Part shown: one piece after another, positions 1-53,123 of the stretch
Layout: each line of letters opens with the position of its first letter
Numbering within the stretch: position 1 is the stretch's first letter
NCBI GenBank assembly: GCA_017410375.1
Contig: JAFQQW010000055.1
Span: 1-53,123, forward strand
Length of the DNA: 53,123 bases
Source: Clostridia bacterium
GTDB lineage: Bacteria; Bacillota; Clostridia; RGIG6154
Reading direction: 5' to 3'
Translations under genes and position numbers: made by a program
Notes under the pieces: generated by a model
Database searches by the model: none
The model's input: the letters and a program-made list of their open reading frames with translations, nothing else
Told to the model about the DNA's origin: nothing

Positions 1-22
1 AGCAAAAACGCATTTATCAAAA

Positions 23-50
23 GAAAACGCGCAAAATTTTGCGTGTTTTC
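23..50 (-). terminator. Hairpin downstream of the XRE regulator gene
   Basis: A 14-bp near-perfect inverted repeat (GAAAACGCGCAAAA against its complement, with one G-T pair) lies about 90 bp past the stop codon of the minus-strand regulator gene. The minus-strand side is followed by a T-rich run, so it fits an intrinsic terminator. The stretch from 51 to 140 shows no gene. Confidence 0.5.
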
Positions 51-140
51 TTCATTTTGTGTCTTTCTCGTGCGTTTGCACAAACTTTGTTCGCCTTTAT
101 ACTCGCGTTTTTGCGATCCGGACTTTTTTTACATTCCCTT

Positions 141-497
141 TCATTCTAATTCATCTAATTCCTGCATCAGTCGTTCCAGAATCTCTTTGCGTTTTTCTTC
201 GGGCACGTCCGAAAGGCGTCTTGCCGCAAAAAGCACATCCTCCGGGAAGTACTCTTTCCCCTCAAGCGGATACTTATCTTCGCTTTCCCCTAAGACCCAT
301 GCAGGATTTACACCCAGACAGGCACAAATGGATTCCACCACCGGACGTTTGATGACTACAATACCGCCCACCTCGTAACGCTGAATTGTAGAACGGTCAA
401 CCCCAACAAACTGTGCTACCTGTTGCAAGGTATATCCTTTGTTGGAACGGCTTTCTTTTAATCGGATGCCAATTTCCCGGTTGGTTGTTTTTCGCAT
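141..497 (-). CDS. XRE-family helix-turn-helix transcriptional regulator
   Basis: A cytoplasmic DNA-binding protein of about 118 residues. Residues 5-60 form a Cro/C1-type helix-turn-helix, with the typical IGIRLKESRSNKGYTLQQVA start and a DRSTIQRYEVGG recognition segment; this is usually followed, as here, by a motif of the LGVNPAWVLGE type. The C-terminal 45 residues are charged and helical and could mediate dimerisation. I chose the ATG at 497 because AGGA lies about 10 bases upstream; a GTG at 506 in the same frame would put AGGA almost against the start codon. The gene lies 49 bp after the SLH gene on the same strand. Its target is unknown. The family is clear; the role in phage, stress or cell-surface control cannot be told from the sequence. 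Confidence 0.85.
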   Translation of the reverse strand: MRKTTNREIGIRLKESRSNKGYTLQQVAQFVGVDRSTIQRYEVGGIVVIKRPVVESICACLGVNPAWVLGESEDKYPLEGKEYFPEDVLFAARRLSDVPEEKRKEILERLMQELDELE

Positions 498-518
498 AGA
501 ACTCACTTCCTATAGTTT

Positions 519-538
519 GAGGGCGGTTTCCCGCCCTC
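519..538. other. GC-rich stem-loop between SLH gene and XRE gene
   Basis: A perfect 8-bp stem (GAGGGCGG against CCGCCCTC) with a four-base loop lies between the stop of the SLH gene and the start of the XRE gene. There is no T-run on the minus-strand side, so it is probably an mRNA 3'-end or processing hairpin of the SLH transcript rather than a full terminator. Confidence 0.5.
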
Positions 539-545
539 TTTGATT

Positions 546-3254
546 TTACTCTACAATGATATAAACGAAACGCAGATTGGTCGTATTTGCATAAATCATA
601 ACCTTAGACGCACCTGCACCCGAATCAATCCAGTCCATGATGTATTCCTTGGTTGCTTCGGTGTTCAATCTCTTAGCTTCGGATTCTTTCTTGTCATACA
701 CAAAGAATTTTGTACCCGAACTGAAATTGATGGTGTATCGTGTGATTTCGTCGTTGATATTGCCTTCCAGATCCACTAAATCGCCATTTTCATTTACAGT
801 GCCAAGCGAAATAACGAAACGTTCTTCGTCACGGCTGTACACCGTACCGCAGATGCTGAGCTGTGTTGCGTTGGTTGCGGTTGTAACCGTTCCTTCTGTA
901 TAGTAGCGCTTGCCTGCCGCCTTGGAAGGATACAACAAGGTAAAGGATTCATCCTCCGGGTCAAAGATACGGTAAATGTCTTCGATAACGCCCTTGTTGT
1001 TCTGCTTGTAGCGAACAATATCACCAATCTTTGCACCGCTGCTGTTAAATACAGCACGGTTCTTGGTCTGACGGGTTACCTCTTTACCGTTTAAGATAAA
1101 CTTCAGCTCATAAACGTTTGTTCCTTCGCTGTTTTGTACAATATATGCATCGGTCAGCAACGCAGGATAGCTTGTTGTACTTACCGCCGCAGACCCATAC
1201 ACCAGGAGGTAATCTGCAACACCGGTAGCAGATACATCATACGCCTCAATATTGTATTTTCCGAGGTTAGAAAGTCTGCTGTAGGTTGCCACCACATAAT
1301 CTTCCGTGTTGCCACGGTCAGACGGAATCAAAATAACCTTTGACGTGTTGGTGCTTAAGGAAAGGTTCATATCCTTAAAGCTTCGGGTCGAACTCTGGTA
1401 TACCGCATCTTTGGTATAGCCCTTGCCCAGAACCAGCTCGCGGGCTTTGTCGCCATTTTCCACCATTGTATAGATTGCACTTACAACACTTCCGCTCAGT
1501 TCATATTTAATTAACTGGGAGGTTTCTGTACCTTTGGCATTTTCATCCTTGTTGGTGAGGTCACAGGTATCCTTTAACTCGTCTTCAATTTCATCCCAGT
1601 CATAACGGACACCGTTGATAGTCATGTTTTTGTCACAGTCGTAAATGCCGATTTTACCATCTAAGGTCAGCATTTTAATCTGTGTTTTTTCTGCATCTTC
1701 ATCAGGTCCTACTGCAATCAGGTAACCAACCTTTGCATTCAGCTCTGCACGAACCGAATACAGAATCTGGTTTTCTTCACTCAGATATACAGTTGCCTTA
1801 TCCCCTACCTGTAATGCTTCTGCAGGTGTTTTGCTCATGTATTCCACATAATCACTGCAGGCTTCATATGATTTGCCGGCTACATAATACACCTCGCCAT
1901 TTTCGGCAATTCTGGAAACTTCGCCGGTCTTTGTTGCGGTTACAATTGTTACTGTAATATTATTATCGTTTTCTGCAATCAGCAAAACATCTTCTTTTTT
2001 GATTGCGGAGAATTCTACTTCAGATTTGTTTTTATAGAACTTAACCTTAACCACATCCGGATTGAGCACAATCTTTTCGCTTGTGTTATATTTATTGGTT
2101 ACGGTTTTATTCAGAGAATCCAGTGCATTTACAACCACCACGCGGGTATCTTTGATTTCGATTAAGTCAATCACTTCATCATCATCACAGTCAATCATAC
2201 GAACCACACCGGTGTTGGGTTTGGAAATTCTGTCAAGATCGGTTGCAAGACCGTTATAAAGGAATACGGTTTGTCCGTTAAATGCAAGATACGAGGTTTT
2301 GGACGCATCCTCATTTTCCAGATAAGTAATACCGTTTTCGTCCAGGTCTTCCACCAAATCTCTGTGCACTTCATAAACAACGTTACGGTCGGACGGAGTG
2401 AAAGAAATCAAGATCTTTACATTGTTTTTAAGCTTGTAATAGAATTCACCGAAATAACCGAAGTATTTTTTTGCATCAGTTTCGCCCGCTGCATGAATTT
2501 CACCGTCAATTTCCACTTCGGTTGCACCGATACGTTTGCCGGTATGGGTAAATGCCTTGCCTGCAATACCGGTTACAACACCTTCATCTTTCACATAACC
2601 AAGCTTATCGGTTAAAATGTTATGACCGGGACGTACCTGATAATCGGTTTCGTTTACTTTTTCCATCAGGTCTACTTCCAGACAGTTGTATACAAGCTGT
2701 GCCACAATACCGCGGGGCGCGTTTTCACTGTAAGCCATAACCGCATCTTTAGTAATGCCCAAATCATTTGCCACTACCAGATAACCTGCAGGCCAGCCGC
2801 CGTTTTCGATGGCGCTGCTTTCATAACCCAATGCGCAAACAAGCATTTTTACAACCTGTTCATAAGTTACAGGATTATAAGGACCAAAGGTACCGTCGCC
2901 ATAGCCTGCGATAATGCCCATGTCATAGGCAACCTTAGTCGCATTTAAAATCCATTCATCACAGCTTTCGGGTGTAACATCTGTAAAGGGCAGATTATTC
3001 AAATCTGCTTTCAAATCGCTGACACCTAAAATTCTGGTTACGATAACGCTGAATTCCGCACGGGAAATCTCGTGGTTCGGACGGAATGCACCCGTACCTG
3101 CGTCACCTAAAATAATGCCGAAATCCGAAAGGACATCAATTGCTTCATAATATTCATGCGTTTCAAAAACATCGGTAAAGCTTGCGCCCATAGCCGATAT
3201 GCCACATGAAAACAGCAAAGACAGACAAAGAAGTATACAAAACAGTCTCTTCAT
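546..3254 (-). CDS. SLH-domain surface (S-layer-anchored) protein
   Basis: A 902-residue exported protein. Residues 1-24 are a Sec signal peptide with a probable cleavage after AMGA. Three S-layer-homology repeats follow, at about 26-75, 90-143 and 155-197. The first two begin with FTDV and carry GTGAFRPN and GDGTFGPY motifs; the third is degenerate. SLH triplets bind pyruvylated cell-wall polysaccharide, so the protein should sit on the outer face of the wall. The remaining 700 residues look beta-rich and contain no motif I recognise, so the surface function is unknown. The ATG at 3254 has a GAGGG ribosome site and a good sigma-A promoter upstream. The gene appears monocistronic. Confidence 0.85.
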   Translation of the reverse strand: MKRLFCILLCLSLLFSCGISAMGASFTDVFETHEYYEAIDVLSDFGIILGDAGTGAFRPNHEISRAEFSVIVTRILGVSDLKADLNNLPFTDVTPESCDEWILNATKVAYDMGIIAGYGDGTFGPYNPVTYEQVVKMLVCALGYESSAIENGGWPAGYLVVANDLGITKDAVMAYSENAPRGIVAQLVYNCLEVDLMEKVNETDYQVRPGHNILTDKLGYVKDEGVVTGIAGKAFTHTGKRIGATEVEIDGEIHAAGETDAKKYFGYFGEFYYKLKNNVKILISFTPSDRNVVYEVHRDLVEDLDENGITYLENEDASKTSYLAFNGQTVFLYNGLATDLDRISKPNTGVVRMIDCDDDEVIDLIEIKDTRVVVVNALDSLNKTVTNKYNTSEKIVLNPDVVKVKFYKNKSEVEFSAIKKEDVLLIAENDNNITVTIVTATKTGEVSRIAENGEVYYVAGKSYEACSDYVEYMSKTPAEALQVGDKATVYLSEENQILYSVRAELNAKVGYLIAVGPDEDAEKTQIKMLTLDGKIGIYDCDKNMTINGVRYDWDEIEDELKDTCDLTNKDENAKGTETSQLIKYELSGSVVSAIYTMVENGDKARELVLGKGYTKDAVYQSSTRSFKDMNLSLSTNTSKVILIPSDRGNTEDYVVATYSRLSNLGKYNIEAYDVSATGVADYLLVYGSAAVSTTSYPALLTDAYIVQNSEGTNVYELKFILNGKEVTRQTKNRAVFNSSGAKIGDIVRYKQNNKGVIEDIYRIFDPEDESFTLLYPSKAAGKRYYTEGTVTTATNATQLSICGTVYSRDEERFVISLGTVNENGDLVDLEGNINDEITRYTINFSSGTKFFVYDKKESEAKRLNTEATKEYIMDWIDSGAGASKVMIYANTTNLRFVYIIVE

Positions 3255-3293
3255 GCTAAAACCCTCTTTCTTTTAAAAATTTTGTCTCTTTAT

Positions 3294-3322
3294 ATTCTAA
3301 CACAAAAGCTATGTAAAGTCAA
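3294..3322 (-). promoter_or_regulatory. Sigma-A promoter of the SLH gene
   Basis: On the minus strand TTGACT and TAGAAT are separated by exactly 17 bp, ending about 40 bp before the start codon of the SLH gene. Confidence 0.75.
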
Positions 3323-3330
3323 TAAAAATA

Positions 3331-3350
3331 TGCACCCCTTACGGGGTGCA
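3331..3350 (-). terminator. Terminator of the DUF378 gene
   Basis: A perfect 8-bp stem TGCACCCC/GGGGTGCA with a four-base loop is followed on the minus strand by TATTTTTATT. It lies 7 bp after the DUF378 stop codon, just upstream of the SLH promoter. Confidence 0.8.
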
Positions 3351-3357
3351 CATTTTC

Positions 3358-3567
3358 TCATTTCATGGATTCTTCGTGTCCTGTACGGTCCCGGAACAAA
3401 AGGGTAATGCTCCAGATGCCCGCGATACCCACAAGGGTGTAAATGATACGGCTGATGACAGAAAACTGACCGCCGAAGATGGTTGCCACCACGTCAATAC
3501 CAAAAAGCCCGATTGCGCCCCAGTTGAGTGCGCCGATGATGACTAAAATAAGAGAAATTGTATCCAT
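3358..3567 (-). CDS. DUF378 family small membrane protein
   Basis: A 69-residue protein with two transmembrane helices, at about residues 4-25 and 36-57. It carries the family signature ALNWGAIGLFGIDVV in the first helix and loop and a GIAGIW motif in the second. The length matches the family (B. subtilis YuzA type). The function is unknown; the proteins are integral to the cytoplasmic membrane. The ATG at 3567 follows a good AAGGAG site. The gene is divergent from the kinase-like gene at 3705, and each has its own terminator. Confidence 0.85.
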   Translation of the reverse strand: MDTISLILVIIGALNWGAIGLFGIDVVATIFGGQFSVISRIIYTLVGIAGIWSITLLFRDRTGHEESMK

Positions 3568-3633
3568 GGTATATAACTCCTTTCCTATTCGGTAACAGTA
3601 TAACCAAAAAATTTAAAAAAAATGCATTGCCCA

Positions 3634-3662
3634 TTGAAATTTTTTAAAATTTATGTTATACT
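3634..3662 (+). promoter_or_regulatory. Promoter of the cytidylate-kinase-like gene
   Basis: TTGAAA and TATACT with a 17-bp AT-rich spacer lie 42 bp before the ATG at 3705, consistent with a sigma-A promoter. Confidence 0.75.
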
Positions 3663-3704
3663 GGAATCAGAAAGATAAGAATATATAAAAAGGAGGCAAC
3701 AAAT

Positions 3705-4313
3705 ATGGTAATCACCATCAGCAGACAGTTTGGTACAGGCGGTATCGAAATCGGCAAGAAATTAGCAGAGATGTTAGGTTACGATTATTATGACAAGGAA
3801 ATTATCGAAATGGCATCCGAAAAAAGCGGCATCAGCGAAGAAATGTTTGAGAGAGCGGAAAAGGAGCATAACAGTTTTCTGTATTCCCTGGCAACCGCAA
3901 ATTATGCAGGGTATACCACATCTATTTTCAATGCAGATATTTCCAATTCGGACAATTTGTTTGTGATTCAGTCAAACGTAATCCGTGAAGTGGCTAAAAA
4001 AGGCAATTGCGTTATTGTTGGTCGCTGCGGCAATCAGGTTCTGGCAGAAGAACCGCATGTTTTAAAGGTGTACTTACATGCCGACAAGGAATACCGTATT
4101 AACCGCGTTATGTCCAATTTAAATATCGGCAGAAAAGAAGCTGAAACCCTTGTGAAAAAGACCGATAAGAAGAGAGCATCTTACTACAACTTCTTTACAA
4201 GCGGTACCTGGGGCAGCGCAAGCGAATACGATGTTTGCTTAAATGCTTCGGTAGTGGGCTTGGACGGCACTGCAGATGTCATCCGCGTACTGGCTGAAAA
4301 ATTAGTAAAATAA
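3705..4313 (+). CDS. Cytidylate kinase-like family protein
   Basis: A 202-residue cytoplasmic P-loop protein of the cytidylate-kinase-2 (AAA_26) family. The nucleotide-binding start reads ISRQFGTGGIEIGKKLAE, the degenerate P-loop typical of this family, followed by YDYYDKEII. A VIVGRCGNQ segment near residue 105 and the lid-like region with KKTDKKRASYYNFF complete the pattern. Members resemble CMP kinase but lack the full Cmk substrate domain, and their substrate is not established. The ATG is preceded by AAAGGAGG at good spacing. The gene is monocistronic, with its own promoter and terminator. The family is sure; the reaction is not. Confidence 0.85.
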   Translation: MVITISRQFGTGGIEIGKKLAEMLGYDYYDKEIIEMASEKSGISEEMFERAEKEHNSFLYSLATANYAGYTTSIFNADISNSDNLFVIQSNVIREVAKKGNCVIVGRCGNQVLAEEPHVLKVYLHADKEYRINRVMSNLNIGRKEAETLVKKTDKKRASYYNFFTSGTWGSASEYDVCLNASVVGLDGTADVIRVLAEKLVK

Positions 4314-4317
4314 ACTA

Positions 4318-4345
4318 AAAAAAGAGCCGATAAGGCTCTTTTTTT
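4318..4345 (+). terminator. Terminator of the cytidylate-kinase-like gene
   Basis: A stem AAAGAGCC/GGCTCTTT with a five-base loop is followed by a run of seven T, just after the stop codon. The flanking A-run makes it potentially bidirectional. Confidence 0.85.
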
Positions 4346-4360
4346 CTATTTCTGTTTTTT

Positions 4361-4387
4361 AAAAAAGAGGCCATAAGCCTCTTTTTT
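4361..4387 (-). terminator. Terminator of the V-ATPase operon
   Basis: An inverted repeat GAGGC/GCCTC flanked by A-run and T-run sits directly at the stop of the last V-ATPase gene, giving a U-tract on the minus-strand transcript. With the hairpin at 4318 it forms a convergent pair. Confidence 0.8.
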
Positions 4388-5036
4388 ATTTTGCTTGTAA
4401 ATTCTGTTCAATCATCATGTCCTTGATTTTCATCAGTCTGGTGGTGCTGGAGCGCTCGTTTTCGTCCAGCTTCATGACGATATAGCGGATGGTGTCTTGT
4501 GTATCGGGAATTAAGACGTGCTCTAAGGCGTTTACGCGACGGCGCGTCTTTTCAATTTCTGCCGCCAAGAGTTGTGCTGCATTTTCCTGCTGAGCAAGGC
4601 GCAACATATCAGGTAAGATTTCGGCTAAAGTCAGAACGCCTGCGTCTAAGTCGCCGTTGGTATAGGCATAGCCGTAAGAGAAAATGTCATGGGGGTTATC
4701 GGTTTTGGTTTTGGTATTAAAAACCGGCACATCCACGCTCATGATATTCTTTTCGGAAACGGTAACCTCTACCCCTTGCTTTGGCAAAAGCAGGGCAGTT
4801 TGCAAAACCTCTTTGGACATGACGGATTGCGCCATAATCAAAGAGCGGTTTGCCTTTTCAATCGCCTGCTCCACCTTTTCGCGCAAGATTTTATTTTCCC
4901 GCACAATATCCAAAAACTGACGCATCAGCTCATCCCGCTTATCTTTTAAAAGCTTATGACCGCGTGTCGCCACGGCAAGCTTCTTTTTAAGCTTACTCAG
5001 CTCCATACGGGTGGGATTCACAGATAAAATTGCCAC
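4386..5036 (-). CDS. ntpD: V-type ATP synthase subunit D
   Basis: A 216-residue subunit D, the central rotor stalk of the V1 sector, which couples ATP hydrolysis in A3B3 to rotation of the K ring. The N-terminus, NPTRMELSKLKKKLAVATRG, is the family signature; the long N- and C-terminal helices form the coiled-coil shaft. The start is GTG at 5036, with an optimal AGGAGGTG site nine bases upstream. It is the last gene of the nine-gene operon, 17 bp after subunit B, and is followed by a terminator. Its length is normal for the family. Confidence 0.93.
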   Translation of the reverse strand: MAILSVNPTRMELSKLKKKLAVATRGHKLLKDKRDELMRQFLDIVRENKILREKVEQAIEKANRSLIMAQSVMSKEVLQTALLLPKQGVEVTVSEKNIMSVDVPVFNTKTKTDNPHDIFSYGYAYTNGDLDAGVLTLAEILPDMLRLAQQENAAQLLAAEIEKTRRRVNALEHVLIPDTQDTIRYIVMKLDENERSSTTRLMKIKDMMIEQNLQAK

Positions 5037-5053
5037 GGCTTACACCTCCTGCG

Positions 5054-6424
5054 TTAGTTTTTGTAATACTTTTCAATAAATTCGTCTTTAATACGTTTCA
5101 GTTCCGATTTCGGCAGAATGGAAAGCAATTCCCAGCCGATTTCCAAGGTTTCTTCAATGCCTCGGTCGTTGTCATAGCCCTGGGACACGTATTTTTCTTC
5201 AAAAGCTTCGGCAAACTGCGCATACAGCTTATCAATATCCGAAAGAGCTGCTTCGCCCAGGATTGCCATCAGTTCTTTGGCTTCCTTACCTCTTGCGTAT
5301 GCCGCAAACAGCTGATTCATGGTGTTTGCATGGTCTGCACGGGTCTTGCCCTCACCGATACCCTTATCTTTAAGACGGGAAAGCGACGGCAAAACATCCA
5401 CGGGAGGCATGATGTTTTTACGGTACAGCTCACGGGACAGAATAATCTGACCTTCTGTGATGTAGCCGGTAAGGTCAGGAATCGGATGAGTCTTATCATC
5501 TTCCGGCATGGTTAAAATCGGAATTAAGGTGATAGAGCCGTCTTTTCCTTTCAGTCTGCCTGCGCGTTCGTACATTGCCGCAAGGTCTGTGTACATATAA
5601 CCGGGGTAACCGCGACGACCCGGCACTTCTTTTCTTGCCGCGGACACTTCACGCAAGGCGTCTGCATAGTTTGTGATATCGGTAATGATAACCAGAACGT
5701 GCATCCCCTTTTCGAAAGCCAAAAATTCTGCGGCAGTAAGCGCCATTTTCGGAGTTGCGATACGTTCGATAGCCGGGTCGTTTGCAAGGTTTACAAACAG
5801 CACCGTTCTGTCGATTGCACCGGTTCTTGTAAATTCTTCTTTAAAGTAATTTGCTTCTTCAAAGGTGATACCTACAGCCGCAAATACTACTGCAAAGCTT
5901 TCATCCTTACCGAGCACCTTTGCCTGACGGGCAATCTGTGCCGCTAAATTTGCGTGCGGCAAACCCGAACCCGAGAAGATAGGCAGTTTCTGCCCTCTAA
6001 CTAAGGTGTTCAAGCCATCAATTGCCGAAACACCCGTCTGAATGAATTCGGAGGGGTAATTTCTTGCGGCAGGGTTCATGGGCACACCGTTGATGTCTAC
6101 GCGCTGTTCGGGGATAATTTCGGGACCGCCGTCAATGGGGTTTCCGAGACCATCAAACATACGGCCTAACATATCTTCGGATACGCCAAGCTCGATACCG
6201 CGTCCTAAAAAGCGTACTTTTGAATTGGAAAGGTTGATTCCTGCGCTGTTTTCAAACAACTGCACCAATGCGTTGGTACCGTTGATTTCCAGCACTCTGC
6301 AACGACGGATTTCACCGCTTTCCAGCTCGATTTCACCAAGCTCATTATAGGTTGCCTGTTCTACATCTTGCACCAGCATCAAAGGACCTGCAACCTCTTT
6401 TATGGTACGATATTCTTTTGCCAT
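5054..6424 (-). CDS. ntpB: V-type ATP synthase subunit B
   Basis: A 456-residue non-catalytic B subunit of the V1 head. It carries the family motifs [18 protein letters not shown] (in place of a functional Walker A), [15 protein letters not shown], and a conserved [15 protein letters not shown] segment. It alternates with subunit A in the A3B3 hexamer. It starts 4 bp after the stop of subunit A, so translation is probably coupled. Its length is typical. Confidence 0.95.
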
Positions 6425-6428
6425 GGGT

Positions 6429-8192
6429 TTAGTCCTCCTTTACTGCTGCCTGTTCGAGCTGAACATCCAATGCATGCAGAATTTCTTCAAATGCATCTTT
6501 TGTTTCCTGCTCAGGCAGGTATTTGAATCTGCCGATTTGTTCGCGTGCCGGCAAAGAGAAGATTGCGTTTACCGGAACGCCGTTCTTTAATGCTTCATTG
6601 GCTTTGTCATAGTATGCCAGAACCAATTTCATCATCAGAAGCTGTTTATTTAAAGAAGTGAAGGTATCCACTTCATGGAACGCATCCTGATGCAAGAAGT
6701 CTTCACGGATAGAGCGTGCTGCTTCCAATTTGATACGGTCGGGCGCGGAAAGGGCGTCCATACCAACCAGTTTTACAATTTCGTCCAGTTCCTCTTCTTC
6801 CTGCAGGAGAAGCATCATGCGGTTTCTGCAAACCATCCAGTCGGGCGAAACCTCCTGATCAAACCAGTTCTTCATGCTGTCTAAATACAGCGAATAGGAT
6901 TTCAGCCAGTTAATTGCCGGGAAATGTCTCTTATACGCAAGGGCAGAGTCTAAGCTCCAGAACACCTTTACGATACGTAAGGTTGCCTGGGATACAGGCT
7001 CGGAAATGTCACCGCCCGGAGGGGATACTGCACCGATAACCGAAAGCTCACCGGTACGTTCTTCGCTACCTAAGGTGTACACTCTGCCTGCCCGTTCATA
7101 GAACTGTGCCAGGCGCGAACCTAAGTATGCAGGATACCCTTCTTCACCGGGCATTTCTTCCAAACGTCCGCTCATTTCGCGAAGCGCTTCTGCCCAACGG
7201 GAGGTGGAGTCACCCATAAGTGCCACAGAATAGCCCATATCTCTGAAATATTCTGCGATGGTAATACCTGTATAGATCGATGCTTCACGCGCTGCAACCG
7301 GCATGTCGGAGGTGTTGGCAATCAGCACCGTTCTTTCCATAAGCGTAAGACCTGTTTTGGGGTCTTTGATTTCGGGGAATTCGTTTAAAACGTCGGTCAT
7401 TTCGTTGCCACGTTCACCGCAACCGATGTAGACCACGATATCTGCGTCTGCCCATTTTGCCAGCTGATGCTGTACAACCGTTTTACCGCTGCCGAAAGGT
7501 CCGGGAACTGCAGCTACACCACCCTTGGAAATGGGGAAAAGTGTATCAATGACGCGCTGACCCGTAACAAGGGGCATATCGGGAGACATTTTCTGCTTAT
7601 ACGGTCTGCCGCGGCGTACCGGCCATTTCTGCATAAGGGTAAGCTCTTTTTTGCCCTTTGCGGTTTCCACCACGCAAACCGTTTCTTCTACTGTAAAATC
7701 GCCCTTTTCGATAGAAAGGATTGTACCCTCTACCCCATAGGGAACCATAATTTTCTGTACAACTGCCTGTGTTTCCTGCACCGTTCCTAAGATGTCGCCT
7801 GCAACAACCTTAGCGCCTGCAGAAAGCACCGGTACAAACGTCCATTTCTTTTCTCTGTCCAGAGAAGGTACTGAAACACCTCTGTGCAGGTTTGTACCTA
7901 CCTGCTCCATGATTTTATTTAAAGGTCTCTGGATACCGTCATAGATACCTGAAATCAGACCCGGTCCCAACTCTACCGAAAGGGGTGCACCAGTAGAAAT
8001 TACCGGTTCACCGGGGCCTAAGCCGGAGGTTTCCTCGTAAACCTGCACCGATGCCTGATCGCCGTGCATTTCAATGATTTCACCAATCAAGCCGTGCTGA
8101 CTTACCTTTACCACATCGAACATGTTTGCATCGCGCATGTTCGACGCTACAACCAACGGTCCTGAAACCTTTACGATTGTTCCGTTTGCCAT
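6429..8192 (-). CDS. ntpA: V-type ATP synthase catalytic subunit A
   Basis: A 587-residue catalytic subunit that hydrolyses or makes ATP in the V1 head. Walker A is GPFGSGKT at residues 231-238, followed by CGERGNEM and, further on, [16 protein letters not shown]. The non-homologous insertion of about 90 residues between the N-terminal barrel and the P-loop, typical of V/A-type A subunits, is present. The C-terminal helical bundle is complete. It lies 16 bp after subunit F in the operon. Confidence 0.96.
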
Positions 8193-8207
8193 AATCTTAC
8201 TCCATTC

Positions 8208-8537
8208 TTATTCCTGATTAAAAATAATATCCGAACCGACAGCCTGTTCCACTGCCTTCTTTACATAGCTTACACCAAAGCCCGTACTGCCTGAAACCGA
8301 CGGAATCGGAATGATTGCAGGTGTAGGCTTTGTGCGGTATTCGTCCAAAATATCCGACACCGCTTCTGCAAAGTTTTCGGTTATAAAAATCACCGTATAT
8401 TCTCTGGCAATCAACGCTTTCAGTGCATCCTCTGCTTCTTCCCCGTTTTTAACGGGTACAGGGTCAAGCCCCAGCACCTTGAATGCAGAAATACTGTCGT
8501 AATCGCCTAAAATACCGATACGTTTATTCACTGCCAT
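8208..8537 (-). CDS. V-type ATP synthase subunit F (NtpG-type)
   Basis: A 109-residue rotor subunit that binds subunit D in the central stalk. It has the Rossmann-like start RIGILGDYDSISAFKVLG, an alternating alpha/beta pattern, and the usual short length. A conserved TPAIIPIPS-like strand lies near residue 75. It sits between subunits C and A, as in other Bacillota operons. Naming differs between systems (F, or NtpG in Enterococcus), so no symbol is given. Confidence 0.9.
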   Translation of the reverse strand: MAVNKRIGILGDYDSISAFKVLGLDPVPVKNGEEAEDALKALIAREYTVIFITENFAEAVSDILDEYRTKPTPAIIPIPSVSGSTGFGVSYVKKAVEQAVGSDIIFNQE

Positions 8538-8540
8538 AGA

Positions 8541-9509
8541 CTACCCTCTCAATCTTTCCCGGATTTCCTGCTCGGAAAAGCCGTTGATTTTGCAGGATAA
8601 AATAATCCGCACCGACAAAAGCTCTGCCTGTTTCTTTAAAATGAACGCCAGAAGGGGTTCAACACCTAAGATAACGTATTTTGCCTGCTCGGTAAAAGCG
8701 GTTATCTTTTCGTCCGCGTACTTTTCAAAAGCACTGATACCCTCTTTCAACGCAGACACCGCTTCCCCGTAGTTGCAGGATTCGATGTAGCCAAAAAGCG
8801 CATCGCTGTTGCTTAAGGCATTTTCAATCAGGGCTTCCCGATTGAATGCCGAATGCTTAGAAAGGGCTTTTTCCAGAAAGCTTCTGTCCTTTTCGGTCTT
8901 TTGCGCTCTGTAAGCAATTTTGATGTCCGAAAGTGCATTTTTTAAGGTCACAAACTCTTTGATAAATGAACTTCCGCTCTCGTTTGCCGCCTGCATCATA
9001 GCATCCATTGCCGCTTTGTCCAAAGCAATATCCGAAAGCTGACTGTCCTCGGTTTCCGCAAGAAGGCTGTAGCTATACTCTGCCGCCTCTTTAAAAGGCG
9101 ATTGCAGCAACCCAAAATTCTTGGTAGAAATCGCCTGCTCAATTTGCGCTGCATCCAATGTGCCCGGCTCTAAGAACAGATGCTTGTATTCCTTTACCCC
9201 TGCAAAGGTTGCCTTAATCATCACCTTGATATTATGGAAATCGTTTTCATACATTAAAATATCAAGAGATGCACCCTTTGGCATAACCTCCCGCACCGTT
9301 TCCCAGCATAGCTGTTGCTGGGCTTTAAGCAGTTTTTCAAAATCCTGCGGTGCACAAGGCTCTGAGCCGTAGCCCTTATCTGCAAGGACACGCATAGCCT
9401 CTTCGGGTGTTTTGCACAAAATCAGGCTTTCAATATCACTTTTGTCCAAAAGCTTGTTTTCCAACGCGCGGATGTATGCAACGCCATAAGCGTAATCTGC
9501 CTGTCTCAC
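8541..9509 (-). CDS. ntpC: V-type ATP synthase subunit C
   Basis: A 322-residue, almost wholly helical subunit of the AC39 (d-subunit) family. It caps the K ring and links it to the D-F shaft. Recognisable features are the N-terminal YAYGVAYIRALENKLL, a central DIKIAYRAQKTEKDRSFLE helix and a C-terminal segment ending NGFSEQEIRERLRG. It lies 15 bp downstream of subunit E and only 3 bp before subunit F. Confidence 0.9.
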   Translation of the reverse strand: MRQADYAYGVAYIRALENKLLDKSDIESLILCKTPEEAMRVLADKGYGSEPCAPQDFEKLLKAQQQLCWETVREVMPKGASLDILMYENDFHNIKVMIKATFAGVKEYKHLFLEPGTLDAAQIEQAISTKNFGLLQSPFKEAAEYSYSLLAETEDSQLSDIALDKAAMDAMMQAANESGSSFIKEFVTLKNALSDIKIAYRAQKTEKDRSFLEKALSKHSAFNREALIENALSNSDALFGYIESCNYGEAVSALKEGISAFEKYADEKITAFTEQAKYVILGVEPLLAFILKKQAELLSVRIILSCKINGFSEQEIRERLRG

Positions 9510-9524
9510 CTTTACACCTCCGCC

Positions 9525-10100
9525 TTAAAACAGCTCGTGGCATACTATATCCACCAGCATTTCGTGATGCTCTCTGAAAAGGGCTTCTACCGCACAGTTT
9601 TCTTCAATCATGCCATACTTTAAGATAAATCCGCCCCGAATGTCCGCTGTGTCAGCCGACAAAGTAAGTCCTGCCTTTTCCATAGCGGTTTTCATGCCGT
9701 CCGAAAGGCGAGCTTTATCTTTTGCATTAAATACGATCTCACCCTTTTGAGCGTCGTTTTTATGCTTTGCAAGAAGCTTTTCCATAAGCGCCATATACTC
9801 GGCATCCTGCATATTGTAAACCGTTTCTTCTGCTTTTAAAAGGGTTTCGGTAATTAAACGGTTTTTTTCGGCTAAGATTGCCTGTGCCTTTTCCTTTGCG
9901 GCACCCGAAATTGCGGAGGTGGTTAAGATTTCGCTGTCTTTTCTTGCCTGTTCGCAAGTTTTTTCACCGTCTGCCTGCGCACGCGCTTTATATTCTGCCA
10001 GAATTTCTGTGTACTTTGCATCTGCCTGCTTTAGAATTTCCTTGGCTTTTTCCTGCGCGTCAGCGGCAATACGGTCGGTTATAATCCGCAAATCTGCCAT
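9525..10100 (-). CDS. ntpE: V-type ATP synthase subunit E
   Basis: A 191-residue peripheral-stalk subunit. The N-terminal half is an uninterrupted charged helix rich in Ala, Glu and Lys, which pairs with the G/H coiled-coil subunit encoded first in the operon. The C-terminal half carries the globular E-subunit fold, including IRGGFILKYGMIEENCAVEA. The ATG at 10100 follows AGGAGCGG. It lies 13 bp after subunit K. Confidence 0.9.
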   Translation of the reverse strand: MADLRIITDRIAADAQEKAKEILKQADAKYTEILAEYKARAQADGEKTCEQARKDSEILTTSAISGAAKEKAQAILAEKNRLITETLLKAEETVYNMQDAEYMALMEKLLAKHKNDAQKGEIVFNAKDKARLSDGMKTAMEKAGLTLSADTADIRGGFILKYGMIEENCAVEALFREHHEMLVDIVCHELF

Positions 10101-10113
10101 TGTCCGCTCCTCC

Positions 10114-10590
10114 TTACATACCTGTTACCATAAGGAAAGAGGTGATGAATGCCAGAAGTGCATACAATTCTACCAAAGAAGCAGAAACGATAGCCTTAGA
10201 GGATTCCTGGGGACGTTTTGCCACAAGGCTTACACCAGAGGTTGCTACTCTGCCCTGATACATTGCGGAGAAAAGACCGCCAAGACCAATCGGCAGACAA
10301 GCTGCCAGATATAATAATCCCTGAACGGTACCTTCTGTGCTTGCGGGCAAAGGATCGCCGCCCAATACACCAATGTTTAAAAGAACCATAACGCCAACAA
10401 TCAAGCCGTAAAGACCCTGTGTACCCGGCAGAAGCTGTAAAACCAGCAATTTACCGAACTTGGACGGGTCTTCCGAAACAACACCTGCAGCCGCTTCAGA
10501 CGCCATACCAACGCCCTTTGAAGAACCGATACCAGCCAATACTACGGCGAAAACTACGCCTAACCATGCAAATAATGTACCATAACTCAT
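10114..10590 (-). CDS. ntpK: V-type ATP synthase subunit K (membrane rotor, probably Na+ binding)
   Basis: A 158-residue proteolipid with four transmembrane helices, i.e. two fused c-type hairpins. Helix 2 has LPGTQGLYG, helix 3 ends in YQGRVA, and helix 4 has SLVELYALL. By comparison with Enterococcus hirae NtpK these supply the Thr-Gln pair, the second Gln and the essential Glu (T64, Q65, Q110 and E139 there) that coordinate Na+. Only the second hairpin keeps the acidic residue, as expected for a V-type K ring. Na+ specificity is therefore likely but is inferred from residues only. It lies 4 bp after subunit I. Confidence 0.93.
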   Translation of the reverse strand: MSYGTLFAWLGVVFAVVLAGIGSSKGVGMASEAAAGVVSEDPSKFGKLLVLQLLPGTQGLYGLIVGVMVLLNIGVLGGDPLPASTEGTVQGLLYLAACLPIGLGGLFSAMYQGRVATSGVSLVAKRPQESSKAIVSASLVELYALLAFITSFLMVTGM

Positions 10591-10594
10591 TTTT

Positions 10595-12517
10595 TCATTC
10601 CTCCATAAACATATAATATTTTGTATTCATTTTAAGAGGGGCAAAAGCGCGTCCGCCGCCTTCATAAAATTTCGCAAAAAATTCAACATACTGCAATCGG
10701 TTTGTATGCACATACGCACCCAAGCAGTTTAATGCAAAGTTGATGAGGTGACCGATGATGAAAATCACCACAAACACAATCATCCCCACAACACCGCCGC
10801 CTGCCAGCTTGCCCATGGTGTTCACCACGTTGGCAATAACACCTGTGGCAAGACCAAGCGCCATCAGTCTTGAATAAGACAGTGCGTCCGACACATAGCT
10901 TGTTACATCATATAAGCTCAGTATACCGCTGAACAGCTTCATAATAATGTTTTTCTGACTGCGTCCCTGGGTCAGCACCAGACCGACCGCACCGCCAATC
11001 ATCATATAAATACCTGCATCGGATAAACCGTCAATGCCAAACAGCATACCGCCTGCCATCACGCAGACACCGCACAGCACCACAATCCATAAGCCTACAT
11101 CAAAAAGTGCCGCCAGACGCTCTTTTTGTCTCCAGAGGGTATAGAATTTGATGCCAAGGCCCACAAGAATCTGCACAAGACCCAATGCGATTGAGAAAAT
11201 CATCAGGGTAAGCGGTTCTTCAATGGGGTTAATCCAAATCGGTTTCAGTCCCGGTATCAGGTCACCGAAAAAGCCGCCGTACATAAAGCCCCAGAAGGTT
11301 GTGGACACACCGCAGTAGAAAAACATTCTCATGTTGTTCTTTGTGCTCTGCTCCACTTTGGCAAAAAAGCCCAAGTAACCGCAAACCAGAACCATCAAAA
11401 GACCGTAGCCTGCATCCGAGAACATCATGCCGAAAAACAGATAATAGAAAAACGCCATAATCGGGTTGGGGTCAATATCGGTTTTGCCGGGCATGGAATA
11501 GGTGGTGGTAATGCCCTCCACCGGCTTGGCAAAGGCATTGTTTACGAGCAATACCGGCGTCTCCTCATCCTCGGGAATATCGGTAATTTCCACATACGAA
11601 TTTGTTTTTTCGGTTAACAGCTTTTGGATTTTCTCCGCTTTTTTCTGCGGAACATAGCCATGCATCACAAAAGTCGTTTCGGTCTGGCAAAGCTTTTCCA
11701 GCTCGTTGTACTTATCAATACGCATTACCAGACGGTCGTGAAACATCTGAATTTCTGCTCTGCGCTCTGCCGCATCCAGAATGGTCTGCTTTTTAACCTT
11801 AGCTTCTTCTTTCAACGCTTCAATCCGCTGGCTTAACTGCTTGATTTTGTCTCTTGCACTCAAATGGGAAAGGGAAAATGCCGGGGGTACAAAGCCCGCT
11901 TCGCGCATTGCCTTTTCTGCATCTGCTTTTTTATCCTTCGGATACATAAAATACAGTCTTGTGCACTCTTTGTCCGCACTTACGATTTCAAAGTAAACAA
12001 AATCTTTGGCTGTACCCAGTAACGCTTCGATTTGCGCAATCTCCAGGCAACCCTGCGCCACACCGAGTGCCGATTCGGTGGCTTGTGTCCCCCCCGAATT
12101 TAAAGGCACGTCTAAGGTTTTCCAGGGTTCTAACACGGTGATACGGCTTAAAAGTCTGCCAATATCGGTATCAATTTCTGCAATGCGCTTATGGGCTGTG
12201 GAAATGCCGAGTATCAGGTCACCCATTTCTTTTGCCTCATTGGCCTGCATGGAAATCTTAGTCACATCCGCCTCTTTGCGCATGGCAAACATGGCTGTTT
12301 TTTCGGGTGCATACTCTTCTAAAATTGCAAGCGCCTGCACCGCGGCATTTAAATGCCGTTCAAAGCCGATAATGCTGTTTGAAACATCCACCTGCTCTAA
12401 GCTTTTATCCTTTGCGGGAATAAACTCTACCGAGGCGGTTTTCTGCAACAGCTCCATAACGGCTTTGCGCTGTGTTTTTAATCCGATAACCGAAATTTTT
12501 TTCATTTTGGCTATCAT
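10595..12517 (-). CDS. ntpI: V-type ATP synthase subunit I
   Basis: A 640-residue membrane stator subunit (the a-subunit homologue). The N-terminal half of about 330 residues is cytoplasmic and helical, with coiled coils. The C-terminal half has about seven or eight transmembrane helices, beginning at PIMAFFYYLFFGMMFSDAGYG, a hallmark of the family. The essential ion-channel region is near DVTSYVSDALSYSRLMALGLA. The ATG at 12517 has a GGTGAT site. It is the second gene of the operon. Confidence 0.95.
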   Translation of the reverse strand: MIAKMKKISVIGLKTQRKAVMELLQKTASVEFIPAKDKSLEQVDVSNSIIGFERHLNAAVQALAILEEYAPEKTAMFAMRKEADVTKISMQANEAKEMGDLILGISTAHKRIAEIDTDIGRLLSRITVLEPWKTLDVPLNSGGTQATESALGVAQGCLEIAQIEALLGTAKDFVYFEIVSADKECTRLYFMYPKDKKADAEKAMREAGFVPPAFSLSHLSARDKIKQLSQRIEALKEEAKVKKQTILDAAERRAEIQMFHDRLVMRIDKYNELEKLCQTETTFVMHGYVPQKKAEKIQKLLTEKTNSYVEITDIPEDEETPVLLVNNAFAKPVEGITTTYSMPGKTDIDPNPIMAFFYYLFFGMMFSDAGYGLLMVLVCGYLGFFAKVEQSTKNNMRMFFYCGVSTTFWGFMYGGFFGDLIPGLKPIWINPIEEPLTLMIFSIALGLVQILVGLGIKFYTLWRQKERLAALFDVGLWIVVLCGVCVMAGGMLFGIDGLSDAGIYMMIGGAVGLVLTQGRSQKNIIMKLFSGILSLYDVTSYVSDALSYSRLMALGLATGVIANVVNTMGKLAGGGVVGMIVFVVIFIIGHLINFALNCLGAYVHTNRLQYVEFFAKFYEGGGRAFAPLKMNTKYYMFMEE

Positions 12518-12551
12518 GCATTTATCACCACTTTTCTTTCAGGTCAAATTT

Positions 12552-12860
12552 TTAAAAAATCCTGTCAATCACTTTTTGAATTACATCCGCCTGCTTCTGA
12601 CTTGTTTCGCGGTTCAATGCTTCTAAAGCCTCCTGCGTAGGAATTTTAGCTTTTTCACGCACCTTATCCGCTTCGGTCTGCGCATAATGAATGATATTCT
12701 TCGCTTCCGCGCCCGACTCGGTCTGCATACGGTTTAACAATGCTGCCCCGTCATCATGGGCTCTTGCGATTATGTCCTTTGCATCCTGCTCGGCTTTTGC
12801 AATGACCGCTGCCGCCTCCGCTTCCGCTTTTTTTACCTGTTCTACTGCCTGAAATGCCAT
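12552..12860 (-). CDS. V-type ATP synthase subunit G/H (peripheral-stalk coiled coil)
   Basis: A 102-residue protein predicted to be one long charged helix rich in Ala, Glu, Gln and Lys (VKKAEAEAAAVIAKAEQDAK and similar). It matches the small coiled-coil partner of subunit E. Placement as the first gene, before subunit I, equals ntpF of Enterococcus. The assignment rests on position, composition and length, because coiled coils carry little family signal. The ATG follows AAGGAGGTG. Confidence 0.82.
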   Translation of the reverse strand: MAFQAVEQVKKAEAEAAAVIAKAEQDAKDIIARAHDDGAALLNRMQTESGAEAKNIIHYAQTEADKVREKAKIPTQEALEALNRETSQKQADVIQKVIDRIF

Positions 12861-12891
12861 ATATGCACCTCCTTACAAATATACATTACTT

Positions 12892-12920
12892 ATTATATAC
12901 TGTTTTTCCATTTTTTTCAA
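12892..12920 (-). promoter_or_regulatory. Promoter of the V-ATPase operon
   Basis: On the minus strand TTGAAA and a perfect TATAAT are separated by 17 bp, ending about 30 bp before the first operon gene. It is back to back with the aroK-like promoter at 12932. Confidence 0.8.
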
Positions 12921-12931
12921 GCTTTTTTTGA

Positions 12932-12960
12932 TTGACATTGAATTTTTTTTACGATATAAT
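12932..12960 (+). promoter_or_regulatory. Promoter of the shikimate-kinase-like gene
   Basis: Consensus TTGACA and TATAAT with a 17-bp spacer lie 50 bp before the ATG at 13011, divergent from the V-ATPase promoter with 11 bp between the two -35 boxes. Confidence 0.85.
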
Positions 12961-13010
12961 GCATAGTATATCCTAAAAAGCGCAATTCCAACCAAAAAAG
13001 GAGATTTTTC

Positions 13011-13505
13011 ATGAATATTACACTCATTGGCATGCCGGGTGCAGGCAAAAGCACGGTTGGCGTTATTTTGTCCAAAATTTTAAACTTGAATTTTGCAGAC
13101 ACCGATATTTTAATTCAGCAATCCGCAGGGCAAAAGCTTGCGGAAATTATTGCAAAAAGCGGTACGGAAGGCTTTTTGGAGCTGGAAAAAGAGACCATAC
13201 TGCAGACCAACTTCAAAAATACGGTAATCGCCACGGGCGGCAGTGTTGTGTATAGGGAAGAAAGCATACTTCACCTGAAAAAACTTGGCAAGGTTGTGTA
13301 TATTAAAGTATCGCTTGCCGAAATCGAAAAGCGGGTAAAAAGTATGTCTAAGCGCGGTGTTGTGGCACTAAATGCCAAGACAATTCCCGAGCTTTACAAC
13401 GAACGCAAAGCCCTTTATGAAAAATATGCAGACCTTACCGTTTGCACCGACGGGCTGGATTTAGAGGAAAGTGCCGTAAAAATTGCCGAACTTCTTGAAA
13501 TTTGA
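13011..13505 (+). CDS. Shikimate kinase-like protein (atypical substrate site)
   Basis: A 164-residue P-loop kinase of the AroK family, which phosphorylates shikimate at the 3-hydroxyl in chorismate synthesis. Walker A is GMPGAGKSTVG at 7-17, and the Mg2+/shikimate Asp pair is in FADTDILIQ. A late ERKALYEKYAD keeps the usual Arg. Two normally fixed spots differ: the FRxxE motif that supplies a shikimate-binding Arg reads GFLELEKE, and the GGG turn reads ATGGSVVY. I recall the same variant in other clostridial proteins annotated as shikimate kinase, but cannot confirm it here. The gene is alone, with its own promoter, and is not beside other aro genes, so the substrate is less certain than the family. 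Confidence 0.75.
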   Translation: MNITLIGMPGAGKSTVGVILSKILNLNFADTDILIQQSAGQKLAEIIAKSGTEGFLELEKETILQTNFKNTVIATGGSVVYREESILHLKKLGKVVYIKVSLAEIEKRVKSMSKRGVVALNAKTIPELYNERKALYEKYADLTVCTDGLDLEESAVKIAELLEI

Positions 13506-13527
13506 CAAAACTTTCACATTTATCATC

Positions 13528-13556
13528 TTGACGTGAGCAAAAAAATATACTATAAT
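13528..13556 (+). promoter_or_regulatory. Promoter of the parvulin gene
   Basis: TTGACG and TATAAT with a 17-bp spacer lie 34 bp before the ATG at 13590 and follow an AAAGGAG site. Confidence 0.8.
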
Positions 13557-13589
13557 AGAAAAGAAATAAAGAAAAAGGAGTTATGAAAC

Positions 13590-14936
13590 ATGTCTGACAA
13601 AGTAAACAATCCGGCTGAAAACCCGATTGAAGAAAACAATGAAGTTTTGACAGAAGAAGCTGTTGAAGAAGTAACAGAAGAAATTGTTGCGGAAGAAACA
13701 GAAGAAGCTGTTGAAGAGGTAACCGATGCGGTTACAGAGGATGCAGCGGAAGATGTCGTTGCAGATGAATCCGAAGAAACTGCAGAAGATGCAGAAAATG
13801 AAGAAGACACAGCAGAAATTGTGGAAGAAAAGAAGCCTTCTTTCTTTAAGCGTTTATTCACAAGCCCCATTTTCTCTGCAGCACTACTTATCGGTCTGGT
13901 GGTTGTGCTCGGTTTAATCGTGTGGAATACTTTTAAAGATGCCCCCACTTCCGTAAAAGATACCGATGTCATTGCAACAGTTGATGACCAGAACATTTAT
14001 GCATACGAAGTGCGTTACTACTGCAAGATGGGCTACGGTGTAGAGGATGCCATCAATCTTCTGGCTGAACAAAAGCGTATGCTTCAGTTGGCAAAGGAAA
14101 ACAACATTACCATGACCGAAGAACAGAAAGCGGACATGGAAGAATATTTTGAAATGACTGTTTCGGAATACGGCGAACAGTTTGAAGCACAGCTTGAACA
14201 GTTTGGTCTGACACTTGACCAGTTCAAGCTCATGAATGAAGAAAATGCAATTTACGGAAACGTAATGAATCGTATTCCCGAGCTTGGTCTTGTGGAAGGC
14301 TTTACCACCAAGGAAGTAAAACCCTTCTATGATGATAATTTCCTGCGTGCAAAGCATGTATTGATTGCAACCGGCACCCCGGATGAAAACGGTGAATTGC
14401 CCGAAGGCGCTTTGACGGAAGCAGAAGCACTGGCTAAAGCAAACGAAGTTGTGGAACGCCTGAATGCAGGCGAAAGCATTGACGCTTTGATTTCCGAACT
14501 TTCGGATGACAAAGCAGGCTCTGAATCAAGCCCCAACGGCTATGTATTTATCAACACCACCGGCATGGACGAATCAATTAAGACCAGCCTTTCCAACACC
14601 GGTCTTACTATGGTAGATGAATTCACCGAAGCTACTGTCAACTTAGAAGTCGGCGAAATCTCCGAGCCTGTTAAAACCAACTACGGCTACCATGTCATCT
14701 TAAAGCTTGACATCAACGAAAACGAAGAAATCTTTAAAGATGCCCAGGGCGATGTGCTTTATGCAATGTCCATTGTTAAAGCTGACGAATATTCTGTGGC
14801 AAACGATGCATTCATGAAATCTCTGGAAGGTAAATACGAAACAAAAATCGATCAGGATTTAGCGGATGCTATGATGATTGAAATGTACAAGGCTGAACAT
14901 GATCCTGAAAAACAGCAGCAGATGATGCCCTACTAA
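13590..14936 (+). CDS. Membrane-anchored parvulin-type peptidyl-prolyl isomerase
   Basis: A 448-residue protein. Residues 1-80 are extremely acidic and repetitive (EEAVEEVTEE-like units) and probably stay in the cytoplasm. One transmembrane helix follows at about 88-112 (SAALLIGLVVVLGLIVWNTF), and the rest should face outside. The external part has a SurA/PrsA-like helical chaperone region and a rotamase (PpiC) domain at about 250-385, recognisable by AKHVLIATG, the LSDDKAGSESSPNGYV loop and NYGYHVILKL. It likely helps fold exported proteins at the membrane surface. Unlike PrsA it is not a lipoprotein. The long acidic cytoplasmic tail is unusual, and its role is unknown. Confidence 0.88.
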   Translation: MSDKVNNPAENPIEENNEVLTEEAVEEVTEEIVAEETEEAVEEVTDAVTEDAAEDVVADESEETAEDAENEEDTAEIVEEKKPSFFKRLFTSPIFSAALLIGLVVVLGLIVWNTFKDAPTSVKDTDVIATVDDQNIYAYEVRYYCKMGYGVEDAINLLAEQKRMLQLAKENNITMTEEQKADMEEYFEMTVSEYGEQFEAQLEQFGLTLDQFKLMNEENAIYGNVMNRIPELGLVEGFTTKEVKPFYDDNFLRAKHVLIATGTPDENGELPEGALTEAEALAKANEVVERLNAGESIDALISELSDDKAGSESSPNGYVFINTTGMDESIKTSLSNTGLTMVDEFTEATVNLEVGEISEPVKTNYGYHVILKLDINENEEIFKDAQGDVLYAMSIVKADEYSVANDAFMKSLEGKYETKIDQDLADAMMIEMYKAEHDPEKQQQMMPY

Positions 14937-14946
14937 ATCAAACCGA

Positions 14947-14980
14947 AGAAACAACGCCAAACAAGCGTTGTTTCTTTTTT
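14947..14980 (+). terminator. Terminator of the parvulin gene
   Basis: A 10-bp stem GAAACAACGC/GCGTTGTTTC with a seven-base loop is followed by six T. Confidence 0.9.
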
Positions 14981-15055
14981 ATCTTTTTACGGTACAGATA
15001 AATATGCAAGTGCAGATTTTCGCAAAAATTTAATACTTTTTAAGGCATTTTTATA

Positions 15056-15084
15056 TTGACTTTTATACCAAAGCATGGTACAAT
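15056..15084 (+). promoter_or_regulatory. Promoter of the Gfo/Idh/MocA gene
   Basis: TTGACT and TACAAT with a 17-bp spacer lie 40 bp before the ATG at 15124. Confidence 0.75.
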
Positions 15085-15123
15085 GACCTTGTATTCAAAT
15101 ATTGACAAAATGTGGTGATTAAA

Positions 15124-16194
15124 ATGAAAAAAGTTTACAAATTAGCGAGCTTCGGATACGGCGGCATGGCAGGTATCCACATTGATAAAGTGCTCTGCAA
15201 CTATGAGCGCATTGACGTTAAGGGCGTGTACGATATCGACCCCGCCCGTGCAAAGGCTGCAGAGGACAACGGCTATTATGCATATAAATCCAAAGAGGAG
15301 CTTTTAAACGACGCGGAAATTGACATTGTATTGGTTGCAACCACCAACGACTGCCACAAAGAGCTTTGTATTGATGCCCTTAAGGCAGGCAAAAATGTAC
15401 TTTGCGAAAAACCCGTTACCATGACCAGCAAGGACTTAGAGGACATCATGGTTGTGGCAAAGGAAACCGGCATGGTGTTCTCGGTTGACCAGAACAGACG
15501 TGTAAACAAGGATTTCTTAGCGATGAAAAAGGCTGTAGAAGACGGACTTTTGGGCGATGTTTATGTAATTGAATCCCGCGTAGAAGGCTCGAGAGGTTTG
15601 CCTGCAGGCTGGAGATGCGAAGCAGAAAAAGGCGGCGGCATGATGCTGGACTGGGGTGTACACTTGATTGACCAGCTGATGTATATGTACACCGATAAGG
15701 TTGTGAATGTATTCTGCAAAATGTACAGCATTAACTACCCCGAGGTTGATGACAACTTCCGTCTGACTATGACCTTTGAAAGCGGTTTGACCGCACATGT
15801 AGAGGTTTCCACCAACAACTACATCCGTCATCCCAGATGGTATGTTTTGGGTACAAAGGGAACCTTACAGATTGACGACTGGGATGCGTTCGGTAAAATC
15901 GTTCGTCCCACCGACAAGCAGAATTCCTGGGGTGTGGACATTGTAAGCACCAAGGCAGGTCCTTCCAAGACCATGGCACCCAGAGACCCGTCTACTGTGG
16001 AAATCATTCCCGTGGCTGCACCCGTTTGGGGCATTCCGGATGATTTGACCTCTGTGTATAACCCCTACGTTGCAAAGCTGGACGGCGAAGCAGAACTGAC
16101 CATCACTCCCGAGCAGGCATTGCGTGTTATCAAGGTTATGGAAGCCGCTTTCGAATCTGCGAAAACCGGTAATGCAATTCACACCGACATTTAA
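15124..16194 (+). CDS. Gfo/Idh/MocA family oxidoreductase
   Basis: A 356-residue NAD(P)-dependent dehydrogenase of sugars or cyclitols. The N-terminal Rossmann domain begins ASFGYGGMAGIH and contains the diagnostic CEKPVTMTSKDLE, whose EKP Lys is catalytic. The C-terminal GFO_IDH_MocA domain contains GGGMMLDWGVHLIDQLMYM, with the Asp and His expected to bind substrate. The exact substrate cannot be told. I took the ATG at 15124, preceded by GGTGAT at good spacing, rather than the in-frame GTG codons just upstream. The gene is monocistronic between its promoter and a strong terminator. Confidence 0.9.
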   Translation: MKKVYKLASFGYGGMAGIHIDKVLCNYERIDVKGVYDIDPARAKAAEDNGYYAYKSKEELLNDAEIDIVLVATTNDCHKELCIDALKAGKNVLCEKPVTMTSKDLEDIMVVAKETGMVFSVDQNRRVNKDFLAMKKAVEDGLLGDVYVIESRVEGSRGLPAGWRCEAEKGGGMMLDWGVHLIDQLMYMYTDKVVNVFCKMYSINYPEVDDNFRLTMTFESGLTAHVEVSTNNYIRHPRWYVLGTKGTLQIDDWDAFGKIVRPTDKQNSWGVDIVSTKAGPSKTMAPRDPSTVEIIPVAAPVWGIPDDLTSVYNPYVAKLDGEAELTITPEQALRVIKVMEAAFESAKTGNAIHTDI

Positions 16195-16205
16195 GGATAA
16201 ACTAC

Positions 16206-16235
16206 ATAAGCGGCGGTTTCGCCGCTTATTTTTCT
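16206..16235 (+). terminator. Terminator of the oxidoreductase gene
   Basis: A 9-bp stem ATAAGCGGC/GCCGCTTAT is followed by a T-run, 12 bp after the stop codon. Confidence 0.88.
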
Positions 16236-16256
16236 AAGAAAGGATGAATACAACTT

Positions 16257-16715
16257 ATGCGTATCGTAATTCAGAGAGTACAGTATGCAAGCTGTACGGT
16301 AGACGGCACCTGTACCGGCAAAATCGAAAAGGGCTATGCGGCGCTGATTGGCATTAAAGAAACCGACACCACCGAAATTGCACTTAAAATGCTGGAAAAA
16401 ATCAAAAAGCTTCGCATTTTCGAGGACGAGAACGAAAGAATCAATTTAAACTTAGAAGCAGTAGACGGCGGTATTCTCTTAATTCCGCAGTTTACGCTGT
16501 ATGCAGACTGCAAAAGCAACCGTCCCGGTTTTACCAAGGCGGCACCGCCTGACATGGCAAAGGGTCTGTTTTGCTACATGGTAGACCATGCACCCGAATA
16601 TTTTGACAAAGTTGCCGCAGGCTGGTTTGGTGCAGATATGAAAATTGAACTGTTAAACGACGGTCCCTTTACTGTAATTTTAGATAGTGAAGAGCTGAGA
16701 ATGGAGTCAAAATAA
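16257..16715 (+). CDS. dtd: D-aminoacyl-tRNA deacylase
   Basis: A 152-residue cytoplasmic enzyme that hydrolyses D-amino acids (and glycine mischarged on tRNA-Ala) from tRNA. It has the start MRIVIQRVQYASCTVDG, the QFTLYADCKSNRPGFTKAAPP active-site segment and the cross-subunit NDGPFTVIL Gly-cisPro motif. The usual SQFTL is IPQFTL here, a mild change. The family normally runs 145-150 residues. Its stop overlaps the start of the WYL regulator by one base (TAATG), so the two are co-transcribed. Confidence 0.93.
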   Translation: MRIVIQRVQYASCTVDGTCTGKIEKGYAALIGIKETDTTEIALKMLEKIKKLRIFEDENERINLNLEAVDGGILLIPQFTLYADCKSNRPGFTKAAPPDMAKGLFCYMVDHAPEYFDKVAAGWFGADMKIELLNDGPFTVILDSEELRMESK

Positions 16716-17692
16716 TGCCGAAATCCTCTATGCAGGGCTTGAAAATATTATATATTTTAAAATTCTTAGAGGAATGCTCGGATGAACAGCATCCGATAAC
16801 CACAAACGAAATCATTGCACATCTTGACGCTTTGGGCATTTCTGCAGAGCGGAAGTCTGTGTACGCAGACTTAGAACGTTTGCGCACCTTTGGTGCGGAC
16901 ATTCTTTCCGACCGGGCACGCGGACATTATATCGCTTCGCGCACCTTTGAGCCTGCAGAACTTAAGCTTCTGGTGGATTGCATTCAGTCCAACCGCTTTA
17001 TGACCTCTAAAAAGAGCAGTCAGCTGATTGGTAAGCTCGAAAGCCTTTTAAGCCGCCATCAGGCGCAGGACCTGCAACGGCAGGTGTATATCGCAAACCG
17101 CGTTAAAAGCGTAAACGAACAGATTTACTATAACATTGACACCCTGCATGATGCCATCAACCAAAAAAGGCAGATTGCTTTCCACTACACCACCTACACC
17201 ACCGACAAGCAGAAGGTACTAAGAAAAGACAAGGAATACACCGTACATCCTTATGCACTGATGATATCTGAAGAGCATTATTATCTGGTCTGCTATTACG
17301 GGGCGCGTAACAAGATTTCAAACTTCCGTGTGGACCGTATGGAGCATATCCGTATTTTAGAGGATGCAGTGTTCCCCATGGCCGAGACGGCAGGTGCGGA
17401 TTTCGATTTGGGTGAATATTCCAAACGGCAGTTTAACATGTACACCGGTGAAAAGAAGAAGCTGACTCTGCTTTGTGAAAACAGCATGATGAACGCGGTG
17501 ATTGATCGATTCGGTGAAAATATTTTTGTAGTTCCCTACGACGAGAACCGTTTCACCTTAAAGGTAGATGTGGTAGTCAGCCCCACCTTTTTCAGCTGGA
17601 TTGTAATTTTCGGTGGACAGATACAAATCTTAGAGCCGTCAGATGTCAAAGAGGATTTTATGAATCTGCTTCGTAGTTTTAAAAATGAATGA
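16715..17692 (+). CDS. WYL-domain transcriptional regulator
   Basis: A 325-residue regulator. The N-terminal winged helix-turn-helix (about 1-70) includes TTNEIIAHLDALGISAERKS and VYADLERLRTFGADI. The WYL domain (about 140-240) contains the family core VHPYALMISEEHYYLVCY and NKISNFRVDRMEHIRIL. A WCX-like C-terminal region (about 245-320) follows. WYL domains sense ligands or nucleic acids and often regulate DNA repair, defence or metabolism. Translation is coupled to dtd by a one-base overlap. A terminator follows directly. Confidence 0.88.
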   Translation: MPKSSMQGLKILYILKFLEECSDEQHPITTNEIIAHLDALGISAERKSVYADLERLRTFGADILSDRARGHYIASRTFEPAELKLLVDCIQSNRFMTSKKSSQLIGKLESLLSRHQAQDLQRQVYIANRVKSVNEQIYYNIDTLHDAINQKRQIAFHYTTYTTDKQKVLRKDKEYTVHPYALMISEEHYYLVCYYGARNKISNFRVDRMEHIRILEDAVFPMAETAGADFDLGEYSKRQFNMYTGEKKKLTLLCENSMMNAVIDRFGENIFVVPYDENRFTLKVDVVVSPTFFSWIVIFGGQIQILEPSDVKEDFMNLLRSFKNE

Positions 17693-17708
17693 GCAATTTT
17701 AAACAACA

Positions 17709-17737
17709 AAAGTCGGCTTACGCCGACTTTATTTTTT
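17709..17737 (+). terminator. Terminator after the dtd-WYL operon
   Basis: A 9-bp stem AAAGTCGGC/GCCGACTTT is followed by ATTTTTTT. Confidence 0.88.
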
Positions 17738-17739
17738 TA

Positions 17740-17768
17740 TTGACAACACACAAAAAACATTGTAAAAT
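17740..17768 (+). promoter_or_regulatory. Promoter of the AraC triplet
   Basis: TTGACA and TAAAAT with a 17-bp spacer, directly after the preceding terminator and 21 bp before the first AraC start at 17790. No internal promoter as good as this is visible before the second and third genes. Confidence 0.78.
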
Positions 17769-17789
17769 AAAGGTGTGGAGGTGAGAAAT

Positions 17790-18590
17790 GTGTTTAATTC
17801 CATAGAGGTTAAATTTTGCGACAGGCGAATTGTTGACAAGACCTGGTGGTGTGTTGCAAAGCCCAGCTTTCGTCCGATTTTTCATATCGGGCAAAACCGC
17901 CTGCACTATGTACACAGTGGCAGTCCCACCATTTACTGTGACGAAAAGCCCTACACGTTAGAGCCGGGTAAGCTGTATCTTTTCCCGCAGAATCTGTCCT
18001 TTCGCGGTGAGGTTGCGGACGGAACAGAATATGACCATACTGCGCTTGATTTTCTGACCTTTCCGCCGGTCCACATGTCAAAGCCGTTAGAAATATCGCT
18101 TTCCGCCTCTCCCCTGCTCCAACCTGCTACAGAAATCTGTGCTAAGCTGATTGCGCTGCATCCCATGGCGCGATACGGGACCCGAAACGAATACAGCCCG
18201 CTGATTGAAAGCTACGGCATGAATCTTTTAAAGCTGATTCATGAGGTGTATCCCATTGAAACGATTTCCGATCCGTTTATCACAGACATTTTAAACTATA
18301 TTCACGAAAACTACTACAAAGAACTGCGCTTAGAAGAGCTTTCTGCGCGCACCAATTACCAGAAGCATTTCTTTATCCGTAAATTCAAGCAGATTATGGG
18401 GGTACCCCCTTACAAATATATCAAGGACTATCGCATGAGCACTGCTTTTTATCTGATTCAGACTGGAAAGTTCAGCATTGCACAGGTGGCAGAGCGGGTC
18501 GGCTACAGCGACACGTCCGGCTTTTCACACGCCTTTAAGCAACAATTCGGCATTTATCCCAACGAAGTTTCCAAAACAGTTTTTCTGTAA
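17790..18590 (+). CDS. AraC-family regulator, first of three tandem paralogues
   Basis: A 266-residue regulator. The N-terminal cupin-like ligand domain (about 1-150) contains LHYVHSGSPTIYCDEKPY and LEPGKLYLFPQNLS. The C-terminal AraC double helix-turn-helix (about 165-262) contains LSARTNYQKHFFIRKFKQ and VAERVGYSDTSGFSHAFKQ. The start is GTG at 17790: both paralogues start with MFNSI at the equivalent place, and GGAGGTG lies seven bases upstream. The ligand is unknown. It is co-transcribed with the next two genes, 18 bp apart. Confidence 0.88.
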   Translation: MFNSIEVKFCDRRIVDKTWWCVAKPSFRPIFHIGQNRLHYVHSGSPTIYCDEKPYTLEPGKLYLFPQNLSFRGEVADGTEYDHTALDFLTFPPVHMSKPLEISLSASPLLQPATEICAKLIALHPMARYGTRNEYSPLIESYGMNLLKLIHEVYPIETISDPFITDILNYIHENYYKELRLEELSARTNYQKHFFIRKFKQIMGVPPYKYIKDYRMSTAFYLIQTGKFSIAQVAERVGYSDTSGFSHAFKQQFGIYPNEVSKTVFL

Positions 18591-18608
18591 TTTACGGGAG
18601 GTGAAAAC

Positions 18609-19406
18609 ATGTTCAATTCCATAGCACTCAGATTCTACGGAAGAGACAAAAGTGCATCCGACTGGTGGCTGGCTTCATTGCCGGCACAGCATCCGAAATT
18701 TCGCTTTTTGCCCAGCCGTCTGCATTATGTGCACAGTGGCGCACCCACTGTGTATTGTGGTGACAAAGCATACAAATTAGAACCCGGTAAACTGTATTTC
18801 TTTCCGCAAAATCTTTCCTTACGCGCATCGATGGAGGCGGGAGATATTTACGACCACACCGTGCTGACCTTTTTTATGTATCCACCCACGCGTATGTCTG
18901 AGGCTTTGGTAATTGACCTTTCCGTTTCACCGCTTTTAAAGAGCGCCACTGATGTGGTTATGCAATTAGCAGAGAAATATCCTATGACGGATTATACTGA
19001 GCAACACACGCACACGCCTCTGATTGAAAGCTATTGTGTTAATTTGCTGAAGCTGATTGACGAGCATATATCCCCCATCGAAACGGTTTCTTCTAAAGCC
19101 ATTGCAGATGCGCTGAGCTATATCCACGAAAACTATCAGAAGGAGCTGACGGTAGAAGAGCTTTCTGCGCGCACCAATTACCAAAAGCATGCTTTTATGC
19201 GAAAATTTAAGCAGATTATGGGCGTTTCGCCTTACAAATATATTAAGGATTACCGCTTAAGCAACGCGTATTATCTGTTGCGGACGGGTAATTTTACCAT
19301 TGCAGAAGTGGCAGAGCAGATTGGCTATAACAACAGCACAAGCTTTTCCCATGCTTTCAAACAGCATTTTGGCATCTATCCTAAAGATGCCATGAAGTCT
19401 GTTTAA
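18609..19406 (+). CDS. AraC-family regulator, second tandem paralogue
   Basis: A 265-residue paralogue of the preceding gene with the same architecture: a cupin-like sensor with RLHYVHSGAPTVYCGDKAY, and a C-terminal double helix-turn-helix with LSARTNYQKHAFMRKFKQ and VAEQIGYNNSTSFSHAFKQ. The recognition helices are close to those of its neighbours, so the three may bind related operators. ATG with a GGGAGGTG site. The protein is complete. Confidence 0.88.
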   Translation: MFNSIALRFYGRDKSASDWWLASLPAQHPKFRFLPSRLHYVHSGAPTVYCGDKAYKLEPGKLYFFPQNLSLRASMEAGDIYDHTVLTFFMYPPTRMSEALVIDLSVSPLLKSATDVVMQLAEKYPMTDYTEQHTHTPLIESYCVNLLKLIDEHISPIETVSSKAIADALSYIHENYQKELTVEELSARTNYQKHAFMRKFKQIMGVSPYKYIKDYRLSNAYYLLRTGNFTIAEVAEQIGYNNSTSFSHAFKQHFGIYPKDAMKSV

Positions 19407-19426
19407 ATCCCACACGGAGGTAGAAA

Positions 19427-20236
19427 ATGTTCAATTCCATAGTACTACGATACTGCGAAAAAAAGCGAAAAACATCCACCGACTGGTGGTTGGCATCGTT
19501 ACCTGCAAATGACTTAAAATTCCGTTTTGTTCCGGGCAGACTGCATTATGTACACAAAGGTTCGCCCACCATTTACTGCGATGAAAAGCCTTATAAGCTG
19601 GAACCGGGCAAGCTGTATTTCTTTCCGCAGAATCTTTCGCTCCGGGCAGAAATGGAAGAAGGCTCGTTTTATGAGCATACCGCCTTGGACTTCTTTGTCT
19701 ATCCGCCCACACGCATGACAGAGGCTTTAGTGATTGACCCCTCCGAGACACCTCTGATTCAAAAAGCACTCGACATTTTACTCTTGTTTGCAGAGCAATA
19801 TCCAAAGAAAAATGTGAACGACCATCACGAATACGTTCCGCTGATTGAGAATTATTGTGTCAATCTGCTGAAGCTGATTGACAAGCTGATTTCGCCCATT
19901 GAAACGGTTTCTTCGCCGTTTATTGCCGACGTTTTGAGCTATATTCACAAAAACTATCAAAAGGAGCTGACAATAGAAGAGCTTTCGGCACTTACCAATT
20001 ACCAAAAGCATGTTTTTATACGCAAATTCAAGCAGATTATGGGTGTTCCGCCTTATAAGTACATCCGAACCTACCGCTTAAATACCGCTTATCAATTGAT
20101 CCGGGCAGGAAGCCACAGCATTTCGCAGGTGGCTATGCAGGTAGGCTACGAGGATTCCACCAGCTTTTCTCACGCCTTTAAACAGCATTTCGGCATGCAT
20201 CCTACCGAGGTTTCCAACAGACCGTCCGACAATTAA
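19427..20236 (+). CDS. AraC-family regulator, third tandem paralogue
   Basis: A 269-residue third copy. The sensor segment RLHYVHKGSPTIYCDEKPY and the helix-turn-helix segment LSALTNYQKHVFIRKFKQ parallel the other two; the C-terminus is slightly longer. No enzyme or transporter gene lies in the operon, so the regulated pathway must be elsewhere. A strong bidirectional terminator follows. Confidence 0.88.
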   Translation: MFNSIVLRYCEKKRKTSTDWWLASLPANDLKFRFVPGRLHYVHKGSPTIYCDEKPYKLEPGKLYFFPQNLSLRAEMEEGSFYEHTALDFFVYPPTRMTEALVIDPSETPLIQKALDILLLFAEQYPKKNVNDHHEYVPLIENYCVNLLKLIDKLISPIETVSSPFIADVLSYIHKNYQKELTIEELSALTNYQKHVFIRKFKQIMGVPPYKYIRTYRLNTAYQLIRAGSHSISQVAMQVGYEDSTSFSHAFKQHFGMHPTEVSNRPSDN

Positions 20237-20267
20237 AAAAAGACCGCGCCGCGGTCTTTTTTTAATT
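20231..20267. terminator. Bidirectional terminator between the AraC triplet and the acyltransferase-like gene
   Basis: An almost perfect palindrome, with a stem of A-run plus GACCGC against GCGGTC plus T-run around a three-base loop. It can serve the plus-strand AraC operon and the minus-strand gene that ends at 20262. Confidence 0.9.
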
Positions 20268-21170
20268 GTCCCGTTTATTGTTTACAATCTTTTCACCGTC
20301 AAATAAAATGACGCCTTTTCCCCAGCCTGCTATCTTTCCATCGTTTAAAAATTTGATAAAATTCTTTTGCAGGGTTGTGTTTGCAGAAAGCTTGCTTGTG
20401 TCACCGTCGTAAGGCTTTCCGAACACCGCACGGGCATTTAAAAACTCCCCTGCCTTGCCAAAGCTTTGGTCTATGATATCAAAATCCTCCATAAAATCGG
20501 CAAGATTGGAACCTTTTGGAAAAACCTCTCTGTAACCCGGAAAAATCAGCCAACTTTCGCAAATAATCGGCAGATATTCTCCCTTTTTCCTGCCAAAATA
20601 TGCAAAGGCTTTTTTGTAGGAATCTATCCGCGCTTCTCTCGGCATAGGTCCCGAGGACGGAATGTGAAAATTTACCACTTCATCATCGGAATTAATCTTA
20701 AAGTCACCCCATTCATAAGTAAGCCCCTCAAAAAACGGTTTTGTGTGGTACTGAAATCTGCCCAGTGCCACAATTTCCGCTCTGAAAAAGATGGCGTACC
20801 ACCAAAAGGGTATAACCCCCAGAACACCGACTTTCTCTTTGCATTCATCAAGCTTATACTTAAAATCTTTTGCCGTATCATAAAAAATCTCTTCGCTTAT
20901 GCCCTTTTTTAAGTAGGCTTCACGCAATTTTTCCAAGTTGGACAGCAAAAACAGCATGTCTAAGCTACGCGAATCCATATCGTATTTGGTCGCCATCGGT
21001 TTTAATTTTTCCTGCAAGGTAATGCTTTCTGCTCTGTTTTGGCAAAACGAAAATTCTTCGCCAAGCTTTGTAAAAAGGGCACGGTCTGCCTCGTCCAATC
21101 CATTGTAACTGTTTAAAAAGAAGTTGATCTCCGTCTTATCAAAACCGATTTTTCGTAATGTTTCTTCCAT
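20262..21170 (-). CDS. Acyltransferase-like protein (DUF5596 / NAT_N plus GNAT_C type)
   Basis: A 302-residue cytoplasmic protein. The N-terminal helical half and a C-terminal GNAT-like half match what I know as the DUF5596 family (NAT_N and GNAT_C domains). Core segments are LGRFQYHTKPF, VNFHIPSSGPM, SYKKAFAYF, ICESWLIFPGY and the C-terminal GWGKGVILFDGEKI. The same order of segments recurs in the C-terminal half of the fusion protein at 34984, so the two are paralogous modules. Substrate and acyl donor are unknown. I chose the ATG at 21170, with AGAGGGG eight bases upstream; the open frame extends 17 codons further without a ribosome site. It has its own terminator, and the small gene upstream ends in another. 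Confidence 0.72.
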   Translation of the reverse strand: MEETLRKIGFDKTEINFFLNSYNGLDEADRALFTKLGEEFSFCQNRAESITLQEKLKPMATKYDMDSRSLDMLFLLSNLEKLREAYLKKGISEEIFYDTAKDFKYKLDECKEKVGVLGVIPFWWYAIFFRAEIVALGRFQYHTKPFFEGLTYEWGDFKINSDDEVVNFHIPSSGPMPREARIDSYKKAFAYFGRKKGEYLPIICESWLIFPGYREVFPKGSNLADFMEDFDIIDQSFGKAGEFLNARAVFGKPYDGDTSKLSANTTLQKNFIKFLNDGKIAGWGKGVILFDGEKIVNNKRDN

Positions 21171-21222
21171 GCATATCCCCTCTTTATTAAGCAGTTTACC
21201 ACATTCTGCCCAAAAAAGCAAG

Positions 21223-21252
21223 AAAAAAAGACCGCGATGCGGTCTTTTTTTA
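21223..21252 (-). terminator. Terminator of the 82-residue protein gene
   Basis: A stem AAAAGACCGC/GCGGTCTTTT with a three-base loop and T-run sits at the stop codon of the small gene. Its arms are nearly identical to those of the terminator at 20231. Confidence 0.88.
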
Positions 21253-21498
21253 ATACAGCTTAATTTCGTATTTGTCTATGAGGCGCAATAGCTTTTCCAC
21301 CTTTTTGTCATTGTCTAATTCTTCGCTTTGTACGATTTTTTCTACTGTTTTGAAAAAGTTCTCGTAGGCTTCGTTCCGAATGCGGTCAAAATCCTTATTC
21401 TGCATATATTTCCACACCGCATCGGTGATGTATGTCCTTATCATGCGGTTTGTGATGTCTATGCGAAAATCTTCCTCATTATAAAAAATCTCCGACAT
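21250..21498 (-). CDS. Small helical protein of unknown function behind a structured leader
   Basis: An 82-residue protein, highly charged and predicted helical, with no membrane segment and no motif I recognise. It begins MSEIFYNEEDFRIDITNRM. The ATG at 21498 follows a perfect AAGGAGG at good spacing; an in-frame extension to 21531 would run back through that site and the terminator, so it is rejected. The only promoter that can serve it lies at 21688-21716, upstream of a long structured RNA that ends in a terminator 15 bp before this start codon. Expression therefore probably depends on read-through or antitermination. A terminator follows the gene, so it is expressed alone. Confidence 0.7.
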   Translation of the reverse strand: MSEIFYNEEDFRIDITNRMIRTYITDAVWKYMQNKDFDRIRNEAYENFFKTVEKIVQSEELDNDKKVEKLLRLIDKYEIKLY

Positions 21499-21512
21499 CT
21501 CTTTTTCCTCCT

Positions 21513-21546
21513 TAAATAAAAAAGTACGCAACCGAAGCTGCGTACT
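21513..21546 (-). terminator. Intrinsic terminator of the structured leader RNA
   Basis: On the minus strand a perfect 8-bp stem AGTACGCA/TGCGTACT with loop GCTTCGGT is followed by TTTTTATTTA. It ends only a few bases before the AGGAGG of the small gene, which is the arrangement of a transcription attenuator. Confidence 0.88.
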
Positions 21547-21682
21547 AAAAAGCGCAGAGCTCCGGTGATGTTTTGCGATAACAACTCATGAAACCCTAAA
21601 AAAGAGATTTATGACCAAACAGAGGTACGCTTTTTAACAATAGCATATCTCTTTTTCAGGATTATATTAAGTTGTTATCGCA
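21513..21682 (-). ncRNA. Structured leader or small RNA, candidate riboswitch/attenuator or 6S-like RNA
   Basis: About 165 nt from a good promoter to an intrinsic terminator, with no gene inside. Pairing on the minus strand: a 13-bp closing stem (21670-21682 with 21574-21586); an open internal loop of 9 and 8 nt whose 5' side holds UAAUAUAAU; then a 14-bp stem (21647-21660 with 21595-21608); then a 38-nt apical region. Eight apical bases (21628-21635, AAAAAGCG) can pair with CGCUUUUU at 21547-21554 just before the terminator, and overlapping apical bases GCGUAC (21625-21630) can pair with the terminator arm (21540-21545), excluding the terminator. Stem, bubble, stem resembles 6S RNA. The terminator abutting a ribosome site argues for cis regulation. 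I do not recognise a known riboswitch core. Confidence 0.7.
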
Positions 21683-21687
21683 TCTTT

Positions 21688-21716
21688 AGTATACCACAAA
21701 TTTCAAGCAATTACAA
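21688..21716 (-). promoter_or_regulatory. Promoter of the structured leader RNA
   Basis: On the minus strand TTGTAA and TATACT with a 17-bp spacer; the expected start is near 21681, at the beginning of the closing stem. It lies just after the ppdK terminator. Confidence 0.8.
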
Positions 21717-21740
21717 TAGTAAAATCAAAAAGAACGTCAC

Positions 21741-21772
21741 AAAAAAAGACCTTGCAAAACGCAAGGTCTTTT
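21741..21772 (-). terminator. Terminator of ppdK
   Basis: A 12-bp stem AAAAGACCTTGC against its complement with a five-base loop and a T-run on the minus strand, 18 bp after the ppdK stop. Confidence 0.9.
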
Positions 21773-21789
21773 TACTGTTTAAGTTAGAA

Positions 21790-24420
21790 TTATTTATCTT
21801 CCTTAATCTTAGCCTGAGCAGCAGCCAAACGAGCGATCGGCACACGGAACGGCGAGCAGGATACATAATCCAAGCCAATCTTATGGCAGAATTCTACGGA
21901 TACAGGGTCACCGCCATGTTCACCGCAGATACCGCAGTGCATTTCGGGACGAACCTTTTTACCGAGTTCTACAGCCATTTCCATCAGCTTACCAACACCG
22001 GTCTGGTCAAGCTTAGCAAAGGGATCGTTTTCGAAAATCTTTGCATCATAGTAAGCATCCAAGAACTTACCAGCGTCGTCACGGGAGAAACCGTAGGTCA
22101 TCTGGGTCAAGTCGTTGGTACCGAAGCAGAAGAATTCAGCTTCAGTTGCAATCACGTCAGCAGTAAGAGCTGCTCTCGGGATTTCAATCATGGTACCTAC
22201 TTCGTACTTCAGGTCGATGCCTGCAGCTGCGATTTCAGCATCAGCAGTTGCTACAACGTCGTTCTTAACATACTTAAGTTCCTTAATTTCGCCAACCAAG
22301 GGAATCATGATTTCAGGAACGATATTCCAATCGGGATGCGCCTTCTTCACATTGATAGCAGCACGGATAACCGCTTTGGTCTGCATCTTTGCGATTTCAG
22401 GATAAGTAACTGCCAGACGGCAACCACGGTGACCCATCATGGGGTTGAATTCATGGAGAGAAGCGATGATAGCTTTGATGTCAGCAACAGATTTGCCCTG
22501 TGCTTTAGCCAAAGCTTCAATATCAGCTTCTTCTGTGGGAACGAATTCATGCAGCGGAGGATCTAAGAAACGGATGGTAACGGGGTTACCTTCGAGTGCT
22601 TCATAGAGAGCTTCAAAGTCGCCCTGCTGATAAGGAAGAATCTTTTCAAGTGCTGCTTCTCTTTCTTCAACAGTATCGGAGCAAATCATTTCACGGAATG
22701 CTGCGATTCTTTCAGCTTCGAAGAACATATGTTCGGTACGGCAAAGACCGATACCTTCAGCGCCGAGTTCACGAGCCTTCTTAGCGTCAGCCGGAGTATC
22801 AGCATTGGTACGTACTTTCAAGGTTCTGAATTCATCAGCCCATTCCATGATTCTGCCGAATTCACCAGCGATTTCAGCATCAACGGTGGGGATAATACCA
22901 TCATAGATGTTACCGGTAGAACCGTCGATGGAGATGTAGTCACCTTCCACATAGGTCTTACCTGCAAGTGTAAACTTCTTGTTTTCTTCGTCCATTACGA
23001 TATCGCCGCAACCGGATACACAGCAAGTACCCATACCACGAGCAACAACGGCTGCGTGAGAGGTCATACCGCCACGAACGGTCAGGATACCCTGAGAAGC
23101 CTTCATACCTGTAATATCTTCAGGAGAGGTTTCCAGACGAACCAGAACAACCTTTTCACCTCTTGCATTCCAGCTTTCGGCGTCTTCAGCAGTAAATACT
23201 ACCTTACCGCAAGCAGCACCGGGAGATGCACCCAAACCACGGCCTGCAGGTGTTGCAGCCTTCAATGCTTTAGCATCGAACTGGGGATGGAGAAGTGTAT
23301 CTAAGTTTCTGGGGTCAATCATAGCAACAGCCTGCTTCTTATCGATCATGCCTTCGTCAACGAGGTCGCAAGCAATCTTAAGAGCAGCTTTTGCAGTTCT
23401 CTTACCATTTCTGGTCTGGAGCATATAGAGTTTACCGTTTTCAACGGTGAATTCCATATCCTGCATGTCTCTGTAGTGGTCTTCCAAAATAGCGCAAACT
23501 TTTTCAAAGTCAGCAAATGCTTCGGGGAATTTTTCAGCCATTTCATTGATCGGCATGGGAGTACGAACACCTGCAACAACGTCTTCACCCTGTGCGTTTA
23601 CAAGGAATTCACCCATCAAGCCGGGTTCGCCGGTAGCGGGGTCACGGGTAAATGCAACACCGGTACCGCAGTTGTCGCCCATGTTACCGAATGCCATCAT
23701 CTGTACGTTAACAGCGGTACCCCAAGAGTACGGGATATCGTTGTCTCTTCTGTAAACGTTTGCTCTGGGGTTGTCCCAAGAACGGAATACAGCTTCAACA
23801 GCACCCATCAACTGTTCCTTAGGATCAGTCGGGAAGTCTTTACCGATTTTGCTCTTGTATTCAGCCTTGAACTGGCCGGCAAGAACTTTTAAGTCTTCAG
23901 CAGTCAGTTCAACGTCCTGCTTAACACCCTTTTCTTCTTTCATTTTGTCGATGAGTTCTTCGAAGTATTTCTTACCTACTTCCATAACTACGTCGGAATA
24001 CATCTGGATGAATCTTCTGTAGCAGTCCCAAGCCCATCTGGGGTTACCGGATTTAGCGGATACTGCTTCAACAACGTCTTCATTCAGACCCAAGTTTAAG
24101 ATGGTGTCCATCATACCGGGCATGGAAGCTCTTGCACCGGAACGAACGGATACGAGAAGGGGATTTTCCTTATCGCCGAATTTCTTTCCGCAGATTTCTT
24201 CCATCTTAACGATGTTTTCCATAATTTCTTTCTGGATTTCTTCGTTAATCTTTTTGCCGTCTTCATAATACTTTGTGCAGGCTTCGGTAGAAACGGTAAA
24301 GCCCTGGGGAACCGGCAGACCCATTTTGGTCATTTCTGCGAGGTTCGCACCTTTACCGCCCAATGTGTTACGCATTGTAGCGTCGCCTTCGCTAAAAAGA
24401 TATACATACTTTTTGCTCAT
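21790..24420 (-). CDS. ppdK: Pyruvate, phosphate dikinase
   Basis: An 876-residue enzyme interconverting pyruvate, ATP and Pi with phosphoenolpyruvate, AMP and PPi; in anaerobes it often works in glycolysis with PPi. The N-terminal ATP-grasp domain starts VYLFSEGDATMRNTLGGKGA. The central swivelling domain carries the phosphohistidine motif GGMTSHAAVVARGMG (about residue 455). The C-terminal TIM barrel ends with the catalytic Cys in HCGICGEHGGDP. The length is standard, which separates it from PEP synthase. Its position next to recO and downstream of yqfCD-phoH-ybeY-era is the common clostridial order. ATG with an AAGGAGGAAAC site. Confidence 0.97.
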   Translation of the reverse strand: MSKKYVYLFSEGDATMRNTLGGKGANLAEMTKMGLPVPQGFTVSTEACTKYYEDGKKINEEIQKEIMENIVKMEEICGKKFGDKENPLLVSVRSGARASMPGMMDTILNLGLNEDVVEAVSAKSGNPRWAWDCYRRFIQMYSDVVMEVGKKYFEELIDKMKEEKGVKQDVELTAEDLKVLAGQFKAEYKSKIGKDFPTDPKEQLMGAVEAVFRSWDNPRANVYRRDNDIPYSWGTAVNVQMMAFGNMGDNCGTGVAFTRDPATGEPGLMGEFLVNAQGEDVVAGVRTPMPINEMAEKFPEAFADFEKVCAILEDHYRDMQDMEFTVENGKLYMLQTRNGKRTAKAALKIACDLVDEGMIDKKQAVAMIDPRNLDTLLHPQFDAKALKAATPAGRGLGASPGAACGKVVFTAEDAESWNARGEKVVLVRLETSPEDITGMKASQGILTVRGGMTSHAAVVARGMGTCCVSGCGDIVMDEENKKFTLAGKTYVEGDYISIDGSTGNIYDGIIPTVDAEIAGEFGRIMEWADEFRTLKVRTNADTPADAKKARELGAEGIGLCRTEHMFFEAERIAAFREMICSDTVEEREAALEKILPYQQGDFEALYEALEGNPVTIRFLDPPLHEFVPTEEADIEALAKAQGKSVADIKAIIASLHEFNPMMGHRGCRLAVTYPEIAKMQTKAVIRAAINVKKAHPDWNIVPEIMIPLVGEIKELKYVKNDVVATADAEIAAAGIDLKYEVGTMIEIPRAALTADVIATEAEFFCFGTNDLTQMTYGFSRDDAGKFLDAYYDAKIFENDPFAKLDQTGVGKLMEMAVELGKKVRPEMHCGICGEHGGDPVSVEFCHKIGLDYVSCSPFRVPIARLAAAQAKIKEDK

Positions 24421-24457
24421 TTTTAAGTTTCCTCCTTAATACTTCATTATCATATCT

Positions 24458-24486
24458 ATTATACTCTATAATTTTGCATTTGTAAA
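24458..24486 (-). promoter_or_regulatory. Promoter of ppdK
   Basis: On the minus strand TTTACA and a perfect TATAAT with a 17-bp spacer, about 37 bp before the ATG. No terminator is visible between recO and this promoter. Confidence 0.8.
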
Positions 24487-24513
24487 GAAAAATTTTTAAA
24501 AATGATGTATTTT

Positions 24514-25251
24514 TTACAAAATTACAGATTTTAAATAGTCAAGCGCAGGCAATTCGCGCCCTAAACGGTAGATACAGTACTGCTCTGTAAGGGTTGAAAG
24601 CACCTTTAAGCTCTCCTCGCCCACCGAAAAATTATAAAGCTTTTTGATATCCGCATGCAATATGTACTGCAAGGCTTTGAAAAGGGAAGCATTCAGCTCA
24701 ATCCCCTCTTTGCCGCAATCGGGGCAGGTCAGATATCCCTCCTTTATGTTAAACAAAAGCGGAAATTCCGTATTTCCGCAGGCGGCACAGCCTGAAATGA
24801 GCGGTGCGTACCCTTCTTCTGCCATCAAACGCATTTCAAATACACTTTTTACAAAATGCAAATCCTTATCGGTATTGCAAAGCATATAAAAGGTATTTAA
24901 GAGAAGCGAAAGGGTTTCCGAGTCGCTTGAAAAGCATTCGGGCACCGCATAGGATGCCAACTGCCCGAAATAGGTAGCTAAAGTTAGCTTTTCAATATCC
25001 TCGCTTAAGGCAAAGAAATTTTCGATGGGGGTTGCGCGCTTTAAAAAATACAGCTCGTTATTGGAAGGGCTGACCTCCAAATCCGAGTAGCAAAGAAAGG
25101 TAGCGCCTGCGCCGAATCTGCCTTTTACGCGGCGGATATTTTTTGCGAGCACAGAAATTTTACCGTCCTTTTCGGTAAGGACGGTTAAAATTTTATCCGC
25201 TTCCCCAAGGTTGGTCTCCCTCAGGATAAGTCCCCGTAATTTCTCGTTCAT
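24514..25251 (-). CDS. recO: DNA repair protein RecO
   Basis: A 245-residue recombination mediator that loads RecA on single-stranded DNA together with RecR. The N-terminal OB fold (about 1-80) starts LRGLILRETNLGEADKILTV. The C-terminal part contains a zinc-binding CAAC...CPDC set in SGCAACGNTEF and YLTCPDCGKEG. I chose the ATG at 25251, with AAGGAAG upstream; the frame is open eight codons further. The start lies inside the end of yqzL, as in other Bacillota. Confidence 0.92.
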   Translation of the reverse strand: MNEKLRGLILRETNLGEADKILTVLTEKDGKISVLAKNIRRVKGRFGAGATFLCYSDLEVSPSNNELYFLKRATPIENFFALSEDIEKLTLATYFGQLASYAVPECFSSDSETLSLLLNTFYMLCNTDKDLHFVKSVFEMRLMAEEGYAPLISGCAACGNTEFPLLFNIKEGYLTCPDCGKEGIELNASLFKALQYILHADIKKLYNFSVGEESLKVLSTLTEQYCIYRLGRELPALDYLKSVIL

Positions 25252-25378
25252 GTTCTTCCTTCTTCTCCAATGCAATTTCCTCGGCGTATTCGCTGTCTAA
25301 GATGCGGTTTAGCTCCCGATACAGCAAATATGCCTCAATATCGCCCGTTTCGTGAAAGTATGGCCATGTGTCAAACAT
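25193..25378 (-). CDS. yqzL: YqzL-like small protein
   Basis: A 61-residue protein. Its first 30 residues (TWPYFHETGDIEAYLLYREL) match the YqzL family, small proteins encoded directly before recO in Bacillus; the function is unknown. It is longer than Bacillus YqzL through a charged C-terminal tail. The tail region overlaps recO by 59 bp in another frame. ATG 25378 has a GGGGTGAT site. Both the conserved start and the position support it. Confidence 0.75.
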   Translation of the reverse strand: MFDTWPYFHETGDIEAYLLYRELNRILDSEYAEEIALEKKEEHEREITGTYPEGDQPWGSG

Positions 25379-25461
25379 TTTTCAATCACCCCACACTTAG
25401 TTTGTGTGACGGACTTAAAGATATGTGATGTAAAAAATGGTTTATCTCCCACGCAGGCAGG

Positions 25462-25480
25462 CGACTTTTTTCGACAATCT
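25462..25480 (-). repeat. TGTCGAA motif, copy 1, resembling the end of the interspersed repeat
   Basis: On the minus strand AGATTGTCGAAAAAAGTCG. This matches the first bases of the multi-hairpin repeat at 34662 (AGACTGTCGAAAAAGTCG) apart from one substitution and one extra A. It lies in the 184-bp gap between the DUF4393 gene and yqzL, where I see no gene. Confidence 0.6.
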
Positions 25481-25562
25481 TACTATAAAGACTGTATAAT
25501 TTAGATGCCAGGCTTTTTGCGAATGCTCATATCGATTAGAATTTAAAAATTAATCTTTCGAT

Positions 25563-26342
25563 TTATAAACACACTTTAATAAAGTTTTTCCCGAACGCTG
25601 TCAACTCAAATTTACCTTTTTCAATTTCAATTTTTTCTCCTTCATTAACAGTTCTATTTAATAATCCTTTAATGGACACATGTTCTTTTAACGGTTTATA
25701 TAACGCTTCTGTGTTAAGATATACTCCGTTTGGAATTGCAATCAATTTCAATCTTTCAAAATTATCTAAGTATGCAAATATCTCACTCGGACAATCACAC
25801 ACATTTTCAGCAATATTAGTGAAATTATGAACTAAAGTTACGTATCCCCCATCTTTTTTTCTCAAAACAACATCTATCAAAGGATAATCATTTTGGGATG
25901 AAAGTTTTTTTAACAACTTTGCTTCATCAGGTGTTAGCTGTTTAATAATGTCAACAAACGAAGGATGAACATCATATTTCGTATCAATATTCATAGAAGA
26001 AGCAAGAAGATTTGCATACATTTCTCTCAACTCATCACTGTCGAAACAATACGAAATCTGTTGTAACGCAGGAACTGCAACATAACTTTCAGGAGGAACA
26101 ATTTTTTTCTCGGAAACATCTTTCATTTTGTACGCTAATAATTCTCTTGTTTTTTCAAAATTATATTGTTTTTCTGCAACCCACAACTTCGGTTTTGCAA
26201 GCGCCGCATCAATGGCTTGAAAAGGAAGTGCAATAATATTTCCGATAGATTCAAGTGTGGGTTTCAATGTATCGTTATATCCTTCGACTGCAACTGCTTT
26301 AGCAGATTCAACTAAAAGTTCTTTTCCTAATTCTTCTGGCAT
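25563..26342 (-). CDS. DUF4393 (Abi-alpha-like) protein
   Basis: A 259-residue soluble protein that I recognise as DUF4393 / abortive-infection alpha-like. Characteristic parts are the N-terminal IGNIIALPFQAIDAALAKP, then VPPESYVAVPALQQISYCFDSDELREMYANLLASSM and HPSFVDIIKQLTPDEAKLL. Members are linked by name to lactococcal abortive infection, but the mechanism is not established, and defence here is only a possibility. The gene is noticeably AT-richer than the flanking housekeeping genes and sits in a block that interrupts era-recO, both signs of transfer. ATG follows AAGGAG. Confidence 0.75.
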   Translation of the reverse strand: MPEELGKELLVESAKAVAVEGYNDTLKPTLESIGNIIALPFQAIDAALAKPKLWVAEKQYNFEKTRELLAYKMKDVSEKKIVPPESYVAVPALQQISYCFDSDELREMYANLLASSMNIDTKYDVHPSFVDIIKQLTPDEAKLLKKLSSQNDYPLIDVVLRKKDGGYVTLVHNFTNIAENVCDCPSEIFAYLDNFERLKLIAIPNGVYLNTEALYKPLKEHVSIKGLLNRTVNEGEKIEIEKGKFELTAFGKNFIKVCL

Positions 26343-26414
26343 TTATCTTTCTCCTTTGTGCAAAAATACTTTTTTCTTAGTTTAATTTACGAAAAAAATT
26401 ATTGTAAAATTTAA

Positions 26415-26431
26415 CAAATTTCGACAATCTT
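26415..26431 (-). repeat. TGTCGAA motif, copy 2, upstream of the DUF4393 gene
   Basis: A 17-base sequence, on the plus strand CAAATTTCGACAATCTT, identical to the one at 26704-26720. The core on the minus strand is AAGATTGTCGAAA. It lies about 75 bp before the DUF4393 start and close to a possible -10 box (TACAAT). Confidence 0.7.
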
Positions 26432-26461
26432 ACTAAGTTCGTATCAAGTTAGAGACATAAA

Positions 26462-26683
26462 TCATCTGAATACATCTTTTGTTAAATAACACGCTTGTTC
26501 ATAATCGTTTTTATGAACATATATTTTATATTCATACGAACGCAAATTTAACGCGTAAGGATGTACGTTACGCACCTTGATAATATAATCAATGTTATTG
26601 GATGAAAGAATATCTCTGACTTTTGATTGAATTGCCATATCATAAGTTATTATAAGTTCTTTTCTGTTAAATATTGTTATCAT
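26462..26683 (-). CDS. Small conserved-type protein of unknown function (DUF2007-like)
   Basis: A 73-residue protein with an alternating beta-alpha-beta pattern: a strand (ELIITYDM), a helix (AIQSKVRDILSSNNIDY), a strand (YEYKIYVHKND) and a closing helix (YEQACYLTKDVF). The layout and the ending YVxxxDYExA resemble small DUF2007-type proteins common in Clostridia. No catalytic residue is apparent. It is flanked on both sides by the same 17-base repeat (26415 and 26704). ATG 26683 has a GAGG site. Confidence 0.6.
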   Translation of the reverse strand: MITIFNRKELIITYDMAIQSKVRDILSSNNIDYIIKVRNVHPYALNLRSYEYKIYVHKNDYEQACYLTKDVFR

Positions 26684-26703
26684 CTATACATCCTCGCTTT
26701 CGC

Positions 26704-26720
26704 CAAATTTCGACAATCTT
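26704..26720 (-). repeat. TGTCGAA motif, copy 3, between rpiB-like gene and small ORF
   Basis: Identical 17 bases to 26415-26431, in the same orientation. A weaker similarity continues past the core (a shared TATCAAGT about 12 bases later), so the two are relics of a longer direct repeat. Confidence 0.7.
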
Positions 26721-26759
26721 TATATCCTCATATCAAGTCGCGGTCTATGTACGAATCAA

Positions 26760-27332
26760 TCATTCGGGCTTTTTCTCAAGCTTTAAAGGAAAGTCGCCAA
26801 GTTTATTTACTTTAAAGCCGTTTGCTTTGTATTCTTCATAGTTGAACGCCTCAAGCTCGTCTATTGCAAGTTTGTGGAACTCATAGAAATTCTTCCACCA
26901 CTCGTAGCCTGTTCCAAGTTCTGCGTTAAGATACGCATCCACAATATCACATGCCATCGCAGGCGCAACATAGAACGCGCCCATAGCAAGTACATTCACG
27001 CCGTTACCGGTAATCGCGCGGAGTGCCGCAGGAACACTTTCCACAACACCTGCATGCACATGTGGACATTTGCTTGCCGCAATGTGTATACCCATACCTG
27101 TACCGCAGAAAAGAAGTGCGCGCTCAAACTCGCCTTCAGAAATCATAGCCCCTGCGCGAAGACCTACTCTGTGAAACATCAAATCTGTGTCATCGGGATC
27201 GGAATCCACTTTCACACCAACATCGGTGATTGTCCACCCTTTTTCTCTTAAATGTTCGCATACCGCTTCTTTAAGCGGAAATCCTGCAAAATCTGCACCT
27301 ACCAAAATTTGCTTATCTTTTACTTTTTTCAT
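26760..27332 (-). CDS. RpiB/LacA/LacB-family sugar-phosphate isomerase (divergent)
   Basis: A 190-residue isomerase of the RpiB fold. It keeps the LFCGTGMGIHIAASK motif, whose Cys is the catalytic base in ribose-5-phosphate isomerase B, and NVLAMGAFYV. Several RpiB positions differ: the phosphate-binding DHAG near the N-terminus is DFAG, the HNxANVL His is missing (GNGVNVL), and the C-terminal Arg pair is replaced by GYEWWKNFYE. It also has about 40 extra C-terminal residues. The substrate is therefore probably not ribose 5-phosphate. A perfect TATAAT at about 27378 precedes it without a clear -35. It starts 60 bp after era and belongs to an accessory block. Confidence 0.82.
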   Translation of the reverse strand: MKKVKDKQILVGADFAGFPLKEAVCEHLREKGWTITDVGVKVDSDPDDTDLMFHRVGLRAGAMISEGEFERALLFCGTGMGIHIAASKCPHVHAGVVESVPAALRAITGNGVNVLAMGAFYVAPAMACDIVDAYLNAELGTGYEWWKNFYEFHKLAIDELEAFNYEEYKANGFKVNKLGDFPLKLEKKPE

Positions 27333-27391
27333 TTCAATTTCTCCTTCATCCTATTTTTTTATAAACGGTTTGCCCATATTATAATGCAAAA

Positions 27392-28276
27392 TCAGTTATC
27401 GGATTTATCGTAGCCGAAGTTGCGAAGCAGGAAATCCGAATCTCTCCAGCCCTCTTTGACCTTCACCCAAAGCTCTAAGAAAACCTTTGTGCCGAAAAAC
27501 CGTTCCATGTCACCGCGCGACAGACTTCCGATTTTTTTAAGCATCGCTCCGCCTTTGCCGATGATGATGCCCTTGTGACTGCTCTTTTCGCAATAAATGG
27601 TGGCACCGATTTCCAAAATTCCCTTTTTATTTTCTTTGAAAGACGAGATTTCCACCGCAATACCGTGGGGCACCTCTTTATCCAGGCACCACAGCGCTTT
27701 TTCGCGGATAATTTCTGCCGCAATCTGCTTTTCGGGTTGGTCTGTAATCATGTCGTCGGGGAAATACATGGGTCCTTCCTCCAGACGCTTTTCAATGGCT
27801 TCCATAACAAGCATTACACCGTCCCCTTTTTTTGCAGAGATGGGAATGATTTCATCAAAAGACATCAAAGTGCTGTATTTTGCAATGATTTCCAGCAAAT
27901 TTTCCTTTTCGTACATGTCAATTTTGTTGATGATGAGCAGTACAGGCACATCGGTATCTTTTAAGGTTGCAATGATATTTTCGTTGTCATAATCATGCCC
28001 CGGCTCAATGACAAACAGCACCATATCCACTGCGGAGATGGCTTCCTTGGCTTCCTTTACCATAAATTCACCAAGCTTTGTTTTTGGGGTGTGGATACCG
28101 GGGGTATCTAAGAATACAATCTGCTTGTCCTTGTCGGTCAAAATGCCTGTGATGGTGTTACGGGTGGTCTGGGGCTTGTCCGATACCACCGCCAGTTTTT
28201 CGCCGTTTAGGGCGTTTAATAATGTGGACTTGCCCGCATTGGGACGTCCGATAATGGATACAAATCCTGATTTCAT
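27392..28276 (-). CDS. era: GTPase Era
   Basis: A 294-residue ribosome-assembly GTPase that binds the 3' end of 16S rRNA. G1 is GRPNAGKS (10-17), G3 DTPGIH, G4 NKID. The C-terminal KH domain contains GKGGAMLKKIG and FLELWVKVKEGWRDSDFLLRNFGY, which is diagnostic for Era. I chose the ATG at 28276, with AGAGAGG upstream; the frame is open 16 codons further. It follows ybeY with a 75-bp gap that holds a short hairpin repeat. Confidence 0.96.
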   Translation of the reverse strand: MKSGFVSIIGRPNAGKSTLLNALNGEKLAVVSDKPQTTRNTITGILTDKDKQIVFLDTPGIHTPKTKLGEFMVKEAKEAISAVDMVLFVIEPGHDYDNENIIATLKDTDVPVLLIINKIDMYEKENLLEIIAKYSTLMSFDEIIPISAKKGDGVMLVMEAIEKRLEEGPMYFPDDMITDQPEKQIAAEIIREKALWCLDKEVPHGIAVEISSFKENKKGILEIGATIYCEKSSHKGIIIGKGGAMLKKIGSLSRGDMERFFGTKVFLELWVKVKEGWRDSDFLLRNFGYDKSDN

Positions 28277-28313
28277 TTTCTTACCTCTCTTTGTCTTCCG
28301 TAAAACTTTTATC

Positions 28314-28333
28314 GGCAGGAGCAAGCCCCTGCC
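28314..28333. repeat. Short GGCAGG...CCTGCC hairpin between ybeY and era
   Basis: A stem GGCAGG/CCTGCC (extendable by two further pairs across a mismatch) within the phrase TAGGGCAGGGGCTTGCTCC on the minus strand. This looks like the short interspersed hairpins I recall from many clostridial genomes, but only one copy is in this window. Confidence 0.4.
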
Positions 28334-28351
28334 CTACAATGTCGCTTCACG

Positions 28352-28822
28352 TTAATCTCGTGTTAAGCCTATTTTTTCTAAAATTTCCTCTTCCTTTGCG
28401 CGCATGATGGGTTTATCGGTGTCGGTCATGTGGTCGTAGCCTAAAAGGTGGAGCATGGAATGCACCGTTAAATATCCCACTTCCCGCTCGTACGAATGTC
28501 CGAATTCCTTTGCCTGCTCGTCCGCTTTTTCTAAACTTAACACAATATCGCCAAGCAACAGATACGGATACCCCTCGTCCTTTACCAAAACGCCCGGCGT
28601 TTCAAATTCATACTGGGGAAAGGACAAAACGTCGGTTTCTTTATCAATATTCCGCATACTTGCGTTAATTTCCTGAATGCCTGCGTTATCGGTAAACAGC
28701 ACCGAAATTTCCGCTTCGTCGGTGATGCCGTGGACATTTAAGCTTTCCTGCACACATTTTTCTATCATATCCGACAGCTTTTCGGTTTCAAACCGTTCCT
28801 GTTCATTTGCATAGATTACCAT
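28352..28822 (-). CDS. ybeY: Endoribonuclease YbeY
   Basis: A 156-residue metal-dependent RNase for 16S rRNA 3' maturation and ribosome quality control. The zinc motif H3xH5xH is HSMLHLLGYDH, with His 121, 125 and 131. The preceding LLGDIVLSLEKADEQA is also conserved. The gene starts inside the end of phoH (7-bp overlap), so translation is coupled. Order and length are typical. Confidence 0.95.
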   Translation of the reverse strand: MVIYANEQERFETEKLSDMIEKCVQESLNVHGITDEAEISVLFTDNAGIQEINASMRNIDKETDVLSFPQYEFETPGVLVKDEGYPYLLLGDIVLSLEKADEQAKEFGHSYEREVGYLTVHSMLHLLGYDHMTDTDKPIMRAKEEEILEKIGLTRD

Positions 28823-29793
28823 TTCTTGTTTTTCTCCTTTATCTGACGGCGGTTATATTCCTCGTACGCCGTGATAATCTTTTGTACCAGCGGATGACGC
28901 ACCACGTCTTTTTCGGTGAGCCGGCAAAAGGCGATGCCGTCAATATCCTTTAAGATTTTCTGCACCTCTTTTAAGCCGGAGGTTTTGTCGTAAGGCAGGT
29001 CAATCTGCGTCACGTCACCTGTTACCACCGCCTTGGAAGAAAAGCCGATTCGGGTTAAGAACATTTTCATCTGCTCGGTGGTGGTGTTTTGTGCTTCGTC
29101 TAAGATGATGTAGCTATCATCTAAGGTTCTGCCGCGCATATAGGCAAGGGGTGCCACCTCAATGATCCCTTTTTCCAGATAGCTCTGGCAAAGCTCTGCA
29201 CCTAACATATCATGAAGCGCATCGTAAAGGGGTCGCAAATACGGGTCGACTTTATTTTGCAGGTCGCCCGGTAAAAAGCCAAGCTTTTCGCCTGCTTCAA
29301 TGGCAGGACGGGTTAAGATGATGCGGTTAACCTCTTTGTTGCGCAGGGAATTGACAGCCGCCGCCACCGCAAGATAGGTTTTACCCGTACCTGCAGGCCC
29401 GATGCCAAACACAATGCTGTTTGCAATAATGGCTTCGATATACTGTGCCTGCCCCACCGTTTTGGCTTTAATGGTTTTGCCCTTGGCGGTCACACAGATT
29501 GCAGAGCTTGAAAGCTCTACCGCTCTTTGGCTGTTGCCCTCGTTCACCGCAGAAATCATATAATTTACATTCTGAGCGGTGATTTTTTCGCCTGTTGCCG
29601 CAACGGTCAGCAAGTTTTCGATGACCATTGCTGCAAGCTCGGTCTGTTCTTCCTCGCCCTTGATTTTTACGATTTCGTCCCTTTGGGTAATCTGCACATT
29701 GTATTCCCGTTCTACGGTACGGATGTTTTCGTCAAACACCCCGAATACATTTGCCATTTCCTCTTGGTTTTTAACCTGTAAAATTCTCTCCAT
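28816..29793 (-). CDS. phoH: PhoH family ATPase
   Basis: A 325-residue ATPase with Walker A GPAGTGKT at 132-139, a Walker B-type SYIILDEAQN, and the TQIDLPYDKTSGL segment of PhoH proteins. An N-terminal KH-like region is present, as in the PhoL/YbeZ group. It probably acts with YbeY in RNA metabolism, as suggested by the overlap of the two genes. Its start overlaps the end of yqfD by 23 bp. Confidence 0.94.
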   Translation of the reverse strand: MERILQVKNQEEMANVFGVFDENIRTVEREYNVQITQRDEIVKIKGEEEQTELAAMVIENLLTVAATGEKITAQNVNYMISAVNEGNSQRAVELSSSAICVTAKGKTIKAKTVGQAQYIEAIIANSIVFGIGPAGTGKTYLAVAAAVNSLRNKEVNRIILTRPAIEAGEKLGFLPGDLQNKVDPYLRPLYDALHDMLGAELCQSYLEKGIIEVAPLAYMRGRTLDDSYIILDEAQNTTTEQMKMFLTRIGFSSKAVVTGDVTQIDLPYDKTSGLKEVQKILKDIDGIAFCRLTEKDVVRHPLVQKIITAYEEYNRRQIKEKNKKW

Positions 29794-30934
29794 CGGTTTC
29801 CCTTTCTATCATGCGTTTCACGCCTGTTTTTTCTGTCACTTCGGCTGTGAAGTGAATATGTAAAATGTTGTTTTGTTCGCTTACTGTACTTTCTATTTTT
29901 TCTACCTTTCCGATTTTCAAAAGCTCTTGTCTGTAGTCGTCCTCTGCCTGTTTTAAAGCTTCTTCCTGCGTATATTGCGTTTCAACCGCAACCACCTCGT
30001 CATACACCGCCCTTTTAACCGGTCCGTAATATTTAAACGTCTGCTCGGCAGAGCGGAATGGAATATCGGTATTCAGCCATACGGGAATTTCCTTGCCGAA
30101 AAACCTTACTGTAAAATGGCTTTTACGGTTGCCCGTTTTTCGGATATCTTTTTGGGTGAGCGGAAATTCCACATCCTTTTGGTACCAGTTTTTCACATAC
30201 ACCTCGCCCTCTGCGTGCAAAAAACGTACGCCTTGTGCAGAGCTGTCTGCTATACCGCTGACCAAAAGCTGACCCTCTGTTACGGTGTCCCCGATTTTAA
30301 CCATGGTCACACCGCTTTCAATTTCAAGAGCAGTTACCACACCGCTTTTATCCGCAATCAGATTGCAAGGGACGGATTTGTCCTGTATCGCAGGCTTTGG
30401 AACGGTTTCTACAATTTCCACAAAGGCTCGGCTCCCTTTGATTTCAATGCCAATCCACGAAATATCTGCATTGTTCGCCACTATGTTTTTGCAGGCAGAC
30501 GTCTTGTTTATGCCGTACACAAAGGCAAAGGGATAAATGCCGTTTCGTTTTAGTTCGGCACGGATTTGCTTTTCGGGAATGCGGTCGATGCCCGTAATTC
30601 GGATATCCCACAGCAAAGACAGCATACCAAAAAGCACCAGCACAAACACCAAAACGCCAATGGCGAGCGCTTTTCGGTTTTGATGCATCTTAACGGTATG
30701 CCAAAAACCAACTTTTTTTAAGAGCTTTACGGTGCAGTCGGTATTTTCGGAAATTTCCTGCATTTTCTTAAAATCCGACACGGGTGCGCAAAAAACAATA
30801 CCGCCCGAAACGGGACGCACCTGCCACATCAGAAGATTCTTTCTGCCTGCCACATTCAAAAACCGTTCGGGGAATTTTCCCTCAACTTTTATTATAACAT
30901 ATCCTTTTAAAAAATAAAATACTTTTTTAAACAT
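29771..30934 (-). CDS. yqfD: Sporulation protein YqfD
   Basis: A 387-residue membrane protein of the YqfD family (stage IV sporulation, mother-cell expressed). One transmembrane helix is at about 92-112 (ALAIGVLVFVLVLFGMLSLLW), and the following external part contains IRITGIDRIPEKQIRAEL and ADKSGVVTALEIESGVTMVK. It lies between yqfC and phoH, the conserved order in endospore formers. In B. subtilis the pair is sigma-E dependent; no confident sigma-E promoter was read here. ATG follows AGGAG. Confidence 0.92.
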   Translation of the reverse strand: MFKKVFYFLKGYVIIKVEGKFPERFLNVAGRKNLLMWQVRPVSGGIVFCAPVSDFKKMQEISENTDCTVKLLKKVGFWHTVKMHQNRKALAIGVLVFVLVLFGMLSLLWDIRITGIDRIPEKQIRAELKRNGIYPFAFVYGINKTSACKNIVANNADISWIGIEIKGSRAFVEIVETVPKPAIQDKSVPCNLIADKSGVVTALEIESGVTMVKIGDTVTEGQLLVSGIADSSAQGVRFLHAEGEVYVKNWYQKDVEFPLTQKDIRKTGNRKSHFTVRFFGKEIPVWLNTDIPFRSAEQTFKYYGPVKRAVYDEVVAVETQYTQEEALKQAEDDYRQELLKIGKVEKIESTVSEQNNILHIHFTAEVTEKTGVKRMIERETDGENFTG

Positions 30935-30950
30935 TTTTACTTGGTTTCTC

Positions 30951-31217
30951 CTATTTTTCCAGTTCTATTTTCATAAAATCGCCCCGAATTTCCATCAGCT
31001 CGCCCGTCATCTGTTTAATTCTTAAATTTTCGCCCGAAATCTTCAGAAAATAGGTGCTGGTATTCATCTGTACAAAGGTGTCGGTGTAGCTGACAATGGC
31101 TTTGCCGTTTTCTATATAAAGCTGGTCCTTGCCAATCAAAGTCAGACGCGGATAATCCATGGAAATTTCTTTGGGAATTTCCAGCGCCTCACTCAGCTTT
31201 TCTTTCAGTTTTTTCAA
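30951..31217 (-). CDS. yqfC: Sporulation protein YqfC
   Basis: An 88-residue YabP/YqfC-family protein. The start pattern KLKEKLSEALEIPKEISMDYPRL and LTLIGKDQLYIENGKAIVSY are typical. I chose TTG at 31217: AAGGAGG lies eight bases before it, whereas the longer open frame to 31247 would read through that site. It is 16 bp upstream of yqfD. Confidence 0.88.
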   Translation of the reverse strand: MKKLKEKLSEALEIPKEISMDYPRLTLIGKDQLYIENGKAIVSYTDTFVQMNTSTYFLKISGENLRIKQMTGELMEIRGDFMKIELEK

Positions 31218-31318
31218 TGTAATTTCCTCCTTGCTCTTACACTTCACTTTTATTATAATGCATAACTTTTTGCTTTATGCCATACACTGAATCGAAAAAA
31301 CAAAGGAGGAATTTTAAG

Positions 31319-32389
31319 ATGCTCTTGAAAGCCATTCATGCAAAAGAAATTGCAAAAACCCTTTCTGCACTTTTGTTCTTAGCCGTTTTTCTGCTGTTTC
31401 CGGACCCCTGCACCCGTGCCGCCAAGGATGGGCTGAACATGGCGATGTATCTGGTGCTCCCTTCTCTGTTTCCTTTTTCGGTAATCGCGGGGTATCTTTC
31501 GGGCAGAATATATGTTCCGCAATTTTTCTGCCGTGCCTTCCGTCATCTTACGGGACTGCCTGAAAACGCATGCAGTCTGTTTGTTTTAGGGGTACTTTCC
31601 GGCTTTCCTGTGGGCGCAGTTTTAATCGGTGATGCAGTTAAAAATAACGCAATCACCAAAAGCATTGCTTCGCATCTGCTCCCCCTCAGCACCCTTTGCG
31701 GACCGATTTTTATGATTGGCGTTGTGGGTGGCGGAATGCTCGGCTCGTATAAGCTTGGCTACATATTATATGGCATCCAGCTTTTGTCATTGGTTTTGGT
31801 GAGTCTGCTGTTTAAGGGACATGCTCCTTACGCACCAAATTCGGCACAGCTTGTCTTACCGAAAAAAAATCTGGTGGATGCCATTGAAAAAAGTGTTTCC
31901 AACCTGATTGCCGTTTGCGGATTCATTGTGTTTTTTCAGGTGGTTTGTCAAATGCTTCTGGTGACGGGACTTGCGGAAAACTTGTGTCCCTATCCGCCTT
32001 TTTTATACGGGCTGACCGAGCTGTCCTGCGGATGTAACCGCATTGTGCTTTCGGACATTCCTCTGCATATAAAAGCAGGCCTGCTTTCGTTCTTCTGTTC
32101 CTTTTCAGGCTTTTGTGTGATGCTTCAGGTGGCACACGCGGTGCGGGACTGCGGACTCTCTCTTTCTAAATATGTATTATACAAGCTTTGTATGGGAGTT
32201 GTTTCGTTTCTGCTTTCTGTTTTGGTGTTACGTTACTTCCCGATAGAAACCTTTGGGTTGCCTGTAAAAAGCGATTCCTTTTCTTTTTCGGATTCTTTTT
32301 TGGTATTGTGCTATATCGCTTTTGCCCTTTCGACCCTGTTTTTGTTCATTCTACGCAAATTTATGGGACACACTTTTGACAATAGGTAG
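31319..32389 (+). CDS. ylbJ: Sporulation integral membrane protein YlbJ-like
   Basis: A 356-residue membrane protein with about eight transmembrane helices and the Gate/nucleoside-recognition fold. Recognisable pieces are AKDGLNMAMYLVLPSLFPFSVIAGYL, GVLSGFPVGAVLIGDAV and a late KAGLLSFFCSFSGFCVMLQV. YlbJ is needed for spore cortex or core dehydration in B. subtilis. The ATG at 31319 is supported by AAAGGAGG ten bases upstream. It is divergent from yqfC. Confidence 0.82.
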   Translation: MLLKAIHAKEIAKTLSALLFLAVFLLFPDPCTRAAKDGLNMAMYLVLPSLFPFSVIAGYLSGRIYVPQFFCRAFRHLTGLPENACSLFVLGVLSGFPVGAVLIGDAVKNNAITKSIASHLLPLSTLCGPIFMIGVVGGGMLGSYKLGYILYGIQLLSLVLVSLLFKGHAPYAPNSAQLVLPKKNLVDAIEKSVSNLIAVCGFIVFFQVVCQMLLVTGLAENLCPYPPFLYGLTELSCGCNRIVLSDIPLHIKAGLLSFFCSFSGFCVMLQVAHAVRDCGLSLSKYVLYKLCMGVVSFLLSVLVLRYFPIETFGLPVKSDSFSFSDSFLVLCYIAFALSTLFLFILRKFMGHTFDNR

Positions 32390-32424
32390 CTATATATGAT
32401 TTTTACATAAAAATAGATAAAAAA

Positions 32425-32443
32425 TTTGTGCATATTGCACAAA
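32425..32443. promoter_or_regulatory. Palindromic operator-like site before the EF-G paralogue
   Basis: A perfect 8-bp inverted repeat TTTGTGCA/TGCACAAA around TAT, 13 bp upstream of a TAAAAT box. This looks like a repressor site overlapping a promoter for the gene at 32565. It is the main feature of the 175-bp gap after ylbJ. Confidence 0.45.
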
Positions 32444-32564
32444 AAAATACTGTTAAAATTTAAAGGAAATGCGAAAAAACAGAAGAATTTATGCAGTATA
32501 CAGACATATAGGTCTGCACTTATCTAAGATAGGGAAATATATATACAAAGGAGTTGCAAAAATT

Positions 32565-34628
32565 ATGAAAACGTATCTCATGAAAGACATGCGAAATGTG
32601 TGTATCCTAGGCCACGGCGGTTCCGGAAAGACTTCTCTTGCCGAAAGTATGCTGTTTCTTGGCAACGGGACCGACCGTTTGGGTAAAGTAACCGACGGCA
32701 ACACTGTTTCGGATTACGAAAGCGAAGAAATCAAAAGAAAAATTTCCATTAGCACATCGGTTCTGCCGTTGGAATGGAAAAATACTAAAATCAACATTTT
32801 GGATACGCCCGGATTTTTGGACTTCTCGGGTGAAGTTTTGCAGGCAACCCGTGTTGCAGACGGTGCGATTATTACAGTCGGTGCAAAAGCCGGTGTTCAG
32901 GTTGGTACTGAATTTGCATGGAAATACGCAACAAAGAGAAATATCCCCAAAATTATTTTCGTAGGCAAAATGGACGAGGACAATGCCAACTATAACAAGG
33001 TTTTAGAAGACCTGAAAGCGCATTTCGGCAACAGCATTGCCCCCTTCTACTTCCCCATTCTGGAAAACGATAAATTCAAAGGCTATGTAAACGTTGTTAA
33101 AATGGAAGGCCGTATGTTTGAAGACGGCAAAATCGTAGATGTGCCCGTTCCGGAAAACATGTTAGACCAGATTGAACCTGCCCGCCAGATGATTTTAGAA
33201 GCGGTTGCAGAAACCAGCGAAGAAATGATGGACAAATTCTTTGCAGGGGAAGAATTCACAACTGAGGAAATTCAGGCAGCGCTCAGAATCGGTGTAGAAC
33301 ACAACGAAATTACACCCGTTCTTTGCGGTTCTGCTTTTACCACCACCAGCATCCGTAAGGTTTTGGATGCAATTTTGGAATATCTGCCCTCTCCGGAAGC
33401 AATCAACCCGGTTATCGACGCGGACGGCGGTTCTATCATGACCGTTACCCCCGAAGAAGAAGCACCTTTAGCTGCAGTTGTATTTAAGACCATTGCTGAC
33501 CCGTTTGTGGGCAAGCTTTCGTTCGTTCGTGTTTACAGAGGTCGCATTAAGGCAGATTCTACTGTATTCAATGGCACCCAGAGTGTTCTGGAGAAAATCG
33601 GTAAGGTATATATTATGAAGGGTAAGAAGCAGGAAGAAACCGATGCCATCACCGCAGGTGATATCGGTGCAATTCCGAAGCTTGCCACCACCAACACCGG
33701 TGACACTCTTTGCAGCCGTTCGTCTCCGGTAGCTTTAGAAGGCATTGAATTCCCCATTCCGAACCTTGCAAAACGCATCCGTCCGAAACAGAAGGGCGAC
33801 GAAGAAAAAATCAGCACAGGACTTTCTAAGCTCCGTGAAGAAGACAAGACCATCGCAATGGAAATCAATTCCGAAACTCATGAAACCATTTTAAAGGGTA
33901 TGGGCGATTTACATATTGAAATCATCACTGCGAAGCTGAAGGAAAAATATAAGGTTGACGTAGAACTTTCCGAGCCTAAAATTGCATATCGTGAAGCCAT
34001 TCGCCGTAAGGTTAAGGTAGAAGGTAAGCACAAAAAGCAATCGGGCGGTCACGGTCAGTACGGTCACGTATGGATTGAATTTGAACCGGTTGAATCCGAT
34101 TCCATGATTTTTGAAGAACAGGTATTCGGCGGTTCGGTTCCGAAGAACTACTTCCCGGCTGTTGAAAAGGGCTTGAGAGAAAGCTGTCTGCATGGTGTAC
34201 TGGCAGGCTATCCGGTTGTAAACTTAAAGGCTACCTTGCTTGACGGTTCGTATCATCCGGTAGACTCTTCTGAAATGGCGTTTAAGATTGCAGCAGCTGC
34301 AGCATTTAAGACAGGTCTGGCACAGGCAAATCCTGTATTGCTCGAACCCGTTGACCATGTGGAAGTCATTGTTCCCGATGAATACATGGGCGATGTTATC
34401 GGTGATATCAACAAGCGTCGCGGCAGAGTACTCGGTATGCAGCCCAATGCAGAGGGTGACCAGGAAATCATTGCAGAAGTTCCGTCTTCCGAGCTTGCAA
34501 AATATGCAACCGACCTGCGTTCGCTGACTCAGGGCAGAGGCTCGTTCACGCGCGCATTTGAACGTTATGAGGATGCACCGCCGCACATCGTAGAAAAGGT
34601 TGTTGCGGAAGCAAAAGTCGAAGAATAA
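32565..34628 (+). CDS. Elongation factor G-like GTPase (EF-G paralogue)
   Basis: A 687-residue translational GTPase with all five EF-G domains. P-loop GHGGSGKTSL is at 16-25; domain IV includes HKKQSGGHGQYGHVWIEFEP; domain V contains the EYMGDVIGDINKRRGRV signature. Two G-motif positions are unusual: the switch II motif reads DTPGFLDF, so the His normally after DTPG is absent, and the G4 motif reads GKMDEDN instead of NKMD. This places it in the EF-G-like side family rather than the main fusA, and it is not in a str operon. The ATG at 32565 has AAAGGAG. Its precise role in translation or recycling is unknown. Confidence 0.88.
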   Translation: MKTYLMKDMRNVCILGHGGSGKTSLAESMLFLGNGTDRLGKVTDGNTVSDYESEEIKRKISISTSVLPLEWKNTKINILDTPGFLDFSGEVLQATRVADGAIITVGAKAGVQVGTEFAWKYATKRNIPKIIFVGKMDEDNANYNKVLEDLKAHFGNSIAPFYFPILENDKFKGYVNVVKMEGRMFEDGKIVDVPVPENMLDQIEPARQMILEAVAETSEEMMDKFFAGEEFTTEEIQAALRIGVEHNEITPVLCGSAFTTTSIRKVLDAILEYLPSPEAINPVIDADGGSIMTVTPEEEAPLAAVVFKTIADPFVGKLSFVRVYRGRIKADSTVFNGTQSVLEKIGKVYIMKGKKQEETDAITAGDIGAIPKLATTNTGDTLCSRSSPVALEGIEFPIPNLAKRIRPKQKGDEEKISTGLSKLREEDKTIAMEINSETHETILKGMGDLHIEIITAKLKEKYKVDVELSEPKIAYREAIRRKVKVEGKHKKQSGGHGQYGHVWIEFEPVESDSMIFEEQVFGGSVPKNYFPAVEKGLRESCLHGVLAGYPVVNLKATLLDGSYHPVDSSEMAFKIAAAAAFKTGLAQANPVLLEPVDHVEVIVPDEYMGDVIGDINKRRGRVLGMQPNAEGDQEIIAEVPSSELAKYATDLRSLTQGRGSFTRAFERYEDAPPHIVEKVVAEAKVEE

Positions 34629-34635
34629 TAGCAAA

Positions 34636-34660
34636 AGAAACCATCCGTTGGATGGTTTCT
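34636..34660 (+). terminator. Terminator-like hairpin after the EF-G paralogue, without T-run
   Basis: A perfect 11-bp stem AGAAACCATCC/GGATGGTTTCT with a three-base loop. The expected T-run is missing: after one base the interspersed repeat begins (AGACTGTCG). Confidence 0.75.
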
Positions 34661-34661
34661 T

Positions 34662-34933
34662 AGACTGTCGAAAAAGTCGTTCTACCGCAAGCAAAGAACG
34701 ATTTGTTATTCTGAGCGAAGCGAAGAATCTCCGGTTTGAAAAGATGTTGAATGGAGCGGAATCCATCGAGGATTCCGCTCCATTGCTTGCTTTTTGTCAA
34801 TTTGAACTCTACCGTACCTCTGTACGCCGACGAATTCAAATTGACAAAATATAACTTCCTTTTTCGCGCTCTGACAGCGTGTCGATAGGTTTATCGACAC
34901 GCTGTACCGACTTTTTTATAAAAGTCGGTTTTT
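34662..34933 (+). repeat. Multi-hairpin interspersed repeat, full copy
   Basis: About 270 bp without a gene, made of successive hairpins. A 14-bp perfect stem is at 34751-34764 with 34770-34783. A 15-bp stem is at 34792-34806 with 34835-34849, ending in TTTTGTCAA. A 14-bp stem is at 34874-34887 with 34892-34905. A 10-bp stem is at 34906-34915 with 34920-34929, followed by a T-run. The first 138 bp recur at the window end with only two mismatches. It includes TTCTGAGCGAAGCGAAGAAT, a phrase I recall as widespread in bacterial intergenic repeats. No transposase is present, so it is a non-autonomous element or structured-RNA repeat. Confidence 0.85.
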
Positions 34934-34937
34934 ACTA

Positions 34938-34966
34938 TTTACTTTTCTAAAAATATATTGTAAAAT
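34938..34966 (+). promoter_or_regulatory. Promoter of the amidohydrolase-acyltransferase fusion
   Basis: TTTACT and TAAAAT with a 17-bp spacer, directly after the last hairpin of the repeat and 18 bp before the start codon. Confidence 0.7.
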
Positions 34967-34983
34967 AGGAAAAGAGGTGATTG

Positions 34984-36675
34984 ATGATGAAGATTTTTGA
35001 CGGACATTTTCATGCTCGTATGACTGAAGCAAATCCGAGGGACCTGCTTCAAAAAATGGAAAAGGCTGGTGTATATGGCGGTTGTGTTTTTTCGAATAAG
35101 CCCTATATTCCGGGTCAGCCCTATAAAACCGTGTATTCTTTTCAACAAAGAATGGATGAAGTACTTTCCTGGACAAAGGATTGTCCTGACAGATTGTTCC
35201 CGGTTATCTGGGTGCATCCCGATGAAGAAAACTTAATAGAGAATCTTTCTTTGGCGAAAGAAAATGGCATTTGTGCTTTTAAAATGTGTGCTAATGATTA
35301 CTATGTGTATGAAGAAAAAGCCATTAAAGTGCTAAAGGAAATGGCGCGTATAGATATGCCGGTATTTTTCCATTCCGGAATTTTGTGGAGTGACGGCACG
35401 CCGGAATCCAAATACAATAAACCGCTCAACTGGGAAGCTCTCATTGAAATTGAAGGACTCCGTTTTTCCATGGGACATTGCTCCTGGCCCTGGGTGGATG
35501 AGTGTATTGCTATGTATGGCGAATTTTTAAACGGTTTGATTTCCAAAAACACGGCGGAAATGTTTTTTGATATTACACCAGGCACACCCCAAATTTACCG
35601 TGAAGAGCTTTTGACAAAGCTTTATACCGTTGGTTACGATGTAGGTAACAATATTTTCTTTGGTACTGATGCCAATGCGTTTGATTATAATTCCGAATGG
35701 GCGGCCGACTGGCTCGAAACCGACAGAAAGATTATGGATAAGCTCGGGGTTTCAAAAGAAAACCGCCAAAAGCTTTATCATGACAATCTTTTGCGCTTCT
35801 TAGGGAAAACACCGGTTAAAATTGAACATCTCAGTCCCGAGTGTGACAATTCCAATTCCTGGAGATGTGACAATCCGAAAGTAAAGGATATTATCCGTAA
35901 GCGATACGAAAGTATTGGCTTCGACCCTTCTTACAATGAAGCTTTTTCCGAAGCATTGGAAACGATTAAAATTTCGGACGCGATAACCATTGAAGACTAT
36001 GATGTGAACGAAAAAGACGGCAAACGCAATCTTCTTTCGTATCTGTTTATGTTGGATGCTTTGGAAAAGAAATACGAAGAAAAGGGAATCCCGAAAGAAA
36101 TCTTTGACGATACGGTAAAAGATCTTTCCCGATGGACAGATACCTGGACAGATGTGAAAAACGAGCTATATTTGGGCGAATTGTCCTGGCTGAAGCACCA
36201 TTACGAAATGAAGCTTTTTAAAATCGGCAGACTGCAGTTCTGCATGGGTGAATGTGAACATGATATCCCTTCTAAAGGTTTGAAAGTAGGCGACACGGTT
36301 ATGGAAATACATATTCCTGAAGCCGGTCCGCTGGATAAAGAAGCGTGCAAAGCATCCATCGAGCAGGCGAAATCATTCTTTTCTAAATATTTCCCTGAAT
36401 TTGAGTATAAATACTTCACATGTCATTCCTGGTTGTTAGACCAGACCCTTTCTGAAATTTTAAACGAAAACAGCAATATTTTAAAATTCCAGGAACTGTT
36501 TGAAATTGTGGACCGTGATGAAGCAGACTCTCTTTTAGGTTATATTTTCAAGTGGAAAATTAACCGCCGTCAGGCACTAAGTTGTGTATGCAACTCAGGT
36601 TTTGCTCAGCGCGTAAAGGACAGAATTTTAAAGAACGGCAAATTTTATAACGGTCTTGGTGTAATCGAAAAGTAA
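34984..36675 (+). CDS. Amidohydrolase-like domain fused to a DUF5596-type acyltransferase domain
   Basis: A 563-residue two-part protein. Residues 1-275 resemble an amidohydrolase-2 TIM barrel: FDGHFHAR supplies a metal-binding HxH, VFFHSGILWSDGTPE and MGHCSWPWVDE carry further His, and FGTDANAFDY a late Asp. Residues from about 290 on match the acyltransferase-like protein at 20262: SYLFMLDALEKKYEEKGIP, IGRLQFCMGE, VMEIHIPEAGPL, KYFTCHSWLLD, LFEIVDRDEADS. The fusion suggests that one substrate is both hydrolysed and acylated (or the reverse), but the substrate is unknown. The start is ATG 34984 or 34987 with GAGGTG upstream. It is monocistronic. I know each domain separately and do not recall this pairing. 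Confidence 0.72.
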   Translation: MMKIFDGHFHARMTEANPRDLLQKMEKAGVYGGCVFSNKPYIPGQPYKTVYSFQQRMDEVLSWTKDCPDRLFPVIWVHPDEENLIENLSLAKENGICAFKMCANDYYVYEEKAIKVLKEMARIDMPVFFHSGILWSDGTPESKYNKPLNWEALIEIEGLRFSMGHCSWPWVDECIAMYGEFLNGLISKNTAEMFFDITPGTPQIYREELLTKLYTVGYDVGNNIFFGTDANAFDYNSEWAADWLETDRKIMDKLGVSKENRQKLYHDNLLRFLGKTPVKIEHLSPECDNSNSWRCDNPKVKDIIRKRYESIGFDPSYNEAFSEALETIKISDAITIEDYDVNEKDGKRNLLSYLFMLDALEKKYEEKGIPKEIFDDTVKDLSRWTDTWTDVKNELYLGELSWLKHHYEMKLFKIGRLQFCMGECEHDIPSKGLKVGDTVMEIHIPEAGPLDKEACKASIEQAKSFFSKYFPEFEYKYFTCHSWLLDQTLSEILNENSNILKFQELFEIVDRDEADSLLGYIFKWKINRRQALSCVCNSGFAQRVKDRILKNGKFYNGLGVIEK

Positions 36676-36680
36676 AGCGG

Positions 36681-36712
36681 AAAAGCAGATGCGAAGCGCA
36701 TCTGCTTTTTTG
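36681..36712 (+). terminator. Terminator of the fusion gene
   Basis: A 12-bp stem AAAGCAGATGCG against its complement with a three-base loop, followed by a T-run. Confidence 0.9.
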
Positions 36713-36758
36713 AAATTTACTTTTTTCTGTTCAAAAGTGACATTTCTGATAAAATAGA

Positions 36759-36787
36759 TTGAACTTTAAAGCAAGCTATGTTAAAAT
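36759..36787 (+). promoter_or_regulatory. Promoter of the broken alkylsulfatase gene
   Basis: TTGAAC and TAAAAT with a 17-bp spacer, 71 bp before the ATG at 36858. The rest of the 145-bp gap shows nothing else. Confidence 0.7.
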
Positions 36788-36857
36788 ATATTTAATAAGG
36801 TTAAATAATTGCTTGTGACAGCAAAAATATTAATGAATTGAAAAGGAGCAACAGTAT

Positions 36858-38244
36858 ATGAAAAAAAACAGCATCAATTTTACTCTGTCTGACAATATTC
36901 ATGTCCCTTTGCAGTTGCGGTACGAATCTTGGCTTTACGGCAGAGGTGAAGCCTGCTACGGAACACACTTTGGTGTTGAATACCGATGTGTATAATCAGT
37001 TGGATTTTGATGAAACGAAGGAGTCGGAGTTTGCCGTAAAGGGCTTGATTGATGCACCTGATGCCCTTGAAATCAAGGATGAAGACGGTCATGTAATATG
37101 GAGTCAGAAGGCGTATGCTTTTATCGAAAAAAACGAAAAAGCACCCGATACTGTTAATCCGAGCCTGTGGGAAAACACAAAAAACAATTACGCGTACGGA
37201 TTGTTTGAAGTGGTTGACGGAATTTATCAGGTTCGCGGTTATGATATGGCGAATCTGATGGTTATCGAGGGTGATACCGGATGGATTGTGTTCGATACGC
37301 TTATAAGCGTTGAGTGCAGTAAGGCAGCAATGGAGCTTGTTGAAAAGAATCTTGGAAAAAGAGACGTGCAGGCGGTTGTCATTTCACATTCGCATGTTGA
37401 CCACTTTGGCGGAATAAAAGGGATAATAACGCAGGAAGAGGTTGCAGACAGAACACTTCCTTTATCAGAACAAATTGCAAGCGGTAAAATTCCTGTGATT
37501 GTTCTCGAGCATTTTATGGAGCATGCAGTAAGTGAAAAATATATGGGTTGGTATGATGCGAATCCTGTTCATCTGAATCCGCTTGCTCCATCAGAGAGCG
37601 CAAAAAAGTGGATAGAGTATCTTGGGGATGTTGACAAAGTGCTGGAGATGGCAAAAAAAGACTTTGAAAACGGCGAATATCAGTGGGTTGCTGAAATCAC
37701 AAATGTGATTGTTTTTGCCGATCCCGAAAATAAGGATGCGAGATATTTGTGCGCAGATGCATTGGAACAGCTCGGCTATCAGGCTGAATCCGGTACATGG
37801 AGAAATGCATATCTGTCTGCAGCAAAAGAGCTTCGGGAGGGGAATTCCGCAGGACGAGGAAAGGCTGCTACCTATGATGGTGATATGCAGAAGAACATGA
37901 CTGCGTCTATGCTGTTTGATTATATAAGCATTGTTCTTGATAAGCAGAAGCTTGCCGACGAGGATTTTGTTGTTAATTTTAAATTAACAGACGTTGCAGA
38001 AAATTATACGGTGCACTTTAAATTTGGTGTGATGCTTGTTTATGAAAACAAGCTTTCGGACAATGCGGATATGATGCTTACCTGTCCGAGGAATGCACTG
38101 TTTTTGATATTGCAGAGAAATTATGATGGTATAAAGAAATTTATTCAGGTTGAAGGAAATACGAAGTATCTTGACCTGATTACGGATAATCTTACGGAGT
38201 TTGATGTTTCTATGCCGGCAAAATTCAATATTGTTGAGCCGTAA
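36858..38244 (+). pseudogene. Broken alkylsulfatase (SdsA1/BDS1-type) lipoprotein gene
   Basis: The intact family has about 650 residues: an MBL-fold domain, a dimerisation domain and an SCP2-like C-terminus, releasing sulfate from alkyl sulfates. Here two lesions are visible. The ATG at 36858 (AAAGGAG upstream) is followed by a run of eight A and goes out of frame; with seven A it would encode MKKTASILLCLTIF joined to SLCSCG, a lipoprotein signal. The main open frame (from 36901) keeps the ISHSHVDHFGG metal motif. At residue 213, codon 37540, it then jumps from HAVSEK straight to YMGWYDANP, losing roughly 220 residues with the rest of the active site. The C-terminal part (LEQLGYQAESGTWRN onward) is intact. 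It is probably inactive as a sulfatase. Confidence 0.8.
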
Positions 38245-38276
38245 TGAATGTGTAGAGCATACTAAACCAAACTGGA

Positions 38277-38287
38277 TTTTCGACAGT
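38277..38287 (-). repeat. Isolated TGTCGAA motif before the fucosidase gene
   Basis: On the minus strand ACTGTCGAAAA, the same 11 bases found at the start of the interspersed repeat (34664). It lies 3 bp from a TATACT box in front of the fucosidase gene and is inverted relative to the copy at 34662. Confidence 0.45.
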
Positions 38288-38318
38288 GCTTATACTAAAA
38301 ATGAAAGAGGATAATAAA

Positions 38319-39590
38319 ATGAATCTGGAAGCCTATCAACAAGAAAATGCAAAAACCCGTGATAAAAGAATGTATTGGTGGCGGGATGCAAAATTCGGTC
38401 TTTTTGTGCATTACGGCATTTACTCCTGCTATGGTAGAGGAGAATGGATAAAACTGCGCGAGGGCATTTCTTCGGAAGAGTACATGGAAACCTTGAATAC
38501 AAAGCTTAATTACAAGCCCGGAATGGCTGAAGAGTGGGTGAAATGCGGAAAAAAAGCGGGCATGAAATATGCTGTGCTCACAACACAGCATCATGATGGT
38601 TTTTCCTTGTGGAATTCTGAACAAAATCCGTACAATGCTGTTAACTACGGTCCGAAAACAGACATTGTAAAAGAATTTGTGGATGCCTGCCGTAAACACG
38701 GTTTAAAAGTCGGACTTTATTTTTCCCTTGCGAACTGGGAGCTTCCGGATGGAAGCCTTTGTCGGTTTGATGAACAAGCACGTCTTAGATTTCTTGCACA
38801 TATTAACAAGCAGATGCGTGAGCTTATGACACAGTATGGTGAAATTGACCTGCTGTGGTACGATGGACAAGGCACTTTTTCCACGGCTGAAGAGTGGGGT
38901 AGCTTAGAGAGAAATCAAATGGTGCGCGAGCTGCAGCCAAACATTATTATAAACGACCGAAGCATTTTGTCCGAAGATTACGGAACGCCTGAGGATGAAC
39001 TCAATTACAGCAAAATGAAAGGGGATTGGGAGGCGTGTATGCGGTTTAGCACAACAGCTTTTGGCGGTGTGGATCACGAAAAGGCATATCCCTTTAAAAT
39101 CAATGCCCATGATATTATAAAGCTTATGTCCAAATGTCAGTATGGTGGCGGAAATCTGTTGTTTAACATTTCGCCCAATGCGGATGGCAGTATCGACGAG
39201 TACGAAAAGAAAACCCTTGAAACGGTCGGAAGGTGGATTGAAAGACATAAAGAAGCGGTGTACGGCGCGTCACAAAGAGGCGGGAGCGGGGCAAACGGAA
39301 TCAGCACTTCTGCAAGAAAGGGCAATAAAGTCTATCTCTGGAACTGGATTTGGGGCGGTACATCTCAACGTATAAACGGATATAAAAATGTGCCGAAATC
39401 GGTACGGTGCATCACTAACAGCGAAAATGTAGATTTTTCTTATGAAAACGGCGTAATTCATTTTTTGAATTTGCCGGAACAATCGCCGGATGATATTTTA
39501 AACATTGCAGTATTTGAGATGGATTTCGGCGACGAAGCACCAATTTACGAGCTGGTTCCACCAAACATGATGAAATTGATGAACATATAA
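38319..39590 (+). CDS. GH29 alpha-L-fucosidase
   Basis: A 423-residue glycoside hydrolase that removes alpha-linked fucose by a retaining mechanism. The catalytic barrel shows WWRDAKFGLFVHYGIYS, AVLTTQHHDGFSLWNS, KVGLYFSLANWE and the nucleophile Asp in DLLWYDGQG (about residue 192). GGGNLLFNISPNADGSI near the end is typical of GH29. There is no signal peptide, so it should act in the cytoplasm on imported sugars. No transporter is adjacent. I chose the ATG at 38319, with AGAGGAT upstream, over the in-frame ATG 18 bases earlier. Confidence 0.9.
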   Translation: MNLEAYQQENAKTRDKRMYWWRDAKFGLFVHYGIYSCYGRGEWIKLREGISSEEYMETLNTKLNYKPGMAEEWVKCGKKAGMKYAVLTTQHHDGFSLWNSEQNPYNAVNYGPKTDIVKEFVDACRKHGLKVGLYFSLANWELPDGSLCRFDEQARLRFLAHINKQMRELMTQYGEIDLLWYDGQGTFSTAEEWGSLERNQMVRELQPNIIINDRSILSEDYGTPEDELNYSKMKGDWEACMRFSTTAFGGVDHEKAYPFKINAHDIIKLMSKCQYGGGNLLFNISPNADGSIDEYEKKTLETVGRWIERHKEAVYGASQRGGSGANGISTSARKGNKVYLWNWIWGGTSQRINGYKNVPKSVRCITNSENVDFSYENGVIHFLNLPEQSPDDILNIAVFEMDFGDEAPIYELVPPNMMKLMNI

Positions 39591-39593
39591 ATA

Positions 39594-39621
39594 AAAGCGA
39601 CAACCGTACGGTTGTCGCTTT
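39594..39621. terminator. Bidirectional terminator between fucosidase and cotJC
   Basis: A perfect palindrome with arms AAAGCGACAACCGT/ACGGTTGTCGCTTT between two converging genes. Confidence 0.85.
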
Positions 39622-39625
39622 AAAT

Positions 39626-40195
39626 TTAATACAGCTTCTTTTTACCTTTTAATTCGTTCAGTTGATTCATGATTTCGCCAAATCTCTGAAAATGCACGAT
39701 TTCGCGCTCCCGCAAGAAGCGTAGTGGGTCAATAACATCCGGATCATCCGCCATATCCAAAAGATACTCATACGTCGAACGTGCTTTCTGCTCTGCGCCC
39801 ATGTCCTCTGCGATGTCGGTGATGGGGTCGCCTTTTACCTGCATAGAAAAGGCATTGTAAGGCACACCGCCTGCGGACATAGGATATACGCCCAATCCAT
39901 GGTCTACATACATCGGGCCGTAGTCACGCATAATCTGTTCTTCGGATGCGCCTCTTAAAAGCTGTCGTACCATTGTCCCAACCATTTCGAGATGCGCCAG
40001 TTCTTCTGTGCCCACATCCGTCAGAATGCCTTTTGCTTCTTTGGTAGGCATGGAATAACGCTGGGATAAATAGCGAAGAGATGCACCAAGCTCGCCGTCC
40101 GGACCACCGTATTGGCTGATGATTAGTTTTGCCATGCGGGGATCGGGGCGTTTGATATTGATTGGATACTCTAATTTCTTTTCATATTGCCACAT
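39626..40195 (-). CDS. cotJC: Manganese catalase / spore coat protein CotJC
   Basis: A 189-residue dimanganese catalase of the CotJC type. Metal-ligand segments are GELGASLRYLSQRY, GTEELAHLEMVGTMV and, late, REREIVHFQRFGE, which supply Glu and His ligands. In Bacillus the protein is in the spore coat or mother cell; it would break down hydrogen peroxide during sporulation. Third gene of the cotJ operon, 12 bp after cotJB. Confidence 0.93.
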   Translation of the reverse strand: MWQYEKKLEYPINIKRPDPRMAKLIISQYGGPDGELGASLRYLSQRYSMPTKEAKGILTDVGTEELAHLEMVGTMVRQLLRGASEEQIMRDYGPMYVDHGLGVYPMSAGGVPYNAFSMQVKGDPITDIAEDMGAEQKARSTYEYLLDMADDPDVIDPLRFLREREIVHFQRFGEIMNQLNELKGKKKLY

Positions 40196-40207
40196 AGTTC
40201 ATCCTCC

Positions 40208-40456
40208 TTATTCAAACATATTTTCCCAGGGCCACGGATTGTCAAGCCAAGCCCAACTTGTGGGATTGTTGCTTCCGGCGGTCAGGGGTTCGTATTTTTC
40301 TTCGTATTCTTTCCATAATTTTTGCCATTCTTCTTTATAGTCATTATAATAGGAAATGGCATTGGAATCGAAAGGATGTGTATCCAGATACTGACCTAAG
40401 TCAATCAGCGTAAATTGCAAAGCCATAATCTGTTCCATCATTTCTTTTTGCGTCAT
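40208..40456 (-). CDS. cotJB: Spore coat protein CotJB
   Basis: An 82-residue protein with the CotJB pattern: IMALQFTLIDLGQYLDTHP, YYNDYKEEWQKLWKEYEEKY and a Trp-rich end WAWLDNPWPWE. It is required with CotJA and CotJC for coat assembly in Bacillus. It overlaps cotJA by four bases. Confidence 0.92.
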   Translation of the reverse strand: MTQKEMMEQIMALQFTLIDLGQYLDTHPFDSNAISYYNDYKEEWQKLWKEYEEKYEPLTAGSNNPTSWAWLDNPWPWENMFE

Positions 40457-40641
40457 TTACGGTCCCTCCTTGTAATATAGGGCATATAAAGCTCCGGATA
40501 AATTGTACCGCGCTTTAAGCCTTCCATAGGCTCAAAGGTGTCGGCACCGTATTGCGGAACAACAAATGCCGCAGCCAACATATTCGGGACAAACCATACA
40601 GTTTTATCGTTATTGTTATTATTGTTTGTCTGATTTGCCAT
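40453..40641 (-). CDS. cotJA: Spore coat-associated protein CotJA
   Basis: A 62-residue protein. An Asn-rich start is followed by the conserved PQYGADTFEPMEGLKRGTIY and ELYMPY. I took the ATG at 40641, with GGAAAGG upstream; the longer frame has no ribosome site. First gene of cotJABC, so expression should be sporulation-linked (sigma-E in Bacillus), although no convincing sigma-E promoter is seen. Confidence 0.85.
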   Translation of the reverse strand: MANQTNNNNNNDKTVWFVPNMLAAAFVVPQYGADTFEPMEGLKRGTIYPELYMPYITRRDRK

Positions 40642-40657
40642 GTTTTTCAACCTTTCC

Positions 40658-40673
40658 GTAACCAAACGGTTAC
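40658..40673. promoter_or_regulatory. Palindrome in the cotJA leader
   Basis: A perfect 6-bp inverted repeat GTAACC/GGTTAC around four bases, 17 bp upstream of cotJA. It is an operator or leader hairpin candidate. Confidence 0.35.
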
Positions 40674-40700
40674 AATAACAGTTTATGAAAATGTCAATTT

Positions 40701-42269
40701 TTGGTGCAAAAAATCTCCGACACCATTCAGAAGGTGGGGGATGTGTTTAACGGTATTCGTGGCAAGCGAACGGAGCTTACTTTTGCAGAACAGGTGCAAC
40801 AGAAGCTTTCGGATGCAATGTATAAGACCTCGAGACAAAACAGTGTGAATATCGGTATGCAGGCACTTGCTGAGGGGTATGGCTTGAACAAACATATAGT
40901 AAAACCAACTGACGTTTCATATTCATTTGTTGGCAAGAGTCGAGATGGGAGACGTATGTATAAAAGTGGGTTCCTTCCTGATGTCTCATTAGAAACACGT
41001 ATTGATGAGTTTGAAAAAAGAATTGCATCTGTTTTTAATTTTGGTGCAGTTCATTTAGATGCTCGAAAGAAAAAAATTACAGTCCAAGGTGATAAGTTTA
41101 CTGCAAAGAAAAATATTTATGGGGATAACGCAAGTTCAAGCGAAGAGTTTCATGCGAAAATTAATTCGCTTTATGATATGGCCGATATTCTTGAAAACAG
41201 TGTATATGTTCAACGTAGTCCTTTACTTGAAATTGAACCAAGCGTTTTGGGAGAAAAACCTAAAAATGACGCACATAAAAACGTTAAATATTGGTATCAG
41301 TTTGAAAGTAAAATATATCTTGATAATGTTCCGTTTGACGTGGTTTTTTCTATTAGAGATAAAGGTGACTCACAATATCAATATTCTATTGAGTTTAAAA
41401 AGAGAGGAACTTCTTCGGTCAGCAATACGATTCCAAAACAGAATCTCCTGCTATCGAATAAAAGTTCCTCTATAAAAAATATAACACAAAACACGTCAAA
41501 TGTCAAGCCGGAAAATGATGGAACGAAACAGTATGCGAAGGTTGGTATTGACACAGTTCAGGCTGATGTGATAAAATCAAATCAAAAGAGTGCGAATGAT
41601 GTTTTTGTCAATCATGAAGAACAGGTATTATCGATTGCGGATTCATTGAGAGGTATGCCCGGTATTTTGTATAATAATGGTGCAACTATAAAAATACCGA
41701 ATTCCGATATGGAGGTTTTACGGCACACTTTTAAGACAGCCGAACATTATTCGAACAGGACTGAGGGATTGCTTGATTGTATTGCGTGTTCCGGGCGTAA
41801 GGACACAAAGCATTATTTCTATCTTTTTTACAAAGGTGATGGTGGAACTGTTGCACCAATATTCCGATTGGACTTTAACTATTTAGATAATTACAGTGGA
41901 GAAATAGAATTTGTTTTAAAAGAAATGGGGTATGAGGCAGATGAGTTCATTAAAACACAATCTGACAGAAGCACACAAGCAAATGATAGTGTGGTTGACG
42001 AAATTAGGAATTCCAAGAGACGTTATAGCGCTAACATTATTTCTTTGCCCGAAGGAACAGGATATACTAAGACTAGCGGATTATATAATAGAACTGGACG
42101 ACAAGGGACAACAGCTGACGAAATCTCTTCTTCTAGAGTATCTGATGGATGGGCTGAAGAACGGGTAACTGATTTGAACAAGCAGTATATGATTCCTTTG
42201 AATGCAGAAATTGAGGCAGAACACAGAAAGCAGATGGAGTCCATTGCCGTTTTTGTGGATGTTGTTTGA
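40701..42269 (+). CDS. Mobile-element-like orphan protein, probably a C-terminal remnant
   Basis: A 522-residue frame, open from 40689, with only TTG/GTG start options at 40701/40704, no ribosome site and no promoter; the frame simply begins beside the cotJ promoter region. This looks like the tail of a longer gene. The regions at about 85-240 and 300-410 have folded alpha/beta character, e.g. FHAKINSLYDMADILENSVYV and FEIKLY-like strands, and recall the C-terminal parts of very large phage or conjugative-element polyvalent proteins. That is a weak impression, not a match I can prove. It is AT-richer than its neighbours after about 40890. The last 100 residues are polar and may be a shadow of the overlapping frame at 41932. 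No toxin or nuclease activity can be claimed. Confidence 0.45.
   Translation: MVQKISDTIQKVGDVFNGIRGKRTELTFAEQVQQKLSDAMYKTSRQNSVNIGMQALAEGYGLNKHIVKPTDVSYSFVGKSRDGRRMYKSGFLPDVSLETRIDEFEKRIASVFNFGAVHLDARKKKITVQGDKFTAKKNIYGDNASSSEEFHAKINSLYDMADILENSVYVQRSPLLEIEPSVLGEKPKNDAHKNVKYWYQFESKIYLDNVPFDVVFSIRDKGDSQYQYSIEFKKRGTSSVSNTIPKQNLLLSNKSSSIKNITQNTSNVKPENDGTKQYAKVGIDTVQADVIKSNQKSANDVFVNHEEQVLSIADSLRGMPGILYNNGATIKIPNSDMEVLRHTFKTAEHYSNRTEGLLDCIACSGRKDTKHYFYLFYKGDGGTVAPIFRLDFNYLDNYSGEIEFVLKEMGYEADEFIKTQSDRSTQANDSVVDEIRNSKRRYSANIISLPEGTGYTKTSGLYNRTGRQGTTADEISSSRVSDGWAEERVTDLNKQYMIPLNAEIEAEHRKQMESIAVFVDVV
41932..42168 (+). CDS. Possible 78-residue overlapping ORF in the mobile-element remnant
   Basis: A second frame inside the end of the preceding ORF. 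Its product reads like a compact helical protein (QMIVWLTKLGIPRDVIALTL, KEQDILRLADYIIELD, LTKSLLLEYLMDGLKNG), more convincing as protein than the polar sequence in the other frame. The ATG at 41932 (or 41941) has a weak GGGG site. Either it is a genuine small gene following the real end of the upstream one near 41970, or a frameshift has joined two genes. I do not recognise the family. Confidence 0.4.
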   Translation: MRQMSSLKHNLTEAHKQMIVWLTKLGIPRDVIALTLFLCPKEQDILRLADYIIELDDKGQQLTKSLLLEYLMDGLKNG

Positions 42270-42316
42270 AAGATAGATTGGAATGTACAACAGATAGAAT
42301 GCTATACGTTTTATAA

Positions 42317-42388
42317 AAATAGGAGTTGACTCCGACGCAGCCACCATTGAAGGTGTAACCGACGTAAAAAACGAGTCAACTCCTATTT
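42317..42388. repeat. 16-bp perfect inverted repeat at the end of the remnant
   Basis: Arms AAATAGGAGTTGACTC (42317-42332) and their exact complement (42373-42388), 40 bp apart. The interior and the following bases read as coding-like sequence on plus (DAATIEGVTDVKNES, then SIQQNAEEVN, to a stop near 42456) with no start. The 244-bp gap thus holds a gene fragment and this inverted repeat, then the promoter at 42453. Confidence 0.7.
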
Positions 42389-42452
42389 CTAATTTAAGCA
42401 TACAACAAAACGCAGAAGAAGTCAACCAAAAACACATATTTCAATACGTTCA

Positions 42453-42481
42453 TTGACATTTTAAGCAAAAGCATATATAAT
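42453..42481 (+). promoter_or_regulatory. Promoter of the PfkB-family kinase gene
   Basis: Consensus TTGACA and TATAAT with a 17-bp spacer, 32 bp before the start codon. Confidence 0.85.
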
Positions 42482-42513
42482 ATAAGAAATGTTTTTTAGG
42501 AGATTTGGTGAAA

Positions 42514-43440
42514 ATGATTTACACAGTAACTTTAAATCCGTCACTTGACTATATTATGCGGATTCCGCATTTCAGAGATGGCGAAGTAAACCGTTCTGCA
42601 GAAGAGGCGGTTTTGCCGGGCGGAAAAGGTATTAATGTTTCGCTAGTGCTACAAAATCTTCACATTCCTAGTGTTGCACTTGGCATTACTGCAGGTTTTA
42701 CGGGTGCTGAAATAGAGAGACTTCTCTTGAATCGAGGCATTCAAAGTGAGTTAATACGGTTAGAAAATGGATTTTCGCGAATCAATGTTAAATTAAAGGC
42801 TGAACAGGAAACCGAGGTGAACGGAAACGGACCTGCGGTTTCATCGAATGCGTTAGATGCGTTGTATGGTAAAATCAAGCAGTTAAATGAGGGAGATATT
42901 TTGGTGCTTGCAGGCAGTGTGCCGGGTAGTATCCCTAAAACCATTTACGCAGATATTGCTGAATTTACCCAAAACAAAAATATAAAGCTGATTGTGGACG
43001 CTGAAAAAAATTTGCTTTCTCCATGCTTGCAATATAAGCCATATCTTATAAAGCCGAACCACATTGAGCTTGCTGACTTTTTCGGTGTTGAAATCAGGTC
43101 TTTGGCTGATGTAAAGCATTATGCAGTGGAGCTTCGGGAACTTGGCGCAAGAAATGTAATGGTTTCCATGGCAGGGGACGGTGCAATACTGGCATCGGAA
43201 GACGGAGAGGTCTGTTTTTGTCCTGCACCCCGAGGTAAGGTAATCAACTCTACAGGTGCAGGTGATTCTACAGTTGCAGGATTCCTGACAGCTAAAGAAA
43301 AACATTTTAATTATGCAGATTGCTTGCGTTTTGCAGCTTGCGCAGGAAGTGCATCCGCTTTTTCGCAGAATTTGGCAACAGAAGAACAAATTCTTGCTCT
43401 TTTTGGCAAAATTAGCCCTGAAACAGTTAAAAAATTATAA
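42514..43440 (+). CDS. 1-phosphofructokinase / hexose-phosphate kinase (PfkB family)
   Basis: A 308-residue ribokinase-fold enzyme. The start MIYTVTLNPSLDYIM, the GGKGINVSLVLQNLHIPSVALG segment and the C-terminal anion-hole motif STGAGDSTVAGF, with its catalytic Asp, place it with FruK/LacC-type kinases acting on fructose 1-phosphate or tagatose 6-phosphate. No PTS or lac genes are nearby, so the substrate is open. The start is ATG 42514; GTG 42508 has closer spacing to AGGAG and is possible. It is not part of the his operon, which has its own promoter. Confidence 0.88.
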   Translation: MIYTVTLNPSLDYIMRIPHFRDGEVNRSAEEAVLPGGKGINVSLVLQNLHIPSVALGITAGFTGAEIERLLLNRGIQSELIRLENGFSRINVKLKAEQETEVNGNGPAVSSNALDALYGKIKQLNEGDILVLAGSVPGSIPKTIYADIAEFTQNKNIKLIVDAEKNLLSPCLQYKPYLIKPNHIELADFFGVEIRSLADVKHYAVELRELGARNVMVSMAGDGAILASEDGEVCFCPAPRGKVINSTGAGDSTVAGFLTAKEKHFNYADCLRFAACAGSASAFSQNLATEEQILALFGKISPETVKKL

Positions 43441-43447
43441 AAAACTA

Positions 43448-43476
43448 TTGACTTTAGCGATTTAGTGTGTTAAAAT
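43448..43476 (+). promoter_or_regulatory. Promoter of the histidine operon
   Basis: TTGACT and TAAAAT with a 17-bp spacer, 25 bp before the regulator gene. No promoter of this quality was seen further downstream, where genes overlap or are a few bases apart. Confidence 0.82.
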
Positions 43477-43501
43477 GTGAAAGTGTATTGGAGGTCATAC
43501 T

Positions 43502-43804
43502 ATGGATAAAATGAGAAATCCCGAAACAGACAGACTTTTTCAGGTGATTTTAAACTTAGAGTCGTTAGATGAATGCTATGATTTTTTTGAAGATATCTGC
43601 ACGGTAAAAGAATTGCAGTCTATTTCCCAGCGTTGGGAAGTGGCAGAGCTTTTAAACCAAAATATCAGCTATCAGGAAATTTCAAAAAAAACGGGTGCGA
43701 GTACCGCAACCATCAGCCGTGTAAACAAATGTCTTGTGTACGGCAGAGACGGTTATACTTCGGCATTACAGAAAATGGCAGAAAAGGGGAAAAACAATGA
43801 TTGA
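43502..43804 (+). CDS. TrpR/YerC-family transcriptional regulator, probable his-operon repressor
   Basis: A 100-residue TrpR-superfamily protein (YerC/YecD). It contains LFQVILNLESLDECYDFFED, CTVKELQSISQRWEVAELL and the helix-turn-helix ISYQEISKKTGASTATISRV. It is the first gene of the histidine operon and overlaps hisZ by eight bases. Related proteins have been predicted as histidine-responsive repressors (HisR) in Bacillota, so autoregulation of the operon by histidine is a sound inference, but no operator was identified. Confidence 0.88.
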   Translation: MDKMRNPETDRLFQVILNLESLDECYDFFEDICTVKELQSISQRWEVAELLNQNISYQEISKKTGASTATISRVNKCLVYGRDGYTSALQKMAEKGKNND

Positions 43805-44912
43805 CAACACAGTGCTCAGAAACGATGAAAAGGCGGTTTTTGCGCTTCGTTCTCTGTATCGCAAATACGGATATACCCAGTACAAAATGAGCAAATTTGA
43901 AGAGTATGACCTGTATGTGCGGAACAAGGATTTTCTGGTTTCTGAGAACGTTATCACATTTAATGATACCGATGGCAGACTGATGGCGTTAAAACCAGAC
44001 GTTACACTGTCTATTATAAAAAATACAAAAGAAACGAAAGACTATGTGCAAAAGGTATACTATGACGAAAACGTATACCGTGTTTCCAAAGGTACAAATG
44101 CATTTAAAGAAATTATGCAGGTGGGCTTGGAATGTATCGGTGCAGTGGATGACTACTGCATTTTTGAAGTTTTAATGCTTGCAGCGGAAAGCTTAAACAG
44201 TATTTCAGGTGATTTTATTTTAGATGTTTCGCATTTGGGCATTCTTTCGGCACTTTTGGAAGAATTACATCTTTCGCCCGAGGCGGAAAAGGAAGTAATT
44301 GCCTGCATTTCCGAAAAGAATGTACATGGCATCGAAAACGTTTGTCAGAAAGAGCAAAAGGACGGCTTTAAGCTCAAAAAACTTGCCGCTACATACGGAA
44401 GTCCCGAAACCGTTTTGCCTGTTTTAAAAGAACTTTCAGAAAGCGATGCGGTGCAAACAGCAGTTGCACAGCTTGAAAAAGTTCTTCTGATGCTAAAAAA
44501 CTTTAGTGTGTCTGAAAAAATCCGTCTTGATTTTTCGGTAATCAATGACACCCATTACTATAACGGGATTGTGTTCAAAGGTTTTGTAAACGGTATTCCT
44601 ACCGGTATTTTAGCAGGCGGTCAATATGACAAGCTGATGCAGAAAATGAAAAGAAATACAAAAGCTATCGGCTTTGCTGTATATCTGGATTTATTGGAGC
44701 GCTTGAACGAAAACACCGAAAGCTATGATGTGGATGCGGTGATTTTGTATGATGAAGATGCAAATGCGGATGCGCTTTATAACGCAGTAAAGCTTCTGAC
44801 CGATAACGGCAAGCGCGTGATGGTGCAAAGAAGTGTACCCGAGAAAATCCGTTATAAACAACTTTTGAAATTACAAGAGAGAGGAGTGGAGATTGTTGAA
44901 AACAATGCTTAA
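43797..44912 (+). CDS. hisZ: ATP phosphoribosyltransferase regulatory subunit HisZ
   Basis: A 371-residue HisRS-like protein that pairs with short-form HisG and carries histidine feedback. The core parts are FEEYDLYVRNKDFL, DGRLMALKPDVTLSI, KVYYDENVYRV and the late YYNGIVFKGFVNGIPTGILAGGQYDKLM. The anticodon-binding domain of true HisRS is missing or reduced. I chose the ATG at 43797, with AAGGGG upstream, inside the end of the regulator gene. Confidence 0.93.
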   Translation: MIDNTVLRNDEKAVFALRSLYRKYGYTQYKMSKFEEYDLYVRNKDFLVSENVITFNDTDGRLMALKPDVTLSIIKNTKETKDYVQKVYYDENVYRVSKGTNAFKEIMQVGLECIGAVDDYCIFEVLMLAAESLNSISGDFILDVSHLGILSALLEELHLSPEAEKEVIACISEKNVHGIENVCQKEQKDGFKLKKLAATYGSPETVLPVLKELSESDAVQTAVAQLEKVLLMLKNFSVSEKIRLDFSVINDTHYYNGIVFKGFVNGIPTGILAGGQYDKLMQKMKRNTKAIGFAVYLDLLERLNENTESYDVDAVILYDEDANADALYNAVKLLTDNGKRVMVQRSVPEKIRYKQLLKLQERGVEIVENNA

Positions 44913-45537
44913 TGTTGCACTCCCCAAAGGACGGCTTGGCGAAAAGGTGTATGCCATGTTTGAAAAAGCAGGCTTTGAATGTCCGTCTATTCATGAAAAT
45001 AACCGTAAACTGATTTTTGAAAACCCTGAAAAAGGTATCCGCTATTTCTGGGTAAAACCGTCGGATGTTGCCATTTATGTTGAACACGGTGCGGCAGACA
45101 TCGGTGTTGCAGGCAAGGATATTTTGTTGGAATATGCACCTGAAGTTTATGAGCTTTTGGATCTGGATATCGGTAAATGCCGAATGGCGGTTGCCGCAAA
45201 GAATGATTTTTATGACGACCCGCAAAAGACTCTGCGTGTTGCCACTAAATTTTCCAATATCGCAAAAAAATTCTACACCGAGCAGGGCAGAGACATTGAT
45301 ATTATTCACTTGAACGGTTCCATTGAAATCGCACCGATTTTAGGGCTTTCGGACGTCATTGTGGATATTGTAGAAACCGGAACCACTTTAAAAGAAAACA
45401 ATCTGGAGGTTGTAGACACCATTGTGCCCATCAGCGCAAGATTGATTGCCAACAAATCCAGCTTTAAGTTTAAAAACGAACAGATTGAAACCATCATCCG
45501 GAGTATGACAGAACAAATGGAGGCAAAAAATGATTAA
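44905..45537 (+). CDS. hisG: ATP phosphoribosyltransferase, short form
   Basis: A first-step enzyme of histidine synthesis of about 210 residues (ATP + PRPP to phosphoribosyl-ATP). It has NVALPKGRLGEKVYAMFEKA and the PRPP-binding segment DVIVDIVETGTTLKENNLEV. It lacks the C-terminal regulatory domain of long HisG, consistent with hisZ next door. The start is uncertain: ATG 44905 fits the family, and TTG at 44893 or 44896 lies closer to the two GGAG sites. It overlaps hisZ. Confidence 0.94.
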   Translation: MLNVALPKGRLGEKVYAMFEKAGFECPSIHENNRKLIFENPEKGIRYFWVKPSDVAIYVEHGAADIGVAGKDILLEYAPEVYELLDLDIGKCRMAVAAKNDFYDDPQKTLRVATKFSNIAKKFYTEQGRDIDIIHLNGSIEIAPILGLSDVIVDIVETGTTLKENNLEVVDTIVPISARLIANKSSFKFKNEQIETIIRSMTEQMEAKND

Positions 45538-46804
45538 GATTTTAAAATACGGGGAAGTGGCAAACGAAGATATTTTTGCCAGAGTTGTCCCGAAAATGAA
45601 TGTGGAAGAAATTGTTTCGGACATCATTCAGACAGTACGTAAGGATGGAGATAAAGCACTTTTGATGTACTGCGAAAAATTTGATAAGGCAAAACTTAAC
45701 GCTTTACTGGTTTCGGATGCCGAAAAAGAAGAAGCAATGCAGTTGGTAGAGCCTCGCTTTTTGGAGATCTTACAAAAAGCATCCGAAAACATTCGTAAAT
45801 TTCACGAAAAGCAGGTTCGTCAAAGCTTTATTCAGAATGACGAAAACGGCATTGTAACCGGGCAGAAGGTTATTCCGGTTGACCGCGCAGGTCTTTATGT
45901 GCCGGGCGGTACAGCGGCATATCCGTCCACCGTTTTAATGGATGCTATACCTGCTAAAATCGCAGGGGTAAAAGAGGTTGTTATGGTAACGCCTCCCGGT
46001 GCGGACGGAAAAATCAATCCGGTTATTTTGGCCGCTGCACAGATTGCAGGTGTGGATAAAATCTTTAAGCTTGGCGGTGCGCAGGCAATTGCGGCACTGG
46101 CATATGGCACAGAATCCGTTCCGAAGGTGGACAAAATTGTAGGCCCGGGTAATGCCTTTGTTGCAGAAGCGAAAAAGCAGGTATATGGTATTGTTTCCAT
46201 TGACATGATTGCAGGTCCCAGTGAAATTTTGGTTGTGGCAGACAAAACCACAAACCCGAAATTTGTTGCGGCAGATTTGCTTTCTCAGGCGGAGCATGAT
46301 AAAATGGCAAGTGCGGTTCTGGTTACCGATTCCATGGAATTGGCTTTGGCTGTACAGCAACAGCTTGAAGAACAGATTCCGCTTTTGGAACGGGCTGAAA
46401 TTGCAAGAACTTCTATTGATGAAAACGGTAAAATCATTGTAGCCGATAACTTGGGCGTGGTAATCGAAATTGCAAACGAGATTGCACCCGAGCATTTAGA
46501 GCTTTGTGTAGACAACCCCTTTGATTATTTAGACGGTATCCGGCATGCAGGTTCTATTTTCATGGGCAAAAATTGTCCTGAAGCTTTAGGTGATTATTAC
46601 GCAGGTCCGAATCACACCCTGCCCACAAGCGGTACGGCAAAATTTTCAAGTCCCTTGTCGGTGGATGATTTTGTGAAGAAAACCCAGTATACCTATTACA
46701 CAAAAGATGCTTTGAAGCGCGTTGCAGAGGATGTGGCATTCTTTGCGGAAAAAGAAGGATTGACAGCACACGCAAAAAGTGCAACCATCCGTTTTGAGGA
46801 GTGA
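45530..46804 (+). CDS. hisD: Histidinol dehydrogenase
   Basis: A 424-residue zinc enzyme oxidising histidinol to histidine in two NAD+-dependent steps. Signature stretches are VDRAGLYVPGGTAAYPSTVLM, KIVGPGNAFVAEAKKQVYG, AGPSEILVVAD, LLSQAEHDKMASAVLVT and YAGPNHTLPTSGTAKFSSPL. Full length. It overlaps hisG by eight bases. Confidence 0.97.
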   Translation: MIKILKYGEVANEDIFARVVPKMNVEEIVSDIIQTVRKDGDKALLMYCEKFDKAKLNALLVSDAEKEEAMQLVEPRFLEILQKASENIRKFHEKQVRQSFIQNDENGIVTGQKVIPVDRAGLYVPGGTAAYPSTVLMDAIPAKIAGVKEVVMVTPPGADGKINPVILAAAQIAGVDKIFKLGGAQAIAALAYGTESVPKVDKIVGPGNAFVAEAKKQVYGIVSIDMIAGPSEILVVADKTTNPKFVAADLLSQAEHDKMASAVLVTDSMELALAVQQQLEEQIPLLERAEIARTSIDENGKIIVADNLGVVIEIANEIAPEHLELCVDNPFDYLDGIRHAGSIFMGKNCPEALGDYYAGPNHTLPTSGTAKFSSPLSVDDFVKKTQYTYYTKDALKRVAEDVAFFAEKEGLTAHAKSATIRFEE

Positions 46805-46809
46805 ATCAT

Positions 46810-47871
46810 TTGAGTCGTTTTTTCAGTGACAAGTATAAAACACTTGTCCCTTATACACCCGGCGAACAGCCGAAAGAAATGAAATACATAAAATTAAATA
46901 CCAATGAATCGCCGTTTCCGCCTTCTGCAAAAGCGATAGAGTATGCTTCAAAGGCAGCGGAAAATGCACAGTTGTATTCAGACCCCGAGTGCCGTGACCT
47001 GGTTAAAACTTTTGCGACCGTTTACGGCGTTTCAGAAAAGGAAATCCTTTTTACCAACGGGTCGGACGAAATTTTAAACTTTGCATTTATGGCATACTGT
47101 GACGAAAACACGCCTGCGATATTCCCAAACATTACCTATGGCTTTTACAGCGTGTTTGCAGAAATTAACAGAGTGCCCTTTACCGAAATTCCGCTCAAAG
47201 AGGATTTTACAATTGATATCAGCGATTACTGCGGTGTAAACAAAACGGTATTTATTGCAAATCCCAACGCACCGACGGGTATCGCACTTCCGCTTTCGGA
47301 CATTGAACGCATTATAAAATCCAATCCGGATAACATTGTGGTTGTGGATGAAGCGTACGTGGATTTTGGTAACGAGAGCGCGGTTTCACTGATTCATAAA
47401 TACGACAATTTGCTTGTAACCCAAACCTTTTCCAAATCCCGTTCTTTGGCCGGCGCAAGACTTGGCGTGGGTATCGCAAACGAGAAGCTGATTTGTGATT
47501 TAAATGCCATTAAGTATTCCACAAATCCGTATAACGTAAACCGCATGACCATGGCGATGGGCGTTGGCTGCATGCTGGATGAAGCATACACAAAATCAAA
47601 TTGCAAAACCATTATTGAAAACCGCGCTTATACTGCAAAGGCTTTAAAAGAAATGGGTTTTGAAATGACTGATTCTACTGCAAACTTCCTGTTTGTTAAA
47701 CATCCCTCTTTTTCAGGAGAAACTTTATATCTGGAGCTTAAAAAAAGAGGTGTTCTCGTTCGGCATTTCACCAAAGAAGAAATTAAAGAGTATAACCGTA
47801 TCACGGTCGGCACAAGAGAGCAAATGGATGCGCTTCTTTCGGCTGTGAAAGAAATTTTGGAGGGCAAATGA
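46810..47871 (+). CDS. hisC: Histidinol-phosphate aminotransferase
   Basis: A class-II PLP aminotransferase of about 353 residues converting imidazole acetol phosphate and glutamate to histidinol phosphate. It has KLNTNESPFPPS, IANPNAPTGIALP, VVDEAYVDF and the PLP Lys in TFSKSRSLAGARLGVG. GAGGAG lies eight bases before TTG 46810. A GTG at 46801, overlapping the hisD stop, is the alternative start but would sit directly on the ribosome site. Confidence 0.95.
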   Translation: MSRFFSDKYKTLVPYTPGEQPKEMKYIKLNTNESPFPPSAKAIEYASKAAENAQLYSDPECRDLVKTFATVYGVSEKEILFTNGSDEILNFAFMAYCDENTPAIFPNITYGFYSVFAEINRVPFTEIPLKEDFTIDISDYCGVNKTVFIANPNAPTGIALPLSDIERIIKSNPDNIVVVDEAYVDFGNESAVSLIHKYDNLLVTQTFSKSRSLAGARLGVGIANEKLICDLNAIKYSTNPYNVNRMTMAMGVGCMLDEAYTKSNCKTIIENRAYTAKALKEMGFEMTDSTANFLFVKHPSFSGETLYLELKKRGVLVRHFTKEEIKEYNRITVGTREQMDALLSAVKEILEGK

Positions 47872-48458
47872 TGCGTATTGCAGAAATTAACCGCAAAACT
47901 GCGGAAACCGATATTCAACTTAAACTTAACTTAGACGGCACGGGCAAAAGTGACATTCAAAGCGGTTGTGGTTTTTTGGATCACATGCTGACTCTCTTTG
48001 CAAAGCATGGTCGTTTTGATTTAAACGTAGTTTGTAAAGGCGACACATGGGTGGACGATCACCACACCGTTGAAGATATCGCTATTTGCTTGGGCGAGGC
48101 TTTTTTTGAAGCACTTTCCGATAAAAAGGGCTGTGTTCGCTATGGCAACATGATTCTTCCCATGGATGAAACCTTGATTTTATCTGCGGTGGATTTGTCG
48201 GGCAGAAGCTATTTAAATTGTGATTTGCAAATTCCGACTGCAAAAGTTGGCACATTTGATACAGAGCTTACCGAAGAGTTTTTCTTAGGGTTTGTAAGAT
48301 GTGCAAAATGCACCTTACATATCAAACAACTTGCAGGTTCCAATGCACACCACATCATTGAAGGAACTTTTAAATCTGTTGCAAGAGCTTTAAAGCAAGC
48401 GGTTGCTATTGACCCCGCTTTTGCAGACGAAATCCCGTCCACGAAAGGGGTTTTATAA
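47871..48458 (+). CDS. hisB: Imidazoleglycerol-phosphate dehydratase
   Basis: A monofunctional HisB of 195 residues. The Mn2+-binding motifs are GCGFLDHMLTLFAKHGRFDL and DDHHTVEDIAICLGEA; the late SNAHHIIEGTFKSVARALK is also diagnostic. There is no phosphatase domain, which matches the separate PHP-type HisK at the operon end. GGAGGG lies six bases before ATG 47871. The start overlaps the hisC stop. Confidence 0.97.
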   Translation: MRIAEINRKTAETDIQLKLNLDGTGKSDIQSGCGFLDHMLTLFAKHGRFDLNVVCKGDTWVDDHHTVEDIAICLGEAFFEALSDKKGCVRYGNMILPMDETLILSAVDLSGRSYLNCDLQIPTAKVGTFDTELTEEFFLGFVRCAKCTLHIKQLAGSNAHHIIEGTFKSVARALKQAVAIDPAFADEIPSTKGVL

Positions 48459-49075
48459 TGGTTGCGATAGTAGATTACGGTGTAGGCAATCTGTTTTCTC
48501 TGGCAAGCTCCTTTGGCGCAATTGATGTGGAAACGGTTGTAACCGGGGATGTAGAGGTGATTCGCTCAGCCGATAAGATTATTCTTCCCGGTGTTGGTGC
48601 GTTTGGAGATGCGGCAGATAAACTTCGTGCTTCGGACTTAGATGCCGTGTTGAAAGAAGAAGCGAAAAAAGGCAAACCGATTTTGGGAATTTGTCTTGGC
48701 ATGCAACTTCTTTTGGATAAAAGCTTTGAATATGGTGAGCATGAAGGCTTAGGGTTAATTCCCGGAGAAATCCGTCCCATTTCGGATGTTATTCCTAAGG
48801 ATTATAAAATCCCGCACATCGGCTGGAATGCATTGCATTTCGGAGAAGAAAAGCATCCTATTTTCAAACATCTGAAAGAGGGCGATTTCGTTTATTTTGT
48901 GCACTCTTATTATGGTGCAAACTGCTCTGAAAGTGTGATTGCTACAGCGGAATACGGTGCTGAATTAACCGCGGCAGTGGCATATAAAAATGTGTGTGGC
49001 TGTCAGTTTCATCCCGAAAAAAGCGGAGAAGTGGGACTAAAAATTTTACGAGCATTTTGTGAAATGGAGGCGTAA
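48458..49075 (+). CDS. hisH: Imidazole glycerol phosphate synthase glutaminase subunit
   Basis: A 205-residue class-I glutamine amidotransferase providing ammonia to HisF. The nucleophile is Cys 79 in GICLGMQLLLD; His 185 and Glu 187 lie in CGCQFHPEKSGEVG. The N-terminus, VAIVDYGVGNLFSLASS, is typical. It overlaps the hisB stop by one base. Confidence 0.97.
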   Translation: MVAIVDYGVGNLFSLASSFGAIDVETVVTGDVEVIRSADKIILPGVGAFGDAADKLRASDLDAVLKEEAKKGKPILGICLGMQLLLDKSFEYGEHEGLGLIPGEIRPISDVIPKDYKIPHIGWNALHFGEEKHPIFKHLKEGDFVYFVHSYYGANCSESVIATAEYGAELTAAVAYKNVCGCQFHPEKSGEVGLKILRAFCEMEA

Positions 49076-49081
49076 CAACAT

Positions 49082-49795
49082 ATGTTTATATACCCTGCAA
49101 TTGACCTCTATGAAGGTAAAGCGGTTCGTCTTTTAAAGGGCGAATATGACAAAATGACGGTGTATAGCGAAAATCCCGTAGAGATTGCAAAAGATTTTGA
49201 AAGCAAAGGTGCGTCCTTTTTGCATCTTGTAGATTTAGAGGGTGCTAAAACAGGCGGTACCCCCAATCTTGAAACCATTAAATATATTAAAGAAAATACA
49301 AATCTGTTTACCGAAGTAGGTGGCGGCATCCGCAGTATGCAGGTGGTTGATACTTATATTGAAGCTGGCGTAAACCGTGTTATTTTAGGTACAGCTGCGG
49401 TAAGCGACCCGGCATTTTTGGAAGAAGCCGTAAAAAAACACGGCGAAAAAATTGCCGTGGGGGTAGATGTGAAGGACGGTTTTGTTGCTATTAAAGGCTG
49501 GACTGAAAAATCACAGTATTCTTGCATGGAATTTTGCGAAAAAATGCAGAATTTGGGTGTAAAAACCATTATTTGTACCGACGTTTCTAAAGATGGCGCC
49601 ATGCAGGGAACCAATCATGATTTGTACCGTGAATTACAGCAGAAATTTGATATTGACATCATTGCTTCAGGGGGTGTTTCCTCTATTGAAGATGTGGAAA
49701 AGCTTGCAAAAATTGATATGTACGGTGCAATCATCGGCAAAGCATACTACACCGGTGCAATTGATTTAAAGCAGGCAATTGAGGTGGCAAAATGA
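49082..49795 (+). CDS. hisA: ProFAR isomerase HisA
   Basis: A 237-residue (beta/alpha)8 isomerase. The general base Asp is in YPAIDLYEGKAVRLLKGEYD and the general acid Asp in TDVSKDGAMQGTN; phosphate-binding GGGIRS and ASGGVSS are present. It lies six bases after hisH and overlaps hisF by four bases. Confidence 0.97.
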   Translation: MFIYPAIDLYEGKAVRLLKGEYDKMTVYSENPVEIAKDFESKGASFLHLVDLEGAKTGGTPNLETIKYIKENTNLFTEVGGGIRSMQVVDTYIEAGVNRVILGTAAVSDPAFLEEAVKKHGEKIAVGVDVKDGFVAIKGWTEKSQYSCMEFCEKMQNLGVKTIICTDVSKDGAMQGTNHDLYRELQQKFDIDIIASGGVSSIEDVEKLAKIDMYGAIIGKAYYTGAIDLKQAIEVAK

Positions 49796-50550
49796 TAACA
49801 AAAAGAATTATTCCGTGTCTGGACGTAAAGAACGGACGTGTGGTTAAGGGCGTAAATTTTGAAGGAATCTCGGATGTTTCTTCACCTGTGGAACTTGCAA
49901 AATATTACAGTGACAACGGTGCAGATGAGCTTGTATTTTATGATATCACAGCGTCAGCTGAAGGCAGAGCACTTTTTACCGACATTTTAACCGAGGTTGC
50001 CAAAACCATTTTTATTCCGCTCACTGTTGGAGGCGGTATCAACGAGGTTTCGGATTTTGACCGGGTTTTAAAATGCGGTGCGGATAAAGTGAGTGTGAAT
50101 TCCGGTGCTATCCGTAATCCAAATCTGATTTATGAGGCTGCAAAGCGCTATGGTGACCAATGTGTTGTAATCTCTGCTGATGTAAAGCGGGTAGATGGCG
50201 TGTTTCGTGTGTTTGCAAAAGGTGGCAGAGAAAACACGGGCATGGAAGCGGTTTCCTGGATCAAAAAATGTGTGGACTTAGGTGCAGGTGAAGTGGTGCT
50301 GAATTCCATTGACACCGATGGTGTGAAGAATGGCTTTGATTTAGAAATGTTAGATGCGGTCTGCAATGCAGTTTCTGTTCCTGTTATCGCATCGGGCGGC
50401 GCAGGCGGAATCAAGGATTTTATTGAATTATTCCACGCTCTGCCTAAAGTGGATGCCGGGCTTGCAGCGTCCATTTTCCATTTCAAAGAGGTTGCCATTC
50501 CGGATTTGAAACAGGCTTTAAAAGCTGAAAATATCCCCGTAAGAATTTAA
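49792..50550 (+). CDS. hisF: Imidazole glycerol phosphate synthase cyclase subunit
   Basis: A 252-residue (beta/alpha)8 cyclase that joins ammonia from HisH to PRFAR. It has IIPCLDVKNGRVVKGVNFEG with the catalytic Asp 11, VFYDITASAEGR, NSIDTDGVKNGFDLEM with the second Asp, and ASGGAGGIKDF. It overlaps hisA by ATGA. Confidence 0.98.
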   Translation: MITKRIIPCLDVKNGRVVKGVNFEGISDVSSPVELAKYYSDNGADELVFYDITASAEGRALFTDILTEVAKTIFIPLTVGGGINEVSDFDRVLKCGADKVSVNSGAIRNPNLIYEAAKRYGDQCVVISADVKRVDGVFRVFAKGGRENTGMEAVSWIKKCVDLGAGEVVLNSIDTDGVKNGFDLEMLDAVCNAVSVPVIASGGAGGIKDFIELFHALPKVDAGLAASIFHFKEVAIPDLKQALKAENIPVRI

Positions 50551-50562
50551 AGGAGAATGAAA

Positions 50563-51213
50563 ATGATTACAATTGACGATTTGAAATTTGATGAAAAAGG
50601 GTTGATTCCTGCTATTGTGGTGGATGCCATCACAAAGAAAGTTTTAACCCTTGCATACATGAACAAGGAAAGCCTCGGCATTTCTATGGATAAGGAAAAA
50701 ACTTGCTTCTGGAGCCGATCCAGAGCAGAGCTTTGGTTGAAAGGGGAGACTAGCGGAAACTATCAGCACATTGTATCCATTACTGCAGATTGCGATAAAG
50801 ATGCTTTGGTGGTTGTGGTGGAAAAAGACGGCCCTGCGTGTCACCTGGGTACCGATTCCTGTTTTGAAAATCTGCTCTGGGAAAGTGATAGCCGTTCCGA
50901 GTTTTCGCTTCAGTCCTTAATGGATTTGTTAATCGGCAGAAAAGAAGAAAAGAAAGAAGGCTCGTACACAACTTATCTTTTTGAGAAGGGGATTGATAAA
51001 ATCCTTAAAAAAGTTGGCGAAGAAAGCACAGAGGTTATCATTGCTGCAAAAGACGATGATAAAAAAGAAACCATTTATGAAATTGCAGACCTTGCATACC
51101 ATGTAATGGTGATGATGGTTGAAATGGGCATCACCCTTGAGGATGTGCACAAAGAGCTTGCATCCCGGCATGTTATTGACCATAAAGTAAAGCAGGAGAA
51201 AATGACCAAATGA
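50563..51213 (+). CDS. hisIE: Bifunctional PR-AMP cyclohydrolase / PR-ATP pyrophosphohydrolase
   Basis: A 216-residue fusion. The HisI part (about 1-108) has [34 protein letters not shown] and the zinc Cys set in [12 protein letters not shown] and [14 protein letters not shown]. The HisE part (about 118-205) has [20 protein letters not shown] and [22 protein letters not shown] lies seven bases before ATG 50563, which I prefer to the ATG at 50557. Confidence 0.97.
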
Positions 51214-51980
51214 TTTTACAAGACATGCATGTACATACCTGCTTTAGTGACGGTAAGCATACCCCTGAAGAGGTTGCAGAATCCGCATACAAAATGGGCG
51301 TTTTAAAGCTGGGCTTTTCAGAGCACGGCTTTACGCCTTTTGACAACAGATACTGTATGCCGGAAGAAAAGGAAGCTCTATACCGTCAGACGATTGCAGA
51401 ATTAAAAGAAAAATACAAAGGAAAAATGGAAATCCTTTGCGGTATTGAGCAGGATTTGCGCGCAGGGAAACCGAAGCACGGGTACGATTATGTTATCGGT
51501 TCTGTTCACTATCAGCAGGCGGACGATAAGTGGTATGATGTGGATGGTACATTAGAGGAAATCAAGGAAATGGTTTCTACCCACTTTGACAATGATATTT
51601 ATATTTATTGCGAGAAATATTTTGAAAATGTTTCTAAAGTGGTGGAAGAGACAGGCGCAGATATTATCGGTCATTTTGATTTGCTCACAAAATTTAACGA
51701 GCAGGAGCCTCTGATTGACGAAACGCATCCAATGTACCGTGCGGCATGGAAAAAGGCAGTCGATTATCTTCTGCAATTTAATAAACCTTTTGAGATCAAC
51801 ACAGGTGCAATTTCCCGGGGCTATCGCACCACGCCTTATCCTAACCCTGAAATTTTAAAATATATTCTGGATAACGGCGGTAAAATTATGCTTAACAGCG
51901 ACAGTCACAGCAAAGACACTTTGTGTTATAAATTTGATTTAGCAGAAGAAATCGTAAAAAAGCTCGGATATAGCTTATAA
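51210..51980 (+). CDS. hisK: Histidinol-phosphatase, PHP type
   Basis: A 256-residue PHP-family phosphatase. Metal ligands are visible in [28 protein letters not shown], the [12 protein letters not shown] segment, [12 protein letters not shown], and the late [14 protein letters not shown]. It completes the pathway, removing phosphate from histidinol phosphate, and overlaps hisIE by four bases. Confidence 0.94.
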
Positions 51981-51995
51981 AGGGGTAGTGTGAAC

Positions 51996-52955
51996 ATGCT
52001 AAATGACATTTTGTACAGCGCCGGCGTTATAGCACCGATTTTTATCATGGTCATTCTCGGCTTTGTTTTAAAGCAGACACAATTTTTAAGCGAAAGCTTT
52101 TTTAACGGCTGTGATAAAATCGGCTTTAAGCTTTGTTTACCCTGTTTACTTTTTATTGACATCGCATTTGTGGACTTAAATAAAAGTCTGAATTTAAAAC
52201 TGATTCTGTTCTGCTGTATGGCAGTGACGGTTCTTTTTGTGTTATCCACATCAATTGTAAGTGTTTTTTTAAAAGATAATGCCAAACGTGGAGCATTTAT
52301 TCAGGGTATGTGCCGCTCCAATGCGGCAATTTTGGGTGTAACGGTTGCTCGTAATATGTTTCCGGTAGTTGGCGAGCCTGCCATCGCCATGTGTCTGCCG
52401 TTTGTGGTAACACTTTACAATATCTATTCTGTAATTGTTTTAAGTGTGTTCGCTCCGGTTGACAAAAAAATGACCGCCAAAGAAATGACGGTCAATGTTT
52501 GCAAAAAAATCTACACCAATCCGCTGATTATCGCCATCGCCCTTGCACTTTTATGGAATGTGTCGGGACTTAAAATGCCCGGTTTTGCAAACCAGAGCAT
52601 TTCTTACTTGGGTGAGATGGCAGTGCCGTTGGCACTTATAAGCCTTGGTGCGAGCTTTGATTTAAATGCGTTAAAGGGAAGAGTTGGGCTTGCGGTTTTG
52701 TCTTCTGTAATGAAAACCGTTGTTGTTCCGCTTGTCGCTGTGTTTTGTGCTTATTTTTGCGGAATACGAACGGTTGGACTTGGTATTGTTCTGATAATTT
52801 TCGGTGGTCCTACAGCCGTTTCCAGCTATATTATGGCAAAGCAGATGCAAAGCGATTATAAAATGGCAGGTCAGATTATCGTAATTTCTACCTTGATGTG
52901 CATCTTTACGTTGTTTTTAGGTGTGTTTATTTTGCGAACTTTAGCATTAATATAA
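51996..52955 (+). CDS. AEC family transporter (auxin efflux carrier type)
   Basis: A 319-residue membrane protein with about ten transmembrane helices in two inverted halves, beginning APIFIMVILGFVLKQTQFL. PLALISLGASFDL around residue 215 and GGPTAVSSYIMAKQM near the end are typical of the family, whose bacterial members export or take up carboxylates and amino acids. It follows hisK by 15 bp, so it is co-transcribed, and a link to histidine or an intermediate is possible but unproven. The start is ATG 51996 (a GTG at 51990 is also possible) after AGGGG. Confidence 0.88.
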   Translation: MLNDILYSAGVIAPIFIMVILGFVLKQTQFLSESFFNGCDKIGFKLCLPCLLFIDIAFVDLNKSLNLKLILFCCMAVTVLFVLSTSIVSVFLKDNAKRGAFIQGMCRSNAAILGVTVARNMFPVVGEPAIAMCLPFVVTLYNIYSVIVLSVFAPVDKKMTAKEMTVNVCKKIYTNPLIIAIALALLWNVSGLKMPGFANQSISYLGEMAVPLALISLGASFDLNALKGRVGLAVLSSVMKTVVVPLVAVFCAYFCGIRTVGLGIVLIIFGGPTAVSSYIMAKQMQSDYKMAGQIIVISTLMCIFTLFLGVFILRTLALI

Positions 52956-52960
52956 AAGAA

Positions 52961-52984
52961 AGCGAAACAGTTTGCTGTTTCGCT
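52961..52984 (+). terminator. Terminator-like hairpin after the his operon, without T-run
   Basis: A perfect 10-bp stem AGCGAAACAG/CTGTTTCGCT with loop TTTG. As at 34636, the T-run is missing, and after one base the interspersed repeat begins. Confidence 0.75.
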
Positions 52985-52985
52985 C

Positions 52986-53123
52986 AGACTGTCGAAAAAG
53001 TCGTTCTACCGCAAGCAAAGAACTATTTGTTATTCTGAGCGAAGCGAAGAATCTCCGGTTTGAACAGATGTTGAATGGAGCGGAATCCATCGAGGATTCC
53101 GCTCCATTGCTTGCTTTTTGTCA
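52986..53123 (+). repeat. Multi-hairpin interspersed repeat, second copy (cut by window end)
   Basis: 138 bp matching 34662-34799 at all but two positions (a G/T difference in AGAAC-ATTT and an A/C difference in TTTGAA-AG by comparison of the copies). It contains the 14-bp hairpin and stops at the window edge within the next stem. Confidence 0.9.

Follow-up and report, generated by a model that had tools for sequence, protein, structure and literature searches.

Within the window, the whole 53,123-nucleotide stretch of Clostridia DNA analysed here, the minus strand carries a structured leader RNA in front of a gene for an 82-residue helical protein (21250–21498, start at 21498). Transcription is predicted to begin at about 21681, from a promoter at 21688–21716 made up of TTGTAA, a 17-nt spacer and TATACT with an extended TGG element (extended −10 TGGTATACT), as the preliminary description of this DNA had proposed. 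The closing stem, the second stem and the apical region named in that description were likewise located by folding and coordinates. In particular, P1 pairs GCGATAACAACT with AGTTGTTATCGC (21681–21670 and 21586–21575) and is lengthened in the minimum-energy fold; an asymmetric internal bulge (21661–21669) overlaps its end; and P2, of 14 bp (5′ strand 21660–21647, 3′ strand 21608–21595), carries a 38-nt apical region (21646–21609). The leader ends in an intrinsic terminator (21518–21546; 10-bp stem and U tract, −15.1 kcal/mol), which was correctly placed just before the small gene, although its distance from the start codon is about 19 nt and not 15. The arrangement is that of an attenuator, with an intrinsic terminator before the ribosome binding site of a gene (AAGGAGG, 21507–21513). 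No other promoter fits between the terminator and the 82-codon gene, as had also been claimed, and because the upstream ppdK-type gene has a terminator of its own (at 21773–21741) and a further terminator (at 21251–21223) comes after the small gene, the RNA and the 82-codon gene form a separate transcription unit. The leader (21681–21518) folds with −66.2 kcal/mol compared with −39.1 kcal/mol for shuffled sequence (z −6.97), and none of 200 shuffles was as good. The next gene downstream (20265–21170, minus strand) codes for an acyltransferase in which Pfam recognises the domains NAT_N and GNAT_C. On the plus strand, at 17775–20236, three AraC-type regulator genes that resemble one another stand in a row (271, 265 and 269 aa) and appear to be a local triplication.

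Naming the 82-residue protein through Pfam, NCBIfam and the PDB was unsuccessful: no family in the first two matched, and the predicted model, a three-helix fold (pLDDT 79), had no meaningful PDB match. Its paralogues in this genome (three of three) all lie directly downstream of a copy of the RNA, as does its G091 homologue; a fifth, weak homologue is not preceded by the RNA.

When the window was searched against Rfam 15, no family reached its gathering threshold. A permissive Rfam search of the locus returned sub-threshold, unrelated matches only. There was no Rfam 15 match on the element at 20 further loci carrying the RNA and no Rfam match on it at the related loci L002–L005, and a permissive search with the best-scoring member, L037, gave one chance match on the opposite strand and none on the element. 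A founding set of 12 homologous RNAs, obtained from BLAST of the locus and one related copy, was used to build a covariance model, R1. In this genome R1 gave 17 hits at E ≤ 1, and for about 14 of these E was below 0.005. Of 391 genomes from the same class, at least 92 had a match, as had at least 53 of 222 genera; these are lower bounds since the best seven candidates per genome were scored. Those carriers that have names come from gut and rumen, their assemblies bearing the labels Clostridia, Oscillospiraceae, Clostridiales or Ruminococcus; in a phylum-wide sample of 299 genomes, this genome alone matched at E ≤ 1e-4. An RNA present in about a quarter of the sampled Clostridia genomes, often in several copies, is thus missing from Rfam 15.

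Members of the family share an order of parts: promoter, P1, a bulge with consensus nnAAnUnAAUA, P2, hairpin P3, CUYU in the apical loop, GUGUnGCRRC after P1, tail and terminator. The 3′ side of P3 reads G(G/U)AAAA(A)RYGYA before the CUYU, and the tail ends in UGCGUUUUU before the terminator, which is present in nearly all members. Few unpaired positions are conserved, and these, which are rich in A/U, fall in the bulge (A 91%, A 94% and U 92% at three positions among about 150 members), in the loop and 3′ of P1, where GYRRC occurs in 131 of 139 members. Upstream of the RNA an extended −10 element, TGnTATAAT with at least 5 of 6 matches, was found in 130 of 149 members, compared with 13 in shuffled sequence.

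Five strands of the window RNA have alternative or overlapping partners. Strand 1 (21641–21646) is the 5′ strand of P3, AUGCUA, opposite GCGU of the loop. Strand 2 (21620–21635), the apical AAAAAGCGUACCUCUG, can by duplex energy pair with strand 1 to form P3 or with strand 3 to form a pseudoknot. Strand 3 (21547–21567), the tail CACCGGAGCUCUGCGCUUUUU, can in turn pair with the loop (2:3) or with the 5′ arm of the terminator (3:4). Strand 4 (21532–21546), comprising that 5′ arm and part of the terminator loop, is common to antiterminator and terminator, and strand 5 (21532–21523) completes the terminator (4:5). The 8-bp pairing that had been noticed between the apical region, AAAAAGCG, and bases adjoining the terminator, CGCUUUUU, belongs to the loop–tail pseudoknot, which exists and covaries. 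The antiterminator pairing in the window is CCGGAGCU[CU]GCG/CGCAGCUUCGG, joining the tail at 21565–21553 to the terminator 5′ arm at 21542–21532.

The preliminary description had proposed that homologues be examined for compensatory change, which we did by setting the duplex energy of strands taken from one member against that of strands swapped between members, using 139 distinct members. By this measure, in which duplex energies ignore pseudoknot loop penalties, the loop–tail pairing (2:3) gave −19.0 kcal/mol for own strands versus −14.0 kcal/mol for others (z −19), and the pairing of the tail with the terminator 5′ arm (3:4) gave −18.7 versus −13.2 kcal/mol (z −20); in neither case was any of 20000 permutations as good. 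P3 (1:2) and the terminator (4:5) likewise favoured own strands (z −15.9 and z −26), and each half of the loop–tail helix passed by itself (z −14 and z −12). Control pairings of the 5′ segment with the tail, of the 5′ segment with the terminator arm and of the loop with the terminator arm gave z of about 0. The last of these bears on a 6-bp pairing that had been suggested between the apical region and the terminator arm: it can form in the window (GCGUAC/GUACGC) but does not covary (z 0.1). As a guard against relatedness, we limited the swaps for 1:2, 2:3 and 3:4 to the eight nearest relatives. Own pairing was still better by 1.7–1.9 kcal/mol (p 1e-9 to 1e-13; 1e-13 for 2:3 and 2.5e-13 for 3:4), two controls were null, and the third, the P3 5′ strand with the tail, went slightly in the opposite direction (p 0.03). 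Compensatory changes can also be seen by eye: AAAAAGGCG stands opposite CGCUUUUUU where elsewhere AAAAAGCG stands opposite CGUUUUUU, in L054 ACUUCGAU stands opposite AUCGAAGU, and in L186 GACUUC stands opposite GAAGUC. Taken as comparative evidence, these findings establish four covarying pairings and, through 3:4, point to a conserved antiterminator that is mutually exclusive with the terminator. In many members the 3′ strand of P1 is also complementary to the 3′ arm of the terminator (own versus other z −7.4; in L037, AAAAAGUGUGUAGC and GCUACGCACUUUUU, respectively), a possible sixth competing pairing that is absent from the window copy.

The covariation of the four helices means that strands 1–5 form a chain with two consistent states, 1:2 with 3:4 and 2:3 with 4:5. 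It also revises the role first given to the apical loop. The loop had been taken for the antiterminator; the covarying antiterminator is predicted to consist of the tail strand and the terminator 5′ arm, with the loop competing for the tail, so that on comparative grounds the loop is an anti-antiterminator. Because it competes for the same tail strand as the antiterminator, loop–tail pairing should favour termination. The proposal that this is a cis-regulatory RNA equipped to alternate between terminator and antiterminator is supported, and the window RNA probably belongs to a new family of transcription attenuators that act in cis. The module would be self-contained, with a putative sigma-A promoter bearing an extended −10, a leader of about 160 nt and a terminator just 5′ of the ribosome site. 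During read-through, the apical loop would be held in P3 and the terminator 5′ arm would be paired to the tail. For termination, the tail would be captured by the loop as a long pseudoknot and the terminator would form. An input, whether a metabolite, a protein or some other factor, may act near the P1–P2 bulge and the A-rich loop to set the balance. The computed energies of antiterminator and terminator in the window lie close together, with −14.3 kcal/mol for the antiterminator as drawn (about −14 to −18 kcal/mol overall) versus −15.1 for the terminator; the 2:3 duplex of the window has −17.5 kcal/mol. In computed folding of the nascent transcript, the best fold at 156 nt is an antiterminator-type hairpin, and the terminator takes over from 162 nt. 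We infer that such switching occurs in cells, that it serves regulation, and that an input sets the balance and the direction favoured.

The surroundings of other members are consistent with action in cis. A ribosome site and open frame follow 10–30 nt after the U tract in 81 of the 145 members with enough flank, compared with 0 of 62 in a divergent-side control; in 32 of 148 no gene could be recognised within 150 nt, and some of this gene-less fifth may act otherwise. Dozens of different genes are found downstream, among them genes for SLOG/YpsA-like proteins, for BspA-type LRR and SLH surface proteins (SLH, 9 of 112), for lipoproteins and copper-amine-oxidase-N proteins, and for small unknown proteins of several families, and the regulon survey found no shared pathway among them that would name a ligand. 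The RNA precedes 8 of 29 related SLOG gene loci; as SLOG genes thus occur both with and without it, the RNA is an exchangeable module whose link to SLOG is optional.

What might set the balance is a matter on which two readings deserve weight. A ligand-binding riboswitch, in which the P1–P2 bulge and the A-rich P3 and loop make up an aptamer and a small molecule chooses between P3 and the pseudoknot, is a plausible reading that we would place somewhat below an even chance. It accords with bulge nucleotides that are unpaired yet conserved, with the GYRRC motif, with a pseudoknot that overlaps the expression platform, with the occurrence of tandem copies, and with a regulon that is scattered and includes many surface proteins. 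However, the loop and tail sequences vary greatly while their pairing is kept, conserved positions outside the helices are scarce and rich in A/U, and no metabolite is indicated by gene association. The fuller version of this idea, that the family is a novel class of riboswitch, abundant among uncultured Clostridia of gut and rumen, in which a five-strand pseudoknot switch answers one common signal and governs a scattered regulon of surface, SLOG and small-protein genes, we put forward only tentatively. The second reading is an attenuator under the control of a protein or of elongation speed, in which an RNA-binding protein, NusA/NusG pausing or temperature would set the balance. That same scarcity of conserved, A/U-rich unpaired positions would suit it, as would two nearly isoenergetic states and a diverse regulon, but the RNA is not linked to any candidate protein gene, and we regard this reading as possible and slightly less likely than the first.

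The remaining explanations concern whether the RNA is an attenuator of this kind at all. Members might be free-standing small RNAs, acting in trans and finishing at the terminator, with downstream expression arising from chance read-through, and both the near-universal terminator and the fifth of members without an adjacent gene would fit. The fixed distance to a ribosome site and gene argues against this, however, and a covarying antiterminator would be needless in a plain small RNA; we consider it unlikely. Many copies per genome and tandem duplicates could suggest a MITE-like inverted repeat that is mobile, but this is very improbable given that the copies are divergent with compensatory changes and hold a fixed position before genes, that searches of phage and plasmid records brought up no similar DNA and that an exact-pattern scan of viral contigs found no match. 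Ribosome-mediated attenuation through a leader peptide, which had been raised because the window has an ATG frame of 16 codons (MLLLKSVPLFGHKSLF), is rejected, since that frame has no Shine-Dalgarno sequence and is not conserved, and an ATG frame of 8–50 codons with a ribosome site occurs in the leader of only 3 of 150 members. The suggested 6S-like RNA, which shares the stem-bubble-stem shape, is rejected too: the covariance model of 6S RNA (RF00013) has no match at the locus, the true 6S RNA of this genome lies elsewhere, above the Rfam cut-off (C16:58463-58652, 75.8 bits), and the present RNA occurs in many copies per genome.

Attenuation as a class of mechanism is already known; neither the family nor the architecture in which a loop disarms the antiterminator turned up in Rfam or the literature searched. 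Trp-type attenuators, with their 1:2, 2:3 and 3:4 logic, and transcriptional riboswitches resemble this RNA in having overlapping, exclusive helices and an intrinsic terminator that precedes the site of ribosome binding. Unlike classical attenuators, however, it has no apparent leader peptide, relies on a decisive loop-to-tail pseudoknot that is predicted to capture the antiterminator strand, brings its own promoter, and occurs in many copies per genome before unrelated genes. From 6S RNA, whose outline is similar, it differs in its pseudoknot, antiterminator and copy number. Skipping-rope RNA (RF02924) is also a structured small RNA of Clostridia; its consensus differs, and its model had no match at the window locus. 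A search of the literature for an earlier description brought up one possible relative, the SLH motif, a riboswitch candidate of Stav et al. 2019 (PMC6429828). As its published account describes it, this motif has 80 examples and lies in Clostridia before genes for SLH-domain proteins (about 60%) and proteins of unknown function; it also extends to Synergistaceae and Negativicutes. SLH genes are common to both RNAs, and the two are set apart by description only, so that some overlap is possible. If the family is as proposed, it would single out surface proteins and small unknown proteins of gut bacteria as candidates for joint regulation and offer a handle on a common signal, and its covariation-supported architecture would be one in which a hairpin loop disarms an antiterminator.

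Several loci carry further features. c-di-GMP riboswitches often sit before surface-protein genes in Clostridia; they differ from this RNA in sequence and structure, and at L052 a c-di-GMP-I element (1343–1422, plus strand), recognised separately by Rfam, is separated by a few hundred bases from an opposite-strand copy of the RNA. A degenerate remnant of the RNA occurs at L028:1501-1551 (own genome C61:26221-26271), and its tail shares 98% identity over 51 nt with the copy in another genus (G003), which hints at recent exchange. At ten loci (L040, L041, L043, L044, L065, L119, L164, L183, L188 and L195) a same-strand pair of copies stands in tandem, the two within 700 nt, a likeness to some riboswitches. 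At L040 (1099–1280 and 1501–1682; C57:4315-4898 of its own genome), the RNA and the start of a SLOG gene are duplicated in tandem, the first SLOG copy ending abruptly after about 20 codons.
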